Positions 1 through 64,000 of a stretch of DNA of 64,000 nt are shown one piece after another. The position numbers were made by a program, and so were the translations under genes. The notes under the pieces are model-generated. The model saw only the letters and a program-made list of their open reading frames with translations. It was not told the origin of the DNA and searched no databases. Position 1 is the stretch's first letter, and every line of letters begins with the position of its first letter. The DNA is from Corynebacterium glaucum (GTDB taxonomy: Bacteria; Actinomycetota; Actinomycetes; Mycobacteriales; Mycobacteriaceae). Location: contig NZ_CP047358.1 in NCBI RefSeq assembly GCF_030408855.1, positions 1,364,001 to 1,428,000 of the forward strand. The letters are read 5' to 3'.

Positions 1-2435
<2,435 letters not shown>

Positions 2436-2888
2436 TTACTTGGCCTCCTCGCTGGCTTCGACGGTGATGGTGGCCTGCTGCGGGCCGGTCTTGGACAGGT
2501 GGCGCACGAGCTTGCGGGTGTCCACGCCGCGGATGCCAGTCACGCCCTGGTTTTGCAGCTCGTCTTCCAGCGAGCGCTCCGAGCGGAAGTTCGACGGGAT
2601 GCGCGAGACGTCGCGAACTACCACGGCCGCGGCAGTGATGGAACCGTCGCCGGACTCGGCCACGTCCTCGCTGTTCCATCCCACGTTGCCGATCTGCGGG
2701 GTAGCGAAAACGAGGATCTCCCCGCTGCGGGCGGGATCCGTCAGCTCGCGCTGGTAGGCGAACATGTCAGTGGTGAAAGTGCAGTTGCCCTGGATTGCCT
2801 GGGCGGCATCTGGCGCATCACCGAAGAGAAAACCGGGGAAGGTGGCGCCGTCATCAAGCACCAGCTTCGCGTTAACGCGATGAGTCAT
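2436..2888 (-). CDS. carA: CarA N-terminal domain only (carbamoyl-phosphate synthase small subunit without glutaminase)
   Basis: The 150-residue product matches only the N-terminal, CarB-contacting domain of the small subunit. Family landmarks are LTDPARSGEILVFATPQIGNVGWN (residues about 50-73, shortened here to LTDP and PQIGNVGWN) and GVDTRKLVRHL near 120-130. The protein stops just after the position where the linker to the class-I glutamine amidotransferase domain should begin; normal CarA is about 360-400 residues. No GICLG-type cysteine nucleophile or HPE motif is present, and there is no room for one, because carB starts on the base after the stop. Even the kept domain is divergent: NCTFTTDMFAYQ replaces the usual VVFNTSMTGYQ. 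The start has AAGGAG 11 bases upstream and follows pyrC by 7 bases. Either an ammonia-only enzyme with a scaffold subunit, or a decaying gene backed up by a second carA elsewhere. Confidence 0.85.
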   Translation of the reverse strand: MTHRVNAKLVLDDGATFPGFLFGDAPDAAQAIQGNCTFTTDMFAYQRELTDPARSGEILVFATPQIGNVGWNSEDVAESGDGSITAAAVVVRDVSRIPSNFRSERSLEDELQNQGVTGIRGVDTRKLVRHLSKTGPQQATITVEASEEAK

Positions 2889-2895
2889 TGTGTGG

Positions 2896-4185
2896 TTACT
2901 CCTTATCCAGTGCGTACGTTTGGGTGCCGCGCAGCCAGGTGGCCACGACTTTGGCGTTGAAGTCCATGCCTTCGTATGGGGTGTTGCTCGCCTTCGAGGC
3001 CATCGCCTCGCCGCTCGCGGTCCAGGCGTGCTCGGGATCGACCAGAGTGAGGTTGGCAGGCTCCCCGACGGCAATCGGGCGGCCCTGGTCTTCCAGCTGC
3101 ATGATCTCTGCGGGTCGCTCGCTCATCACCTTTGCGACGAAGCGCCAGTCGGCAAGACCCGGCTCGACGAAGACTTGGTGCACGACCGCAAGCGACGTCT
3201 CAAGGCCCAGCATGCCGGGCTTCGCGTGCTCGAACTCCACGCACTTGTCCTCGGAACCGTGCGGGGCGTGGTCGGTGGCGACGACGTCGATCGTGCCGTC
3301 GAGAAGCGCCTCGCGCAGCGCAACCGTGTCGCGGTCCTCGCGCAGCGGCGGATTCACGCGGAAGTTGCCGTCGTAGGTGACCAACTTCTCGTCGGTAAGC
3401 AACAAGTGGTGAGGGGTGACCTCGGCACTTGCCGCAATCCCCTGCTCCTTCGCCCAGCGCAGGAGCTGGACGGTGCCCTCGGTGGAGGCGTGGCAGAGGT
3501 GGTAGCGCCCGCCGTAGTCGCGCGTCATGATCAGGTCGCGGGCGACGATCGACTCTTCGGCAACGCGCGGCCAGCCACGCAGCCCAAGACGAGCAGCGTT
3601 TTCGCCCTCGTGCGCGACTGCGCCGGCGGTCATGCGGTGGTCCTCGGCGTGCTGGGCAAGTACTACATTGTGCGCTTTCGCGTACTCGATCGCGCGGCGC
3701 ATGAGCTGCGGATCGTTGACGCACTTGCCGTCGTCGGAGAACATCCGCACGTGGTTGCGCGCGAGAAGCCCGATCTCAGTGAGCTCCTCGCCCTCGAGCC
3801 CCTTGGTGATGGAGCCGACCGGGTAGACGTCGCACTTGCCGTACGTCTGCCCCTTTTCCCACACCGCCTCGGCCAGGAAGGGTTGGTCGATCACCGGCTG
3901 GGTGTTCGCCATGGTGAACACGGCGGTGAATCCGCCCTTCGCCGCGGCGTCCGAGCCGGTGGCGATGGTCTCGGTGTCCTCGCGGCCCGGCTCGCGCAGG
4001 TGCACGTGCATGTCCACCAATCCAGGCAGCAGTACGTGACCTTCGCAGTCGACCACCTCGTCGGCCTCGAACGGGCCGCTGTTGATCGCCTCGATAACCC
4101 CGGACTCAAGGTCGATGAGCAGGTTCGTCGCATCCTCGCCGTAGGGGCGGACGTTGTTCAGCGCAAGCGTTTTCGGCGTGCTCAC
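2896..4185 (-). CDS. pyrC: Dihydroorotase
   Basis: Closes carbamoyl-aspartate to dihydroorotate, the third pyrimidine step. At 429 residues it is a normal class-I (amidohydrolase-fold) enzyme. Zinc ligands are visible: HVH at 60-62 within [10 protein letters not shown], Asp in SDDGKC near 151, His179 in QHAED, His232 in LCHASTE and Asp305 in ATDHAPH. The ATG overlaps the pyrB stop by 4 bases (ATGA arrangement), so the two are translationally coupled, and carA follows after 7 bases. Confidence 0.97.
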
Positions 4186-5141
4186 AGCTGCACTCCTTCC
4201 TGGCCGTCGCGGCCACTCGCCAACAGGGTGAACAGGACGGCCATGCGGGTGTAGACGCCGTTGGACACCTGGCCAAGCACCACGGCATTGTCGCGGTCCG
4301 CCACCGCATAGTTAATCTCCATGCCCCGCAGCATCGGCCCCGGGTGCATGATGAGGGCATTTGCTTGAAGACGGTCCGCCCGCTGCCCCGACAGACCATA
4401 AAGCGTCGCGTATTCGCGGTGCGAGGGAAAGAACCCGCCCTGCATACGCTCGGCCTGGACACGCAGCATCATGACGACGTCTGGCTTAGTACCGGATTCG
4501 CCGCCGTCGATTTCCGCGTCGAAGTCGTAGCTCACTGTCGCAGGCCAGTGCTCTACCCCGGTTGGGAGCAGCGTCGGTGGCGCAACCAACACGACCTCGG
4601 CGCCGAGCGTGGAAAGCAGATCGACGTTGGAGCGGGCCACGCGCGAGTGCAGAATGTCGCCGACGATGAGGACCTTCTTACCGGCTACATCCCCGATGTG
4701 CTGGCGCATGGTCACCGCGTCCAGCAGCGCCTGGGTGGGGTGCTGGTGCTGACCGTCACCGGCGTTGATGATCGAGGTCTCCGGCAACCACTGGGTCAGA
4801 AGCTGCGCCGCGCCTGAGGCCGGGTGGCGCATGATGATTGCGTCGGCACCCACCGCCGCCAGCGTCGCGGCGGTGTCTTTGAGCGATTCACCCTTCTTCA
4901 CACTCGACGAAGAAGCCGACACGTTGATCACGTCCGCGCTCATCCACTTACCCGCGGTCTCGAAAGAGGAACGGGTGCGCGTCGAGTTCTCGTAGAACAG
5001 GGTGAAGATGGTGCGCCCGCGCAAGGTCGGGAGCTTCTTGATCTCGCGGCCGTCCAGCGCCTCGCGGAACCGGTCGGCTTCGTCCATCAACCCGATGATT
5101 TCGTCGCGGGTGAGGTCTCTGATGTCAATGAGGTGTTTCAT
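4182..5141 (-). CDS. pyrB: Aspartate carbamoyltransferase catalytic subunit
   Basis: Joins carbamoyl phosphate and aspartate to carbamoyl-aspartate, the committed pyrimidine step. The 319-residue protein has the carbamoyl-phosphate signature STRTR at 53-57 and HPTQALLDA from 134, plus the later HPGP loop in [13 protein letters not shown]. No pyrI regulatory subunit gene is nearby, as expected in actinobacteria. Its ATG follows the pyrR stop directly (5142/5141) and its stop overlaps pyrC, so it sits inside a tight operon. Confidence 0.97.
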
Positions 5142-5714
5142 CTAGTTCGCCTCCCGGGTCAGGGTCACGCCGTCGGTGCCGTCGATAGGCGTCAAGCTCA
5201 CGGTGACATCCTCCGTCTTCGCGGTAGGGATGTTCTTGCCCACGTAATCGGCGCGGATCGGCAGCTCGCGGTGACCGCGATCGACCAACACCGCGAGTTG
5301 AATGGCTCGCGGGCGACCGATGTCGCGAAGCGAATCCAGGGCGGCGCGGATGGTGCGGCCCGAATACAGAACGTCGTCGACCAGGATGACCAGCGATCCG
5401 TCCACCTCGGCCGGGATGTGGGTGGGGCGCAGCGCGCGGTGCGGTTTGTCGCGCAAGTCGTCGCGGTAAAGCGTCACGTCGAGGGAACCGACGGGGACTT
5501 CCACCCCCGAAAATTCTTCAACCGCCACAGCGATGCGCTGTGCCAGTGGGACTCCACCGGATGGGATGCCGAGCAGCATCACCCCAGGCTGGCCGTCCTC
5601 CTCTGCGTCATCGAGCGCAGTCTTTTCAATGATTTGGTGCGCGATGCGTGCAATCGTGCGCGAAACGTCCTGGGCTGATAGCAGCTCAACCGTTTCGCGT
5701 GTGTTTTCACTCAT
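5142..5714 (-). CDS. pyrR: Bifunctional pyr operon regulator / uracil phosphoribosyltransferase PyrR
   Basis: RNA-binding regulator of the pyr operon that also has uracil phosphoribosyltransferase activity. The PRPP-binding motif [13 protein letters not shown] is at residues 109-121 of 190, and [12 protein letters not shown] is at about 51-62. It is the first gene of the pyr operon. The start has a very strong ribosome site, GGAAGGAGG, 4 bases before the ATG. In actinobacteria PyrR is thought to repress by hiding the ribosome site of its own leader; the 115-base gap upstream would hold that leader. Confidence 0.95.
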
Positions 5715-5829
5715 CGGACCTCCTTCCCCGCCTCACAGTGCGGAATTTAAAGGATGTCGAACGGAAAGTTTCTCTACTGTCAGAAATGACGTTGAGACAC
5801 AACGAAACTTTAGCGCACAAGGAGCTCTC
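5715..5829 (-). promoter_or_regulatory. pyr operon leader / divergent promoter region
   Basis: This 115-base gap separates pyrR (minus) from the epimerase-family gene (plus) and must hold both promoters. On the minus strand it contains TTCCGCACTGTGAGGCG just before the pyrR ribosome site, loosely like a PyrR-binding loop (a GNGAGG core), but I could not draw a convincing stem. On the plus strand AAGGAG lies 6 bases before the ATG at 5830. Function inferred from position. Confidence 0.4.
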
Positions 5830-7170
5830 ATGGGCATTACTGCTTCCCACCTCGTACCCGCCGATCGCGACCGAGTCTGGGACTGGCATACGCGCAAAGG
5901 TGCCGTCGTCAGGCTCACTCCCCCATTCCTCCCAATGACACCGGTGAAGCAGGCCGAAAGCCTGCGCAGCGGCACGACCGTCTTCTCCCTCCCGGCAGGA
6001 TTCCAGTGGGAGGCGCGCCACCTAGTGGAGCAGTACCGCGCTGGCGAACAGTTCGCGGACCAAGCGGTGAACCAGCCGATCAAGACGCTCACCGGCTGGA
6101 CCCACACCCACCAGTTCGCCGATGCCACCACTAATGACGGCTCGCCCGCCACCCGCATCACCGACACGGTTGAGGCAAACGTCCCAGAGTTCGCACTGCG
6201 CCCGGCGTTTGCGTACCGGCAGCACCAGCTGATCGAGGATTTGAAGTTCATCGACTCGCTGCCGGAGACAAAGCCGCTCACCGTCGCCATCACCGGTGCG
6301 TCCGGTCTGGTCGGGTCGCACCTGAGCGCACAGCTGACCACTGCCGGGCACTCGGTGATCTCGTTGACCCGCAGCGACCCGGGTGAGGACGAGCGCAAGT
6401 GGGATCCCGATAACCCGGCGGCAGACCTGTTGGAAGGCGTTGACGCGGTGGTGCACCTCGCCGGTGAGTCGATCATGGGCCGCTTCACCGAGGAGAAGAA
6501 GCGTAAAATCCGCGACTCGCGCATTGGGCCAACCCGGAAGCTGGCGAAGCTCGCCGCGGATTCCGGAGTGGAGACTTTCGTGTGCGCGTCCGCAGTCGGC
6601 TACTACGGCACTGACGCCGGAGATCGTCCCCACACCGAAGCTGACGGCCCAGGCAAAGGATTCCTCGCAGAGGTCTGTGCTGAGTGGGAAGATGCGGCGC
6701 AGGTCGACGGCGTGCGCACGGTGAACATCCGCACCGGCCTCGCGCTCTCCGACGCCGGCGGCCTGCTGCCGGTGCTCAAGGCATCCGTTTCCGCGGGCCT
6801 GGGTGCGCGCTTCGGCGACGGCGACTTCTGGATGTCCTGGGTCGCCCTCGACGACCTCACCGACATCTACGTGCGCGCGCTGGTGGACGATTCACTGCAC
6901 GGACCGATCAACGCCACCGCGCCGAACCCGGTCACCAACGCGGAAATGTCAGCGACTCTGGCTCGCATGTTGCACCGCCCCGATTTCTTCCCCATCCCCG
7001 AATTCGGACCGAAGATCCTGCTTGGCCACGAAGGCGCACACGAGCTCGCGCTTGCAGACCAGCGCGTTGACCCGGCCGTCGCAAAGCAAACTGGAATGAC
7101 CTTCCGCTACCCGACCCTGCAAGCTGCGCTGGCGCACGAGCTTGGCAAAGAGGAACTGCTGAATGGCTAA
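5830..7170 (+). CDS. TIGR01777/YfcH-type SDR epimerase with N-terminal SRPBCC-like domain
   Basis: 446 residues from the ATG at 5830, chosen because AAGGAG precedes it; the frame stays open further upstream but has no ribosome site there. Residues about 1-140 look like an SRPBCC (START-type) ligand-binding domain (ASHLVPADRDRVWDWHTRKG). From about 150 on it is an extended SDR of the TIGR01777 family: nucleotide-binding VAITGASGLVGSHL, then VVHLAGESIMGRFT, ASAVGYYG and VRTVNIRTGLALS. Substrate unknown; the same fusion is common in corynebacteria. It is divergent from the pyr operon and its end overlaps the following lipoprotein remnant by 8 bases. Confidence 0.88.
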   Translation: MGITASHLVPADRDRVWDWHTRKGAVVRLTPPFLPMTPVKQAESLRSGTTVFSLPAGFQWEARHLVEQYRAGEQFADQAVNQPIKTLTGWTHTHQFADATTNDGSPATRITDTVEANVPEFALRPAFAYRQHQLIEDLKFIDSLPETKPLTVAITGASGLVGSHLSAQLTTAGHSVISLTRSDPGEDERKWDPDNPAADLLEGVDAVVHLAGESIMGRFTEEKKRKIRDSRIGPTRKLAKLAADSGVETFVCASAVGYYGTDAGDRPHTEADGPGKGFLAEVCAEWEDAAQVDGVRTVNIRTGLALSDAGGLLPVLKASVSAGLGARFGDGDFWMSWVALDDLTDIYVRALVDDSLHGPINATAPNPVTNAEMSATLARMLHRPDFFPIPEFGPKILLGHEGAHELALADQRVDPAVAKQTGMTFRYPTLQAALAHELGKEELLNG

Positions 7171-7383
7171 GCTGAGGGCCCTCCTCGCATTGCTGGCTTG
7201 CGCCGCGATCGTGACTGCTTGCGGCTCACACTCTGCCTCTCCTATCGAAGACGCGGCGCTACAGGCGGACAACTTTGTGGCCGCCGACATCCTCGCAGGT
7301 GACATCGACAAGGCGTGGAGCGCAAGGAGGTCCAGTTCTCCGACGGCGGAACCAGCGAGGTTGCGGTGCTCTCGTATCAATAG
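7163..7383 (+). pseudogene. Frameshifted lipoprotein gene remnant
   Basis: The reading frame from the ATG at 7163 begins with a clear lipoprotein signal, MAKLRALLALLACAAIVTAC with Cys20, followed by about 35 acidic residues ending DILAGDIDKAW. It then runs into an arginine-rich nonsense tail. In the other frame from about 7324 the DNA reads KEVQFSDGGTSEVAVLSYQ and stops at TAG 7381-7383, which looks like the true C-terminus. The middle is probably deleted, because even both halves joined make only about 73 residues. Overlaps the upstream epimerase stop by 8 bases. Original function not recognisable. Confidence 0.7.
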
Positions 7384-7421
7384 CCGACTGACGACAGGGC
7401 CGTGCGTCCCATGAAGCGCGG

Positions 7422-7427
7422 TAGGCT
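7422..7427 (+). promoter_or_regulatory. -10 element of a leaderless transcript
   Basis: TAGGCT ends 7 bases before the GTG at 7435, and there is no Shine-Dalgarno site between. The spacing places the transcription start on or next to the start codon. This supports choosing 7435 as the start of the next gene. Confidence 0.5.
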
Positions 7428-7434
7428 CAGACAG

Positions 7435-7908
7435 GTGAGTTCGAATCAAGACCCAACTAACGACGAACGCAACCGCGTCGAGCCAGTGACGGCGCAGTCG
7501 GTGGCCGCGATCTTCAGCGAAGAAAACCTCGAGCACCGCGTCGAAGGCGATGTCGTGCGCTCCGGATTCATCAACGCGGCGATCGTCGTCGCCATTGACG
7601 GCAGCACTCTCCTCTTCGAGACGCTGTGGCGCGGCATGGCACCCAAAGAGTTGGCGAATCACGTGCTCCTCGCGGTCAACGAGCACAACCAGACCCACTT
7701 CGCGCCCACCCTGCGCATGCTCGAAGGCGAGGGCGAGCGCCTCGCAGTGTCGGCGATCCGCACCCTCGACATCGAGCACGGCGCGTCATTCAACCAGCTC
7801 GGCGCGTTCATTGTGAGCTCTATCGAGGCCACCCTGCAGGCATTCAACTTCCTCGAGAACTCGTTCCCCACCCTCGTGACCTGGAAGGATCCGCACAGTG
7901 AACACTAA
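7435..7908 (+). CDS. YbjN-domain protein, first of a tandem pair
   Basis: 157 residues from the GTG at 7435 (VSSNQDPTNDERN); in-frame starts at 7402 and 7411 are possible but lie upstream of the probable -10. The protein resembles the YbjN/type III secretion chaperone-like fold: a short N-terminal tail, then alternating strands (VEGDVVRSGFINAAIVVAIDG, here shortened to NAAIVVAIDG) and two long helices, with LENSFPTLVTW at the end. No catalytic residues; function unknown. Its last 11 bases overlap the start of a second, related gene. Confidence 0.75.
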   Translation: MSSNQDPTNDERNRVEPVTAQSVAAIFSEENLEHRVEGDVVRSGFINAAIVVAIDGSTLLFETLWRGMAPKELANHVLLAVNEHNQTHFAPTLRMLEGEGERLAVSAIRTLDIEHGASFNQLGAFIVSSIEATLQAFNFLENSFPTLVTWKDPHSEH

Positions 7909-8335
7909 CCCAGAGCAGGTCACCATCGACCGGGTCATCGCCGCCGCCGCCGAGTTGGGCTTTTCGCTTGACGACGACCTGTCGGGACGTGCAGCCCACG
8001 CCCACGTAAGCGGGTTCGACGTTCTCGTCGTCTTGCTCGACACCGTGTTAATCGTGCGAGCCGACGCAGCCACGGATATCCCGTCAGATTCCACCGACGC
8101 GACGCTGTACTTTGCCGCTAACCAGGTCAACTCCACCTTTGTCGACGCCCGCGCGTTGGTGGTCAACCGCACCGAGACGCTCATCGTGCGCACCGAGGCG
8201 GAGATCAACGTCGCCGCAGGTTTGAACGACGCGCAGCTGCAAAACGCCTTGAAGGTCGCCTTCGATGGGATCATCCAGACGCAAGACGCCATGGTTGCGC
8301 TCAGCGAGACCCTGCAAGCCGCAACCGAGGAATAA
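7898..8335 (+). CDS. YbjN-domain protein, second of a tandem pair
   Basis: 145 residues from the GTG at 7898, overlapping the previous gene by 11 bases in another frame, so the two are probably translated together. Its arrangement (N-terminal helix TIDRVIAAAAELGFSLDDDL, beta strands VLVVLLDTVLIVRAD, then helices) parallels its neighbour. Such YbjN pairs are common next to each other in corynebacteria. Cytoplasmic; no signal peptide. Function unknown. Confidence 0.75.
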   Translation: MNTNPEQVTIDRVIAAAAELGFSLDDDLSGRAAHAHVSGFDVLVVLLDTVLIVRADAATDIPSDSTDATLYFAANQVNSTFVDARALVVNRTETLIVRTEAEINVAAGLNDAQLQNALKVAFDGIIQTQDAMVALSETLQAATEE

Positions 8336-8345
8336 GGCGAAGCGA

Positions 8346-8783
8346 CTACCGGATCTCGGTGAGCCTCCAAACTCCGGCTTCTTTGGTGAACACCAGCGTT
8401 TCCCTTGGTTGGAGCTCACGTACACCGTACGAATGACCGCTGCCTCTGCACACTTCGACCCTGGTGTGACTGAGTTCCTCGGCGATGAATGCGCCGTCGG
8501 TGGACTTCCATGCAAGCCAATCCACCGCGTCGGACGAGGTCATATGGCCTGTAAAAACGGTTTCACCGAAGAACTCGTTAGCGTACTTCCCGCTATACGG
8601 GCACACAATGGCGGTTTGCTTCGACTCAGGCAGCAAATCTGCAACCATAACACTTGCCGACGACCCGCTCTGGTCTTCAAGCCATAGATCGAGGGATTCG
8701 ACATGCTCAAACGCGTTGCAGCCGGCCAGCACTCGGGCGGACACGAGGGTGCAGAAGAACCAGCTGCGGCGAAAGCTACTCAT
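8346..8783 (-). CDS. Putative lipoprotein, unknown function
   Basis: 145 residues from the ATG at 8783; a TTG three codons upstream is also possible and neither has a good ribosome site. MSSFRRSWFFCTLVSARVLAGC is a lipoprotein signal (VLAGC lipobox; written here as FRRSWFF...VLAGC). The mature part has paired cysteines (IVCPYSG and VEVCRGSG) that could form a disulfide outside the membrane, and ends with a WRLTEIR strand. I do not recognise a family. It converges on the YbjN gene with only 10 bases between stops and lies immediately downstream of ppk2. Confidence 0.7.
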   Translation of the reverse strand: MSSFRRSWFFCTLVSARVLAGCNAFEHVESLDLWLEDQSGSSASVMVADLLPESKQTAIVCPYSGKYANEFFGETVFTGHMTSSDAVDWLAWKSTDGAFIAEELSHTRVEVCRGSGHSYGVRELQPRETLVFTKEAGVWRLTEIR

Positions 8784-8798
8784 AGTGCACAATTTGCT

Positions 8799-9650
8799 CT
8801 AGGACTGCGCGAGACGCGCCAGTTCCATTTCAGGATCGAAGTCTGCCTTGGGCCATTCCAGCTGCAGCGACTGCAGCGCTTCCAGCATTAGGGTCTTCAC
8901 CACCGTGCGGCAGTACTTCTTGTTGTCGGACGGAACGCAGTACCACGGTGCAACATCGGTGGATGTCCGGGTCATCGCGATCTGGTACGCCGCCATGTAC
9001 TGCGACCACAGCATGCGATCATCGATATCACCCGGGTTGTACTTCCAGTGCTTCTCCGGGTTCTCGATGCGCTCCTTGAGGTTTTCGGCTTGGTACTCGC
9101 GGGAGATATGCGGCATCACTTTGATGATGCGCGTGCCGCGCGCCGCCAGCTCGTTTTCGAACTCCACGATCGCGCCGTAGCGCCGCTCGATCTCTTCCGG
9201 CGGTGCCAACTGCTTGACCCGCTGCACCAGTACATCCTCGTAGTGGGAACGGTCGAACACCGAAATCTGGCCAGGCTCCGGCAGGTGGGGCCCGAAGCGC
9301 CAAAGGAAGTCGTGCGCAGCTTCCTCTTCCGTCGGCCGGCCAAAGGCCTTCACATGCACACCCTGCAGGTCCATGGTTTTGCCGATGACGTGGCGGATGA
9401 TGCCGCCCTTGCCAGCCGTATCCATGCCCTGCAGCACCAAGAGCACCGAACCGGCGTTCTCATTGCCCGCCCGACCGTTGGCGTAGAGCTTCTCCTGCTC
9501 CTCATCGAGGGCGTCATCGAGATCATTGAAAGCCTCGTCAACACTGCTCTTGCCGGAAAGCCCGGGAGTAGATGAAGGGTCGACATTTGCGAGCTGAAAG
9601 TTCGGGCCAACCTTGAGCTCGTAAGCTTCCTCGACGGTCAGTTTCGCCAT
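8799..9650 (-). CDS. ppk2: Polyphosphate kinase 2 family protein
   Basis: Transfers phosphate between polyphosphate and nucleotides. The 283-residue protein has the PPK2 Walker A GMDTAGKGG at 75-83 and the Walker B region VFDRSHYEDVL at 131-141, followed by the conserved lid RVKQLAPPEEIERRY. PPK2 of this one-domain length usually phosphorylates nucleoside mono- or diphosphates; the sub-class cannot be fixed by eye. Its start directly follows nusB (9651/9650), so it is probably the last gene of the efp-nusB transcript. Confidence 0.93.
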   Translation of the reverse strand: MAKLTVEEAYELKVGPNFQLANVDPSSTPGLSGKSSVDEAFNDLDDALDEEQEKLYANGRAGNENAGSVLLVLQGMDTAGKGGIIRHVIGKTMDLQGVHVKAFGRPTEEEAAHDFLWRFGPHLPEPGQISVFDRSHYEDVLVQRVKQLAPPEEIERRYGAIVEFENELAARGTRIIKVMPHISREYQAENLKERIENPEKHWKYNPGDIDDRMLWSQYMAAYQIAMTRTSTDVAPWYCVPSDNKKYCRTVVKTLMLEALQSLQLEWPKADFDPEMELARLAQS

Positions 9651-10220
9651 CTAGCTTTCTTTCTCTTCCTCGCCAGTGAGAGGTTCTGCGGCAGCGGGTG
9701 CCTCTACCTCTGCGGCAGCGGGTGCCTCGGCTTCCGCCTCGACATCCTGGGTCACGACCCCCTCAGCCACAGCTGGCGCATAGGGCGAAATAGATTGCGC
9801 GATGCCGTCGAGCATGGCGTGGATGTACGGAGGTGCCTGGTTGCCGGAGTACTCCGTGGCCATCTCAAGCGCGTTGGCGATGGCGATCGCAGTGGGGACC
9901 TCGTCGTTGAACATGATCTCCCACGTGCCCACGCGCAGAATCTGGCGATCGACGGCAGGCAGGCGATGCAACTCCCAATCGCGGTCGAGGAAACGTTCGA
10001 TCGCGTCATCGAGATCGTCGAGCTTCTCGGCGACCCCGTTGATGATCTCGCGGGTGTAGTCCGCAATCGGAGCCACCGCGTTTTGCGGGTCCTTGGCCAG
10101 CTCGGTGCGGTCGTCGAGAATCGCTACCGGGTCAATATCGCGAGTTTCGGCCTCGAAGAGGATGTCAACTGCACGGCGCCGGGCACGGTAGCGGGCGCCG
10201 TGACGCTTGTAGTCAGGCAT
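9651..10220 (-). CDS. nusB: Transcription antitermination factor NusB
   Basis: Helical RNA-binding protein that with NusE binds boxA of rRNA leaders. Core motifs: [14 protein letters not shown] at about 11-24, [19 protein letters not shown] in the middle (typical LPAVDRAILR) and [16 protein letters not shown]. The protein is 189 residues, longer than the usual 140-160, because of an Ala/Glu/Pro-rich C-terminal tail after residue about 150 that repeats [10 protein letters not shown]. Its ATG overlaps the efp stop by one base (TAATG). Confidence 0.95.
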
Positions 10221-10783
10221 TAGTTGTTCACGCGGGAGAGGTACTCACCCGTGCGGGTATCCACCTTGACCACGTTGCCGGTCTCCAAGAACAGTGGAAC
10301 CTGGATCTCTGCGCCGGTCTCCAGGGTTGCCGGCTTGGTGCCGCCGGTGGAGCGGTCGCCCTGCAGGCCCGGCTCGGTGTGCTCGACCTTCAGGTCCACG
10401 GAGATCGGCAGCTCGCCGAAGAGCGCCTCGCCCTCGTGGAAAGAGACCTGCACGCGCATGTTCTCCAGCAGGAAGCGGCCGGCATCGCCGAAGGCTTCGG
10501 TGGGCAGCTCGTACTGCTCGTAGGTCTTGTCATCCATCACGACGAAGTTGGTGCCGTCGTTGTAGAGGTAGGTCATGTCGCGGCGGTCAACGGTCGCGGT
10601 CTCCACCTTCACGCCAGCGTTCCAGGTCTTGTCCACGGTCTTGCCGGAGACGACGTCCTTGAGCTTGGTGCGGACGAATGCTGGGCCCTTGCCCGGCTTC
10701 ACGTGCTGGAACTCGATGATCTGCTGGAGTTTGCCGTCAACCTTCAGCACCAGGCCGTTCTTGAAATCGGCGGTAGTTGCCAC
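10220..10783 (-). CDS. efp: Elongation factor P
   Basis: Relieves ribosome stalling at polyproline stretches. 187 residues with three OB/KOW-like domains. Lys32 lies in [10 protein letters not shown], the position that is post-translationally modified in some bacteria. The C-terminal [23 protein letters not shown] is typical. Start is GTG at 10783 with GGGAAGG 9 bases upstream. Grouped with pepQ upstream and nusB downstream, the usual actinobacterial order. Confidence 0.97.
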
Positions 10784-10855
10784 GGAAATACCTTCCCTTA
10801 TCTCTCGTTCAAAGCTCGCGTGTGCGCAGCTTACAGGCGTTCAAACATGCTCATG

Positions 10856-11947
10856 CTACAGCACGATCAATTCTTTCGGGTACTGGGTGATCACGCGCGG
10901 CGCGCTCGAAGTAATTAACAACGTGTCCTCGATGCGCACCCCGCCACGGCCCGGCACGTAGATGCCCGGCTCGATCGTGAGCGTCATGTGCTCTTCCAAC
11001 TTGCCAGTCCCGGTCTGCGACGCAGAAGGCGCCTCATGCACTTCAAGCCCGATGCCGTGGCCGGTGGAGTGCACGAAGTAGTCGCCGTAGCCGGCTTCAA
11101 CAATCACCTCGCGGGCTGCAGCGTCAACGTCCACCAGCTCCGTACCCGGAGTCGCAGCCTTCACGCCCGCGAGCTGCGCGGCAAGGGTGACCTCGTAGAT
11201 CTCGCGGAGGAAGGCATCGGGCTCGCCGATGGCAAAGGTGCGCGTCATATCCGAGTTGAAGCCGAGGCGGTGCATGCCAAAATCGATCGTCACCAGGTCG
11301 CCGTCGACAAGCACTCGCTCCCCTGCACCGTGGTGCGGCATGGCTGAGTTCGGGCCGGACGCGACGATGCTGTCGAAGCTGGGCCGCTCGGCACCCAGCA
11401 GGCGCATGCGGTGCTCGAGGTCGGCTGCGATGTCGCGCTCGGAACGGCCCGCGCGCACTCCGCCGGCTTCGATGAGCTCTGTGAGTGCCTGCACCGACAG
11501 CTCCGCGGCCTCGGTGAGGCGGGTGCGCTCGAGGTTGTCCTTGGTCAGGCGGATGCTTTCGATCACCCCGGTGACCGGCACCAAGGTGACCCCATCCGGA
11601 AGGGCCTCTTTCAGCTTGTCCAGCTGGGCAACGGAGACGTAGTCCGCCTCGAAACCGACCCTGCGGCCCTCGACAACCCCGCCGAGCAGCTCGGAGGTGA
11701 GCTGGCGCGTGATCGTCGCCGGGATGTCCGGGACTTCGGCGGCGAGTTGGGTGGTGTAGCGGCCGTCGGTGGCGATCTTCGCGGTGCGGTCCTTCGACAC
11801 CAGCAGCGCGCCGTTGGAACCGGTGAAGCCGGAAAGGTAGCGCACATGCAGGATGTTGGTGACCAGCATGTCGTCGATTCGTTTTGCGGCAAGCTCTGAG
11901 GCAAGCTTGCGCCGCCGCGTTTCAAACCTGGTGTCTGCCATGCCCAT
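10856..11947 (-). CDS. pepQ: Xaa-Pro aminopeptidase (M24 family)
   Basis: Cytoplasmic metallopeptidase removing the residue before proline. 363 residues: a creatinase-like N-terminal domain (ILHVRYLSGFTGSNGALL) and a C-terminal pita-bread domain with the dimetal ligands in TIDFGMHRLGFNSDMTRTF, HSTGHGIGLEVHE, TIEPGIYVPG and GGVRIEDT. It sits between aroQ (5-base gap) and efp. Whether it acts on dipeptides or longer peptides cannot be told from the sequence. Contains one copy of the recurrent 11-mer variant at 11302-11312. Confidence 0.93.
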   Translation of the reverse strand: MGMADTRFETRRRKLASELAAKRIDDMLVTNILHVRYLSGFTGSNGALLVSKDRTAKIATDGRYTTQLAAEVPDIPATITRQLTSELLGGVVEGRRVGFEADYVSVAQLDKLKEALPDGVTLVPVTGVIESIRLTKDNLERTRLTEAAELSVQALTELIEAGGVRAGRSERDIAADLEHRMRLLGAERPSFDSIVASGPNSAMPHHGAGERVLVDGDLVTIDFGMHRLGFNSDMTRTFAIGEPDAFLREIYEVTLAAQLAGVKAATPGTELVDVDAAAREVIVEAGYGDYFVHSTGHGIGLEVHEAPSASQTGTGKLEEHMTLTIEPGIYVPGRGGVRIEDTLLITSSAPRVITQYPKELIVL

Positions 11948-11952
11948 GGCCC

Positions 11953-12411
11953 TTATCCTTCCTGCGAGTTGTGGACGATAGAGTCCAGCGCCAGCACGTA
12001 ACCGTAGGTGCCCAGCCCGGCGATGACTCCGCGCGCGATCGGCGAGAGGTACGAGTGCGCCCGGAACGGCTCGCGGGCGTGCACGTTGGAGATGTGCACC
12101 TCGATAAAGCCGGCACCGTCAGCGACCTCAGCGAGCGCATCGCGCAGCGCCACCGAGGTGTGAGTAAACCCACCGGGGTTGATGATCACGGGCCAGCCAT
12201 GGTCGGCGGCTTCATGAACCCAATCGATGAGCTCACCCTCGTGGTTTGATTGCCTAAAGTACAGGTCAATGCCCAACTCACCGGCGCGCTCGAGCAATTG
12301 CTTTTCGACGTCTGCCAACGTGGTTGTCCCATACACCTCAGGTTGGCGTTTGCCGAGCCGGTTCAAGTTGGGACCGTTGAGAACCATGATTGAAGTCGGT
12401 GAATTCGTCAT
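11953..12411 (-). CDS. aroQ: 3-dehydroquinate dehydratase, type II
   Basis: Third step of the shikimate pathway. 152 residues from the ATG at 12411, chosen because GAGAGGG precedes it; family length is about 145-155. Motifs: [19 protein letters not shown] with the catalytic Tyr, [30 protein letters not shown] and [13 protein letters not shown] with the catalytic His. It follows aroB by 10 bases, in an aroC-aroK-aroB-aroQ operon. Confidence 0.96.
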
Positions 12412-12421
12412 AGCTACCCTC

Positions 12422-13474
12422 TCACTCCGAGATCGCTTCGTAGGCGGCGCGCATCTCGTCGACAGTCGCGTCCTCGAGGCGGGTGCAGGACCCGAGACCG
12501 TCGAGCACGACAAAGCGAATGCGGCCGTCGCGGTTCTTCTTGTCGCGCGTCATCCCGGCGTAGAGCTCATCGAACGCGCCTGCCTCGTAGCGGGTCGGCA
12601 AGCCGGCTCCCGAGATGATTTCTTGGTGGAGCGCTAGCAAGGAGTCGTCGATAAGCTTGCGCCCGTGCGCGAGATGGGCCGCGAACATCATGCCGACTGC
12701 CACCGCATTGCCGTGGCGCCAGCGGTAGTCTTCGCGCAGCTCGATCGCGTGACCGAGCGTGTGCCCGTAGTTCAGGATTTCGCGCAAACCGGATTCCTTG
12801 AGGTCCTGGCTGACCACCTTGGCTTTGACTGCGACGGAGCGCTGCACAAGTTCCTCGATGTGCTTGTCGGCGCCGTCTTGGTAGAGCTCCAAGATGCGCG
12901 GATCGGCGATGAACCCGGTCTTGATCAGTTCTGCGGAGCCGGAGACGAGTTCGTCCCCGGGCAGGGTGTAGAGGCGTTCGAGGTCGATGACCACGGCGGA
13001 CGGCTCGTGGAACGCGCCGACAAGGTTCTTGCCGGTCGCAGTGTTGATGCCGGTCTTGCCGCCGACGGCCGCGTCCACCATCGCGAGCAACGTGGTAGGT
13101 ACCTGGAAGACCTTGATTCCGCGCATCCACGTCGCGGCGACGAAGCCTGCGAGGTCAGTCGCCGCACCGCCGCCGAGGCCGATCACCGCGTCCTGGCGGG
13201 CAAAACCAGCTCGGCCAAGCTCGTCCCACAAACGGCCGGCAACGGCGAGATCCTTGCCGTCTTCCGCGTCCGGGACCGATGTCAGCAGGGGTTTCACACC
13301 GGAGGCGTCGAGGTCGGCCGCGATGCCGCGCGCCACCGCGCCCAGCGCCGGCTGGTGGATGATCGCCGCTTGGCGTGCGCCGGCCTGCTTGACCAGCCCG
13401 GCGACCTCTTTGGTGATGTCGTAGCCGATGTGGATCTCGTACGGCGACGGCCCGGTGACCTCAATCGTTGCCAT
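12422..13474 (-). CDS. aroB: 3-dehydroquinate synthase
   Basis: Converts DAHP to 3-dehydroquinate using NAD and a divalent metal. 350 residues. Recognisable motifs: [21 protein letters not shown] (the NAD-binding glycine stretch; [13 protein letters not shown]), [19 protein letters not shown], and the metal ligands in [12 protein letters not shown] and the later [10 protein letters not shown]. The gene is 18 bases after aroK. Contains one exact copy of the recurrent 11-mer at 12647-12657. Confidence 0.97.
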
Positions 13475-13492
13475 GGTGAACCTCCAGCCTGC

Positions 13493-14146
13493 CTATTCGG
13501 AATCGAGGATGTTGAGCACTTCCGCCACCACGCGCTGCGGCGGGCGAGAGTCGGTGCGTACCCGGTGGTCTGCCACCTCGCGGTAGAACGGCTCGCGAGT
13601 GGAAAGCAGGGTGCGGTAGTGCTCCGCCGGGTCGTCCGCGGCTAAGACCGGGCGGGAAGTATCGCCCGCGGTGCGGCGGATACCCTCCTCGGCTGTGACA
13701 TCGATCCACACCACGTTGTGGTGTTGCAGGAGCCTGCGGGTGGATTCGGTGAGCACCGCTCCCCCACCCAGACTCACGACTCCGCCGGTCGCCAGCGCGC
13801 GGGCGACGTAACCCGCCTCAATCTTGCGGAACTCTTCCTCGCCAAGTTCCGCGAACAGGTCGCCGCACCGCTTGCCCTCGCCTTCTTCAATGAGTTTGTC
13901 CGAATCCACCATCGGCAAGCTGAGCGCTCGAGATAGGCGCCGGCCGATGGTGGACTTGCCGGCGCCGGGCGGGCCAACGAGGACCACGCGGGGGGCATCG
14001 TTGACCATTTGCGAACCCGACGGCTGCGCTACCGCATCAGCGTCAGCTTCGTCGAAGATGTCGTCTGTCACGTCGTTGACAATGCCCCCGACGAGATCTG
14101 TTGCATCGTGCACGAAGTTCACCTTTCCCTGTAGTTGCTCAGGCAT
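13493..14146 (-). CDS. aroK: Shikimate kinase, with possible N-terminal extension
   Basis: Phosphorylates shikimate. The kinase domain starts at about residue 47 ([12 protein letters not shown]), with Walker [10 protein letters not shown] at 58-66, the shikimate-binding [11 protein letters not shown], and [12 protein letters not shown]. From the ATG at 14146 the protein is 217 residues, about 45 longer than usual, the extra part being acidic ([18 protein letters not shown]). Starting at 14008 instead gives a normal 172 residues. The upstream ATG overlaps the aroC stop by 8 bases, which favours coupling, but neither start has a strong ribosome site. Confidence 0.92.
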
Positions 14147-15347
14147 CGAACGACAGGCGTTCGCGGACGTAATCGTTGTAGGACTCGATGTTGCGCTTGA
14201 CCTCGTCGAGGCTGTCGCCGCCGAATTTCTCCGTCACAGCGCGCGCCAGCACGAGCGCGACCATCGCCTCGGCCACGACACCACCGGCCGGCACAGCGCA
14301 CACATCCGAACGCTGGTGGATACCGGTCGCGGCCTCACCGGTTGCCATATCCACCGTCTGCAGCGCGCGAGGCACAGTGGAAATTGGCTTCATCGCTGCG
14401 CGCACCCGCAATTGCTCGCCGTTAGTCATGCCGCCTTCAAGCCCGCCAGCGCGGTTAGTTAGGCGGTGCAGGCCGGCTTCGTCGCGCACCATCTCGTCGT
14501 GAGCTTCGGAGCCGCGCCGGCGCGCCTCAGCGAACCCGTCGCCAATCTCCACACCCTTGACGGACTGAATGCCCATTAGCGCCGCGGCCAGCTGCGCATC
14601 GAGGCGGTGCTCGCCGGAGATGTGCGAGCCGAGACCAATCGGTAGCCCGTCCACAATCACCTCGACCACACCACCGAGCGTGTCGCCGGCCTTCTTCGCC
14701 GCCTCAATGCAGGCAACCATGTCGGCCTCAGCTTCAGCATCGTAGGCACGCACCGGGGAAGCATCGATTGCGGCAAGATCGCCAAAGCTTGGCGACGGCC
14801 CCTCGTACGGCGCCGATTCCCCAATCGAAATGACGTGGGAGAATACCTCCACACCGAGCGTCTCGCGCAGGAACGCGCGTACCACCGAAGCCGCGGCCAC
14901 GCGTGCGGCGGTCTCACGGGCAGACGATCGCTCCAGCACCGGACGGGCGGAGTCAAAGCCGTACTTGATCATTCCGGCGAAATCGGCATGACCTGGGCGC
15001 GGGCGCGTGAGTGTTGCGCCGCGGCCAGACGCCATCGCCTTGGCTACCTCCGGGTCATCCATGTCAACCGGATCCGGCGACATAATCGTGGTCCATTTCG
15101 GCCACTCGGTGTTGCCGATCATGATGGCAATGGGGCTGCCGATAGTGCGCCCGTGCAGGATGCCGGTGAGCAGAGTCAGTTCATCGGCCTCGAACTTCAT
15201 TCGGGCGCCGCGGCCGTATCCGAGACGGCGGCGGGCGAGCTGGTCGCTGATTTCTTCTTGAGTGATCGGCACGCCGGCCGGCATGTTCTCAACGAGCGCG
15301 ACAAGCGCTTGTCCATGGGATTCCCCAGAGGTGGTCCAACGAAGCAT
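14139..15347 (-). CDS. aroC: Chorismate synthase
   Basis: Last shikimate step, FMN-dependent conversion of EPSP to chorismate. 402 residues. Motifs: [20 protein letters not shown] at the N-terminus (GESHG), [28 protein letters not shown] and the C-terminal [11 protein letters not shown]. It heads the aroC-aroK-aroB-aroQ-pepQ-efp-nusB run on the minus strand. There is no Shine-Dalgarno site; GACAAT lies 6 bases before the ATG, a weak candidate -10 for a leaderless transcript. Confidence 0.97.
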
Positions 15348-15385
15348 GCGTGCATTGTCTCACACCGCATCTGCCCTGGGCTGCG

Positions 15386-15817
15386 TTAGGAGCCGAACGG
15401 GTGGGGCCACAGCACACCCACGATCACGACTGCCCAAGCGGCGGCGAGCATTGACGGGCCGTGCGGTAGCGTCCGAGCCTTCAGTAGCGTGGCGAAAAGT
15501 GCGGTGAACAGGCCCGACAAGGCAACAGCACAGATGACCCCAGCGAGCCCGGCGACCCAGGCAACGGCAATCCCAAGCGGGAGAGCGAGCTTAATGTCAC
15601 CGCCCCCGATCCCCCGCCCCGTGAGGAGATACCCCGCTGGCCACACCAACCCCCACAACGCAAGCGGGTGAAAGACGCACGCCACAAGCGCAAGCACACC
15701 CGCGGGGATGGTCAGTGCGTCGGGAAGCCGTCTGCGGTGGACGTCGAAAAGCACGAGCGCGATGCTCCAAACCCCGCAAACCGCAACGAGTACAGCTCCC
15801 CCAAGCCCCATGCTCAT
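15386..15817 (-). CDS. Small A24-family prepilin peptidase
   Basis: 143-residue membrane protein with about five hydrophobic segments. It has both catalytic aspartates of the TFPP/A24 aspartic protease family: the first in LFDVHRRRLPD near residue 25 and the second in GGGDIKL near 73. It lacks the N-terminal methyltransferase region of full PilD. No pilin or secretion genes occur in the window, so its substrate is not evident here; it may serve pilins encoded elsewhere. Located between aroE and aroC, as in other corynebacteria. An in-frame ATG two codons later is equally possible. Confidence 0.85.
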   Translation of the reverse strand: MSMGLGGAVLVAVCGVWSIALVLFDVHRRRLPDALTIPAGVLALVACVFHPLALWGLVWPAGYLLTGRGIGGGDIKLALPLGIAVAWVAGLAGVICAVALSGLFTALFATLLKARTLPHGPSMLAAAWAVVIVGVLWPHPFGS

Positions 15818-15840
15818 GCAGTGTAACGAGCGTAGAGGTC

Positions 15841-15884
15841 CTGCCCCAGTGCTGCCCTAGTGCTGCCCCAGTGCTGACCTAGTG
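15841..15884. repeat. Four tandem 11-bp repeats at the 3' end of aroE
   Basis: On the plus strand the units read CTGCCCCAGTG, CTGCCCTAGTG, CTGCCCCAGTG and CTGACCTAGTG, directly abutting. The last unit contains the aroE stop codon (minus-strand TAG at 15879-15881). It looks like slippage-driven duplication of the gene end. Confidence 0.9.
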
Positions 15885-16745
15885 CTGCGAGGCGACGTGG
15901 GCAAAGAGCGCCTCGCGCATCGCTTCGCGCGGGGCAGGCACGCCTGTGAACTGCTCGAACTGGGAGTACGACTGAGCAGCGAGCATGACCAGCCCGCCGA
16001 CCGTGTTGTAGCCGTGGGACGCGGCGCGCACCGAGAGCGGGGTGGGCCACGGGTCGTAGATCACATCGAGAACCGGGGCATGTGCCAGGTCGTTGACGTA
16101 AGCCTCGATGGCTTGCGACGGCACCGTGGACACCACGACGTCAGCGGCAACGGTGGCCGCGGCGATGTCGGTGTCGAAAGTGGAGAAGGTGACGTCGATA
16201 CCTTCCGTGAGGTCAGCGAGCTCCGCGGCGCGGTCGGAGCGGTTTAGCACGTGGATGCGCTCTACGCCGAGCTGGGCCAGCGCCCACAGCGCGGGGCGCG
16301 CAGTGCCGCCTGCACCAACCACAACCGCGCTGCGGATCGGCTCGCCTCGGGTGAGCTCGTCGAGCGCTGCGAGCAAACCTTCGCAGTCGGTGTTGTCGGC
16401 CCGCCAACCGGCTTCCAGTTTTTCCGGGTCAATGCGCACCAACGTGTTTGCGGAGCCGATCGCCCGAGCACGTTCCGTGACTTCGTCGGCGAACTCCAGC
16501 GCGGCGAACTTCGCCGGCATGGTGACGGAGAACCCGCGGAACTCGGGCCCGGCCTCGCCGACGATGCGCGCCAGATCCTCCCCCGTGCACTCGATGCGGG
16601 TGTAGCTCCAATCGGCCAATCCCGCCGCCAGGTATCCGGAATTGTGCAGCACCGGGGAAAGCGAGTGCGCAATCGGCGACCCGAGTACCGCGGCCCGATG
16701 CCCCGGGTTGGCGTGGCCGGGGTCGACGGAGGCGTCGTTAAGCAT
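15879..16745 (-). CDS. aroE: Shikimate dehydrogenase
   Basis: Reduces 3-dehydroshikimate with NADPH. 288 residues from the ATG at 16745; the open frame continues upstream but runs antiparallel to nothing useful and overlaps mltG, so I reject longer starts. Motifs: AVLGSPIAHSLSPVLHN (shikimate binding SxS), VTMPAKFAA with the catalytic Lys, NTDCEGLLAAL and VVGAGGTARPALWAL (dinucleotide fold). It follows mltG by 7 bases. Its C-terminus, HVASQH, ends inside an 11-bp tandem repeat. Confidence 0.96.
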   Translation of the reverse strand: MLNDASVDPGHANPGHRAAVLGSPIAHSLSPVLHNSGYLAAGLADWSYTRIECTGEDLARIVGEAGPEFRGFSVTMPAKFAALEFADEVTERARAIGSANTLVRIDPEKLEAGWRADNTDCEGLLAALDELTRGEPIRSAVVVGAGGTARPALWALAQLGVERIHVLNRSDRAAELADLTEGIDVTFSTFDTDIAAATVAADVVVSTVPSQAIEAYVNDLAHAPVLDVIYDPWPTPLSVRAASHGYNTVGGLVMLAAQSYSQFEQFTGVPAPREAMREALFAHVASQH

Positions 16746-16752
16746 GAAGCTC

Positions 16753-17904
16753 CTAGCGCTGCGAATCCAAGATGCCGGAGTCAACTGCGCGCTGGGTGTC
16801 GCGCAGGTGATCCTCGAAGGTGCTGTTGAACACGGTGGTGCCGTCCTGGTCCACGGTGACAAAGAAGAGCCAGTCGCCGTCGGCCGGGTTCTCCATCGCG
16901 TCAATCGCCTCCATCGACGGGGATGCAATGGGGGTCTGTGGGAGGCCGTCCATGGCGTAGGTGTTCCACGGGGTGACCGCCGCGCGATCCTCGTCGGTGG
17001 TGGCCACCTCGACATCGGTGAGGCCGTAGTTGACGGTGGAGTCGAACTCCAGGCGCATCGGGACGTCGAGACGGTTCAGGATCACGCGGGCGACCTTGTC
17101 GAACTCACCCGCTGGTGCCTCGCGCTCGACCAGGGATGCCGCGACCAGCAGCTCATAAGGGGTCAAGCCGATTACGCGGGCGCGATCCACAATCCCGGTG
17201 TCGTTGTACTGCTTTGCGGAGCGGGACACCAGGTCGGTGAGAATCTCCTCGGCCGAAGCATCCGGGTCAATAACGTACTCACCAGGCGCGATCAGGCCTT
17301 CGAGGCGCTTCGGGTCGCCTGCGCGGGCGGACACGGTCTCAATGGCCCACTCCGGCACGCCGAGTTGCTTTGGATCCGCGTTCGCGGCGACATCTTGCAG
17401 CTGCTTCGCATCCACGCAGTCCTGCTCGTTCGAGCCGCGGCAGGTGACCTCTTGGATCATGGAGTAAATGCCGTAGCGGGTCTGCCCGCCGAGCACGTTC
17501 ACGTCCATCAGGGTCGCACCGCCGTAGACCTTCACCGGGGTAATCCGGTTTTCCTCGCTCAGCAGGGCGTCCACTGCAGACTTTGCGCTCATCTGGCCTT
17601 CCAGGCGGTAAAAGCCCGGGTGAATATTGTCGGCGTCCGGGTGGTTCGCCACCGCAGTCTGAAACGCGCCGTCGGAGGCGACAATGTCGCGCTTCTCCAA
17701 CTCTGGGCCGAGCTGGGAAATGGTGGAGCCCTCCGGGATCTCCACAATCTCCTCTACCCCGTTGCCGGACCCCTCAAAGTCCCGCGGCGCGGCACCATTG
17801 CGCGCCACCGCGATCCAGGCGATCAAGCCGACGATCAGCAGAAGGGAGGCGATGAGCACGGCAATACTGCGCGTGCGCCCCTGAGCGTGTGATCGGGTGG
17901 TCAC
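16753..17904 (-). CDS. mltG: Endolytic transglycosylase MltG (YceG-like)
   Basis: Cleaves nascent peptidoglycan glycan strands. 383 residues from the GTG at 17904, which overlaps the ruvX stop by 4 bases (GTGA) and has AAGGAG upstream. A single transmembrane segment spans about residues 14-33, with the rest outside. The catalytic Glu lies in [15 protein letters not shown], followed by [13 protein letters not shown] and DSTVNYGL, all typical of the family. Lies in the alaS-ruvX-mltG-aroE order found in many actinobacteria. Confidence 0.94.
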
Positions 17905-18398
17905 GATTCGTTCTCCTTGAGGTTGGTCTTCCGGCCATCGAGCCACGACTGCAGAATTTCAACTGCCGCGGCCTGGTCGATGAACTTTCGGCCTTGCTTC
18001 TCCGAGGTGCCAGCAGCGCGCATCGCGTTCGTTGCCACCACGGTAGTCAACCGCTCATCCGCCATCCGCACCGGCACGTTCGTGCGGCGGTGGATGCGGA
18101 AGGCGATCTCTTTCGCGTGCTTTACGCTTGCAGAACCGTTGCCCTGCAGATCCCGCGGCAAGCCGACCACGACTTCAACCACGTCATTGTCTTTCACCAG
18201 TTGGGCCAGCCGATCGATATCTGCTCCATCGCGGTCTTTAAATCCGGTGACCCGGCCCACGGTCTCTGCTGGCGTTGCCAACCGCGCGTCTCTGTCGGAG
18301 ATCGCGACGCCGATGCGGACGGTGCCCACGTCAACGCCTAAGCGCCGCCCCGGGCCCGGGTCGTCCACTCCGGGGATGTCTGGCTCAACTTTCATCAT
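17901..18398 (-). CDS. ruvX: RuvX/YqgF-type putative Holliday-junction resolvase
   Basis: RNase H-like fold protein implicated in 16S rRNA 5' processing and formerly called a Holliday junction resolvase. 165 residues from the ATG at 18398 (MMKVEPD), with GAAAG upstream; an in-frame start at 18431 would add 11 residues. Motifs: [28 protein letters not shown] and [13 protein letters not shown], then [11 protein letters not shown]. Downstream of alaS and coupled to mltG. Confidence 0.93.
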
Positions 18399-18452
18399 GC
18401 TCGTCTTTCGGTCGAAGGTCGCGCAAGTCACGGCCGTCGGTTCGACGCTATC

Positions 18453-18463
18453 GCTTATCGACG
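18453..18463 (+). repeat. Recurrent 11-mer GCTTATCGACG (intergenic copy)
   Basis: One of 11 exact copies in the window and one of two outside genes; this one is in the alaS-ruvX gap. See the finding on this motif for all positions. Confidence 0.7.
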
Positions 18464-18510
18464 ATTCTCCCAGGCCGCCCTACCGGCGTGTCACGTAATC
18501 GATTCGTTAC

Positions 18511-21174
18511 CTAAGCAAGCGCGTCACGGATCGCGGCGAGACCGGCATCAATGCCGGCTGGGTTAGCGCCGGAACCCTGTGCTAGATCCGGCTTTCCGCC
18601 GCCCTTGCCGTCAACGTAGGTGCCGAACGTCTTGACCAGTTCCCCAGCTTTGACACCGGATTCAACTGCCGCGGGTGTCGCTGCGATAGCGAAAGCCGCC
18701 TTGCCGTTGTCCGCGGATGCCAGGACCACGACCGCGTCGTCGCCCGTGAGCTTGCCGCGCACGTCGCTGACCATGGTGCGCAGATCGCCGGTGTTGATCC
18801 CGTCGGGCAAGTGAACGGCGACGAGCTTGTGGGCGCCGACCGTTTCCGCTTTCGCGGCGAGATCGCCCGTGCCAGCGAGCAACTGTTGGCGGTGAAGGTT
18901 CTCAATCTCCTTCTCCGCCGCGCGCAGGCGCTCAGTCAGCTGGGCGATGCGCTCCGGGAGCTGCTCCGACGGGGTTTTCAGCTCCGTTGCCAACCCGGAG
19001 GCCAGTGCCGCCTCCTTGGAGAAGTAGCGGAAGGACTCCAAACCTGAGTATGCCTCGATGCGGCGCGCACCCGAACCCACCGAGGACTCGCCGAGCACCG
19101 CCACCGGGCCGATCTGCGACGAGTGCTCCACGTGAGTGCCACCGCAGAGCTCGATTGAGAACGGACCGCCGATCTCAACGACACGCACGCGGTCGCCGTA
19201 GTTCTCGCCGAACAGGGCCATCGCGCCCATCGCCTTCGCCTCCTCCAGGGAGGTTTCGATGGTGTTCACCGCGAAGTCCGCGTCGACGGCTTGGTTGGTG
19301 ATCGTGGCGATCTCCTCCAACTGCGCGTCTGAGAGCTGCTCGGTGTAGTTGAAGTCGAAGCGCAGGTAGCCAGGCTTATTCAACGAACCCGCCTGAACCG
19401 CAGTCGGGCCGAGCACCTGGCGCAGCGCCGCGTGGATGAGGTGAGTCGCGGTGTGAGCCTGGCGCGCACCGTGGCGCCAGGCGCCGTCGACCTCAGCAGT
19501 GACGGTAGAGCCCAAATCAAGCCCGCCGTTTTGCACCGTTGCCTTGTGCACCCAGAGCTTCTTGCCGATGCGCTGCACGTCGCCGACGTTGAGCACCGTC
19601 TCCCCCATTACCAGGCGTCCGCGGTCCGCCATCTGGCCACCGGCCTCGGCGTACATCGGGGTGACGTCGAGAATGACCTCAACCTCGTCGCCCTGGTTGA
19701 CTTCGGTGACTTTCTCACCGTCTTTGACCAGGCCGATCACATTCGCGTCGTGAGTAAGCTGGTCGTAGCCGACGAACTCGGTCGGGTGCGCATCCACCCA
19801 CTCGCGGTAGAGCGAGTCGTCGCGATTGCCCATCTTCTTGGCCTTGTTGTCGGCTTTTGCGCGGTTGCGCTGCTCCTCCATAGCTGCGTTGAATGCATCC
19901 ATGTCAACCTCGAGGCCCGCCTCCCGCGCCATCTCCATGGTCAGGTCGATCGGGAAACCGTAAGTGTCGTGCAGCTCGAAGGCCTGCTCGCCGCTGAGCA
20001 ACGTCGAACCGGACGCCTTGAGCGCCTCAGCGGCTTCGTCGAAGCGGTGCGTGCCGGATTCAAGCGTCTTGGAGAAGGCCCGTTCCTCCGCCAGCGCAAC
20101 GCGCAGGATGCGATCGCGGTTGTCGGTGATCTCCGGGAAAGACGGAGTCATCGTGTCCATGATGGTGTTCATCAGCGGCTCAAGCACCTCGCCGGTGGCG
20201 CCGAGCAGGCGCGCGGAGCGGATGATGCGGCGCAGCAGGCGGCGCAAGATGTAGCCGCGGCCCTCGTTGGACGGGGTGACGCCGTCCAGGATGATCATCA
20301 TGGAGGTGCGCGAGTGGTCCGCAATCACGCGGAAGCGCACGTCATCAGCCGGGTTGCCGGCGTCGTACTTGGTGCCTGTCAACTCCTGCGCCACATCGAT
20401 TACCGGGCGCAGCAGGTCAGTTTCATAGACATTGTCGACGCCCTGCAGGATGCAGGCCACGCGCTCAACACCAAGGCCGGTATCGATGTTCTTATTCGGC
20501 AGCTCGCCGAGGATCTCGAAGCCGCCCTTCTTGTCGCCGGCGCCGCGAATGGACTCCATGAACACGAGGTTCCAGATCTCCATGTAGCGGTTGTCGTCCG
20601 CGATCGGCCCGCCCTCTTTGCCGTACTCTGATCCGCGGTCGTAGTAAATCTCGGAGCACGGGCCGCACGGACCAGGAATACCCATGGACCAGAAGTTGTC
20701 CTCCATGCCCATGCGCTGGATGCGCTCGGCCGGCACGCCGATCTTGTGCTCCCAGATCTCGGCGGCCTCGTCGTCCTCGGTGTAGACCGTGACCCACAGG
20801 CGCTCCGGGTCGAGACCGAGGCCGCCCTCCTCAACCGGACCGGTCAAAAGCGTCCACGCGTGCGTAATCGCACCCTCTTTGAAGTACTGGCCGAAGGAGA
20901 AGTTGCCGGCCATCTGGAAGAAGGTGTTGTGGCGGGTCGTAATGCCCACCTCTTCGATATCCAGGGTGCGCACGCACTTCTGGATGGACGTCGCGAGGCC
21001 GTTCTCGAACGGTGGGGTCTGCTGGCCCAAGAAGTACGGCTTGAACGGCACCATGCCCGCGTTGACGAACAGCAGGGTCGGGTCGTCGAGAATCAGCGAG
21101 GCGCTGGGCACCTCGGTGTGCCCGGTTTCGACGAAATGGTTGGTAAACCGCTCCCGGATTTCGTGTGTCTGCAC
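18511..21174 (-). CDS. alaS: Alanine-tRNA ligase
   Basis: Charges tRNA-Ala and edits mischarged Ser/Gly. 887 residues from the GTG at 21174 ([10 protein letters not shown]), which has AAAGGAC upstream and matches the family N-terminus; a frame extending to 21219 is rejected. Class II core: [19 protein letters not shown] and [11 protein letters not shown]. Editing domain zinc/catalytic motifs HTATH and CGGTH. C-terminal DHHA1-like region ends [16 protein letters not shown]. First gene of a run with ruvX, mltG and aroE. Confidence 0.98.
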
Positions 21175-21260
21175 GGGGTGTACGTCCTTTCGCTGGCGCG
21201 TGAATAGGCCTTGAGTCAATCCCGCACCATGTTACCCCGGCCCCAACGGGCCCCCGCACC

Positions 21261-22631
21261 CTACCGTCCGCGCACAATCGCGCGCAGCCGGCCGAAGTAG
21301 TCGCGGATTCGCTTCTCCGCGCCGTGGTCCGTCGGCTGGTAGTACTCGCGATCTTCCAGGCCGTCGGGAATGTATTGCTGCTCGACCACGCCGCGCGGAT
21401 CGTCGTGCGGGTAAATGTAGCCCACGGCGTTGCCCAGCTGCTTCGCGCCTTCGTAGTGCCCGTCGCGCAGATGCGGCGGAACGGTGCCCACATGTCCGGC
21501 GCGAATGTCCGCCTGGGCGGCGCTGATTGCCTGGTACACCGAAGCCGACTTCGGCGCGGTGGCCAGGTGAATCGTCGCCTGCGCAAGCGCCAGGCGCCCC
21601 TCGGGCATCCCGATGAACTGCACCGCCTGCGCCGCGGCCGTCGCCGTTTGCAGCGCGGTCGGGTCCGCCATTCCCACATCCTCGGAGGCGTGGATGACCA
21701 GCCGCCGCGCGATGAACCGCGGGTCCTCTCCCGCTTCAATCATCCGCGCCAAGTAGTGCAGCGCCGCATCCACGTCCGAACCGCGGATCGATTTGATGAA
21801 CGCGCTGACCACGTCGTAGTGCTGGTCGCCGTCGCGGTCGTAGCGCACCACCGCACGGTTAACGTTGTCGCGCACCACTTCCAGCGTCACCGTGCCGCCT
21901 TCCGGCACCGCTTCCGCCGCGGCCTCGAGATACGTCAGCGCACGTCGCGCGTCGCCTCCAGCAAGGAGGATGAGCTGGTCACACGCATCGTCGTCAAGCG
22001 AAATGCTCCCTCCAAGCCCCCGCTCGTCGTGCACAGCACGGGTGAGCACCTCGCGCACGTCGTCGTCCGAGAGAGACTCAAGCTTGAGCAGCAACGAGCG
22101 GCTGAGCAGCGGCGCAACGACTGAAAAGCTGGGGTTTTCCGTGGTCGCGGCGACAAGCAGAACCGTACGGTTTTCTACCGCCGCAAGCAGCGCGTCCTGC
22201 TGGGTTTTGGAAAACCGGTGCACCTCGTCGATGAACAGCACCGTCTTCCCGCCGCGGACTAGGTCGCGGCGGGCGGCATCGATCACCGCGCGCACCTCCT
22301 TGACCCCCGAGCTCAGCGCCGAGAGCCCCACGAAGTTCTGCCCCATCGTCTGCGCGATCAGCGACGCAATCGTCGTCTTGCCCGTCCCCGGCGGACCATA
22401 CAGAATCACACTCGCCGCGCCCGAGCCCTCCACCAGACGGCGCAGGGGCTTGCCCTCAGAAAGCAGGTGTTGCTGCCCCGCAATCTCGTCCAGCGAGCGC
22501 GGGCGCATCCGCGCAGCCAGTGGCGCGTCGCGGCCAGCTTCAAAAAAGCTCGCCCCGCGGGCCGGGGCAGTTTCGCTTATCGACGCCCCCTTCACCACCT
22601 CCCCGTCCCCAAACAGACCTCCCTGCGTCAC
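21261..22631 (-). CDS. rarA: Replication-associated recombination protein A (RarA/MgsA AAA+ ATPase)
   Basis: Clamp-loader-like AAA+ ATPase acting at stalled forks. 456 residues: a flexible N-terminal 35 residues, then [15 protein letters not shown], Walker [10 protein letters not shown], Walker [10 protein letters not shown], sensor ATTENPSF, and the C-terminal tetramerisation region with [11 protein letters not shown] and [12 protein letters not shown]. The recurrent 11-mer at 22575-22585 is inside the N-terminal tail, where it encodes Ser-Ile-Ser using the rare ATA codon. Follows the phosphotransferase-like gene by 11 bases. Confidence 0.95.
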
Positions 22632-22642
22632 GGCTTCGTCCT

Positions 22643-23878
22643 TTACTGGAACCGGTCGGCGACGCGGTTGGCAAAGTCGGCGATGACCAGATAGGCCGTG
22701 TCGCGGCCTGTGCCGGCATAGCTGGCCAATGCCAGAAACGTCTCGCGGAGGTCCGCGCGCACGAGGGTTTCAGACGGGTCGAATGGGCCGCTCTCGGAAG
22801 GGCGCAGCACATCCTCACCGGTGTCGAGGTCGAAATCCTCGACGTCGCCCTCGGGGTCGATGCCGGCGCGCTCGAATTCGTCTGCCAGGTCCGCGTCGTT
22901 GGCCGCCAGATCGGCCACGCCGACCGGGTTAAGCACAGAGACGCTAGAGAGCGCCCAGCCGATCATCGCCCCGGTGATGCGTGCCTGGAGGGTGTCTTCG
23001 TGGTTGAGCAGCGGCCAGGTGCCGCGGACCTCGTGGAGCCAAGCATCGATGAAGGCCTGAGATGCTTCATCGTTGTACGGCCGCGGCGAGAGGTAAAGGG
23101 GGAAGCCGGCAACGACGAAAGCAACGTCAAAGCTTGCGTCGCGAAACCCTGCCCATTCGTAATCCAGAAACTGCGTGCCGCCGGCGGTGTAGATGACGTT
23201 GTCCGGGGAAAGATCGAAGGGTGTGAACGCGCGAATGCCGCCGCGCAGCAGCCGCGACTGCAGGTTCGCAGCACTCACCGTGACTTCGCTGGGCACCTCG
23301 ATGCCGGCTTGGACTAGCATCTCCAGTCCGAGTCGGATGCGGTGCGCAAGCAGCCGATCGCGCAGCTGCTGGATCTTTTCCGCACCGGTGCGCGACCGCG
23401 TCATGCGGTTGAACAGCACGTTGAAGGAATCTTCCTTGTCCGCCGTACCCGCGTGCAGACGTCCGAGCGCGCTGCCCAGGTTGCGCAAGATCTGCACGTG
23501 CTGTTCTTCGTCGGCGCGCTCCAACATGGCGGCAAGCGTGTCGCCGTCGCCTGCGTCCGAGATGATGAGCATCCGCGCGTCCGTGTCGTACGCCAGCAAC
23601 ACCGGACCTGGACGGATCTCGCTGGAGAGCGAGGTGGTGAACTGGTACGAGACGATCTCGCGGAGAAACGCGGCGTCGTCAAGCGCGTAACCCGTCTCCG
23701 GCGCGTGTTTGACCACTATCGAGCGGTGCTGCAGGAACGGGTTGGTGGCCACTTTGACGCGGTAGACCCCCGCGAGACCAGAGCCGGAAAGCCGGGTGAC
23801 CTCGCTTAGTTTCTGCGTTCCCCCGTAGCGGCGGGTGAGGATGTCTTCGGCTGCGGCGATGATGGAATCCTGCTGCAT
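22643..23878 (-). CDS. APH-fold phosphotransferase-like protein
   Basis: 411 residues from the ATG at 23878 (MQQDSII), preceded by GAGGAGAGG; the frame stays open to 23935 but without a ribosome site. The C-terminal lobe has the aminoglycoside/choline kinase signature: [13 protein letters not shown] (catalytic Asp region, with Phe-Thr-Pro-Phe in place of the usual His) and [15 protein letters not shown] (metal-binding Asp). The N-terminal lobe has VVKHAPE with a candidate ATP-binding Lys. An acidic tail follows residue about 340. Substrate unknown. It lies between aspS and rarA; there is no resistance context. Confidence 0.75.
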
Positions 23879-24012
23879 GGTGTTCCTCTCCTCGGCGTTG
23901 CGGGCCGATTCGTATCGCGCCCTATCTTCGCACACGCCACATCCCGGACCCCTGGACGTTAACTGCCAGATTTGTCAGGGTTCCGAGAAGGCTGAGCGTG
24001 TACTCGTAGCGC

Positions 24013-25890
24013 CTACTTGGTTTCCCCAGCGCCTGCGGCTTCCGCCTCGTTGTCCGCCGCCTCATCGCTCAGGCGGACCTCGTTGTGGCGCTCTCCGGCT
24101 CCAGCCTTGTCGTCCTGCTTCTTGGGTTTGAAGTCGACGCCGGTTTCTGCGCGCTGTGCAGCCGGAATCGGCGCGGGCGCATCCGTGAGCGGATCGACGC
24201 CCCCACCGGACTTCGGGAACGCAATCACGTCGCGGATCGAGTCGAACCCGCCGAGCAGACTCACAATGCGATCCCAGCCGAACGCAATGCCGCCGTGCGG
24301 CGGAGCACCGAACGCGAAGGCGTCGAGGAGGAAGCCGAACTTCTCCTGCGCCTCGGCTTCACCGATGCCCATGACATCGAAGACGCGCTCCTGCACGTCG
24401 CGCTGGTGGATACGGATCGAGCCACCGCCAATCTCGTTGCCGTTGCAGACAATGTCGTAGGCGTACGCGAGCGCCTCGCCCGGCTCCTCGTCGAAGCTGT
24501 CCAAGAACTCCGGCTTCGGCGAGGTGAAGGCGTGGTGCACGGCGGTCCACTTCGAATTACCCAGTGCCACATCGCCGGAGGCGGTGGCGTCGGCGGCAGG
24601 CTCAAACATCGGAGCGTCAACAACCCAGGTAAACGCCCACGCGTCGTCGTCGATAAGGTCAAGCTTGCGTGCGATCTCACCCCGAGCTGCGCCGAGCAGC
24701 GCACGCGATGCCTTCGTGTCGCCCGCGGCGAAGAAAATTGCGTCGCCCGGCTGTGCACCGACATGGGCAACGATGCCGGCCTTCTCATCATCCGTGATGT
24801 TCTTGGCTACCGGACCGGTGAGCTCGCCGTCATCCTGCACCAGGATGTACGCCAACCCCTTGGCGCCGCGCTGCTTTGCCCACTCCTGCCATGCGTCGAG
24901 CTGGCGGCGCGGCTGAGATGCGCCACCTGCCATGACCACTGCACCGACGTACTCGGCCTGAAAGACGCGGAACGGGGTGTCCTTAAAAAACTCAGTGCAC
25001 TCCACCAGCGGAATATCGAAGCGCAGATCCGGCTTGTCGGAACCGTACTTCTCCATCGCTTCGGCGTAGGTCATGCGCGGAATCGGTGTCTGGATGTCAT
25101 AGCCGATGAGCTTCCACAGCTCCACCAGGATCTCTTCGGCGAGCGCGATCACGTCATCCTGGTCCACGAACGACGCCTCAACGTCGAGCTGAGTGAACTC
25201 CGGCTGGCGGTCGGCGCGGAAGTCCTCGTCGCGGTAGCAACGCGCGATCTGGTAGTAGCGCTCCATGCCCGCGACCATGAGCAACTGCTTGAACAACTGC
25301 GGTGACTGCGGCAGCGCGTACCAAGACCCCGGCTTCAAGCGCGCCGGAACCAGGAAGTCGCGCGCACCCTCCGGGGTGGAACGGGTGAGCGTCGGAGTCT
25401 CGATCTCGACGAAGTCATGGTTGTCCAGCACCCGGCGGGCAGCTTGGTTGGCTTGCGCACGAAGACGCATGGCGTTGGCCTGGCGCTCGCGGCGCAGATC
25501 GAGGTAGCGATACTTCAGGCGGGTCTCCTCGCCAACTTCGCTCGAAGATGCGTCCTCGATCTGGAACGGTAGTGCGGCCGCCTTGTTCAGCACTGTCAGC
25601 TCGGTGGCGTTGACCTCGATCTCACCCGAGGCAAGGTTCGGGTTCGCGGAGCCCTCCGGACGCGGTTCAACGACACCAGTGACCTGGACAACGTACTCAC
25701 TGCGCAGATCGTGGGCGGCCTCCGCCACCTCCGACTCGCGGAAGACGACCTGGGCCAGACCAGAGCGGTCGCGCAGGTCAATGAAGATGACACCGCCGTG
25801 GTCGCGGCGCCTGGCCACCCAACCGGTCAGGGTGACGGTCTGACCGTCAAGGTCTTTGTTGAGGTTCCCAGCGAGGTGAGTGCGCAGCAC
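24013..25890 (-). CDS. aspS: Aspartate-tRNA ligase
   Basis: Class II synthetase with N-terminal OB anticodon-binding domain ([25 protein letters not shown]), catalytic core [34 protein letters not shown] and motif 3 GIAFGWDR, plus the bacterial GAD insertion. I take the GTG at 25890 (VLRTHLAGN), which matches family N-termini; a GTG at 25902 adds four residues. 625 residues, with a long acidic C-terminal tail ([16 protein letters not shown]). Probably discriminating or not cannot be told here. Divergent from ypfJ. Confidence 0.96.
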
Positions 25891-26039
25891 GGTGTCTTCC
25901 ACGTCCTTCTTTATGTGGCGAAGTGAGGGCTGAATCTATCGGGCAAGAGTTTACCGCGCGCACTTTTCGCCCGCCCACGCACCCAGATACCTGCCGTGGC
26001 GTTAAACACATTTTTGAGTTCTTTGGCAGAATGCTTGCC

Positions 26040-26960
26040 ATGACCTTCAGAGGAAACGCCAGTCAGGGCGCGAACCAGCGAGTCCAAACCAGCTCCGGCG
26101 TCGGCCGTCAGCCTCAAGGCGGCGGTGCTGGCGGCTTGCTCGCACTGCCTCTGCTTCTCGGCGGCGGTGGCGGCGGCACGATCCTCGTGATCCTGCTGCT
26201 GTGGTTCCTGTTCAGTGGCGGCCTTGGTGGCGGCGGGCAGCAGAGCCAGACGCAGGGACAGTACCAGTCTCAGGGCGGATACAACTTGGAGCACTGCGAC
26301 ACCGAAGGCGCAGCAAACGAACACGTTGATTGCCGCGCCGCCGCGACCGTCATTTCCGTTGATGACGTGTGGTCGAAGGTGCTACCCGAGCAGGCCAACA
26401 TTGATTACCGCCAACCCGGCATGCACATTTTCCAAGGCGATGTCACCACCGGCTGCGGCCACGCCACCTCCGCGACGGGTCCGTTCTACTGCCCGCGCGA
26501 TGAGACCGCGTACTTGGACGTGACCTTTTTCGACGAGCTGCACAAGCTCGGCGGCAGCTCCGGTCCGCTTGCGCAGATGTACGCGACAGCACACGAGATG
26601 GGCCACCACATCCAGCAGCTCGAAGGCACACTCGGCCTGAGCGACTACAAGAACCCCGGCGAGGATTCCGCCGCGGTGGCCATCGAGCTGCAGGCGGACT
26701 GCTACGCCGGCCTGTGGGCACACTACGCAGAGCAGGACGGTGCGCTCGAACAGATCACGGACCAGCAGCTCAACGACGCGATTCAAACGGCACAGGCCAT
26801 CGGTGACGACAACATCCAACGTCGCTCCGGCGGCGAGGTCGACCCCGATGCCTGGACTCACGGTTCCTCCGAGCAGCGCGGCCAGGCATTCCTCAGCGGG
26901 TATCAAAGCGGCAAAATGTCTTCCTGCGACACGCTCAACCGCGGCGTCTACAACGGCTAA
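26040..26960 (+). CDS. ypfJ: YpfJ-family neutral zinc metallopeptidase, membrane anchored
   Basis: 306 residues from the ATG at 26040. A glycine-rich juxtamembrane stretch and one hydrophobic segment (about residues 32-60, LALPLLL...ILVILLLWFLF) anchor a globular domain. The gluzincin motif HEMGHH at 185-190 gives two zinc ligands and the catalytic Glu; ELQADCYAGLWA further on carries the probable third ligand. Cysteine pairs suggest an exported domain. Substrate unknown. Its stop overlaps the following HEPN-CBS gene by one base (TAATG), so the two are translationally coupled. An ATG three codons upstream is an alternative start. Confidence 0.9.
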   Translation: MTFRGNASQGANQRVQTSSGVGRQPQGGGAGGLLALPLLLGGGGGGTILVILLLWFLFSGGLGGGGQQSQTQGQYQSQGGYNLEHCDTEGAANEHVDCRAAATVISVDDVWSKVLPEQANIDYRQPGMHIFQGDVTTGCGHATSATGPFYCPRDETAYLDVTFFDELHKLGGSSGPLAQMYATAHEMGHHIQQLEGTLGLSDYKNPGEDSAAVAIELQADCYAGLWAHYAEQDGALEQITDQQLNDAIQTAQAIGDDNIQRRSGGEVDPDAWTHGSSEQRGQAFLSGYQSGKMSSCDTLNRGVYNG

Positions 26961-27703
26961 TGGTTGCCGAAGTAGCCCCGAGCCGGGCCGTCGAGTTCCT
27001 CGCAGCGTTCAACGATATCGAGGCGTTTCTGCGCTCCGAGCTCGAGGCGAAAAAGTCGGACTCCTTCAAATGGATGGCCACTCAAGCTGCCAAGCGCGGT
27101 GTGATCAGCCGCGATCAGGCCGATGATCTGAAGGAGTTCGCGGAGCTGCGCAACGCGATCAGCCACGGGGAGTACCGGGACTTCCGCCCGATCGCAGAGC
27201 CGCTGCAGGAAACCGTCGACGAGATCAAGCACATCCGCAACGCGCTGCTTGAACCCACCCTCGCAGTCGACGTAGTCGGCTACGACCAAAGCATTGTCAC
27301 GCTTAGCCCAGACGATGCTGTCGGCGACGCATTGCGCGCGATCCGCGAATCGGGCCACACCCAGTTCCCCATTTACCACGACGGCACCTGCGTTGGCCTT
27401 CTGACCACCAACGCCATCGCGCGCTGGGTCGCGGAGGAGCTCGAAACCGCAGACAGCATCGACGCCGCCACCATCGAGAACACGACGGTCGCCGATGCAC
27501 TCGAGCTCTCCGGCCAACACGACACCGCGGTCTTTCTCCCCCGCACCGCCACCGCTGCTGCCGCCGTCGACGCGCTGACCACCCCGCTCGCGTCCGGTGC
27601 GTTGCCCCGTCTCGGTATCGTCACCGAGCATGGCAACGCCGACCAACGACCAATCGCCGTGGTGAACTCCACCGACATCCCGCACCTTACGGAGGCATCA
27701 TGA
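26960..27703 (+). CDS. HEPN-like domain fused to CBS domains
   Basis: 247 residues. The N-terminal 100 residues are helical and carry ELRNAISHG, i.e. Arg64-Asn65-x3-His69, the R-N-x3-H (Rx4H) pattern of HEPN nucleases. From residue about 104 there is a CBS pair: SIVTLSPDDAVGDALRAI and FPIYHDGTCVGLLTTNAIARW, then a second, weaker copy (TTVADALEL...IAVVNSTDIPHL). I infer a nucleotide-sensing module coupled to a possible RNA-binding or RNase domain. It is sandwiched between ypfJ (1-base overlap) and sdaA (ATGA overlap). The CBS assignment is solid; HEPN rests on one motif and helix prediction by eye. Confidence 0.7.
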   Translation: MVAEVAPSRAVEFLAAFNDIEAFLRSELEAKKSDSFKWMATQAAKRGVISRDQADDLKEFAELRNAISHGEYRDFRPIAEPLQETVDEIKHIRNALLEPTLAVDVVGYDQSIVTLSPDDAVGDALRAIRESGHTQFPIYHDGTCVGLLTTNAIARWVAEELETADSIDAATIENTTVADALELSGQHDTAVFLPRTATAAAAVDALTTPLASGALPRLGIVTEHGNADQRPIAVVNSTDIPHLTEAS

Positions 27704-29091
27704 CGTCCAGTCACCCAGTCAGCGTTATCGACCTATTCTCCATCGGTATCGGCCCCTCGTCTTCACACACCGTCGGCCCGATGCGCGCCGCGGCGCTCTT
27801 CGTCGAATCTCTCGGCCAGGTTCCGCACACCGTCACCATTGAGCTGCGTGGTTCCCTCGCCGCCACCGGCATCGGGCACGGCACCGACCGCGCAGTCCTC
27901 CTTGGCCTCGTGGGCTACACCCCCACCACAACAACCGCAGACACCGCACCACTGCCCGGCGAGCTCATCCCGGGCCGCGGCACCATCGAAGGTCCATCGG
28001 GCACCGTCAACTACCAGATCAAATACAACCCCCAGCCGGTTCCCGAGCACCCCAACTGCGTCATCTTCGATGCCTGGGATGAACACGGCACCACACTCGC
28101 CACCGGCCGCGAATACTTCTCCGTCGGCGGCGGCTTCATCCTCGACCGCGCCGGCCTCGACGGCTTCGAGGGCGTCGGCACGGAAGAGGACTCCGGCACA
28201 ACGGTCCCCTTCCCGTTTCGCACTGCACAGGAGCTCCTTTCGCTTATCGACGAACACTCCCTGACGATCTCCCAACTCGTCCGCGCAAACGAAGAAGCGC
28301 TGCACGGGCGCGAGGCTCTCGACGCCCACCTCGACGCCGTGTGGGACGTCATGCAGGAGTGCGTTGCCCGCGGGCTGAAGACCGAAGGCACACTACCGGG
28401 CGGGCTGAACGTGAAGCGCCGTGCGAACCGCATGTATCGCATGCTCACGGCGGAAGCGGAGGCGGAGACGTCCCGCGGCCTCGATGCGATGCTCTGGGTC
28501 AACCTCTACGCGCTCGCCGTGAACGAAGAAAATGCGGCTCATGGCCAGGTGGTCACCGCTCCGACGAATGGCGCTGCCGGCATAATCCCGGCTGTGATGC
28601 ACTACTGCTTGGACTTCACGGATGACTTCACCACAGAGCGGGCGCGCGAGTTCCTCCTCACCGCTGCCGCGATCGGCGCCATCATCAAGACGAACGCGTC
28701 GATCTCCGGCGCCGAGGTGGGGTGCCAGGGCGAAGTTGGGTCGGCATCCTCGATGGCCGCTGCCGGCATGTGCGCCATTCTCGGTGGCACTCCGCAGCAG
28801 GTTGAAAATGCCGCCGAGATCGCGCTCGAGCACAACCTGGGGCTTACCTGCGACCCGGTCGGCGGCCTCGTGCAGGTGCCCTGCATCGAGCGAAATGCGA
28901 TTGGCGCGGTGAAAGCGATCAACGCGGCGCGCCTGGCGAAGTTCGGCGACGGCACCAACATCGTCACGCTCGACGACGTGGTGGAGACGATGGCGTCCAC
29001 CGGCCGCGACATGATGACCAAATACAAGGAAACGTCCATGGGCGGCCTCGCGGTGCAGCTCGGCCTGCCCGTGAACATCACGGAGTGCTAG
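27700..29091 (+). CDS. sdaA: L-serine ammonia-lyase, iron-sulfur type, single chain
   Basis: Deaminates L-serine to pyruvate. 463 residues combining the beta domain (SIGIGPSSSHTVGPMRA at 14-30) and the alpha catalytic domain. Cys342, Cys384 and Cys395, in GCQGEVG, LTCDPVGG and VPCIERN, match the three 4Fe-4S ligands of the family. The ATG overlaps the HEPN-CBS stop by 4 bases. Contains one exact copy of the recurrent 11-mer at 28242-28252, encoding Ser-Leu-Ile-Asp. It converges on hisS with 6 bases between stops. Confidence 0.96.
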   Translation: MTSSHPVSVIDLFSIGIGPSSSHTVGPMRAAALFVESLGQVPHTVTIELRGSLAATGIGHGTDRAVLLGLVGYTPTTTTADTAPLPGELIPGRGTIEGPSGTVNYQIKYNPQPVPEHPNCVIFDAWDEHGTTLATGREYFSVGGGFILDRAGLDGFEGVGTEEDSGTTVPFPFRTAQELLSLIDEHSLTISQLVRANEEALHGREALDAHLDAVWDVMQECVARGLKTEGTLPGGLNVKRRANRMYRMLTAEAEAETSRGLDAMLWVNLYALAVNEENAAHGQVVTAPTNGAAGIIPAVMHYCLDFTDDFTTERAREFLLTAAAIGAIIKTNASISGAEVGCQGEVGSASSMAAAGMCAILGGTPQQVENAAEIALEHNLGLTCDPVGGLVQVPCIERNAIGAVKAINAARLAKFGDGTNIVTLDDVVETMASTGRDMMTKYKETSMGGLAVQLGLPVNITEC

Positions 29092-29097
29092 CGGCGC

Positions 29098-30411
29098 CTA
29101 CTCGCCGGCGGGAGCTTCCTCGGCACCGTCGTCTTCGGGAATGAAGATCGCGTCGATTACTTCGGTGAGATCCAACGGCACCGTGCGCTGAGTCTGGGTT
29201 TCGAGGTTCTTCACCGTCACTTCGCCAGCCTCCAGCTCACGGTCTCCGAGCACCAGCGCGGTGTGAGCGCCGGAGCGATCGGCGCCCTTCATCGCGCCCT
29301 TGAGCCCGCGGCCGCCGTACGACATGTCGGCGGAAATGCCGTTGGCACGAAGTTCGTCGATAAGCAAAGCCATGCGTGCCTGCGCTGCATCGCCGATGGC
29401 GACACCGAAGACTCCTACCCTCGACTCGACACCGTCGAGCGTGATGCCTTCCGCCTCGAGTGCGAGCACGGTGCGGTCGACGCCGAGACCGAAACCGATG
29501 CCGGAGAGGTCCTGGCCACCGATCTGGGCCATGAGGCCGTCGTAACGCCCGCCGCCGCCGATGCCGGACTGTGCGCCGAGGCCGTCGTGGACGAATTCGA
29601 AGGTGGTCTTGGTGTAGTAGTCCAAGCCGCGGACCATGCGCGGGTTGATCACGTACGTCACACCCATTGCCTCGAGCGTGCCGGTGACAGTGTCGAAGTG
29701 GGTGCGGCAGTTCTCACAGAGGTGGTCAAGCATCAGTGGCGCGTCTTCGGTCATGGCGCGGACGTTCTCACGCTTGTCGTCCAGAACGCGCAGCGGGTTA
29801 ATCTCGGCGCGGTGGCGGGTTTCCTCGTCCAGCGGCAGGTCGAAGAGAAACGCCTGCAATTTCTCCCGGTAGGCCGGGCGGCATTCGCCGCACCCCAGGC
29901 TGGTCAGCTCGAGGCGGAAGCCGGTCAGTCCCACGGAGCGGTAGCAGCGATCCGCCAATGCGATGATCTCCGCATCCAGCAGCGGATCGTCGACGCCGAT
30001 GGCCTCTACACCGACCTGCTGGAGCTGGCGGTAGCGGCCGGCCTGCGGACGCTCGTAGCGGAAGAACGGGCCGTAGTAGCTGAGTTTCACCGGCAGGTAA
30101 CCGCGGTCGAGGTTGTGCTCGATGACGGCACGCATCACGCCGGCGGTGCCTTCGGGACGCAGCGTCACAGAGCGGTCGCCGCGGTCGGCGAAGGTGTACA
30201 TCTCCTTGCTCACCACATCAGTGGATTCGCCGACACCGCGCGCAAACAGCGTGGTGTCCTCGAAGACCGGTAACTCGATGTGCTGGTAACCGGCGATGCG
30301 CGCTTGGTTGGCAAACTCGTCGCGCACTGCGATGAACGTCGCCGACGCCGGCGGCACGTAGTCGGGCACACCTTTCGGGGCGGACAGGGCCTGAAACTTC
30401 TGCTCACTCAC
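29098..30411 (-). CDS. hisS: Histidine-tRNA ligase
   Basis: Class II synthetase, 437 residues. Motifs: [31 protein letters not shown] (motif 2), the HisA signatures [12 protein letters not shown] and GGGRYDGL, and the C-terminal anticodon domain. The start is taken as GTG 30411 (VSEQKFQ), because TACACT (30420-30425) lies 8 bases upstream as a -10 for a leaderless transcript; an ATG two codons earlier (30417) would sit almost on the -10. Contains one recurrent 11-mer at 29355-29365. Confidence 0.96.
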
Positions 30412-30419
30412 GTTCATCG

Positions 30420-30425
30420 AGTGTA
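30420..30425 (-). promoter_or_regulatory. -10 element for leaderless hisS
   Basis: TACACT on the minus strand, 8 bases before the GTG of hisS, with no Shine-Dalgarno site between. The spacing matches six other genes in this window. Confidence 0.5.
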
Positions 30426-30437
30426 GCCCGCGGTGTT

Positions 30438-31094
30438 TTACGCGCCGCCGTGGATCCGGTCGGTATTTGCCTCTCGGAGGAACGGGTTGGTGGCACGCTC
30501 GACGCGCATGGTGGTGGTCGGCCCGTGGCCGGGGAGCACCGCCAGGGAATCGTCGAGGTCCCACACTGGGCCGCGCAGCGACTCGGTCATGGCTGCCTGG
30601 TCGGAAAACGGCAGGTCGGTGCGCCCGATGGAACCGCGGAATATGACATCGCCGCTGAAGACGAGTTCGTCCGCGATCAGCAACACGCTGCCCGGCGAAT
30701 GCCCCGGGGCGTGCTGCACAGCGAACTCGTAGCCGGCAAACTCGATAGATTCGCCGTGGCGGAGGTGCGTGATGGAATCCGGGGCGGCCATGGACGAGGC
30801 GTCGAAAAGCAAGCGTGAGTGCTCCGGAAGGCCCCCACCTGCATTGAGCATGAAGGCATCCTCCGGGTGGATGAAAACCTCGACCCCGAGCTCTGCGGCA
30901 TCGCGAATGTGGTCGAGGTGACCGTGGGTGAGCACCACCGCGCTCAAGCGTGCCTGATGCTGCGCGAAAAGCTCCCGAACCTGCGGAGCTGCTCCCATGC
31001 CGGGATCGACCACAAAGCCTTCGTGAGTTTCCGGGTTGATCACTGCGTAGCAGTTGGTCTGGTAGGGCCCGACGACAAATCCAGCAAGCTGCAT
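30438..31094 (-). CDS. MBL-fold metallo-hydrolase (glyoxalase II-like)
   Basis: 218 residues from the ATG at 31094; TAATAT ends 7 bases upstream, indicating a leaderless transcript. The metallo-beta-lactamase zinc motif THGHLDHI is near residue 57, with [15 protein letters not shown] and LPGHGPTTT supplying the remaining ligands. Glyoxalase II-like proteins of this size are often hydroxyacylglutathione hydrolase homologues, but actinobacteria lack glutathione, so the substrate is uncertain. It lies beside hisS and the peptidyl-prolyl isomerase gene, the conserved order in actinobacteria. Confidence 0.88.
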
Positions 31095-31101
31095 GCCACA
31101 A

Positions 31102-31107
31102 ATATTA
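31102..31107 (-). promoter_or_regulatory. -10 element for the leaderless MBL-hydrolase gene
   Basis: TAATAT on the minus strand is close to consensus and is separated from the ATG at 31094 by 7 bases, with no ribosome site. Confidence 0.55.
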
Positions 31108-31155
31108 GGGCCAGGGTGCGCTGCTGCTAGGCTTTGACCGTTCATACACCCCCTT

Positions 31156-31212
31156 GCGGTGCGCAGCCAGCAGGCGGCTGCCTAAGCCCTTGCGAGCCCT
31201 TGCGCGCACCGC
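31156..31212 (+). other. Leader stem-loop upstream of the peptidyl-prolyl isomerase gene
   Basis: GCGGTGCGC (31156-31164) is perfectly complementary to GCGCACCGC (31204-31212), with a smaller AGCC/GGCT stem inside the loop. It ends 27 bases before the GTG at 31240. A TAGGCT hexamer near 31129-31134 may be the -10 of this transcript. Role unknown; it is not followed by a T-run, so it is not an ordinary terminator. Confidence 0.45.
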
Positions 31213-31239
31213 TGACGCGAGAAGTGAGGTCCGGTCACG

Positions 31240-32181
31240 GTGGCAAGCAACGAGCAGCGCGGCAAGGAAGCCCTGTCGAACTTGGAGAAGGAGCTGGCTG
31301 CGCGCGACCGCAAACAGAAGACGCGCCCATGGGTCACTGCCTTGGCGTCCGTCGCGGTAATCGGCATCCTTGGTGGCGGCATCTACTACTTTGCCACCCA
31401 GGACGGCGGCGAGGACCTTGCGGCTGAGGAGACCACAGCCGCTGAGACGACGGCGGAAGAAGCGAACTACGAGCCGATCGCAACCAAGCGCGCTGTCGCG
31501 CTACCGCCGACTGTGAGCTGCGCCTACAACGAGGATGGCGACAACTCGAACTTCGTAGGCCTGCCTCCGCAAGACAACGTATCCACCGAGGGCAACGTCA
31601 CCATTGACCTCGAGACCACGGCGGGACCGATCGGCATGGAGCTGGATCGCTCGGTCTCCCCCTGCACCGTGAACGCGGTCGAATACCTCGCAGCGGAGGG
31701 CTACTACAACGACACCGTCTGCCACCGACTGACCACCTCTGAGGGCCTAAAGGTGCTGCAGTGTGGCGACCCAACCGGCACCGGCGCTGGTGGCCCTGGG
31801 TTCCAATTCGCTAACGAATTCCCCACCGACGAGGCCCTTGAGAATGTGGACCTCTCCGCACTCGGCGTGCCGGAAGACATCAGTGATGAGGAAAAGCGGA
31901 TGTACGCGTCCCAGATGCTGGAGCCCGCGAAATACGAGCGTGGCACGATCGCTATGGCCAATGCCGGGATCGACACAAACGGATCGCAGTTCTTCCTCAA
32001 CTACGGCGACGGCACCCTGCCACCGGCGTACACCTACTTCGGGCAAATCGACGAAGCAGGCCTGGCCACTCTCGACGCCATTGCGGATAAGGGCGTGACA
32101 GAGGATCCGAGCGCAGGGGGCGCAGGCGGTGATGGTGCGCCAGCGGAGGAAGTGAAGATTACATCCGCCTCCGTTCGGTAG
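31240..32181 (+). CDS. ppiA: Membrane-anchored cyclophilin-type peptidyl-prolyl isomerase
   Basis: 313 residues from GTG 31240. A cytoplasmic charged helix (about 1-29) precedes one membrane segment (VTALASVAVIGILGGGIYYF, about 31-50) and a Glu/Thr/Ala-rich linker. The outer domain is a cyclophilin: YYNDTVCHRLTTSEGLKVLQCGDPTGTG, MANAGIDTNGSQFFLNYGD and TYFGQID. The usual active-site Phe-Arg is present only as HRL, so activity may be altered. Cysteines at CAYN, SPC, VCH and LQC could pair outside the cell. Divergent from the MBL-hydrolase gene. Confidence 0.9.
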   Translation: MASNEQRGKEALSNLEKELAARDRKQKTRPWVTALASVAVIGILGGGIYYFATQDGGEDLAAEETTAAETTAEEANYEPIATKRAVALPPTVSCAYNEDGDNSNFVGLPPQDNVSTEGNVTIDLETTAGPIGMELDRSVSPCTVNAVEYLAAEGYYNDTVCHRLTTSEGLKVLQCGDPTGTGAGGPGFQFANEFPTDEALENVDLSALGVPEDISDEEKRMYASQMLEPAKYERGTIAMANAGIDTNGSQFFLNYGDGTLPPAYTYFGQIDEAGLATLDAIADKGVTEDPSAGGAGGDGAPAEEVKITSASVR

Positions 32182-32224
32182 TCCCTCTTGGACATTTCCT
32201 GTGAAGCTGAGTATTCAATTGGTC

Positions 32225-32253
32225 TTGCATAGTTGAAATCAAAACGTTATGCT
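32225..32253 (+). promoter_or_regulatory. Promoter of the small exported protein gene
   Basis: TTGCAT (32225-32230) and TATGCT (32248-32253) are separated by 17 bases, a good sigma-A-type layout. The start would be near 32260, giving a 36-base leader before the ATG at 32296. Confidence 0.6.
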
Positions 32254-32295
32254 GACCACCGTCGTCTGACGTCCTCTAAAGATTGGAAATACCCC

Positions 32296-32616
32296 ATGCA
32301 GTTCCGTAAGGGCCTCATCGCCGCAGCTACTGCCGCCGCTGTCATGACCACCGGCGCAACCGTCGTTAACGCGCAGAACTCCCAGACTGTGCAGAACGCC
32401 TCCGTGCAGAACGCCTCTGCCGAGTCCGAGCCGTCTCAGGTGACCGTGACCAAGGAGGTCACCGTGGTCAAGGAGACCCCGTCCAAGAACGACGAGCCGT
32501 CCTCCATCAAGAACGTGAAGCCGAAGGAGATCCTGGAGTGGATCTCGGTGATCACCGCCGTCGTCGGCCTGTTCGGCACCATGGCGACCTTCGCTGACAA
32601 GTACCTGATGCCGTAG
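32296..32616 (+). CDS. Small exported protein with C-terminal hydrophobic helix, unknown function
   Basis: 106 residues. Residues 1-26 are a secretion signal ending VVNA, the mature part being Gln/Asn/Ser-rich with a tandem VQNAS-VQNAS duplication (about 32-41), then a Val/Thr/Lys/Glu segment (VTVTKEVTVVKE). A second hydrophobic helix spans about 80-100 (EWISVITAVVGLFGTMATF) before DKYLMP. Codon use is strongly biased to the preferred C/G-ending codons, and it has its own promoter and a strong terminator, so it is probably highly expressed as a single gene. I recognise no family; it could be a cell-envelope or porin-like small protein of the mycolate layer. Confidence 0.75.
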   Translation: MQFRKGLIAAATAAAVMTTGATVVNAQNSQTVQNASVQNASAESEPSQVTVTKEVTVVKETPSKNDEPSSIKNVKPKEILEWISVITAVVGLFGTMATFADKYLMP

Positions 32617-32639
32617 GTTCTCTGCGGAATTCGCGTACG

Positions 32640-32672
32640 CCGCTCAGCTCCTTAACGAGTTGAGCGGTTTTG
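32640..32672 (+). terminator. Rho-independent terminator of the small exported protein gene
   Basis: CCGCTCA (32640-32646) pairs with TGAGCGG (32661-32667), followed by TTTTGCGTT. It starts 24 bases after the stop codon. Confidence 0.8.
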
Positions 32673-32726
32673 CGTTGCATGGGGTATTCCCTTGCTCCCG
32701 GCGTAACTAGACGGAAAACATCAAGC

Positions 32727-32767
32727 CACCGCCCACTCCCTGATGCATCGGGGTGGGCGGTGATTTT
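32727..32767. terminator. Bidirectional terminator
   Basis: CACCGCCCAC (32727-32736) pairs with GTGGGCGGTG (32753-32762), with a further GATGCATC palindrome in the loop. A T-run follows on the plus strand (ATTTTGTG), and TGATGTTTT follows on the minus strand, so it can end both the small-protein transcript and the 5'-nucleotidase transcript. Confidence 0.8.
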
Positions 32768-32788
32768 GTGTTCTCGCCGAGGAGTGGT

Positions 32789-34858
32789 TTAGCGGAAGTT
32801 CGCGATCGGACCGAAGAGGGCGTCGATCTGCGGCGCGAGGAACAGGAAGATCACGCTACCGAGACCGAGCACTCCGAGCAGTGCTGCAAGGATCCCACCT
32901 ACGTTCACCGAGCTGCCCTGCGAGCTGCCCTGCGGGTCCTGCTTCGCGCCGCCGACTGTGACCGGCATTGATACATCGGTGCCCGCGTCGGTGGTGATCT
33001 GCAGCGTCTGCTCACCGTTCACACCTGCAGGCAGGTCGATGGTGACGGTGGCACGCCCCTGCTCGCCGAGGCCATTGTCTGCATCGGTGACGGCGTTGTC
33101 GACGTCCGCGGTTGCAGTTGCCTCACCGATCTTCACGGTCACTTTCTCTGCCTTCGGCTCGCCCTCGGAAGAGTAGCTCAGGGAGGTCAGCTGGATCTGG
33201 TTCGCACCCGGTTTCAGGCCGCCCTCCGGCAGCACCACGCCGACGTCCTTCTGGCCCTCGCGGACCTTCGCCTCGCCGCTGCCGAGGTAGTCGATGAATG
33301 CCTGCAGGTCGTTGTAGCCGACATCGTTGCGGTTCTTCACCTTGGTTTCGTCGATGAAGTCATCGCCGCCCTCGAGCAGGAAGGAGGATGCCGCTACGGT
33401 GTAGTCCTTCTCCAGATCAAGGTTTTCGCCGTTGATGGTGATGTTGAGAATGCGCTCGCCGCGCGGTGCCTGGGGGTTGTAGGTGTACGACACGTTGTCG
33501 GACAGACCCATATCCAGACGCGGGCGGCCGGAGGATGCCGCAGCTTCATCGCTCTGCCACTGGTTCTCCAGCATCTCCTTGACGGTCGCACCAGACAGGG
33601 TGGCCAACGAAATGTCGTTGCCGAACGGCTGAACAGTGAACGCATCCTGGTAGGTCACGTCGCCGGCGGCCAGGTCGGCGCGAACGCCGCCAGCGTTCAT
33701 GATGCCAAAGTCGATGTCCTGGTTGAGAAACTTCGACAGCGCTGCGACTGCCGACTGCGCAATCATGTTGTTCGCAGTGGACTCGCTGCCGCGGTTCGAG
33801 CCCGGCTCGCCGCCCGGGTTGGAGCCGCGCTTGAAGTCGGCATCGATCTTGGCGACCACCGCGGCACCGAGGACGTCAGCCTCCTTCTTCGCATCGTCGA
33901 CGATCGCTGCGACCTTCTCATCCGGCTTGATGTCGAGAGCAACCAGGCTCGTCGCGTCATGCTGCGCAACGGAGTTGATGCTGAACTCGCCGGTGGACTT
34001 GTTGTAGGAGAAATCCAGGTCGGTTACGGTCTTGCCGTACTCCCACGACTGCGCGTAAGGAACAGCTGCTTCAGTGTCCAGGGCGAGCACGTGAGTGTCT
34101 CCGCCGAACAGGAAGTCAACGTATTGCTTGTCCAGCTTCGGCGCGCGCTCTGCAGCGTCGTCGTGGATGAGCGCGATGACTACGTCCGCTTGCTTGTTGT
34201 CCTTGAGCTTCTTTGCCTCAGTGTTGACCCACTCAGCCGAATCCTTGATGTCAACATCGGCGACGTTCGCCGGGTTCGACTTGGCCACCGTCAGGTTCGA
34301 GGTGGTGCCAATCAGCGCGACTTTTACTCCCTCAACCTCAACGATTTCGTACGGCTTGACGTCGCGCTCGCCGTTGTCCTTGCGGAAGATGTTCGCACCG
34401 AGCTGCTTGTCATTGGTGCCCGGGTTAATGCGTTCGATGAGGTCCTTGTAGCCCTCGTCGAACTCGTGATTACCGACGGCAGTGCCGTGGGTACCGATGG
34501 CGTTCACGAACTCCATCGTGTGCTTGTCTTCAGAAATCGCAGACACGAATGCGGAGCCACCCTGGTTGTCACCGGAGGTGGTGACAACCGTATTCGGGTT
34601 CTCCTTGCGGATGTAGTTGATGATGCCCGCGACGTTCGCCGCGCCCATCTCATCACCCTTCTTCGGGGTGACGGCCTTGGTTTCCTTGTTCTTGGTGAGG
34701 TTTGCCTCGAGACGACCATGGAAGTCGGTGATGTTGGCAACGCGAATGTTGACGACATTGCCGTTTTCATCGGCGGCTGCGACAGTGGTGCCCGAAAGCA
34801 CCAGAGCGGTGGTAGCGGTTGCGGCAATGAGGCTGCCCGCACGACGGAAGTTGAACAC
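32789..34858 (-). CDS. Surface-anchored 5'-nucleotidase / metallophosphoesterase
   Basis: 689 residues from GTG 34858, with AGGAG 6 bases upstream. Signal peptide about 1-29. Catalytic metallophosphoesterase domain: NITDFHGRLE, SGDNQGGSAF, GNHEFDEGY and GGDTHVLALD carry the dimetal ligands. The 5'-nucleotidase C-terminal domain follows (MNAGGVRADL...PFGND...SGATVKEML). After an Ig-like linker and a Gln/Gly/Ser stretch, a C-terminal membrane helix (GGILAALLGVLGLGSVIFLFLA) anchors it. Scavenges nucleosides and phosphate from extracellular nucleotides. Single gene with its own terminator; the 182-base upstream gap holds its promoter and no other visible feature. Confidence 0.92.
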   Translation of the reverse strand: MFNFRRAGSLIAATATTALVLSGTTVAAADENGNVVNIRVANITDFHGRLEANLTKNKETKAVTPKKGDEMGAANVAGIINYIRKENPNTVVTTSGDNQGGSAFVSAISEDKHTMEFVNAIGTHGTAVGNHEFDEGYKDLIERINPGTNDKQLGANIFRKDNGERDVKPYEIVEVEGVKVALIGTTSNLTVAKSNPANVADVDIKDSAEWVNTEAKKLKDNKQADVVIALIHDDAAERAPKLDKQYVDFLFGGDTHVLALDTEAAVPYAQSWEYGKTVTDLDFSYNKSTGEFSINSVAQHDATSLVALDIKPDEKVAAIVDDAKKEADVLGAAVVAKIDADFKRGSNPGGEPGSNRGSESTANNMIAQSAVAALSKFLNQDIDFGIMNAGGVRADLAAGDVTYQDAFTVQPFGNDISLATLSGATVKEMLENQWQSDEAAASSGRPRLDMGLSDNVSYTYNPQAPRGERILNITINGENLDLEKDYTVAASSFLLEGGDDFIDETKVKNRNDVGYNDLQAFIDYLGSGEAKVREGQKDVGVVLPEGGLKPGANQIQLTSLSYSSEGEPKAEKVTVKIGEATATADVDNAVTDADNGLGEQGRATVTIDLPAGVNGEQTLQITTDAGTDVSMPVTVGGAKQDPQGSSQGSSVNVGGILAALLGVLGLGSVIFLFLAPQIDALFGPIANFR

Positions 34859-35040
34859 GTGAAGCTCCTAGTGAGGTGGAAGAAAGTTCATCTGTCTTTG
34901 TATCCACAATCACGCCAGTGCGCAGGCCATTACTAGGCGATCCACAGCTTACGCTGGTTCGCTAACCTGCCATCCACCAAGAATTCACTTGACCGTAACT
35001 GAGCGTTTGATCGGGATTCACCTCAAAGGGGTGGCACCAG

Positions 35041-37320
35041 CTAGGACATCACTCGGTAGATATCGAAAACGCCTTCCACGTTACGAATTTGGTTCATGAT
35101 TTGGCCGAGTTGCTTCGTGTCCGACACTTCCAAAGTCACGCGCACTGTGGCGATTCGGTCCTCGCTTGCGTGCGACGAAAGCGAGATAATCGGAAGCTTC
35201 TGTTCGGCGAGAACGCTGGTCATCTCGGCCAGCAACCCGTTTCGATCCAGTGCCTCCACCTCCAAGGTTGCGATCGAGGCGCTACCTGCACCCGAGGCGT
35301 TGGCCCAGGCGACGTCGATAAGCCTCTCGGGCTCCTCTTTGAGCTTGGTCGCATTGGTGCAATCCGCACGGTGCACCGACACTCCCCCGCCTCGGGTAAC
35401 AAAACCAAAGATCTCATCACCCGGCACTGGCTGGCAGCACTTGGCAAGTTTGGCCATGACGTCGGGGCTTCCCTGGACGAGGATGCCTGGGCCGTCGTGA
35501 CGCGATGCCTGGTGCACAAGATCCGCGATGGGCGTGCGCGCTGCGAGTGCCGCCACCGCGTCGTCTTCGTTGCCGAACATTTCGACGAGCAGCTTGCTGA
35601 CGTGCTGCGCGGAGACGTTGCCGGCGCCGATCGCGGTATAGAGCGCATCGACGTCCGGGTAGTGGAGCTGGGTGGCCACCCGGCGCATCGATTCCGCCGT
35701 GAAGAGACGGTGCATCGGCAGCCCGCCGCGCTGCACCTCAGCAGCGAGTGCGTCGCGACCAGCCTCAAGATGCTCTTCGCGGCGCTCCTTGGCAAACCAC
35801 TGACGGATCTTGGACTTCGCGCGAGGCGAGACGACGAATTCCTGCCAATCGCGAGACGGGCCGGCATTTTGATCTTTCGAGGTGAAAATTTCGACTCGGT
35901 CGCCGGACTTGAGCTCAGATTCAAGCGCGACGAGCCTACCGTTGACCTTCGCACCAATGCATCGGTGCCCCACTTCGGTATGCACCGTGTAGGCGAAGTC
36001 CACAGGGGTGGACCCTGCGGGCAGGTTCACAACATCGCCCTTCGGGGTGAAGACGAAGATCTGCTGGCTCGTGAGGTCGTAGCGCAGCGAGTCGAGGAAC
36101 TCGTTGGGGTCCGCAGCCTCCTTTTGCCAATCAAGCAGCTGCCGCATCCAGGCCATCTGATCGACCTCGGCCTGGTCACCCTTATGGGAACCCTTAGTCT
36201 CCTTGTAACGCCAGTGGGCAGCAACGCCGTATTCAGCGTTGTAGTGCATCTCGTGCGTGCGCACCTGCACTTCGAGGGGTCGGCCGGTATCCGTCATCAC
36301 CGTTGTGTGCAGCGACTGGTACACACCGAAGCGCGGGTTGGACACGTAGTCTTTGAAGCGCCCCGGCATCGGAGAGTAGAGCGCGTGCACCACACCGATA
36401 GCGGCATAGCAATCGTGCACAGTGTCGACGAGGACGCGGATGCCAACCAGGTCGAAGATCTCGTTGAAGTCATGGCCACGAACCACCATCTTCTGGTAGA
36501 TCGACCAGTAGTGCTTCGGCCGACCCATAACTTCCGCATTGATGCCGTTCGCGCGCAGCTCGGCTTGCAGCTGGGTGGTGATCTCGTTGAGCGCCCGATC
36601 CCTGGACGGGGCCCGGTCTGCAACGAGACGGACGATCTCCTCGTACTTCTTCGGGTAGAGGATCGCGAATGCGAGGTCTTCTAACTCCCACTTCACACTT
36701 GCCATGCCGAGGCGGTGCGCAAGCGGCGCGATGACATCGAGCGTTTCCCGCGCCTTTTTCGCCTGCTTTTCGGGCGGAAGGAAACGCATTGTGCGCATGT
36801 TGTGCAGACGGTCCGCCACCTTGATCACCAGCACACGCGGGTCTTCCGACATGGCCACGATCATCTTGCGAATGGTCTCCGCCTCCGCGGCTGCGCCAAG
36901 GGCGACCTTATCCAGCTTGGTCACGCCATCGACTAGGCGCGCCACCTCGGGTCCGAACTCTTCGGTGAGTTGCTCGAGGCTGTACTCGGTATCCTCGACA
37001 GTGTCGTGCAAAAGCGCCGCGACCAACGTCGTTGTGTCCATGCCAAGTTCGCCGCAAATGGTCGACACCGCGAGCGGGTGCGTGATGTATGGGTCCCCCG
37101 ACTTGCGGTACACGCCGTCATGCAGGCGCTCCGCAGTCGCATAGGCGCGGTTTAGCTGTTCCGCATCGGCTTTCGGGTGGTATCGGCGGTGAATCGACAG
37201 CAGCGGGTCGAGCACCGGATTAGTTTTCGCGCGCCCGCCTCCCGTCAGGGATCGGGCAAGGCGTGCGGAGACGCTGCGCACGCTCGGCCCTGACCGTTTG
37301 GCTGGTTTGTCGTGCGTCAC
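35041..37320 (-). CDS. rel: Bifunctional (p)ppGpp synthetase/hydrolase Rel
   Basis: Stringent-response enzyme, 759 residues. Hydrolase HD domain: THPLAVS at about 80-86 and HDTVEDT at 105-111, so the hydrolase site looks intact. Synthetase domain includes [19 protein letters not shown] and [19 protein letters not shown]. Then TGS ([21 protein letters not shown]), the helical/zinc-finger region with [10 protein letters not shown], and a C-terminal ACT domain. It follows apt, the conserved secDF-DciAE-apt-rel order. Contains one recurrent 11-mer at 35313-35323. Confidence 0.97.
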
Positions 37321-37387
37321 CGCGGGCCTCCGATCAAGCGTGATAATTCAGCGCGTAGAAACAGTAATACTACTGTGCCCCCGCGGG

Positions 37388-37936
37388 TTACTGGTCGAGC
37401 ACCCTGAGCTTGCCGTCGGCAAGCTTCTCGCGGCCTCCCAGACCCTCGACCTCCAGCACCACGACGTAACCCGAGACGATCCCGCCTGCACGCTCGATCA
37501 AGTCAGTGGCGGCCACGAGGGTGCCACCGGTGGCAAGCACGTCATCGACAAGCACGACTCGCTTGCCCGCGAGGTCCATCCCATTGGCCGGAATCTCTAG
37601 CGCCGCGGTGCTGTATTCGGTGGTGTACTCCTGCGTGATCACCGGCGGCGGCAACTTCCCCTGCTTACGGATGGCCAAGATACCCAGCCCCATCTCGTAA
37701 GCGACAGCGGAGCCCAGAAGGAACCCGCGTGCATCAAGGCCGCCGATCACATCCGCACCGAGTTCCTCGCTCACCCGAGCCATCTCGGCGACTACGACGT
37801 GGAGCGCGTCCGGATCTGCAAGCACCGGGGTGAGGTCTTCAAACAGCACTCCTTCTTCGGGGAAGTCCGGCACTCGCCGAATCTTTTGCTGCAAAGCCTG
37901 TTTTGCAGAGGAGTATTTTGGCTCGTTCAGTGGCAT
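37388..37936 (-). CDS. apt: Adenine phosphoribosyltransferase
   Basis: Purine salvage of adenine to AMP. 182 residues. PRPP-binding motif [14 protein letters not shown] and the flexible-loop region [10 protein letters not shown] are clear, as is [12 protein letters not shown]. It sits 31 bases after the substrate-binding lipoprotein and 67 bases before rel; both neighbours act on nucleotide metabolism or stress. Confidence 0.96.
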
Positions 37937-37967
37937 GGCAGTGGCATCCTTTGCAGGAGATTGAGAA

Positions 37968-39620
37968 TTACTTGGAGTCAGCGGATTCTTCGGGCGCTTC
38001 CGCGCTTGGGGTGAGATACCAACGGTTCATGTTCCAGCCGATGCCAGACAAGCCCGTATACGGCACTACGTTACTCACGTTCCGATCTATCGCGAACGTT
38101 GCCGGTTGCGCCGACAGCGGCAGCGACGGCAGCTCCTGCCACAGCGTTTTCTCCTGTTCTCGCAGCAGCCCAATCTCCTGGCTCCGGTTCGTGGAAGCCG
38201 GGTATTCACGCATTGGATTGATCGGGTGGAGGAACACGTCGACTTCACCCTCGGTCCAGACTTCCTGGCCCCATTCCCCGTACTCGATTCGGGGCAGATC
38301 AGCCAGGGTCTTACCGCCACCAGTGACGTCGATAATGGTGATTCCTGCCGGCTCACACGACTGCCGAATGGATTCGACCATGGCCGCGTGGCGTTCATTC
38401 GGGTACGCGTATGCGATGCGCACTTCCATGCCCGTAAGCGCACTGGCGCGGGAGATGTCCAAGTTGAGGTTCGGCTCAGCCTCACCCATCAGACGTTTCG
38501 CCATCGGATCGCCGTGCGGCACGATGTGCAGAGGCGTGACGGGAACTTCGATGCCAGAAACGGCCGACGATGCCTCAGCAACGCGGCGCGGATCCACGCA
38601 CTTCGACAGCGCTCCCCGGTTCTCCGGAGACGACCACGTGCCCACCTCGGGGAACGTGAGGGTCTCCGTCAGTTCCCCGATGACGGTTTCCACGGTGAGG
38701 CGGTTGATCTCCGCATTCGGGTCGTACCAATCCGGCGTGATGTCGCGCAGGTCGCCCACGATGAGCCCACCACCTTCGGCCAGCCGGGCCGAGTCCGCAG
38801 AACCCGGCCACACAACCAGCTCCGGCTCCTGTGGCGCGTCACCATAGTAGAAGTCGTTCGCACGCAGCGTAACTTCGCCCTGCTCCCCCACCTTCGCAAC
38901 CGTGTAAGGTCCGAACGACACCTGGAGTTCAGGGTTGAAGTTTCGCAGGTCGAACCCTTGTCTCCAGACCTCAGCGATGGGCTGGAGGTCGGACACATTC
39001 TCCGAAAGCAGGTCTTGGTGCAGGTCATCAAGGGGAACTTGCAATTGCTTAGCGACGGCATGCGCTGGTAGCACAGTGCCCGCCTCGAACAGACCACGCC
39101 ACCGCGCACCCTTTCCTTCCTTGAAGATCAGGGTGAATTCCTTGCTCCCGGGAGCGCACGTGAGCTTAGCGGTGTCATCGAAGAGAGGCATGTGGGAGCC
39201 GAAGATCTCCGGGTTGGTGCCTGCAGTAAACGCGAGCAGGTAGTCCGAGCAGGTCACAGGGGTTCCGTCAGAAAACACCGCCCTGTCGGACAAGGTGTAG
39301 TTGACGCGACGAACCGGCCCCGGGATTTCTTGCATCCGGACCAGGTCGGTGTTTGGGATCATCTGCCCCTGTGGGCCAGGCACGTACACACCGGGATAAA
39401 GGCTGCCGGAGAGGGCTTGCGCCATTGTGGAGGCGCCTTCCAGCGAACCGGCGTTCGTCGTTCGCAGCTCGTCCGCGACCTGATAGCCGAAAGCAAGGTG
39501 AGTTCCTTCCGGCTTCTCCGAGTTTTCAGTTTGCGCGCATGACGCCACGAATGCGACCGCGGCAGCGGCAAGCGCCGCAGTGGTTCGCTTCATGCGAAGC
39601 GACCTGGTGTGACGGGTCAC
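37968..39620 (-). CDS. dciAE: DciAE-like ABC substrate-binding lipoprotein
   Basis: 550 residues from GTG 39620 ([14 protein letters not shown]), preferred because TAAGGAG lies 9 bases upstream; an ATG at 39593 gives 541. The signal ends AFVASC, a lipobox. The mature protein has the SBP_bac_5 (oligopeptide-type) architecture, e.g. [23 protein letters not shown] near 130-150 and later [14 protein letters not shown]. No permease or ATPase genes accompany it, so it is an orphan binding protein, as in the conserved corynebacterial secDF-dciAE-apt-rel order. Ligand unknown. Confidence 0.85.
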
Positions 39621-39633
39621 GCAATCACGCTCC

Positions 39634-40848
39634 TTACCGCGCGTTCGGCCTCCACGTAGCGGTGCCGGTGCCCTCGCGGGGTGCAATCTCATCAGTGGAA
39701 TCAACGACGTGGTACGCCGCCGGGGCGGTGACAGTGCGCTTCGTTGCCGCAGCGTTGTATTCGCCGTCAGTGTCGTCAGCGTCGCTCAGCCCGCTTGCCT
39801 CACCTTCCCGGTAAGCGGCAACTTGCTCATTGTGCGCCCGGTATTTCTTCTGACGCTCGACCAAGCTAACCAGCAGCGGTGTCGCCAAAAACAGCGAGGA
39901 GAAAATACCCTCAATCACACCGATGAGCTGAATCAACGCGAGGTCGCGCAACGTACCGACACCGAGCATCCACACGGCGACGATCATCAACGCGATGATC
40001 GGCAGCGCCGAAATCACCGAGGTCGAAATAGAACGCATCACCGTCTGGTTCAACGCCAGGTTCGCTTCCTCGGCGTAGGTGGAGCGGCGCGATTCTAGGA
40101 CTCCCGACGTGTTCTCCTTCACCTTGTCGAACACAATGACAGTGTCGTAGATGGAGAAGGTCAGCACCGTGAGCAAACCGATGATCATCGCCGGGGTGAC
40201 TTCAAGGCCGAACAGGGCGTAGATGCCCATAATTACGACACCATCCACCAACAGCGCAACCATCGCGGCAACTGCCATCTCACGCTGCAGGCGCAGGGCC
40301 ACATACACCGCAGCGGCTACGAGGAAGGCGAGCATCGCAAGCAGCATGCGCTGCGTAATGGTGTCGCCCCACGACTCGGAAACGGTGGAGTCGCCGATGG
40401 CGTCGGGGCTTGGTACGCCATCCTGGTCAAGCGGCTGGTGCTTTTCAAAGATCGATTGGCGTGCCTGATCGATCTGCTCCTGGGTGAGGTGCTCAGAGTT
40501 GATCTCCAGGGTGCGGGAATCCCCGGCGCCCACGATCTGGGTCAGCTCGGGAGTGACCCCGGTTGCGTCAACGAAGGTGTCTTCGACTTCTTCGGCGACG
40601 AGGTCGCCGGCCGGCATCGTCATCTTGGTGCCGCCCTCGAAGTCGATACCGAGGTTGAAGCCCCGTAGCAGCATGGCCACGATGGAGATTGCGATCAGCG
40701 CAAGCGTGATCATGTACCAGAGCTTGCGGCGTCCGACGAAGTCGATGGCGCCTTCTCGGGTGTAGATGCGCTCCCAACCACGCACGTCACCCGCGGCGTC
40801 GTCGGAAGTCACCGGGGCAGTTGGAGCAGAAATCTTCGTGCTCGACAT
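39634..40848 (-). CDS. secF: Protein translocase subunit SecF
   Basis: Proton-motive-force-driven partner of SecYEG. 404 residues with about six membrane segments. GFNLGIDFEGGTKM near 66-79 matches the SecF signature, then a periplasmic domain, IYDTVIVFDKVKENT and the transmembrane 4-6 core with RSISTSVISALPIIALM. The C-terminal 80 residues are hydrophilic and Thr/Ala-rich. It follows secD by 4 bases. Confidence 0.96.
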   Translation of the reverse strand: MSSTKISAPTAPVTSDDAAGDVRGWERIYTREGAIDFVGRRKLWYMITLALIAISIVAMLLRGFNLGIDFEGGTKMTMPAGDLVAEEVEDTFVDATGVTPELTQIVGAGDSRTLEINSEHLTQEQIDQARQSIFEKHQPLDQDGVPSPDAIGDSTVSESWGDTITQRMLLAMLAFLVAAAVYVALRLQREMAVAAMVALLVDGVVIMGIYALFGLEVTPAMIIGLLTVLTFSIYDTVIVFDKVKENTSGVLESRRSTYAEEANLALNQTVMRSISTSVISALPIIALMIVAVWMLGVGTLRDLALIQLIGVIEGIFSSLFLATPLLVSLVERQKKYRAHNEQVAAYREGEASGLSDADDTDGEYNAAATKRTVTAPAAYHVVDSTDEIAPREGTGTATWRPNAR

Positions 40849-40852
40849 GGTT

Positions 40853-42862
40853 CTACTTCTCCTCCTTCGTGTCCGCAGTAGCGGGCACGCTCGGCGACGT
40901 CACGGTGCGTTTGGTCGAACCGGAAGTGGAAACGGCGGTGTAGCCTGCTTCGGCACCTGAGTCGGTAGCAACATCATCGCGGACAGGCGCCGGCGCCGCA
41001 GATCGGGTGGAACGTCGGTTTCGGTCACCCACAGCAAATGCCTTTGCCATGCCATTGGCCGACGGCTTGGACCAGATGCCGTTGCGCGATGCCAGCACCA
41101 GCAGCGGAGCTGTGATCAGGAACGTCACCAGCAGGTCGAAGACGGTGGTCAGGCCCATGGTGAAGGCGAAGCCCTTCACATCGCCGACGGCGAGGAAGTA
41201 AATGATCACCGCACCGATAAGCGTCACCATGTTGCCGGTCACGATCGTGTCTTTCGCACGGTCCCAACCGGATGCGGTGGCGGAGCGGAAGGTCTTGCCC
41301 TTGCGCACCTCGTCCTTGATGCGCTCGTAGATGACAACGAAGGAGTCGGCGGTGGTACCAATACCAATGACCAGACCGGCGATGCCGGACAGATCCAGAG
41401 AGTAACCGATCCAGCGACCGAGCAGCACCAGGGAGCCGTAGACCAGCAGGCCCGCAGCGAACAGGGTGAACAGCGAGATCAGGCCAAAGAGCCGGTAGTA
41501 GGCGAAGACGAAGATTGCCACGAGCAGCAGGCCGACCAGGCCGGCATAGATGCCTGCCTGCAGCGACGCGAGACCCAGTGACGGTGGAACCGTGATCGCG
41601 GTACCACCCGGCTCGCCGTTCTCACCGGCGAACGACAGCGGCAGCGCGCCGTAGCGCAGGTTGTTCGCCAACGCCTCGGCCTCTTCTTGGGTGAACTGGC
41701 CGGTGATGGACGTTGCCGAACCAACCGGGGTCGCGCCCTGGATCACAGGCGCCGAGATGACCTGCGAGTCCAGCGTGATCGCGATCTGCTGGCCAATCAT
41801 CGAGCTGGTCAGTGCAGCCCACGTCTGGGAACCGTTGTGCTCGCCGTTCTGGCTGAACGCGAAGCTGATTTCCATCTGGCTGGTTTGCAGGTTCGGGCCA
41901 CCGGTGATCGGCCGGCCCGTGTCAATCTGCTGGCCGGTCAGGCGCGGGCCCTCCGGGTCTTCGACGCCAGCGAGCAACGGCACCTCGTCGAGAAGCAGTG
42001 TCTGGCCGGTGGAGGGATCGCAGGCTACGAGCGGCAACGCCTCGTTGTCGGTGCCAGCGAGTGGATCGGTCGGCTGGTCCAGGCAGCGCTCTCCGAGCAG
42101 CACGAAGGAGGCGAATTGCTGGGTGGGATCCGTCGACTGGCGGGTCTCTCGCAGCATGTCGGTAGCGTCCTTGCGGCGCTCGGAAGCCTCGACCGGGCCG
42201 TTCGGTTCAGGCAGCGGCGATGCCGTTACCTTCGGCGCGTCCACCTCGGGTGCCGCATCGCTTTCAGCCTCGGCTCCCTCAGCAGCCTCGCCCTCAGCAG
42301 CCTCGCCCTCGGCACCTTCAGCACCCTCAGCGTTCTTCTGCGCTTCCTCTTGCTGGGCCTGCATCTCGAAGACCTGGTCAATCGCGGTCTGCGCCTGCTC
42401 CTGCGTCAAAACGCCGTGCTCCACCCAGGAGTTCGCGGTGTTCAGGATGACCTCGTCCAGCTTTTCGAAGTCCGGCGTCGGCAGGTTCAGCACGGGGCGG
42501 AACAGCAACTGCGAAGTCTGGCCGATGTTGCGGATCTCAGAGGTGTCGTCGCCGGCAGCAGTAATCACCAGCGTGTTGCCGTCGACCACCACGGAAGCGC
42601 CGGAGACACCCATGCCGTTCACACGGTTCTCCAGGATGTTGCGCGCGTCTTCGAGCTGCTCCCGAGTCGGCTCCGCCCCCTGCGGGACCAGGGTCACGCG
42701 GGTACCACCTTGCAGGTCAATGCCCAGCTTGGGGGACGCTGTGCGGTCCCCGGTAAAGAATACGAGCGAATAGACGCCAATAACTATGAGCGCGAAAAGC
42801 GCCATAGCCCGCACCGGCCATCGGCGCGACGCTTCGCTGGATCGCCGAGTGCTTCTTGACAC
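40853..42862 (-). CDS. secD: Protein translocase subunit SecD
   Basis: 669 residues from GTG 42862 with AAGGAG 9 bases upstream. First membrane segment about 19-36, then KLGIDLQGGTRVTL, the P1 domain and a C-terminal five-helix core (GLVIGIGTTADSFVVIYERIKDE). P1 carries a long Glu/Ala-rich low-complexity insertion (about residues 165-215) encoded by short DNA repeats (42274-42345), beyond what SecD needs. Forms the SecDF complex with the next gene; yajC lies upstream. Confidence 0.95.
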   Translation of the reverse strand: MSRSTRRSSEASRRWPVRAMALFALIVIGVYSLVFFTGDRTASPKLGIDLQGGTRVTLVPQGAEPTREQLEDARNILENRVNGMGVSGASVVVDGNTLVITAAGDDTSEIRNIGQTSQLLFRPVLNLPTPDFEKLDEVILNTANSWVEHGVLTQEQAQTAIDQVFEMQAQQEEAQKNAEGAEGAEGEAAEGEAAEGAEAESDAAPEVDAPKVTASPLPEPNGPVEASERRKDATDMLRETRQSTDPTQQFASFVLLGERCLDQPTDPLAGTDNEALPLVACDPSTGQTLLLDEVPLLAGVEDPEGPRLTGQQIDTGRPITGGPNLQTSQMEISFAFSQNGEHNGSQTWAALTSSMIGQQIAITLDSQVISAPVIQGATPVGSATSITGQFTQEEAEALANNLRYGALPLSFAGENGEPGGTAITVPPSLGLASLQAGIYAGLVGLLLVAIFVFAYYRLFGLISLFTLFAAGLLVYGSLVLLGRWIGYSLDLSGIAGLVIGIGTTADSFVVIYERIKDEVRKGKTFRSATASGWDRAKDTIVTGNMVTLIGAVIIYFLAVGDVKGFAFTMGLTTVFDLLVTFLITAPLLVLASRNGIWSKPSANGMAKAFAVGDRNRRSTRSAAPAPVRDDVATDSGAEAGYTAVSTSGSTKRTVTSPSVPATADTKEEK

Positions 42863-42977
42863 TGAGCTTTCTCCTTGAACTTGCGAACAGAATCACTGAA
42901 TCTCTGCACCCCACCGCACACGCAGGCGGCACGATCGGGGCATGCACATCGGAACATGCTACGGCATGGGTCCGAAA

Positions 42978-43060
42978 AGTCTTAAGCCCGGCCACCGTGT
43001 CCGGCAAGCTCGGGCCATTGCTTATCGACGGTTGCGCCGTACCCCCTACTGCTTAAGACT
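42978..43060. repeat. 83-bp segment bounded by 10-bp inverted repeats
   Basis: AGTCTTAAGC (42978-42987) and GCTTAAGACT (43051-43060) are perfect inverted repeats around 63 bases, including one exact recurrent 11-mer. The right repeat contains the yajC stop codon. It could be a very small non-autonomous element, a long-loop terminator (minus-strand TTTT follows), or a protein-binding pair of sites. Confidence 0.6.
43020..43030 (+). repeat. Recurrent 11-mer GCTTATCGACG (intergenic copy)
   Basis: Second copy outside genes, inside the inverted-repeat segment between secD and yajC. See the finding on this motif. Confidence 0.7.
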
Positions 43061-43310
43061 CGACCTTCTTCATTACCCCGCCAGCGTCCATCGTGACTAC
43101 CACGCCGGGCGCAATCTCCACTTCAAGCGCTTCACCCGTGTTAGCCACCACGGTGCCGTGCAGCCCCGCGACGGAAACAATGCGATCGCCGGCTTGTATC
43201 GACGCCTGCATTTGGCTGACCTCTTGCGCGCGCTTGCGCTGGCTGCGCATGAGCAGCATCGGCGGGACGAGGAAGAGCAGCAGGATGACAAGAAGCGGCA
43301 GAGCTTCCAT
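43053..43310 (-). CDS. yajC: Preprotein translocase accessory protein YajC
   Basis: 85 residues from the ATG at 43310, with AAGGAAC upstream. One membrane helix at about 3-20, then RSQRKRAQEVSQMQASIQAGDRIVSVAGLHGTVV and a beta-barrel-like domain, the usual YajC pattern. It lies upstream of secD and secF, with which it forms the accessory translocase. It follows ruvB by 11 bases. Confidence 0.92.
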   Translation of the reverse strand: MEALPLLVILLLFLVPPMLLMRSQRKRAQEVSQMQASIQAGDRIVSVAGLHGTVVANTGEALEVEIAPGVVVTMDAGGVMKKVES

Positions 43311-43321
43311 CACAGTTCCTT

Positions 43322-44404
<1,083 letters not shown>

Positions 44405-44414
44405 GAGCCCGAGC

Positions 44415-45026
44415 CTACTTCTTGCCCAGCTGCGTCAACGCCGCGCGAAGCAGCGTCGAGGTGGCCTCGTCGGGGTTTTCCGCAGCAAGCTTATCGACGA
44501 CCGGGCGCGCCACCTTCTCACCGAATCCGAGCCCAACCAGCGCCTCGACAACCTGCTCGGCCGCGTACGACGATCCGGACGGAGCTGAGGGCGCATTCGC
44601 GGCTGTGTCGGTGGAGACTACGTACAGGCCTTCAAGTTTGTCTTTGAGCTCGAGGACGATGCGGTCGGCCATCTTCTTGCCCACACCCGGGATCGACTGC
44701 ACTGCCTTCGAGTCCGAGGCGGAGATCCGCGCGGCGAGCTCACCCGGCTCGAACACGGTGAGTGCGGCGAGCGCAAGCTTCGGGCCGAGCCCGGTGACGG
44801 TTTGGAGTTTATGGAACATGGTGCGCTCATCAGCATCGGCGAACCCGTAGAGGGTCACGCCGTCATCCTTGACCACCATGGAAGTGAGCACCCGCCGGGT
44901 TTCGCCGCGAGTGAGGCGCCCCAGGGTCGGTGGGGTGGCAAGGAAGCGATAACCGACACCCGCACATTCAATTACCGCGTGGTCGAGGCCGATGGATAGC
45001 ACTTCGCCGTTGAGGGAGTCAATCAT
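44415..45026 (-). CDS. ruvA: Holliday junction DNA helicase subunit RuvA
   Basis: Junction-binding tetramer that loads RuvB. 203 residues from the ATG at 45026, which overlaps the ruvC stop by 4 bases (ATGA). Domain [14 protein letters not shown], helix-hairpin-helix repeats [14 protein letters not shown] and [16 protein letters not shown], and a C-terminal RuvB-binding domain ([17 protein letters not shown]). Contains one recurrent 11-mer (44489-44499), encoding Val-Asp-Lys on the coding strand. Confidence 0.97.
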
Positions 45027-45565
45027 GCTGTGGCGGTCCTTTCGTGAGCGCGGCTGGTGCGCGCGATCAGCGGGGCGCGCCAGCAGTGGCACACCGCAAT
45101 CGCGAGGGCGTCGGCAGCGTCGGCCGGTTTCGGCGGCTCGCTGAGACCGAGAATGCGGGTGATCATGTTGGTCATCTGCTTCTTGTCCGCGCGCCCGTTG
45201 CCGGAGATTGCCTTCTTCACCTCGGACGGGGTGTATTGGTACACCGGGATGTCGCGCTCTGCGGCGGCGAGCACCATTACGCCGACGGCGTGGGCGGTGT
45301 GCATCACGGTAGAGACGTTGCCGCGTTCGAAGATGCGCTCCATGGCGACCATATCCGGACGGTACTCATCCATCCAATCCCCGACGGCGGCCGAGAGCCG
45401 CAGGAGACGCTCGGGCAGCTCCGCGGTGGAGGGAGTGCGCACCACGCCCACAGCCACCGGCAGGATCTGACGGCCGCGGCCCGCCTGCACCACGGACAGG
45501 CCGCAGCGAGTCAGCCCCGGGTCGATGCCCATGACGCGGAGCCCTTCAAGAGTAGTCACACACAT
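45023..45565 (-). CDS. ruvC: Holliday junction resolvase RuvC
   Basis: Endonuclease resolving Holliday junctions. 180 residues from ATG 45565; a GTG at 45559 ([11 protein letters not shown]) is equally likely and fits a start behind a very close promoter. Acidic catalytic residues lie in [18 protein letters not shown] and the C-terminal [13 protein letters not shown] LexA-type palindrome covers the start. Heads the ruvC-ruvA-ruvB operon, downstream of yebC. Confidence 0.95.
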
Positions 45566-45571
45566 GTTCTA
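45556..45571 (-). promoter_or_regulatory. Candidate LexA (SOS) box at the ruvC start
   Basis: On the minus strand TAGAACATGTGTGTGA matches the actinobacterial SOS box TCGAACANNTGTTCGA at 11 of 14 defined positions. It covers the start codon of ruvC, so LexA binding would block transcription of ruvCAB, which is SOS-induced in mycobacteria. Confidence 0.5.
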
Positions 45572-45631
45572 CCACAGGGGTCCCACACGCCCGGACGGCG
45601 CGCCAGCCAGGAGGCGCGGTGAGCGGTGCGT

Positions 45632-46384
45632 CTAGTCGTCGAGCTGGTCGGCGACCTCGTCGGAGATGTTCATGTTGGTGTAGACGTTCTGCACGTCGTC
45701 AGACTCTTCAAGCGCGTCGATAAGGCGCATCATCTTCTTCGCGCCCTCGACATCGAGCTCAACTTCTACGTCTGCGCGGAACTCCTGCTCGGAGTCCTCT
45801 ACCTCGATGTTCTCTGCTGCGAGGGCCTCTTTGACCGCAGCGAGGTCAGTCGGCTGGCAGATGATTTCGAACTCTTCGCCGAGGTCGTTGACCTCCTCTG
45901 CACCGGCATCGAGCACAGCCATCAGTACATCGTCCTCGCTCAGCTCGCCCTTTTGGATCGTGACAACGCCGGTGCGCTCGAACATGTAGCCGACGGAGCC
46001 GGACTCGCCGAGGTTGCCGCCGTTCTTGGTCATGGCGGTGCGCACCTCGGTTGCGGCGCGGTTGCGGTTGTCAGTCAGGCACTCGATGAGGACGGCAACA
46101 CCGTTCGTGCCGTAGCCCTCATACATCACGGTCTCCCAGTTGGAGCCGCCAGCGATTTCACCGGAGCCGCGCTTGCGGGCGCGCTCGATGTTATCGCCCG
46201 GCACCGAGGCCTTCTTGGCCTTCTTGATCATGTCGTCCAAGGTCGGGTTACCAGCCGGATCGCCGCCACCGGTGCGGGCAGCCACCTCAATATCCTTGAT
46301 CAGCTTTGCCCACAGTTTGGAACGCTTCGCGTCGTTCGCGGCCTTCTTGTGCTTGGTAGTAGCCCACTTTGAGTGGCCAGCCAT
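45632..46384 (-). CDS. yebC: YebC/PmpR-family protein
   Basis: 250 residues, typical three-domain Yeb[38 protein letters not shown] at the start (HSKW signature), [23 protein letters not shown], and [22 protein letters not shown]. Named a transcriptional regulator historically; recent work links the family to relief of ribosome stalling at proline stretches. Upstream of ruvC, a widespread gene pair. Confidence 0.96.
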
Positions 46385-46462
46385 CTCGCACCCCTCTTCC
46401 CAGTTGAACGTATATCGCCGTGCGATTCTTCTGAATTCTGTGTAGCGAGTATACGCGGGGCG

Positions 46463-47323
46463 CTACGAGCGCCGAACCGGCACCTGGGTCTCCCCCGCCT
46501 GCAACTCGCGGGTCAAGCCCTCTTGCGCTACGAAGGCTAGGAGGTTGCCCGAGGCGTCGAAAATCTGCCCCTGGGCAAGCGCCCGCCCAGACGCGGCCGA
46601 CGGCGAGGACTGGTGGTAGAGCAGCCACTCGTTGACTCGCACAGGCCGGAAGAACCAGACAGCGTGGTCCAAGGATGCGAGCTGTGCCTTGTAGCCAGGA
46701 TGGGCAGCCAGCGCAGAAAACAACAGCGTCATGTCGGACATGTATGTAAGCGCGCAGGCGTGAAACGCATCCTGATCAGGCAGGTCGTACTTGTATTTGA
46801 ACCAGAGTGAGCGCCCGCTGACCGTGCTCGCGTCGTTCGGAGTCGGGCCATCAGAGGCAATACGGATATCCCACTCGCGGTAGTCCCTCTCCGCTCCGGG
46901 AACTCCGCTCGGAATCGAGCTTGGCACCTGCAACGTCTCCGGCGCGGGCACATCTGGCATGGGATTGGCGTGCTCCGGGCCGGAGTCTCCTGTGTGGTGA
47001 AAACTGGCGATCATGGAATAGCACAGCGTATCTCCCTGCCACGCCTCTACCCGACGCGTGCTGAAGCTACGGCCGTCTTTGAGCCGCGTCACCGTGTACG
47101 TGGTGTCCTCATCCGCCACGCCTGGGCGCAGGAAATAGCTGTGCAGCGAGTGCACCTGCTTGTCGTCCTCGACGGTGGCGGTGGCAGCGCTGATTGCCTG
47201 GCCAGCAATGTGTCCGCCGAACGTGCGCGCGAACACGTCGCTGTCCATGGCGGGGCCGCGAAACGTGTCCTCCCCCATCGGTTCCAGGTCCAGCACGCGG
47301 CGCAGCTCAAGTGATTCGTGCAT
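46463..47323 (-). CDS. tesB: Acyl-CoA thioesterase II
   Basis: 286 residues, double hot-dog fold. The N-terminal hot-dog holds FGGHIAGQAISAATATV and LHSYFLRPGV; the second has LDHAVWFFRPVRVNEWLLY, with the catalytic Asp, and ALAQGQIFDASGNLLA. Hydrolyses medium to long acyl-CoA. Single gene on the minus strand, followed by a 78-base gap before yebC. Confidence 0.94.
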   Translation of the reverse strand: MHESLELRRVLDLEPMGEDTFRGPAMDSDVFARTFGGHIAGQAISAATATVEDDKQVHSLHSYFLRPGVADEDTTYTVTRLKDGRSFSTRRVEAWQGDTLCYSMIASFHHTGDSGPEHANPMPDVPAPETLQVPSSIPSGVPGAERDYREWDIRIASDGPTPNDASTVSGRSLWFKYKYDLPDQDAFHACALTYMSDMTLLFSALAAHPGYKAQLASLDHAVWFFRPVRVNEWLLYHQSSPSAASGRALAQGQIFDASGNLLAFVAQEGLTRELQAGETQVPVRRS

Positions 47324-47362
47324 AGATGCTCAATCTACCAACGGACAAGCGACTGCACGCGT

Positions 47363-47860
47363 CTATTCGCCTGCCAGCGACAGCTGCCCGAGCGCCGCGT
47401 ACTCCGGCAGCGCGGCAGTGCCGCCGAGGCGCAGCGTGCGCACCGCCGGCACGAGGCGAAGTGCGCGAGTATCAGCCACCGCGTCGTTGTAAAACCGCAG
47501 GGCAAGCATCACTCGGGTGTCGGCGTCCTTGAGCGCCTGGCGCACCCCCTCCGTCACCCCTTCCGCGCTAGCCATCCAGCCCACCAGGGCCTCGTTCAGC
47601 TGATGCTCCTTTTCCAACCGGGACCACAGATCACGCGGGCTCAACCGCACTTCCTCCGTGGCGTCAGCTTGCTCGGCAAGTTCGGGCACGGTTGCGGCGA
47701 TGACCGCGCAGCGACGATCCAGCGCGGCTTGCAGCGCGTCGCGGGAACGGTCGAGGCGGATATGCAGCCGGTCAAGGCGCTTTGCAGTCGATATCGCCCA
47801 CGCAACCAGCAGCGTGACCGCTACCGCCAGCAGCACCAGGACCAGAGTCGTCACGCTCAC
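47363..47860 (-). CDS. LemA-like membrane protein
   Basis: 165 residues from GTG 47860, overlapping the pimA stop by 4 bases. One membrane helix at about 4-24 (TLVLVLLAVAVTLLVAWAI), then long helices. The order LDRSRDALQAALDRRCAVIAATVPEL and ALRFYNDAVADTRALR resembles LemA, although identity is modest. Function of LemA-like proteins is unknown. Its position next to PIM genes is conserved in corynebacteria, so a role in the envelope is possible but only inferred. Confidence 0.65.
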   Translation of the reverse strand: MSVTTLVLVLLAVAVTLLVAWAISTAKRLDRLHIRLDRSRDALQAALDRRCAVIAATVPELAEQADATEEVRLSPRDLWSRLEKEHQLNEALVGWMASAEGVTEGVRQALKDADTRVMLALRFYNDAVADTRALRLVPAVRTLRLGGTAALPEYAALGQLSLAGE

Positions 47861-48951
47861 CTTCCCAACCCCACCTTCTCACCGGTGGCAACCGCCTCGT
47901 AGACCGCCATGACCTGGTCCGCCACCCGCGACCAGTCGAATTCCCGCGCCCGGGCAGTGCCGGCATCAATAAGGGCATTGCGTTTGGCTGGGTCGTCGAT
48001 AAGCATTTGCAAGCTGGCGGCGAGAGCATCACTGTCTCCCACTTCAAAGAGCACACCCGCCGGGGTTTCGGACTCGGAGTCGCACACCGCGGCGAAGGCT
48101 TCGATATTGCTAGCCACCACCGCGCAACCCGCCGCCATGGCCTCCACGAGGACAATGCCGAAGGACTCCCCGCCCAAGTTCGGGGCCACGTAAATGTCGG
48201 CCCGCCCCAAAATCCGCGCCTTTTCCGTCTCGCTCACCTGCCCCGCAAAACGCACACCAGGCGCACTGCGCGCCCGCCCACCGCCAACCACAGTCACTCG
48301 CGCAGGTCGCGACAGCTTATCGACGGCTTCGAGCAACACGCCCAGCCCTTTTCGCGGCTCATCCCTGCGCCCGAGGAAGACGATCTCAACTTCGGTCGAG
48401 TAATTACGCGGACCGCGCGCCGCGGTGAAGCGTGCGGTGTCGATGCCGTTCGGAATCACGATCGGGTCAGTGCCCACCTGTTCCACCTGCCAGCGGCGTG
48501 CAAGCTCGGAGACCGCGATACCGGCCTGGATCTTCTCCAAGTTGCCGCGCAGCGCCGGCAGCGCGAGTTGCAGCACCACCGACGCGGTTGCGGAGGTGTG
48601 GTACGTGGCCACGATCGGACCCTGGGCGCAGCGCAACGCAGCGAGCGAGAAGCTGGTCGCGTTCGGCTCGTGCACGTGCAGCACATCGAAGTCGCCGCTC
48701 ATGATGAATTCGCGGGTGTAGCGCGTGACATGCGGCCCGGCCGCAATTCGGGCGATCGACCCGTTGAACGGCACTGGCAGCGACGCACCGCCACGGGTGA
48801 CGTAATCCGGTAGATCCACGTTGGCATCGGCCGGCCCAAGCACACCCACGGAGTGGCCGCGCGCGGTGAACACCGCCGCGAGGTCAAGAATGTGGGCTTG
48901 CACTCCACCTGGGGCGTCGAAGGAGTACGGGCACACCATGCCGATACGCAT
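47857..48951 (-). CDS. pimA: Phosphatidylinositol alpha-mannosyltransferase PimA
   Basis: GT-B glycosyltransferase (GT4) that adds the first mannose to phosphatidylinositol at the inner membrane face. 364 residues: N-terminal MRIGMVCPYSFDAPGGVQAHI, middle IVIPNGIDTARF, C-terminal nucleotide-sugar site with ESFGIVLVEAMAAGC (EX7E). Two exact recurrent 11-mers lie inside it (47994-48004 and 48315-48325). It ends a thrS-HIT-pgsA-patA-pimA run that builds PIMs. Confidence 0.94.
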   Translation of the reverse strand: MRIGMVCPYSFDAPGGVQAHILDLAAVFTARGHSVGVLGPADANVDLPDYVTRGGASLPVPFNGSIARIAAGPHVTRYTREFIMSGDFDVLHVHEPNATSFSLAALRCAQGPIVATYHTSATASVVLQLALPALRGNLEKIQAGIAVSELARRWQVEQVGTDPIVIPNGIDTARFTAARGPRNYSTEVEIVFLGRRDEPRKGLGVLLEAVDKLSRPARVTVVGGGRARSAPGVRFAGQVSETEKARILGRADIYVAPNLGGESFGIVLVEAMAAGCAVVASNIEAFAAVCDSESETPAGVLFEVGDSDALAASLQMLIDDPAKRNALIDAGTARAREFDWSRVADQVMAVYEAVATGEKVGLGR

Positions 48952-48962
48952 GTAGGAGCCCC

Positions 48963-49901
48963 TTATCCCGCGGCGTCACCCGAGGCCGGGCCCGCATTTC
49001 CCGTGCCACCGGTCCGGCGTTTGCGTTTCCGGCGGTCGGCTGGCCACAGGGGTTGGAGCATGTGCCAGTCCGCGGGGTGCGCCGCGATGTTAACGGCGAA
49101 CTGATCCGCAATGTGCTGCGTTGTCTCCTCCAGGTCGGTCACCTCGGTGGGCGGGTTGACGGTGATACCCCAGCCTGGACCGCGCACATCCTCGGTGAAC
49201 CAGGTGTGCACCACCAACAGTTCTGCGCCGGTGTCCATGGCGAGTTTGGCCGGCCCAGCTGGGAACGTTGTTTCTTCGCCGAAGAACGTCACCGGCACGC
49301 CGTGGCCGCCGAAGTCTCGTTCACCGAGCAGGCACACGATGCCGTTGCTTTTCAGCACCTCTTTGAGACGGGCGTACGGGGGTGTCTCGCTTCCGCTGAG
49401 CGCCAGTACTTCAAACCCGAGGGATTCGCGGTAATCCACGAAGGCATCGAAGAGTACCTCCGGTTTGAGCCGCTCCGCTACAGTGGCGAAGCTGGCGTAG
49501 TTTTTCACCAACCAGAGGCCGGCGAAATCCCAGTTTCCGGTGTGCGGCAGGGTGAGAATGACGCCGTTGCCCTTCGCCAAGGCCGCCTCGAGGTGCTCCC
49601 GGCCCTCGACCCCTTCGGTGAAGCGGGCGAGCGCCTTCTCGTCCTGGGCGATACGCGGTAACCGAAACGCTTCGAGCCAATAGCGCGCGTAGGAACGCAT
49701 CGAGTCTCGCACCAGCTCACGCGTGACGTTTTCGGCACCCACAACCCGCGTGAGGTTGCGGCGCAGCATCTCCATACCAGTCCCATTGCCGGACACGCGG
49801 TCCGCCGCGCGGCGAAACAGCGGCGCGGTGACGGCGGGCGGCAGCGACCCAATGACCTTCCAACCGGCGATGTAGCCGAACGCGACAAGCGTGTCTTTCA
49901 T
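48963..49901 (-). CDS. patA: Phosphatidylinositol mannoside acyltransferase PatA
   Basis: Acylates PIM mannose; LPLAT/HtrB-like. 312 residues from the ATG at 49901; the open frame extends further upstream but overlaps pgsA. The acyltransferase motif LTLPHTGNWDFAGLWL (His-x4-Asp) is near 130-145, with GERDFGGHGVPVTFFG and FPAGPAKLAM further on. It follows pgsA by 4 bases. Confidence 0.92.
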   Translation of the reverse strand: MKDTLVAFGYIAGWKVIGSLPPAVTAPLFRRAADRVSGNGTGMEMLRRNLTRVVGAENVTRELVRDSMRSYARYWLEAFRLPRIAQDEKALARFTEGVEGREHLEAALAKGNGVILTLPHTGNWDFAGLWLVKNYASFATVAERLKPEVLFDAFVDYRESLGFEVLALSGSETPPYARLKEVLKSNGIVCLLGERDFGGHGVPVTFFGEETTFPAGPAKLAMDTGAELLVVHTWFTEDVRGPGWGITVNPPTEVTDLEETTQHIADQFAVNIAAHPADWHMLQPLWPADRRKRKRRTGGTGNAGPASGDAAG

Positions 49902-49905
49902 TGTG

Positions 49906-50541
49906 CTACGCCCCCGGCGGCGGAGCGAGCTGCGCGTTCGCCCGCGGGTCGCGCGCCGCATAAGCCAGGCGCTGAACCACCGTGATCACCGAGCCCACCA
50001 GCAGCAACCAGATGGCCACCTCCACCGCGTGCGGCACCCCGAAGCCCTCCAGCCCCAGTCCAACCAGCGCGATGATGAGCCGCTCGGGGCGCTCCACCAG
50101 ACCGCCCACGATCTTCAGCCCACCCGCCTCGCCGCGGGCTTTGATGTAGCTAATCGCCTGCGACAGCACGAGCACCACCAGGCACGCTGCGACATGTACA
50201 CCAGCAGCGTGGTCGACGTAGACCATCCAGATCACGATGGCGCCGAACAGCGCGCCGTCGGTCAACCGGTCGCAGCTCGCGTCCAGCGTCGCCCCGTACG
50301 CGGTCCCGCCGCCGCGGAGGCGTGCCATCGTCCCATCCACCATGTCGAACGCGGAGAAGATGCCGATCAAAATCGCCGCGGCCACCAGCCAGTCCGCCGG
50401 AATGAGCACCACTGCGAGCAGGATTGAGACCGCCGTGCCGATCAGCGTGGTCACGTTCGGAGTCAGCCCAGCGCGCAGCAGCGCCCTAGCCACCGGCTCC
50501 ACGGCTCGCTTCGCGGGTTTGCGCCCGTGCACGCTAAGCAT
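49906..50541 (-). CDS. pgsA: Phosphatidylinositol phosphate synthase (CDP-alcohol phosphatidyltransferase)
   Basis: Makes phosphatidylinositol phosphate from CDP-diacylglycerol and inositol phosphate. 211 residues from the ATG at 50541, with about six membrane segments. The CDP-alcohol transferase signature DG-x2-AR-x8-G-x3-D-x3-D is complete in DMVDGTMARLRGGGTAYG followed by ATLDASCDRLTD. Its start overlaps the HIT gene by 8 bases. Confidence 0.94.
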   Translation of the reverse strand: MLSVHGRKPAKRAVEPVARALLRAGLTPNVTTLIGTAVSILLAVVLIPADWLVAAAILIGIFSAFDMVDGTMARLRGGGTAYGATLDASCDRLTDGALFGAIVIWMVYVDHAAGVHVAACLVVLVLSQAISYIKARGEAGGLKIVGGLVERPERLIIALVGLGLEGFGVPHAVEVAIWLLLVGSVITVVQRLAYAARDPRANAQLAPPPGA

Positions 50542-51157
50542 CGTCGCCACCTTTCGCGTCGCGGGTTTGGTGGGTGGCCGCGTCGACTTCGCGCCAGCCG
50601 TCGGCAAGCAACGTGCGAGTCTCGCGCAACAGTTGGGGCAAGACTTTTGTGCCGCCGATGACCGTCATAAAGTTCGAGTCCCCCGCCCAGCGCGGCACGA
50701 CGTGCAAGTGCAGGTGGTCGCTCACCGATCCGCCCGCAGCCTTGCCCAGGTTCAACCCGACGTTGATGGCCTCTGGTCTGGACACGTGCTTGAGCGTGCG
50801 CACCGCGTGCTTGGCAAACACGGCCATCTCCGCGGCTTCGGCGTCGGTGAGCTCCTCGAGCTCGGCGACCTTGCGGTACGGCACCACCATCAGGTGCCCG
50901 GCGTTGTACGGGTACAGGTTCAGCACCGCGTACACGCTCTGCCCGCGCGCGATGACCAAGCCATCCTCATCGCTCATCGTAGGAATTGCAAGGAACGGGT
51001 CGGAGCTTTCTTTGCTTGTCGACGGCATCTTGGCAATGTAGTTGGAGCGATACGGTGCCCAGAGACGCGCAAGACGGTCCTCATCGCCGACACCGGTGTC
51101 GACGTAGTCGGTCTTATGCTCGCCGGGAAGCAATGGAGTCCTCGCTCGGCTGCGCAT
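50534..51157 (-). CDS. HIT-family hydrolase
   Basis: 207 residues from ATG 51157, which overlaps thrS by 44 bases; a shorter start inside the frame is possible. The histidine-triad motif [10 protein letters not shown] is near residue 162-171, after [15 protein letters not shown]. Nucleotide hydrolase or transferase (HINT/Fhit/Ap4A type). The same place, between thrS and pgsA, is conserved in actinobacteria. Contains a variant of the recurrent 11-mer at 51014-51024. Confidence 0.9.
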
Positions 51158-53180
51158 TGTTCTTCTCGGCCACCCAGGTGGTGATCAGTGCGACCGCCTC
51201 GTCCACCGGCACCCCGTTGACCTGCGAGCCGTCGAGGAAGCGGAAGCTTACCGCGTTTGCTTCGACGTCGCGTTCGCCAGCGAGCAGCATGAACGGCACC
51301 TTGGAGGTGGTGTGGGTGCGGATCTTTTTCTGCATGCGGTCGTCGGAGTGGTCGACTTCTGCGCGGATGCCCTGGGCGCGGAGCTGATCGACTACTCCGT
51401 CGAGGTGGTCGGCGAACGCGTCCGCGACGGGGATGCCCACCACCTGGTGCGGGGCGAGCCAGGCCGGGAAGGCGCCGGCGTAGTGCTCGAGCAGCACGCC
51501 GAAGAAGCGCTCGATGGAGCCGAAGAGCGCGCGGTGGATCATCACCGGGCGCTGCTTTGTGCCGTCCGGGGAGGTGTACTGGAGGTCGAAGCGCTCCGGC
51601 AGGTTGAAGTCGAGCTGCACGGTGGACATCTGCCAGGTACGGCCGATAGCGTCGCGGGCCTGCACCGAAATCTTGGGGCCGTAGAACGCGGCGCCGGCCG
51701 GGTCCGGCACCAGCTCAAGGCCCGACTTGGTGGCCACGGATTCCAGGATGTTGGTGGAGCGCTCCCAGATCTCATCGTCGCCGATGTACTTCTCCGGGTC
51801 CTTCGTGGACAGCTCGAGGTAGAAGTCGTCGAGGCCGTAGTCCCGGAGCAGCGAAATGATGAACTCGAGCACGCTGGTCAGCTCTTCTTCGAGCTGGTCC
51901 TCGGTGCAGTAGATGTGCGCGTCGTCCTGGGTGAAGCCGCGGGCGCGAGTCAGGCCGTGCACCACGCCCGACTTTTCGTAGCGGTAAACGGTTCCGAACT
52001 CGAACAGGCGCAGCGGCAGCTCGCGGTAGGAACGCCCGCGCGAATCGAAGATGAGGTTGTGCATCGGGCAGTTCATCGGCTTGACGTAGTAGTCCACCGC
52101 CTGCTTGGTCACGTTGCCCTTGTCGTCCACCTCACCGTCGAGCTTCATCGGCGGGAACATGCCGTCGGCGTACCAGTCGAGGTGGCCGGACTTCTGAAAC
52201 AGCTCGCCCTTGGTCACGTGCGGGGTGTTCACAAAGGCGTAGCCGGCTGCCACATGGCGCTCGCGCGAGTGCTGCTCCATGACCATGCGCACGATGCCGC
52301 CGTCCGGGTGGAACACTGGCAGGCCAGAACCGACCTCCTCCGGGAAGGAGAAGAGATCCATCTCGTTGCCCAAGCGGCGGTGGTCACGCTTCTCCGCCTC
52401 TTCGAGCATGGTGAGGTACTCGTCGAGCTTTTCTTTCGACTCCCACGCGGTGCCGTAGATGCGCTGCAGTCCGGCGTTGGCCTGGTCACCGCGCCAGTAC
52501 GCGGCGGACGAGCGGGTCAAGGAAAACGCCGGGATGTACTTGGTGGTCGGCACGTGCGGGCCGCGGCACAGGTCGCTCCACTCCACCTCGTCGGTGCGTG
52601 GGTTGACGTTGTCGTAGTGGGTCAGCTCGCCGGCGCCAACCTCGGTCGCCTCGTCCGAGTTCGGATCGACGTTGCCCTTGTCGTTGATCAGTTCGAGCTT
52701 GTACGGCTCGTCCTTGAGGTCCTCGGCCGCTTCCTCCACCGAGGCGTAGACGCCGCGCGAGAACTTCTGCCCCTGTTTGATGATCTTCTTCATCCGCTTT
52801 TCAAGCGTCTTCAGATCTTCGGGAGTGAACGGCTCGGCGACATCGAAGTCGTAGTAGAAGCCGTCGTTAATCGCAGGACCGATGCCAAGCTTCGTGCCCG
52901 GGAACTCCGCCTGGACCGCCTGGGCGAGCACGTGCGCGCAGGAGTGGCGGATGACGGAGCGCCCCAGCTCCGAGTTCGCAGCGATCGGCATGAACGTCGC
53001 GGTCTGATCCGGCACGTGGGATAGGTCTTTGAGGTTGCCCTCTCCATCTTGGACCACCACGATCGCCTGCTCGCCCTTGTTAGGCAAGTCCAGTTCCCGC
53101 ATCGCCGCGCCCACTGGGGTGCCGGCGGGAACCTCGAACGGCTCCAAGGTGAGGATCTGGGAAGCTTCGGTCTCTGCCAT
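51114..53180 (-). CDS. thrS: Threonine-tRNA ligase
   Basis: Class II synthetase, 688 residues from the ATG at 53180, which has AAAGGAG about 10 bases upstream; ATGs at 53213 and 53207 are less likely. TGS domain at the N-terminus, editing domain motif [13 protein letters not shown] (HxxxH) and later the C-x-H pair, catalytic core with [33 protein letters not shown], and the C-terminal anticodon domain ([10 protein letters not shown]). Leads the PIM gene run. Confidence 0.97.
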
Positions 53181-53285
53181 GGTCAGCTGCGCTCCTTTGC
53201 GCGTCATGGGCACGCGTCATACCTGGACGCGGCCCTGGGTCAGTGCGTTTGCAAAGTCTACCCCGGCGCGTCAGCCTAGACCGAC

Positions 53286-54521
53286 TCAGCGTGAGCCGGA
53301 GAGCACCGCTTCGCCCCAGAACGCATCGCCATTGCCGTCGGTGCTCGTCCCCGGCGGCAGCCAGTACACCGCAGAGCCAATGTGGGTGATCCACTCGTTC
53401 AACCGGTCAGCTTCATCCAGCCGCTTGAGCACCGGGGTGAACTGCACGTCCGGGTCCTTTTGGTACGCGAAGAAGATCTGGCCGGCGTTGGAAAGCTCTT
53501 CCGAACCAGGCTCAGGCGGCAGGTTGTAGTTGTACGGCCGGCGCTTGAACCGTTGCTCGGGGTGGTCGACCGGAGGCATCGCCCGGGCCATGTGCGAGTT
53601 GCGGTCGATCACGGGCAAGCCGTAGTCGTCGACTGCCTCCATGTCAGGGTCTGTGAACTCCCCGCCGCCGCTCAACGGCGCGCCGTCGTTAAGCGTGCGC
53701 CCCACGGATTCCTCCCGCGAGGCTCGATCGAGCATCTCCCACTCATCGAGGTGCATGGCGATGCGCCGCACCACCATTGAAGTCGAACCGGCGAAGCCTT
53801 CCGGCCCGTCGATCCACACCTGCTCGGCGTACTCGTGCTCTTCGTACGGGTTGACGGTCCCGTCGACCTGGCCGAAGAGGTTGCGCGGGGTTTGCCCCTG
53901 CGGGATGGCGCCGTAGGCGTTCATGAACCCCTGTTGCACCCAGGCGGTGGACACGTAGTCGGTGCCCGCGCGCGTCATGTGCCGCATGGCCCACGCGCAC
54001 ATGATCGGATCGTCGGCGCAAATCTGCAGTGCTAGATCGGTTTGGCCCCACTCTTCGCGCAGCGCATCGCGAATCATCGCGGGGATGTCGTGCAGCCACT
54101 CCGGCTTCTTCTCCGGCGCGGCGATGTCGAAGATGCGCGGGCCGAAGCCGACAGTAATCGTGAGGTTCGCGGGCCACTCGTTCATCTCCGGCTCGAGGCT
54201 GCCCAGCGGCGTCTGCCCGGCGGTCAGCGCGCGGGCATCCTCGGTCCACAGCCGCATCAGGCGGGTGACCCCGTCCGCATCCACCCCGTCTTTGAGGTTG
54301 AAGCCGATCAGGTTCAGGCTGGACTGCGTCTTGGTGGCGATCCCCGCCTGGTGCTCGCCGTCAAACGGCACGACCGAGTGCTGAAGCGGCTCGTTGTCAG
54401 GTTCGGAGTTGCTCGGCACACCAGCAGGGGCGTCTGGGTCGCTCGAGCAGGAGACAAGCATGCTTGTCGACGCCACCATGGCGGACGCCCCCGCAAGAAA
54501 CCCCCGCCTGGAAACCCGCAC
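53286..54521 (-). CDS. Exported DyP-type haem peroxidase
   Basis: 411 residues from GTG 54521, overlapping nothing but 8 bases after the copC stop, with GAGGAAGAG upstream. The N-terminal VRVSRRGFLAG is a twin-arginine signal, followed by a hydrophobic stretch ending SMLVSC, so it may be a Tat-exported lipoprotein. The DyP signature FGQVDGT (GxxDG) carries the distal Asp; RNSHMARAMP and the C-terminal region are typical. It binds haem outside or at the membrane. Clustered with copC and a PCuAC gene. The recurrent-motif variant at 54462-54472 encodes part of the signal peptide. Confidence 0.92.
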   Translation of the reverse strand: MRVSRRGFLAGASAMVASTSMLVSCSSDPDAPAGVPSNSEPDNEPLQHSVVPFDGEHQAGIATKTQSSLNLIGFNLKDGVDADGVTRLMRLWTEDARALTAGQTPLGSLEPEMNEWPANLTITVGFGPRIFDIAAPEKKPEWLHDIPAMIRDALREEWGQTDLALQICADDPIMCAWAMRHMTRAGTDYVSTAWVQQGFMNAYGAIPQGQTPRNLFGQVDGTVNPYEEHEYAEQVWIDGPEGFAGSTSMVVRRIAMHLDEWEMLDRASREESVGRTLNDGAPLSGGGEFTDPDMEAVDDYGLPVIDRNSHMARAMPPVDHPEQRFKRRPYNYNLPPEPGSEELSNAGQIFFAYQKDPDVQFTPVLKRLDEADRLNEWITHIGSAVYWLPPGTSTDGNGDAFWGEAVLSGSR

Positions 54522-54528
54522 CGTGTTC

Positions 54529-55134
54529 TTACTCTTCCTCCCCCATGTCGCCTTCGAGGTCTTCGCTCTTCTTGCGGCGTGCAAGCGCCGCGAAGGCCGC
54601 ACCCGCAACCACCACAACGCCGAGCACCGCGAGGATGAGGTTCATATTGGACCGGGTTTCGTCATCGAGATTCTCCGGCTGCATAGTGCTCTCCCCGCTC
54701 TCCCCCGAAGTCTCAGAGGCGACCGGCGAAACCTCGCTGCCTGCTGGAGCATACGTAAAGGTGGTCATGCCCTTGGTTGCGTGCCCGTCGGAGGAGACAA
54801 TCTGGAAGCCGATGCGGTAATCCCCCGGCTGCGTGTCCAACCCGCTAGGCACATCGAGTGACACCCACTGACCGTCAAGTTGTGGCTCGCCCGAGTAGAG
54901 CACCTCCGGTTGCCCGTCGGAAATCCGGGACAGCGCGAGAGTGCTGAAACCTTCTTGCGGCTGCCCGGAAAACTCCAGCGACAGCTTCGACGGAAACTCC
55001 TCGACCACTTCACCGTTGGCCGGAGAGCCGGAAATGACCGCGTCGTGGGCGAGAGCGGACGGGGCTGTCATCAGCGCGATGGATGCGGCGGAGACGATTA
55101 CTCCGCCTGCACGAACTCGAACTGGTTTTCTCAC
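54529..55134 (-). CDS. copC: CopC-domain copper-binding protein, membrane anchored
   Basis: 201 residues. A signal peptide (1-29, ending ALA) leaves His30 as the first mature residue, as needed for the CopC copper site. CopC core: SPANGEVVEEFPSKLSLEFSG and SSDGHATKGMTTFTY, with the second His. After a Ser/Glu linker a membrane helix (NLILAVLGVVVVAGAAFAALA) and a charged tail follow. Probably stores or delivers copper; near PCuAC and DyP, suggesting a shared extracytoplasmic pathway. Confidence 0.9.
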   Translation of the reverse strand: MRKPVRVRAGGVIVSAASIALMTAPSALAHDAVISGSPANGEVVEEFPSKLSLEFSGQPQEGFSTLALSRISDGQPEVLYSGEPQLDGQWVSLDVPSGLDTQPGDYRIGFQIVSSDGHATKGMTTFTYAPAGSEVSPVASETSGESGESTMQPENLDDETRSNMNLILAVLGVVVVAGAAFAALARRKKSEDLEGDMGEEE

Positions 55135-55223
55135 TACCCGCTCCCCTCAGCAGCTTTTTGCAATACCGCCATCTACTGTAGCTGCCCTAAGTGCATCGAC
55201 CCCACCGGGTCGCGCGCCAGCTG

Positions 55224-55847
55224 CTAGTGGCCAGAGTGCTCGAGCTGGTGGCCTTGCAGATCACCGTCTTTTCCGTACTCCTCGTGGCCAGCGCCCATCG
55301 TGCGCACCGAAACATCTGGGACTACAAGCGTGGTTCCGTCTGCGAACTCGAAGGTGATCTCAACGGTGCTCCCTGCAGGGATCTCCGGTGCGAAATCCAT
55401 CACCATGAGGTGGTCGCTGCCCGGCGTGAACTCATGATCCTGCCCGGCGGGGATGGTTACGCCACCCTCTTTCTCCTGCATGACACCGTCAACCACTTCG
55501 TGGATCTCGTAGCGAGCATCGCCCAGCGAAGTGGTGAACCCAGTCAGGGTGATCTCAGCGTCGCTGGTGTTGTAAAGAGTGCCAAAAATCGCAGTCATGT
55601 CGGAACCCTCAGGCATGTCAGCCGCTGCCTTCGCCCGCACCGTGCCAGCGGCAAAGTGGACCTGTCCCTCTGCGTTCTCTTGAGCGTTCTCCTGGGCATT
55701 CTCCTGAGCCGACTCGGAGGAGGTCGAGGCCGCGGTCACCGACGTAGGCGAGGTAGGAGCCGTTGGCGCGGTCTCTTCAGTCCCGCACCCATTCAAGGTA
55801 AGGCCTGCGACGCAGGCGATGGCTGCGGCCAACTCGATTCGCTTCAC
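55224..55847 (-). CDS. PCuAC-family copper chaperone lipoprotein
   Basis: 207 residues from GTG 55847 with GGAAGG upstream. Lipobox LTLNGC gives acylated Cys21, then a Thr/Pro/Ser linker and three tandem AQEN units (about 46-57). The Cu(I) motif H-x-M...H-x-M is visible as EIHEVVDGVM and DHLMVM. A His-rich tail (MGAGHEEYGKD, LQGHQLEHSGH) may bind extra metal. Delivers copper to cytochrome oxidase in known homologues. Lies upstream of copC and DyP, with an 89-base gap before copC. Confidence 0.91.
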   Translation of the reverse strand: MKRIELAAAIACVAGLTLNGCGTEETAPTAPTSPTSVTAASTSSESAQENAQENAQENAEGQVHFAAGTVRAKAAADMPEGSDMTAIFGTLYNTSDAEITLTGFTTSLGDARYEIHEVVDGVMQEKEGGVTIPAGQDHEFTPGSDHLMVMDFAPEIPAGSTVEITFEFADGTTLVVPDVSVRTMGAGHEEYGKDGDLQGHQLEHSGH

Positions 55848-55904
55848 TCTGACTTCCTTCCAGCAGTTAGGGTTTTTAATCCCCGCCATTTTAGTCGTCG
55901 CCAA

Positions 55905-58280
55905 TTACATCTCTTGCGCTGCCGCCGCTGCGAGGTGGCGTCCCGTGACGGAACCGGTCGCGTCATGCGTGCGTATCAGGTCTGCGGGCGTTCCGTGGGC
56001 AACAATGCGCCCGCCAGCGGAACCCGCCCCAGGTCCGACATCAATCACGTAATCCGCCTGGCCGACAACAGCCAGGTTGTGCTCAACCACGATCACGCTC
56101 GACCCCTTGGCCACAAGTTGCTCAAACAGCGTCACCAGCCGCGCGGTGTCCGCGAGGTGAAGACCGGTCGTCGGCTCGTCCAATACGTAGGCGGACGCAA
56201 GTTTTTTCAGGTTCGCGGCAAGCTTGAGACGTTGCCGCTCCCCGCCAGACAATGTGGTCAGCGATTGACCGAGCGTCACGTACCCGAGCCCTACATCGAC
56301 GAGGTGGCCGCAGATCTTCGAGGCTGCAGTGACCTTGTTGTCCTTGAGGTACTGCTGCGCTTCGCTGGCAGGCATGGTGAGCACCTCGGAGATGTTTTTC
56401 CCTCCGAGGGTGTGCACGAGCACGGCGTCGTCGAAACGCCTGCCCTCGCACACCTCGCATGGAACGTCGACACCTTGAACCACACCGAGGTCGACGTAGA
56501 CCACACCTGCCCCCTTGCAGTGGGGGCAGGCACCTTCTGAGTTCGGGGAGAACAGTGACGCAGGTTCGCCTGATGCCTTCGCGAACGCTTTGCGGATGGA
56601 GTCGAGCGCGCCTGTATAGGTTGCCGGGTTCGAGCGCCGCGACCCAGCAATTGCAGCCTGGTCAACCCAGACTGCATCGGCGAGTTCGTCCGCGTACTGC
56701 AGTTCACGCAGTAGGGAGGATTTGCCAGAGCCCGCCACACCGGTAATTGCCGCGAGGACACCGGTCGGAACGTCGACATCAATGCCGTTCAAGTTATTCT
56801 CCGTGGCACCTTCTACACGGATCCACCCGGTCGGTTCGCGCGGCTCCTCCTTGATCACGACGGCACGCTTGAGACTTTCTCCGGTGCGTGTGCCCGCCTC
56901 CCGCAGCTGTCCCACCGTGCCCTGGAACACGACCTCGCCCCCGTCGATACCGGCACCCGGCCCCAGTTCCACAACATGGTCGGCAATCTCAATAGTTTGC
57001 GGGCGGTGCTCCACAACAAGCACCGTGTTTCCCTTGTCGCGCAGCGCGAGAAGCAACGTGTTGAGGCGGTCGATGTCGGCAGCATGCAACCCAGCGGTCG
57101 GCTCGTCGAAGACATAGGTGACATCGCTCAGTGCCGATCCGAGGTGGCGGATCATTTTGACTCTCTGCGCCTCGCCACCGGACAGGGTGGAACTCGGGCG
57201 GTTGAGCGTGAGGTAGCCCAACCCGATGTCGACAAAGTTCGCAAGCGCCTCGCGTATCGACGCCACCAGCGGCGCAACGGATACTTCTTCCACCTGTTCG
57301 AACCAGTCGGCGAGGTCAGCCACCTCCATCGCGCACAGCTCAGCGATGTTCTTGCCGTTGATGGTGGATTCAAGCGCGTGAGGGGCTAGACGCGTTCCTC
57401 CGCAATCTGAGCAGGTCACAGCGGTGACAGCGCGGTCCACGAACTCCCTGACGTGCTTCTGCAGTCCCTCCTTCTCCTTACTCAGCAGCGACGCTTTCAA
57501 CTTGACGATAAGCCCTTGGTAGGTGGTGTTGATGCCGGCGAACTTCACCTGTTCCGCTTCGGCATAGAGAAGTTCGTGCCGCTGCTCTTTCGTGAACTCT
57601 CCTACGGGCATATCGTTGGGGTACTTGCCCGATTCGGCGTATTGTCGCCACTGCCAAGACCCAGCTTTGTAGCCGGGGGCGAGAAGTGCGCCGTCTTCAA
57701 GCGACAAAGCGTCATCGACAACCTCTGCCTCGTCGAACTCGCTGACGCGACCCGTTCCGGCACAGGTCGGGCACATCCCTCCCGTGCGGGTGTAGTTCTT
57801 CAGCACCTTCTTCTTCCCCGTGGTGTCTTTAAGCACCCCACCCCCGGAGACGCTGGGCACGTTGAAGGAGTACGCGCCTGGACCACCGGCCTTTGGTTCA
57901 GCGATCCTGGAGTACAGCACGCGGAGCAGCGCGGTGACGTCTGTCGCCGTGCCGACTGTAGATCTCGGGTTCGCTCCCATCGGGGACTGATCGACGACGA
58001 TCGCAGCCGTAATCCCCTCCAAACCCACCACGTCGGGGCGCGCCATGGTGGGCATGAAGCCCTGCACGAAAGTCGAGTACGACTCATTGATGAGGCGCTG
58101 CGATTCAGCAGCGATGGTGTCAAAGACGAGCGAGGACTTGCCTGACCCCGAAAGTCCAGCGAAGACGGTGAGCCGCCGCTTGGGCACGCGCACGGAGACG
58201 TCTTTGAGGTTGTTCTCGTTCGCACCGGTCACCACGATGAAGTCGTGAGCATCTGCTGCAATGGCTGGGCTAGTAGTCAC
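55905..58280 (-). CDS. UvrA-like ABC ATPase lacking the UvrB-binding insert
   Basis: 791 residues, shorter than canonical UvrA (about 950). Two ABC halves: Walker A GLSGSGKSS near 42 and GVAGSGKSS near 507, signatures TLSGGEAQR and TLSGGERQR, and Walker B FDEPTAGLHAAD / LDEPTTGLHLAD. Zinc-finger pairs CPTCAGTG, CSDCGG, CPHCKGAG and CEVCEG remain. The missing region fits a UvrA2/DrrC-type protein linked to drug resistance or DNA-lesion tolerance. Its GTG has a TACTGT -10 7 bases upstream, so it is leaderless. It lies beside tRNA genes at a likely rearrangement boundary. Confidence 0.88.
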   Translation of the reverse strand: MTTSPAIAADAHDFIVVTGANENNLKDVSVRVPKRRLTVFAGLSGSGKSSLVFDTIAAESQRLINESYSTFVQGFMPTMARPDVVGLEGITAAIVVDQSPMGANPRSTVGTATDVTALLRVLYSRIAEPKAGGPGAYSFNVPSVSGGGVLKDTTGKKKVLKNYTRTGGMCPTCAGTGRVSEFDEAEVVDDALSLEDGALLAPGYKAGSWQWRQYAESGKYPNDMPVGEFTKEQRHELLYAEAEQVKFAGINTTYQGLIVKLKASLLSKEKEGLQKHVREFVDRAVTAVTCSDCGGTRLAPHALESTINGKNIAELCAMEVADLADWFEQVEEVSVAPLVASIREALANFVDIGLGYLTLNRPSSTLSGGEAQRVKMIRHLGSALSDVTYVFDEPTAGLHAADIDRLNTLLLALRDKGNTVLVVEHRPQTIEIADHVVELGPGAGIDGGEVVFQGTVGQLREAGTRTGESLKRAVVIKEEPREPTGWIRVEGATENNLNGIDVDVPTGVLAAITGVAGSGKSSLLRELQYADELADAVWVDQAAIAGSRRSNPATYTGALDSIRKAFAKASGEPASLFSPNSEGACPHCKGAGVVYVDLGVVQGVDVPCEVCEGRRFDDAVLVHTLGGKNISEVLTMPASEAQQYLKDNKVTAASKICGHLVDVGLGYVTLGQSLTTLSGGERQRLKLAANLKKLASAYVLDEPTTGLHLADTARLVTLFEQLVAKGSSVIVVEHNLAVVGQADYVIDVGPGAGSAGGRIVAHGTPADLIRTHDATGSVTGRHLAAAAAQEM

Positions 58281-58287
58281 CCGGTGA

Positions 58288-58293
58288 ACAGTA
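58288..58293 (-). promoter_or_regulatory. -10 element for the leaderless UvrA-like gene
   Basis: TACTGT on the minus strand, 7 bases before the GTG at 58280, with no Shine-Dalgarno site between. Confidence 0.5.
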
Positions 58294-58357
58294 CGTCACC
58301 CCAGTCGAAAAGCGAGAGACTCGCGGGGCCGCTTTGGCTTCGGGAGTCTTGGTGTTG

Positions 58358-58429
58358 TGGTCCTAGCTGGGATCGAACCAGCGACCTTTCCGGTGTGAAC
58401 GGAACGCTCTTCCACTGAGCCATAGGACC
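58358..58429 (-). tRNA. tRNA-Val (anticodon CAC)
   Basis: Minus strand, 72 nt. Acceptor GGTCCTA pairs with TAGGACC, D-arm GCTCAGTGGAAGAGC, anticodon stem TTCCG/CGGAA with loop TTCACAC (anticodon CAC), T-arm GCTGGTTCGATCCCAGC. CCA not encoded. Confidence 0.97.
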
Positions 58430-58440
58430 GAACGGGAAAT

Positions 58441-58661
58441 ACTTTACACAGGCCCACCGTTTCCGCCGAATCGCCAGCTCACCTCCGCAGACGCTGGCGA
58501 ATCACATCGGTGTCACCCATCCGCCAGTGCCACTCGGCATTGCCGCTACTGGGCACACCCCCTCTTAACTGGCGATTTGGCACTCAGCTAGGGAAACGGA
58601 TAATGTTCTTTCTCGCATAACAGCAAGCAGTGCTCCCCAACCGGCGCACAGTTTGCAGCTT
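58441..58661. other. Gene-free segment with inverted repeats
   Basis: No gene is supported in this 220-base gap between divergent tRNA genes. It holds inverted repeats sharing a CGCCAG core: TCGCCAGC (58471-58478) with GCTGGCGA (58493-58500), and CGCCAGT (58522-58528) with ACTGGCG (58569-58575). It must also carry the promoter of the plus-strand tRNA cluster. Confidence 0.5.
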
Positions 58662-58737
58662 GCGGATGTAGCGCAGTTGGTAGCGCATCACCTTGCCAAG
58701 GTGAGGGTCGCGAGTTCGAGTCTCGTCATCCGCTCCA
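58662..58737 (+). tRNA. tRNA-Gly (anticodon GCC), copy 1
   Basis: 73-nt body plus encoded CCA (58735-58737). Acceptor GCGGATG pairs with CATCCGC; anticodon stem TCACC/GGTGA, loop TTGCCAA. Confidence 0.97.
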
Positions 58738-58760
58738 AGCCCCCAAGCGGGGCTTTGCCC

Positions 58761-58832
58761 GCGCGATTAGCTCAGCGGGAGAGCGCTTCCCTGACACGGA
58801 AGAGGTCACTGGTTCAATCCCAGTATCGCGCA
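58761..58832 (+). tRNA. tRNA-Val (anticodon GAC), copy 1
   Basis: 72 nt. Acceptor GCGCGAT pairs fully with ATCGCGC; anticodon stem CTTCC/GGAAG, loop CTGACAC. CCA not encoded. Lies 23 bases after copy 1 of tRNA-Gly. Confidence 0.97.
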
Positions 58833-58879
58833 CGGAGTCCCCAGAGGCCTCCGGTTGCAAGCTTCAGAGCCTGCAACCT

Positions 58880-58952
58880 GCGGATGTAGCGCAGTTGGTA
58901 GCGCATCACCTTGCCAAGGTGAGGGTCGCGAGTTCGAGTCTCGTCATCCGCT
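58880..58952 (+). tRNA. tRNA-Gly (anticodon GCC), copy 2
   Basis: 73-nt body identical to copy 1, but no CCA follows. Confidence 0.97.
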
Positions 58953-58995
58953 CAAGTACTTTCCACGTACTTCGGGGCAATCCCGCCCCACCCAC

Positions 58996-59069
58996 GGTGG
59001 ATTGGTCGAGTGGTTAGGCAACGGTCTGCAAAACCGTGTACACGGGTTCGATTCCCGTATCCACCTCCA
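58996..59069 (+). tRNA. tRNA-Cys (anticodon GCA)
   Basis: 71-nt body plus encoded CCA. Acceptor GGTGGAT pairs with ATCCACC; anticodon stem ACGGT/ACCGT, loop CTGCAAA. Confidence 0.97.
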
Positions 59070-59091
59070 CTTCTTAACCATCCCACCCTTC

Positions 59092-59163
59092 GCGCGTTTA
59101 GCTCAGCGGGAGAGCGCTTCCCTGACACGGAAGAGGTCACTGGTTCAATCCCAGTATCGCGCA
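59092..59163 (+). tRNA. tRNA-Val (anticodon GAC), copy 2, with acceptor-stem mismatch
   Basis: Differs from copy 1 only at position 6 (59097, T instead of A), giving GCGCGTT against ATCGCGC and so a U6-U67 mismatch. Otherwise complete; the next tRNA starts after a single base. Confidence 0.93.
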
Positions 59164-59164
59164 C

Positions 59165-59240
59165 GCGGATGTAGCGCAGTTGGTAGCGCATCACCTTGCC
59201 AAGGTGAGGGTCGCGAGTTCGAGTCTCGTCATCCGCTCCA
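59165..59240 (+). tRNA. tRNA-Gly (anticodon GCC), copy 3
   Basis: Body identical to copies 1 and 2; CCA is encoded (59238-59240). Followed by the reductase gene 15 bases later. Confidence 0.97.
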
Positions 59241-59255
59241 CGTATCGTCATCGGC

Positions 59256-59939
59256 ATGCTGCATGCCACCGACATCCCCTCCCTCATCGGCCCCACGCTC
59301 GACCCAAACGAGCGCGAAGTCCGCGCAGTAGCCATCAACGCGCTCTTCGGCGCCTTCGGCCGCGGCGGCACCTCCGGCCCGCTCGGCAACGACACCGACG
59401 CATCCCTCATCGCGGGCCTGCGCGACTGGTCGGATGTCATCCTCGTCGGCTCCGGCACCGTCACCGCCGAGGATTATGGCCCCGCCGCCACACCCATGGC
59501 TGTCCTCAGCACCTCACTCAAGCTCGACACAGGGCTCGGCATTTTCAACAGTCCCCGTTTGCTCATTCTCACCCCAAAGCATTCGCTTGTCGACGCCTCG
59601 TTTGAACCACATCGATCAACCCTCACCGCCAAAGGCGCCGAGCTGATCAGCACCGGCAGCGGCTCCATCACTGAGGCTGTCGAAGCGCTGCACGACCTCG
59701 GTTTCAACCGCATCCTGTGCGAAGGCGGCCCAAGCGTCTACGCCGCCGCAATCTCAGCCGACCTCATCGACGTATTGCACCTGACCGTAGATCCTTCCAC
59801 GAGCGCAAGCGACGACACCCACGGCCTTCAGATCACGGGAGATGACGTTCGCCGATTCCAGCTCGAGCACGTCGGCGTGGACGACGATTCAATGATGTTC
59901 TGCCGCTATCGGCGGGTGCCGGCCCAAGACCGCCCTTAG
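59256..59939 (+). CDS. RibD C-terminal/DHFR-family reductase
   Basis: 227 residues with the RibD C-terminal (dihydrofolate reductase-like) fold: REVRAVAINALFGAFGRGG at the start, SDVILVGSGTVTAEDYGP, FNRILCEGGPSVYAAAISADLID and a final DDDSMMFCRYRR. The stand-alone reductase domain probably uses NAD(P)H; substrate unknown (a pyrimidine or pteridine-like compound is possible). It starts 15 bases after tRNA-Gly with no clear promoter, so it may be co-transcribed with the tRNAs. Contains a variant of the recurrent 11-mer at 59585-59595. Confidence 0.88.
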   Translation: MLHATDIPSLIGPTLDPNEREVRAVAINALFGAFGRGGTSGPLGNDTDASLIAGLRDWSDVILVGSGTVTAEDYGPAATPMAVLSTSLKLDTGLGIFNSPRLLILTPKHSLVDASFEPHRSTLTAKGAELISTGSGSITEAVEALHDLGFNRILCEGGPSVYAAAISADLIDVLHLTVDPSTSASDDTHGLQITGDDVRRFQLEHVGVDDDSMMFCRYRRVPAQDRP

Positions 59940-59945
59940 CCCCGG

Positions 59946-59951
59946 TACGGT
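59946..59951 (+). promoter_or_regulatory. -10 element for leaderless aftC
   Basis: TACGGT, 7 bases before the GTG at 59959, with no Shine-Dalgarno site. Confidence 0.5.
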
Positions 59952-59958
59952 AATTCGC

Positions 59959-61242
59959 GTGACTTCCACGCGCTGGCAGCGCCTCGACGCTGCATGGACC
60001 TCCCCCGCCGCCCCGGGCGGCCAGCGCGCCACCCGCGCCGGCAATGCGATCGCCTGGCCCCTCGCGGTGCTGCTCATCCTGCACCGGCTTGTGGTGCTTG
60101 CGCGCACCGGCTCGATCACCGACGACTTCACCACCGTGTGGTCCGCCACCCGACGCTTCGTCGAACGCGTGCCGGTGTACAACGAGGTCTACCACCACGT
60201 CAACCCGCACTACCTCTACAACCCCGGGGCCACGCTGCTGCTCAGCCCCCTCGGACTCATCCCGAGCGTGGAGGCCGCGCGGCCGTGGTTCATACTGCTG
60301 AACGCACTAGCGATCATCACCGCTATCGCGTGGCTGACCAGACTCTCCGGTTACGCGCTTTCCCACCCGCTCTTCCCCATCGCGCTTGCGCTCGCCTTTG
60401 CGACCGAGGCGGCGACCAACACCCTGGTGTTTTCAAACATCAACGGCATCCTGCTGCTGGCACTCGTGGCGTTCCTCGCTTGCATGCGATCGCATCGCGA
60501 GCTGGTGGCTGGGGTGGTGATCGGGCTCGCAATCGTCGTCAAGCCAATGTTCCTTCCTCTGCTGGTGCTTCCCTTGATGAAGCTGCGGTGGGTGACCCTG
60601 GCTGCGGGAGTGGCGGTGCCGGTCCTGCTGAATGTGATTGCATGGCCGCTGACTCCGGGCGCGAGCGATTACCTGGACAAGCTGGTGCCCTACCTTGGCA
60701 TTACGCGAGACTACGCGAACTCGTCGCTTGCCGGATTCGCGGTGTACTTCGGCATGCCCGGGTGGCTGCATGCGGCGCTGTTCATGCTGTTCGCCGCTGC
60801 AGTTGCGGTGGCGGTGCTGGGGTTGGCCCGCTGGCGGCATTCGGATGAGTGGCTGTGGCTCACGGTGACGACTGCGGTGTTGATCGCGGGAGTGTGCCTG
60901 CTTTCCTCCCTCGGCCAGGCGTACTACTCCATGATGCTGTTTCCGGCACTGTTCACCGTCGTGCTTCGGGTTTCACCGATGCACACGTGGACGGCTTGGC
61001 TCGGCGCCGCCCTGTGCTTGAGCCCGCTTGACTGGTCCAGCCCCCACTGGCCAGCACTGGGCGGCTGGCTGAACACCTTCCTCCCCACCGCGGGGTGGGC
61101 GGTGTTCATCGTTGCTGTGGCGGCGTGGGTAGTCTCGGTACAAACCAGTACCCAGATGAAAGGCGTACGCAATGAACCAGCCGAACACCCCCGACTTCGC
61201 AAACTGGACCGAGGAGCAGTGGCGGAAGAAACTCAGCCCTGA
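59959..61242 (+). CDS. aftC: Alpha-(1->3)-arabinofuranosyltransferase AftC (GT87/GT-C)
   Basis: Membrane enzyme that adds alpha-1,3 branches to arabinan, using decaprenyl-phospho-arabinose outside the membrane. 427 residues from GTG 59959 with about ten hydrophobic segments. The first outside loop carries the DDF acidic motif (TGSITDDFTTVWSATRRF) and NEVYHHVNPHYLYNPG, typical of this GT-C family. Name rests on the conserved order aftC-msrB-hemQ-DUF3000-rnd of corynebacteria. The last 23 codons overlap msrB by 71 bases in another frame. Confidence 0.88.
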   Translation: MTSTRWQRLDAAWTSPAAPGGQRATRAGNAIAWPLAVLLILHRLVVLARTGSITDDFTTVWSATRRFVERVPVYNEVYHHVNPHYLYNPGATLLLSPLGLIPSVEAARPWFILLNALAIITAIAWLTRLSGYALSHPLFPIALALAFATEAATNTLVFSNINGILLLALVAFLACMRSHRELVAGVVIGLAIVVKPMFLPLLVLPLMKLRWVTLAAGVAVPVLLNVIAWPLTPGASDYLDKLVPYLGITRDYANSSLAGFAVYFGMPGWLHAALFMLFAAAVAVAVLGLARWRHSDEWLWLTVTTAVLIAGVCLLSSLGQAYYSMMLFPALFTVVLRVSPMHTWTAWLGAALCLSPLDWSSPHWPALGGWLNTFLPTAGWAVFIVAVAAWVVSVQTSTQMKGVRNEPAEHPRLRKLDRGAVAEETQP

Positions 61243-61594
61243 GGAGTTCTACGTGCTGCGCCAGGCAGGCACTGAACCTCCGGGGGTCGGCGAGTACACC
61301 GACACCACCACCGAGGGCATCTACCGCTGCCGCGCTTGCGGGGAGGAATTGTTCCGCTCGACTGAGAAGTTCGATTCGCACTGCGGGTGGCCGTCGTTCT
61401 TCTCCCCGGCGGACAGTGACAAGGTCATCGAGCGCGAAGATCGCTCGCTCGGCATGGTGCGCACCGAGGTACTCTGCGCGAACTGCGGCTCCCACCTCGG
61501 CCACGTGTTTGCCGGCGAGGGCTACGCCACGCCGACGGATCTGCGCTACTGCATCAACTCCATCTCGATGACGCTTGATCAGCGCGAGGTTTAA
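61172..61594 (+). CDS. msrB: Peptide methionine-R-sulfoxide reductase MsrB
   Basis: Repairs oxidised methionine. 140 residues. Zinc cysteines CRACG and [13 protein letters not shown], and catalytic Cys in RYCINSISM near 131. Its ATG is inside the aftC frame, 71 bases before the aftC stop; no shorter start is plausible, because the first motif is near. The stop overlaps hemQ by 4 bases (convergent). Confidence 0.97.
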
Positions 61595-62292
61595 GGCAGG
61601 ATCTCGATGACCTCGCTGATGTCCGCGACGCGGCGGCCGGTCTGGAACGGGATCTCCTCGCGCACATGCAGGCGCGCCTCGGTGTAGCGCATCTTGTGCA
61701 TGAGCTCCTCGATGCGGGTGAGCGTCGGTGCCTCGAAAGCAAGCATCCACTCGTAATCCCCGAGCGTGAAAGCCTCAACGGTGTTGGCGCGCACGTCTGC
61801 GAAATCGCGGGCAGCCATCCCGTGCTCGGCGAGAATACGGCGGCGCTCGGTGGGCTCGAGTAGGTACCAGTCGTAGGAGCGGACGAACGGGTAGACCGTG
61901 ATCCACTCTTGCGGGTCCTCCCCCATGATGAAGCTGGGCAGGTGGGACTTGTTGAACTCGGCCGGGCGGTGCAAGCCGTTACCGATCCAGCTCACCTCGA
62001 CGAGTTGGCCCAAGGTGGTGGTTCGGCGGAAATCTGCGAACGCCTTCTGCAGCTGCTCGAACTCCTCCGCGTGCCACCAGATCATGAAATCGGCGTCCGC
62101 GCGGATGCCCGTGTTGTCGTAAATGCCGCGGACGGTGACCACGCCTTCGTCGTCAAGCTTTTCGAAGAATGCGCGAGCCTCTGTGATGATCTCTGAACGC
62201 TCCGAACCCAGTGCTCCGGGGATAGCGCGAAAGACCGCGAACTGGAGGTAGCGCTGCACGGAATTCAAAGCCTCATAATCGAGCTTGGCCAT
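61591..62292 (-). CDS. hemQ: Coproheme decarboxylase HemQ (ChdC)
   Basis: Converts coproheme to haem b, the last step of the coproporphyrin-dependent pathway in Gram-positives. 233 residues from the ATG at 62292. Tyr134 in [13 protein letters not shown] and His157 in [10 protein letters not shown] line up with the catalytic Tyr and proximal His of C. diphtheriae ChdC. SHLPSF at about 116-121 holds the distal His. Convergent with msrB and divergent from the DUF3000 gene. Confidence 0.96.
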
Positions 62293-62426
62293 GGAACTGG
62301 GAGTCCTTTCTGCCCGCGAAGGCACATCAATCAAAAGTCTGATTCGAGTCTACCCCCGACCACCCGCGAACCCTGCGCCGCGGTGGCAGGACGGCGCGCC
62401 TCCCACGGATCTGACAGCCAGCTCGA

Positions 62427-62432
62427 TACCTT
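62427..62432 (+). promoter_or_regulatory. -10 element for the leaderless DUF3000 gene
   Basis: TACCTT, 8 bases before the GTG at 62441, no ribosome site between. Confidence 0.45.
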
Positions 62433-62440
62433 TGGGTGCT

Positions 62441-63106
62441 GTGAAGCATTCGGACACCTCTCCCGCCCCGACCGTCAGTGCTGTCGGCGGTGCCGGCAAC
62501 GGTGGAAACGGCAACGACACTGCGGGAACGCAGGCTGCTACACCCGCCGAGTTCTCGGCAGCAGTGGAATCCATGCACGCTGCCAAGCTACGCCCGGAGA
62601 TCACCCTGGGCACCATCCGCCCACCCCAGCGCCCAGCGCCGTACAGCCACGCGGTGGGCTTGGAAGTGGACCTTGGCGAAGACACCCACGGCCACATCCC
62701 TATCGACTCCGAAGGCGACGCGTTCGGCCGTTTGATTCTGTTGCACTCCCCCGACGCCGAAGAGGCGTGGGAGGGTTCGATGCGTCTGGTGGCGTACATC
62801 CAGGCCGACATGGATGACGCAGTGGCCTCTGATCCGCTCCTGCCCGACGTGGCTTGGCAGTGGCTCAATGAATCGTTGGCGGAGACCGGTGCTGGGTTTA
62901 CCAACCTGGGTGGCACCGTCACCTCGACCGCATCGGTGCGGTTCGGTGAGATCGGTGGCCCTCCGCGCGCGTACCAGTTGGAGATGCGCGCCTCCTGGAC
63001 CGCCGAGGGGCTCGACCTGTCTTCCCACGTTGAGGCGTTCGCTGCAGTGCTCGCGCTCGTCGCCGGCCTCCCGCCGGAAGGTGTCACTGAGTTGGGCAGG
63101 CAGTAA
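62441..63106 (+). CDS. DUF3000 domain protein
   Basis: 221 residues from GTG 62441, chosen from the -10 position; the frame is open back to 62285, which I reject. About 40 Gly/Thr/Asn-rich residues, then the DUF3000 region: LRPEITLGTIRPPQRPAPYSHAVGLEVD, VAWQWLNESL and GGTVTSTASVRFGEIGG, ending VEAFAAVLALVAGLPPEGV. Actinobacteria-specific; function unknown, but constantly next to rnd. 27 bases before rnd. Confidence 0.88.
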   Translation: MKHSDTSPAPTVSAVGGAGNGGNGNDTAGTQAATPAEFSAAVESMHAAKLRPEITLGTIRPPQRPAPYSHAVGLEVDLGEDTHGHIPIDSEGDAFGRLILLHSPDAEEAWEGSMRLVAYIQADMDDAVASDPLLPDVAWQWLNESLAETGAGFTNLGGTVTSTASVRFGEIGGPPRAYQLEMRASWTAEGLDLSSHVEAFAAVLALVAGLPPEGVTELGRQ

Positions 63107-63119
63107 GCCAGCCACCCTG

Positions 63120-63125
63120 TACACT
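63120..63125 (+). promoter_or_regulatory. -10 element for leaderless rnd
   Basis: TACACT, 8 bases before the GTG at 63134, with no Shine-Dalgarno site. Supports a separate start for rnd behind DUF3000. Confidence 0.5.
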
Positions 63126-63133
63126 TTCCCGTT

Positions 63134-64000
63134 GTGACAAAACGCCTGGAGTATGAGCTTGTAGCGACCCCGGCGGGGTTTTCCCAGGCAGCCGACGCTC
63201 TGGCTTCTGGTCGCGGTCCGTTTGCGATTGATACGGAGCGCGCTTCCGCCTTCCGCTACGACGACCGGGCGTTTCTGATTCAGATCCACAGACGCGATGC
63301 CGGTACCTTCCTGTTTGCACCGGAGGGCCACAGGGAAGCGCTCACTACGCAACTTGGCCCGGTGGTCAACGGCGAAGACTGGATCGTGCACGCCGCCGGG
63401 GAAGATCTCGCGAGCTTGGCGCTACTTGGACTCCATCCCGGGAGGTTGTTCGACACAGAGCTGGCCGCGCGTTTTGCCGGTTTTGAGCGCCCGAACCTAG
63501 GCGCGATGGTGCACCACTTCACCGGCGTTGAGTTGGAGAAAGGGCACGGCCGGGAAGACTGGTCGACCCTTCCGCTGCCCCAGGACTGGCTTGACTACGC
63601 GGCGCTTGATGTCGCGTACCTCCATGACCTCGCCGACGCGCTGACTGAGCAACTCGACCAGCAAGATTTCCTCTCCTACGCGGAGGAGGAGTTCGCTTAC
63701 CTCGTGGCGTCTCGCTCACTCGCAACTGTCGAGCCGAAAACGTGGCGCGACCTCAAAGGGCTTTCCGCGGTGCGCACGCAGGCAGGCCTCCAGATCGCAA
63801 AGGAACTTTGGCACGAACGCGACGCTATAGCACTCGAGCGCGATGTCTCTCCCGGCGTCGTGCTTCCAAACCGCGTCATTATTGAGATCGCGAAAGCCGT
63901 CCCAAATACCCCGAGCGAACTGGCCCGTGTGCACGGGTTTCCTGGCCGTCAGAGACGGGCTACGGCGCAATGGTTCGGCTACATCGAAACGGCACTAGCC
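63134..64000 (+). CDS. rnd: Ribonuclease D-like 3'-5' exonuclease (3' end outside window)
   Basis: 289 codons to the window edge; full length is about 400. DEDD exonuclease: AIDTERASAFRY (DxE), IVHAAGEDLASLAL, FDTELAARFAG and YAALDVAYLHDLADAL (DxxxY). An HRDC domain begins near residue 205 (AVRTQAGLQIAKELWHERD). Processes tRNA and other structured RNAs. Partner gene DUF3000 is immediately upstream; dxs would be expected next. Confidence 0.93.
   Translation, partial: MTKRLEYELVATPAGFSQAADALASGRGPFAIDTERASAFRYDDRAFLIQIHRRDAGTFLFAPEGHREALTTQLGPVVNGEDWIVHAAGEDLASLALLGLHPGRLFDTELAARFAGFERPNLGAMVHHFTGVELEKGHGREDWSTLPLPQDWLDYAALDVAYLHDLADALTEQLDQQDFLSYAEEEFAYLVASRSLATVEPKTWRDLKGLSAVRTQAGLQIAKELWHERDAIALERDVSPGVVLPNRVIIEIAKAVPNTPSELARVHGFPGRQRRATAQWFGYIETALA

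Follow-up and report, generated by a model that had tools for sequence, protein, structure and literature searches.

Can a carbamoyl phosphate synthase (CPS) that has lost the glutaminase domain of its small subunit still be a working enzyme, and where would its ammonia come from? The question is raised by a 64,000-nucleotide stretch of Corynebacterium glaucum DNA (the window), in which carA (2436..2888, minus strand; ATG to TAA) encodes 150 amino acids plus a stop. A Pfam search matched this protein to the complete CarA N-terminal domain (CarA-N; PF00988, positions 1-126 of 126, 118.7 bits), which was its sole recognised part, with no GATase match in either Pfam or NCBIfam; against TIGR01368 it scored 119.6 bits (cut-off 307.35). 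The original prediction that this CarA stops at the domain boundary was thus borne out, as was the placement of the carB start on the base after the carA stop behind a tidy ribosome site. As read from the sequence of the junction (2433..2450, minus strand), a Shine-Dalgarno-like GAGGAGG (2444-2450) stands just before the carA TAA (2436-2438), which the carB ATG (2433-2435) directly abuts. Among PDB structures, an AF2 model of the domain (mean pLDDT 88.7) most closely resembled E. coli CarA (1jdb_C; TM 0.84, 142 columns, 1.7 A), and its TM to CPS1 was about 0.8.

The surrounding operon is intact, in the order pyrR-pyrB-pyrC-carA-carB-pyrF. Located on the minus strand of the window are pyrR (5142..5714; named by position and sequence rather than by a profile), pyrB (4182..5141; PF00185 place G000:C1:1368227-1368682), pyrC (2896..4185; NCBIfam PRK09357, 683 bits), which ends 7 bases before carA, and the 5' part of carB (1..2435; PRK05294, 1237 bits), of which 811 of 1117 codons are in the window and the remainder lies beyond base 1; pyrF, after carB, was named by eye. 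A pyrR orthologue was present in 98 of the 100 car regions compared. CarB had been described as intact, and in the genome it indeed spans 1117 amino acids with its catalytic residues kept. Elsewhere in the window, an 83-aa lipoprotein-like frame (7163-7414, plus strand) is, by eye, seemingly cut short past its signal region.

The C. glaucum genome is a single contig of 2,529,320 bases (100% complete), and a PF00988 profile search of the whole genome found one place only; no second carA was found, an outcome in line with the original prediction. The same genome holds eight GATase places by profile search, none of them a CarA. Six were identified as GuaA, a PabAB-like fusion, TrpG, HisH and two PRK07567-type amidotransferases, and the remaining two were named by eye from sequence as PurQ and a GatD/CobQ-like protein. 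The two PRK07567-type GATases lie about 6 kb apart (G000:C1:1305826-1306275 and 1312368-1312808; L007 and L006).

We performed a PF00988 profile search over 242 Corynebacterium genomes, of which 16 scored clearly lower and two had no match. CarA was truncated, with a length of 146-167 aa, in 15 of the 242 genomes, representing 14 species-level groups (two of the genomes being C. glaucum), and in the 14 other truncated genomes carB starts 0-23 bases past the carA stop. The sixteenth weak-scoring genome (G226) encodes a full-length CarA, and the remaining 224 genomes have open CarA frames of at least 383 aa (149 + 75). Among the carriers of truncated CarA are C. glaucum DSM 30827, C. stercoris, C. 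riegelii, C. haemomassiliense and five isolates lacking a species name, and the NCBI name of the proteins is "carbamoyl-phosphate synthase domain-containing protein". A second complete C. glaucum genome encodes an identical truncated protein, and the CarB proteins of the 13 other truncated species are 88-93% identical to that of C. glaucum. In a database search for truncated CarA, the 120 of 1304 matches listed included many clusters of the same length, with several weaker matches marked "partial" or located on short contigs; one cluster (P0001) has 35 member sequences on 32 contigs. These data indicate that the truncation is fixed in a group of species and, given the identical protein in an independent genome of the same species and the homologous truncation in 13 further species, that it is a real trait rather than an assembly error. 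The two genomes without a PF00988 match (G020 and G106) had neither carA nor carB detectable. In another genome, two equal-scoring CarA domains lie 7 kb apart (G128:C2:1062488 and 1069454), a possible duplication or assembly repeat.

To find changes that accompany the truncation, we compared 14 truncated genomes with 85 full-length ones; the latter are part of the 224, in which the other full-length CarA proteins were judged by frame length alone. The glutaminase motifs GIC[FL]GNQ and [YF]HPE were kept in all 85 full-length CarA proteins. Among 27 CarB catalytic and tunnel positions (E. coli numbering), all but 232, 240 and 265 were unchanged in the truncated set; position 232 is Ala in 14/14 truncated genomes and Ala (55) or Cys (30) in full-length genomes. 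When diagnostic columns were defined as those at least 90% conserved in full-length CarB and different in the truncated set, 24 were found, each of them within residues 6-352 of the 1117-residue protein (P = 1.1e-11), and 14 of these fall at residues 225-282 (P = 1.5e-12; P = 1.3e-6 within the first 352 residues alone; columns treated as independent in all three tests). The latter segment (1590..1763, minus strand) includes, by alignment, Pro263 (E. coli 259) and Ile269 (codon 1629-1631), the counterpart of E. coli Arg265. At position 265, all 85 full-length genomes have Arg, all 14 truncated genomes have Ile, and G226 has Cys. CPS1 has Arg at this position, and the change is therefore dispensable in some ammonia-type CPS.

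Diagnostic changes were also observed in the kept CarA domain. Asp41-Met42-Phe43 (2760..2768, minus strand) align with E. coli CarA 35-37, of which 35 and 37 presumably have a tunnel role; position 35 is Asp (12) or Asn (2) in truncated genomes, Asp in G226, and Ala (73), Gly (11) or Ser (1) in full-length genomes, and position 37 is Phe in 14/14 truncated genomes, Val in G226, and Thr (81), Ser (3) or Ile (1) in full-length genomes. Ala53 (2730..2732, minus strand) aligns with E. coli Ser47, a glutamine-binding position; Ser is present in 85/85 full-length and 0/14 truncated genomes, and G226 has Val. Two further diagnostic positions are 41 (Arg replaces Glu in 12 of the 14 truncated genomes) and 92 (Trp to Phe, His or Gln), at which G226 keeps Glu and Trp, respectively. 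By alignment offset, positions 41 and about 91 would correspond to CPS1 Glu82 and His142; this correspondence suggests that the N-terminal domain was retained as a wall of the ammonia path.

The full-length CarA of G226 (L054 / L121) keeps its glutaminase domain with Cys, His and Glu all replaced, showing AFGFGAQ in place of GIC[FL]GNQ and DPT in place of HPE. Overlap between this genome and the truncated set was assessed over 609 CarB columns at least 98% conserved in full-length genomes. Nine of these columns carry a change in the truncated set and 21 do so in G226; five of the nine were shared, as compared to 0.31 expected (P = 3.4e-6, columns treated as independent), with the same residue at two of the shared sites (Pro at 259 and Leu at 347). 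In controls that put each of the 85 full-length genomes in the place of G226, the overlap reached one at most. The overlap in CarA-N was not significant (2 shared, 1.59 expected). G226 is a predicted independent loss of the glutaminase within Corynebacterium.

We consider it probable, from sequence comparison, that the truncated form is a working ammonia-only CPS from which the glutaminase domain was deleted and in which CarA-N was retained as the partner of CarB. The original prediction of an ammonia-only enzyme with a scaffold subunit is thereby supported. Under this proposal, the deletion would have occurred in one Corynebacterium lineage, with the N-terminal domain staying bound to CarB. 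CarB would use its two ATP-grasp sites, the residues of which are conserved, to form carboxyphosphate, carbamate and carbamoyl phosphate. Glutamine bound to CarA would no longer be the ammonia source, the glutaminase domain being absent and Ser47 gone; the CarA-N:CarB pair would act on ammonia only, which would enter from solution along the contact zone of CarA-N and CarB, rebuilt in both subunits. We infer that the clustered, coordinated changes form the ammonia entry path and improve the use of ammonia. The product would feed aspartate and ornithine transcarbamoylase.

To characterize selection on the kept domain, dN/dS was determined for close pairs. Values were 0.11-0.31 for truncated carA (seven pairs, of which three come from a single trio of genomes) and 0.03-0.27 for the same CarA domain in six full-length pairs; for carB they were 0.02-0.07 in truncated and 0.02-0.11 in full-length pairs. 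The truncated carA is under purifying selection. The divergence of the kept domain, which the original prediction had noticed, could be quantified, as the CarA-N/CarB divergence ratio was 4.27 among the 14 truncated genomes and 1.91 among 18 full-length relatives, so that CarA-N changes 2.2 times faster per unit of CarB change in the truncated genomes than in their sisters. This faster evolution is a point against the ammonia-only reading; together with the dN/dS range, it makes the kept domain look functional, with altered constraint. Other points on that side are the non-significant CarA-N overlap with G226, the Glu and Trp that G226 retains at CarA 41 and 92, the Arg of CPS1 at position 265, and, as described below, the rarity of urease among truncated genomes and an additional GATase in three of them. 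Purifying selection and the homologous truncation in 13 further species agree with a clean domain loss, not random decay, as had been proposed.

The alternative that fares best, although we regard it as unlikely, is that CarB alone is the enzyme and that the kept CarA domain serves elsewhere, for example in regulation or in stabilising an oligomer. The rapid change of the kept domain would fit this explanation, as would the statement in a review that ammonia-dependent carbamoyl phosphate synthesis and all effector sites belong to the large CPS subunit (PMC6245113). Against it, the changes in CarA-N are coupled to those in the first third of CarB, and the two move together in natural recombinants. 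In a tree of 44 genomes, truncated CarB sequences formed one group (UFBoot 92). Trees of GuaA, GuaA plus PabAB, and pyrRBC, in which several inner nodes are weak, conflict for three genomes; G186, which is truncated, is a sibling of the full-length G111/G223 (support 100), and the full-length G053 and G079 are placed among truncated genomes in these trees. By windowed DNA identity, G186 is G111-like to the end of pyrC, nearer to truncated genomes over carA and roughly the first 400 carB codons, and then G111-like again; G053 and G079 present the reverse pattern, in which the differences within carB are smaller. The conflicting positions can be explained by exchange of carA and the 5' third of carB as one piece, in three genomes but perhaps only two events, and with several tree nodes weak. 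Among 99 genomes, leaving aside G226, truncated CarA always occurred with Ile265 and full-length CarA always with Arg265. The exchanged tract spans the region with every diagnostic CarB site; hitchhiking could account for some of the clustering of these sites, but neither for their concentration inside the tract nor for G226. Under the ammonia-only reading, the kept CarA-N would dock onto CarB and form a wall of the ammonia path.

Another explanation, which we judge improbable, is that a separate class-I glutaminase docks on CarA-N:CarB and supplies ammonia in trans. The two PRK07567-type GATases of C. glaucum would be candidates. GATases were compared by count, score and frame length between 8 of the 15 truncated genomes (5-8 places each) and 8 full-length sisters (6-9 places each, CarA included), and none was shared by the truncated genomes while missing from the sisters. 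Three truncated genomes (G033, G154 and G210) encode an extra free-standing GATase (about 228 aa; E between 4e-22 and 3e-20; L236:397-1083, L237 on the plus strand, and L238:394-1077), and a counterpart at that score was found in none of the 8 full-length sisters; two of these extra proteins were run against NCBIfam and fitted PRK09065 best, below the cut-off. However, the extra GATase is found neither in the C. glaucum genome of the window nor in four further genomes of the 8, and thus it cannot account for the truncated group; one of the 8 (G099) has five GATases only, and, judged by score and frame length, the sisters hold a counterpart of each. The check for a free GATase that accompanied the original prediction came out in its favor, in that none is shared by the compared truncated genomes and missing from their sisters; three of these genomes, C. 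glaucum not being among them, do have an extra one. Further evidence against a glutaminase acting in trans comes from the loss of CarA Ser47, the presumed glutamine-binding residue, in 14/14 truncated genomes and from the CarB changes, which resemble those of the dead-glutaminase lineage G226. Urease was also considered as an ammonia source and rejected; a urease-alpha match was present in 92 of the 242 genomes and in only 2 of the 15 truncated genomes, and hence urease has no link to the truncation.

A third explanation, that the pathway is decaying, with CarA-N a remnant and pyrimidines and arginine taken up, appears very improbable. In its favor are the fast evolution of CarA-N and the situation in G020 and G106, in which carA and carB were not detected and both transcarbamoylases are kept. 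Two PF00185 places, identified as OTC and ATCase from their score and position, were found in all 20 genomes searched, including all 14 truncated genomes; as G020 and G106 hold both PF00185 transcarbamoylases and lack carAB, the presence of these enzymes alone is no proof that CarB is used. Decay would also be in line with the absence of CTP synthase from all truncated genomes. Of the 242 Corynebacterium genomes, only 107 gave a PF06418 score above cut-off, and the 135 others include all 15 truncated genomes; by profile search, with 14/14 control genomes positive, PF06418 was also below cut-off or absent in G226, G020 and G106. At the syntenic place (recN-steA-steB-[pyrG]-nudix-xerD-parA-scpA), no pyrG match was found in 8 of the 9 regions checked, including, for C. 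glaucum, the gap between the steB and nudix genes (L098:4381-4530); the ninth region (G012, L099:4753-4845) retains a 31-residue stub of the pyrG start at the deletion point. With the CarA glutaminase and CTP synthase both gone, the truncated species have neither standard glutamine step of pyrimidine nucleotide synthesis. Among the papers found in a literature search, judged by title and abstract opening and with subscription papers outside its scope, none dealt with CTP synthase in Corynebacterium. Decay is contradicted by the intact frames of 146-167 aa and tidy junctions in 15 genomes, by the carA dN/dS of 0.11-0.31, and by CarB proteins that are 88-93% identical across the 13 other truncated species and carry coordinated changes. 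That assembly or sequencing introduced the deletion between carA and carB has a negligible probability; nothing was found in its favor, and against it stand the identical protein in the second complete genome, the 13 species with homologous truncation and the many clusters of the same length among the database matches listed.

Returning to the ammonia-only enzyme, a broader reading, on which we are evenly divided, is that bacterial ammonia-type CPS may have evolved twice in one genus by a re-plumbed tunnel. The glutaminase-side mouth would have been refitted (CarA 35 Asp/Asn, CarA 37 Phe, loss of CarB Arg265), with ammonia entering at the former glutaminase site or at the CarA-N:CarB seam, and CarA-N plus the CarB carboxyphosphate domain would constitute a glutamine/ammonia module swappable by homologous recombination. 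An ammonia-only enzyme in these species would break the rule, stated in two papers, that "all bacterial CPSases" use glutamine (a review, PMC6245113) and that every CPS type but CPS1 does so (a structure paper, PMC4655335). The group would be a natural exception comprising matched glutamine- and ammonia-type sisters, a dead-domain case and natural chimeras. It would make testable what an amidotransferase requires to live on free ammonia, a question that, to our knowledge, has been studied mainly by mutation of the E. coli enzyme.

As compared to known systems, the C. glaucum enzyme shares with the E. coli-type CarA-CarB (TIGR01368/TIGR01369) the operon, CarB with its catalytic residues in two ATP-grasp halves, and the fold of the CarA N-terminal domain; it differs in its changed contact zone and in the absence of the class-I GATase domain with a Cys-His-Glu triad, the defining feature of CarA. 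The truncated variant does not appear to be described in the literature searched, including PMC6941894 and PMC13260591, with subscription papers outside the scope of the search. Carbamoyl phosphate synthesis by the carbamate-kinase-like enzyme of Pyrococcus likewise uses free ammonia, but this carbamate kinase is structurally unrelated to CPS and its role is still debated (PMC13260591). The closer parallel is mammalian CPS1, in which the glutaminase-like domain is inactive, ammonia likely passes along the N-moiety interface, and Cys648, Ala667 and Ala729 are given as gate residues (PMC4655335). By this analogy, the kept CarA-N may be more than a "scaffold", as the N-moiety interface of CPS1 likely carries ammonia. 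Both enzymes would combine a retained N-terminal domain, no expected glutaminase activity and ammonia from solution (PMC4655335). CPS1 alone is a single chain that keeps the whole inactive domain, needs N-acetylglutamate and is mitochondrial, whereas the truncated Corynebacterium CPS is bacterial and made of two subunits from separate carA and carB genes, with the domain deleted. The truncated CPS is thus like CPS1 in logic, and not a member of the CPS1 type.
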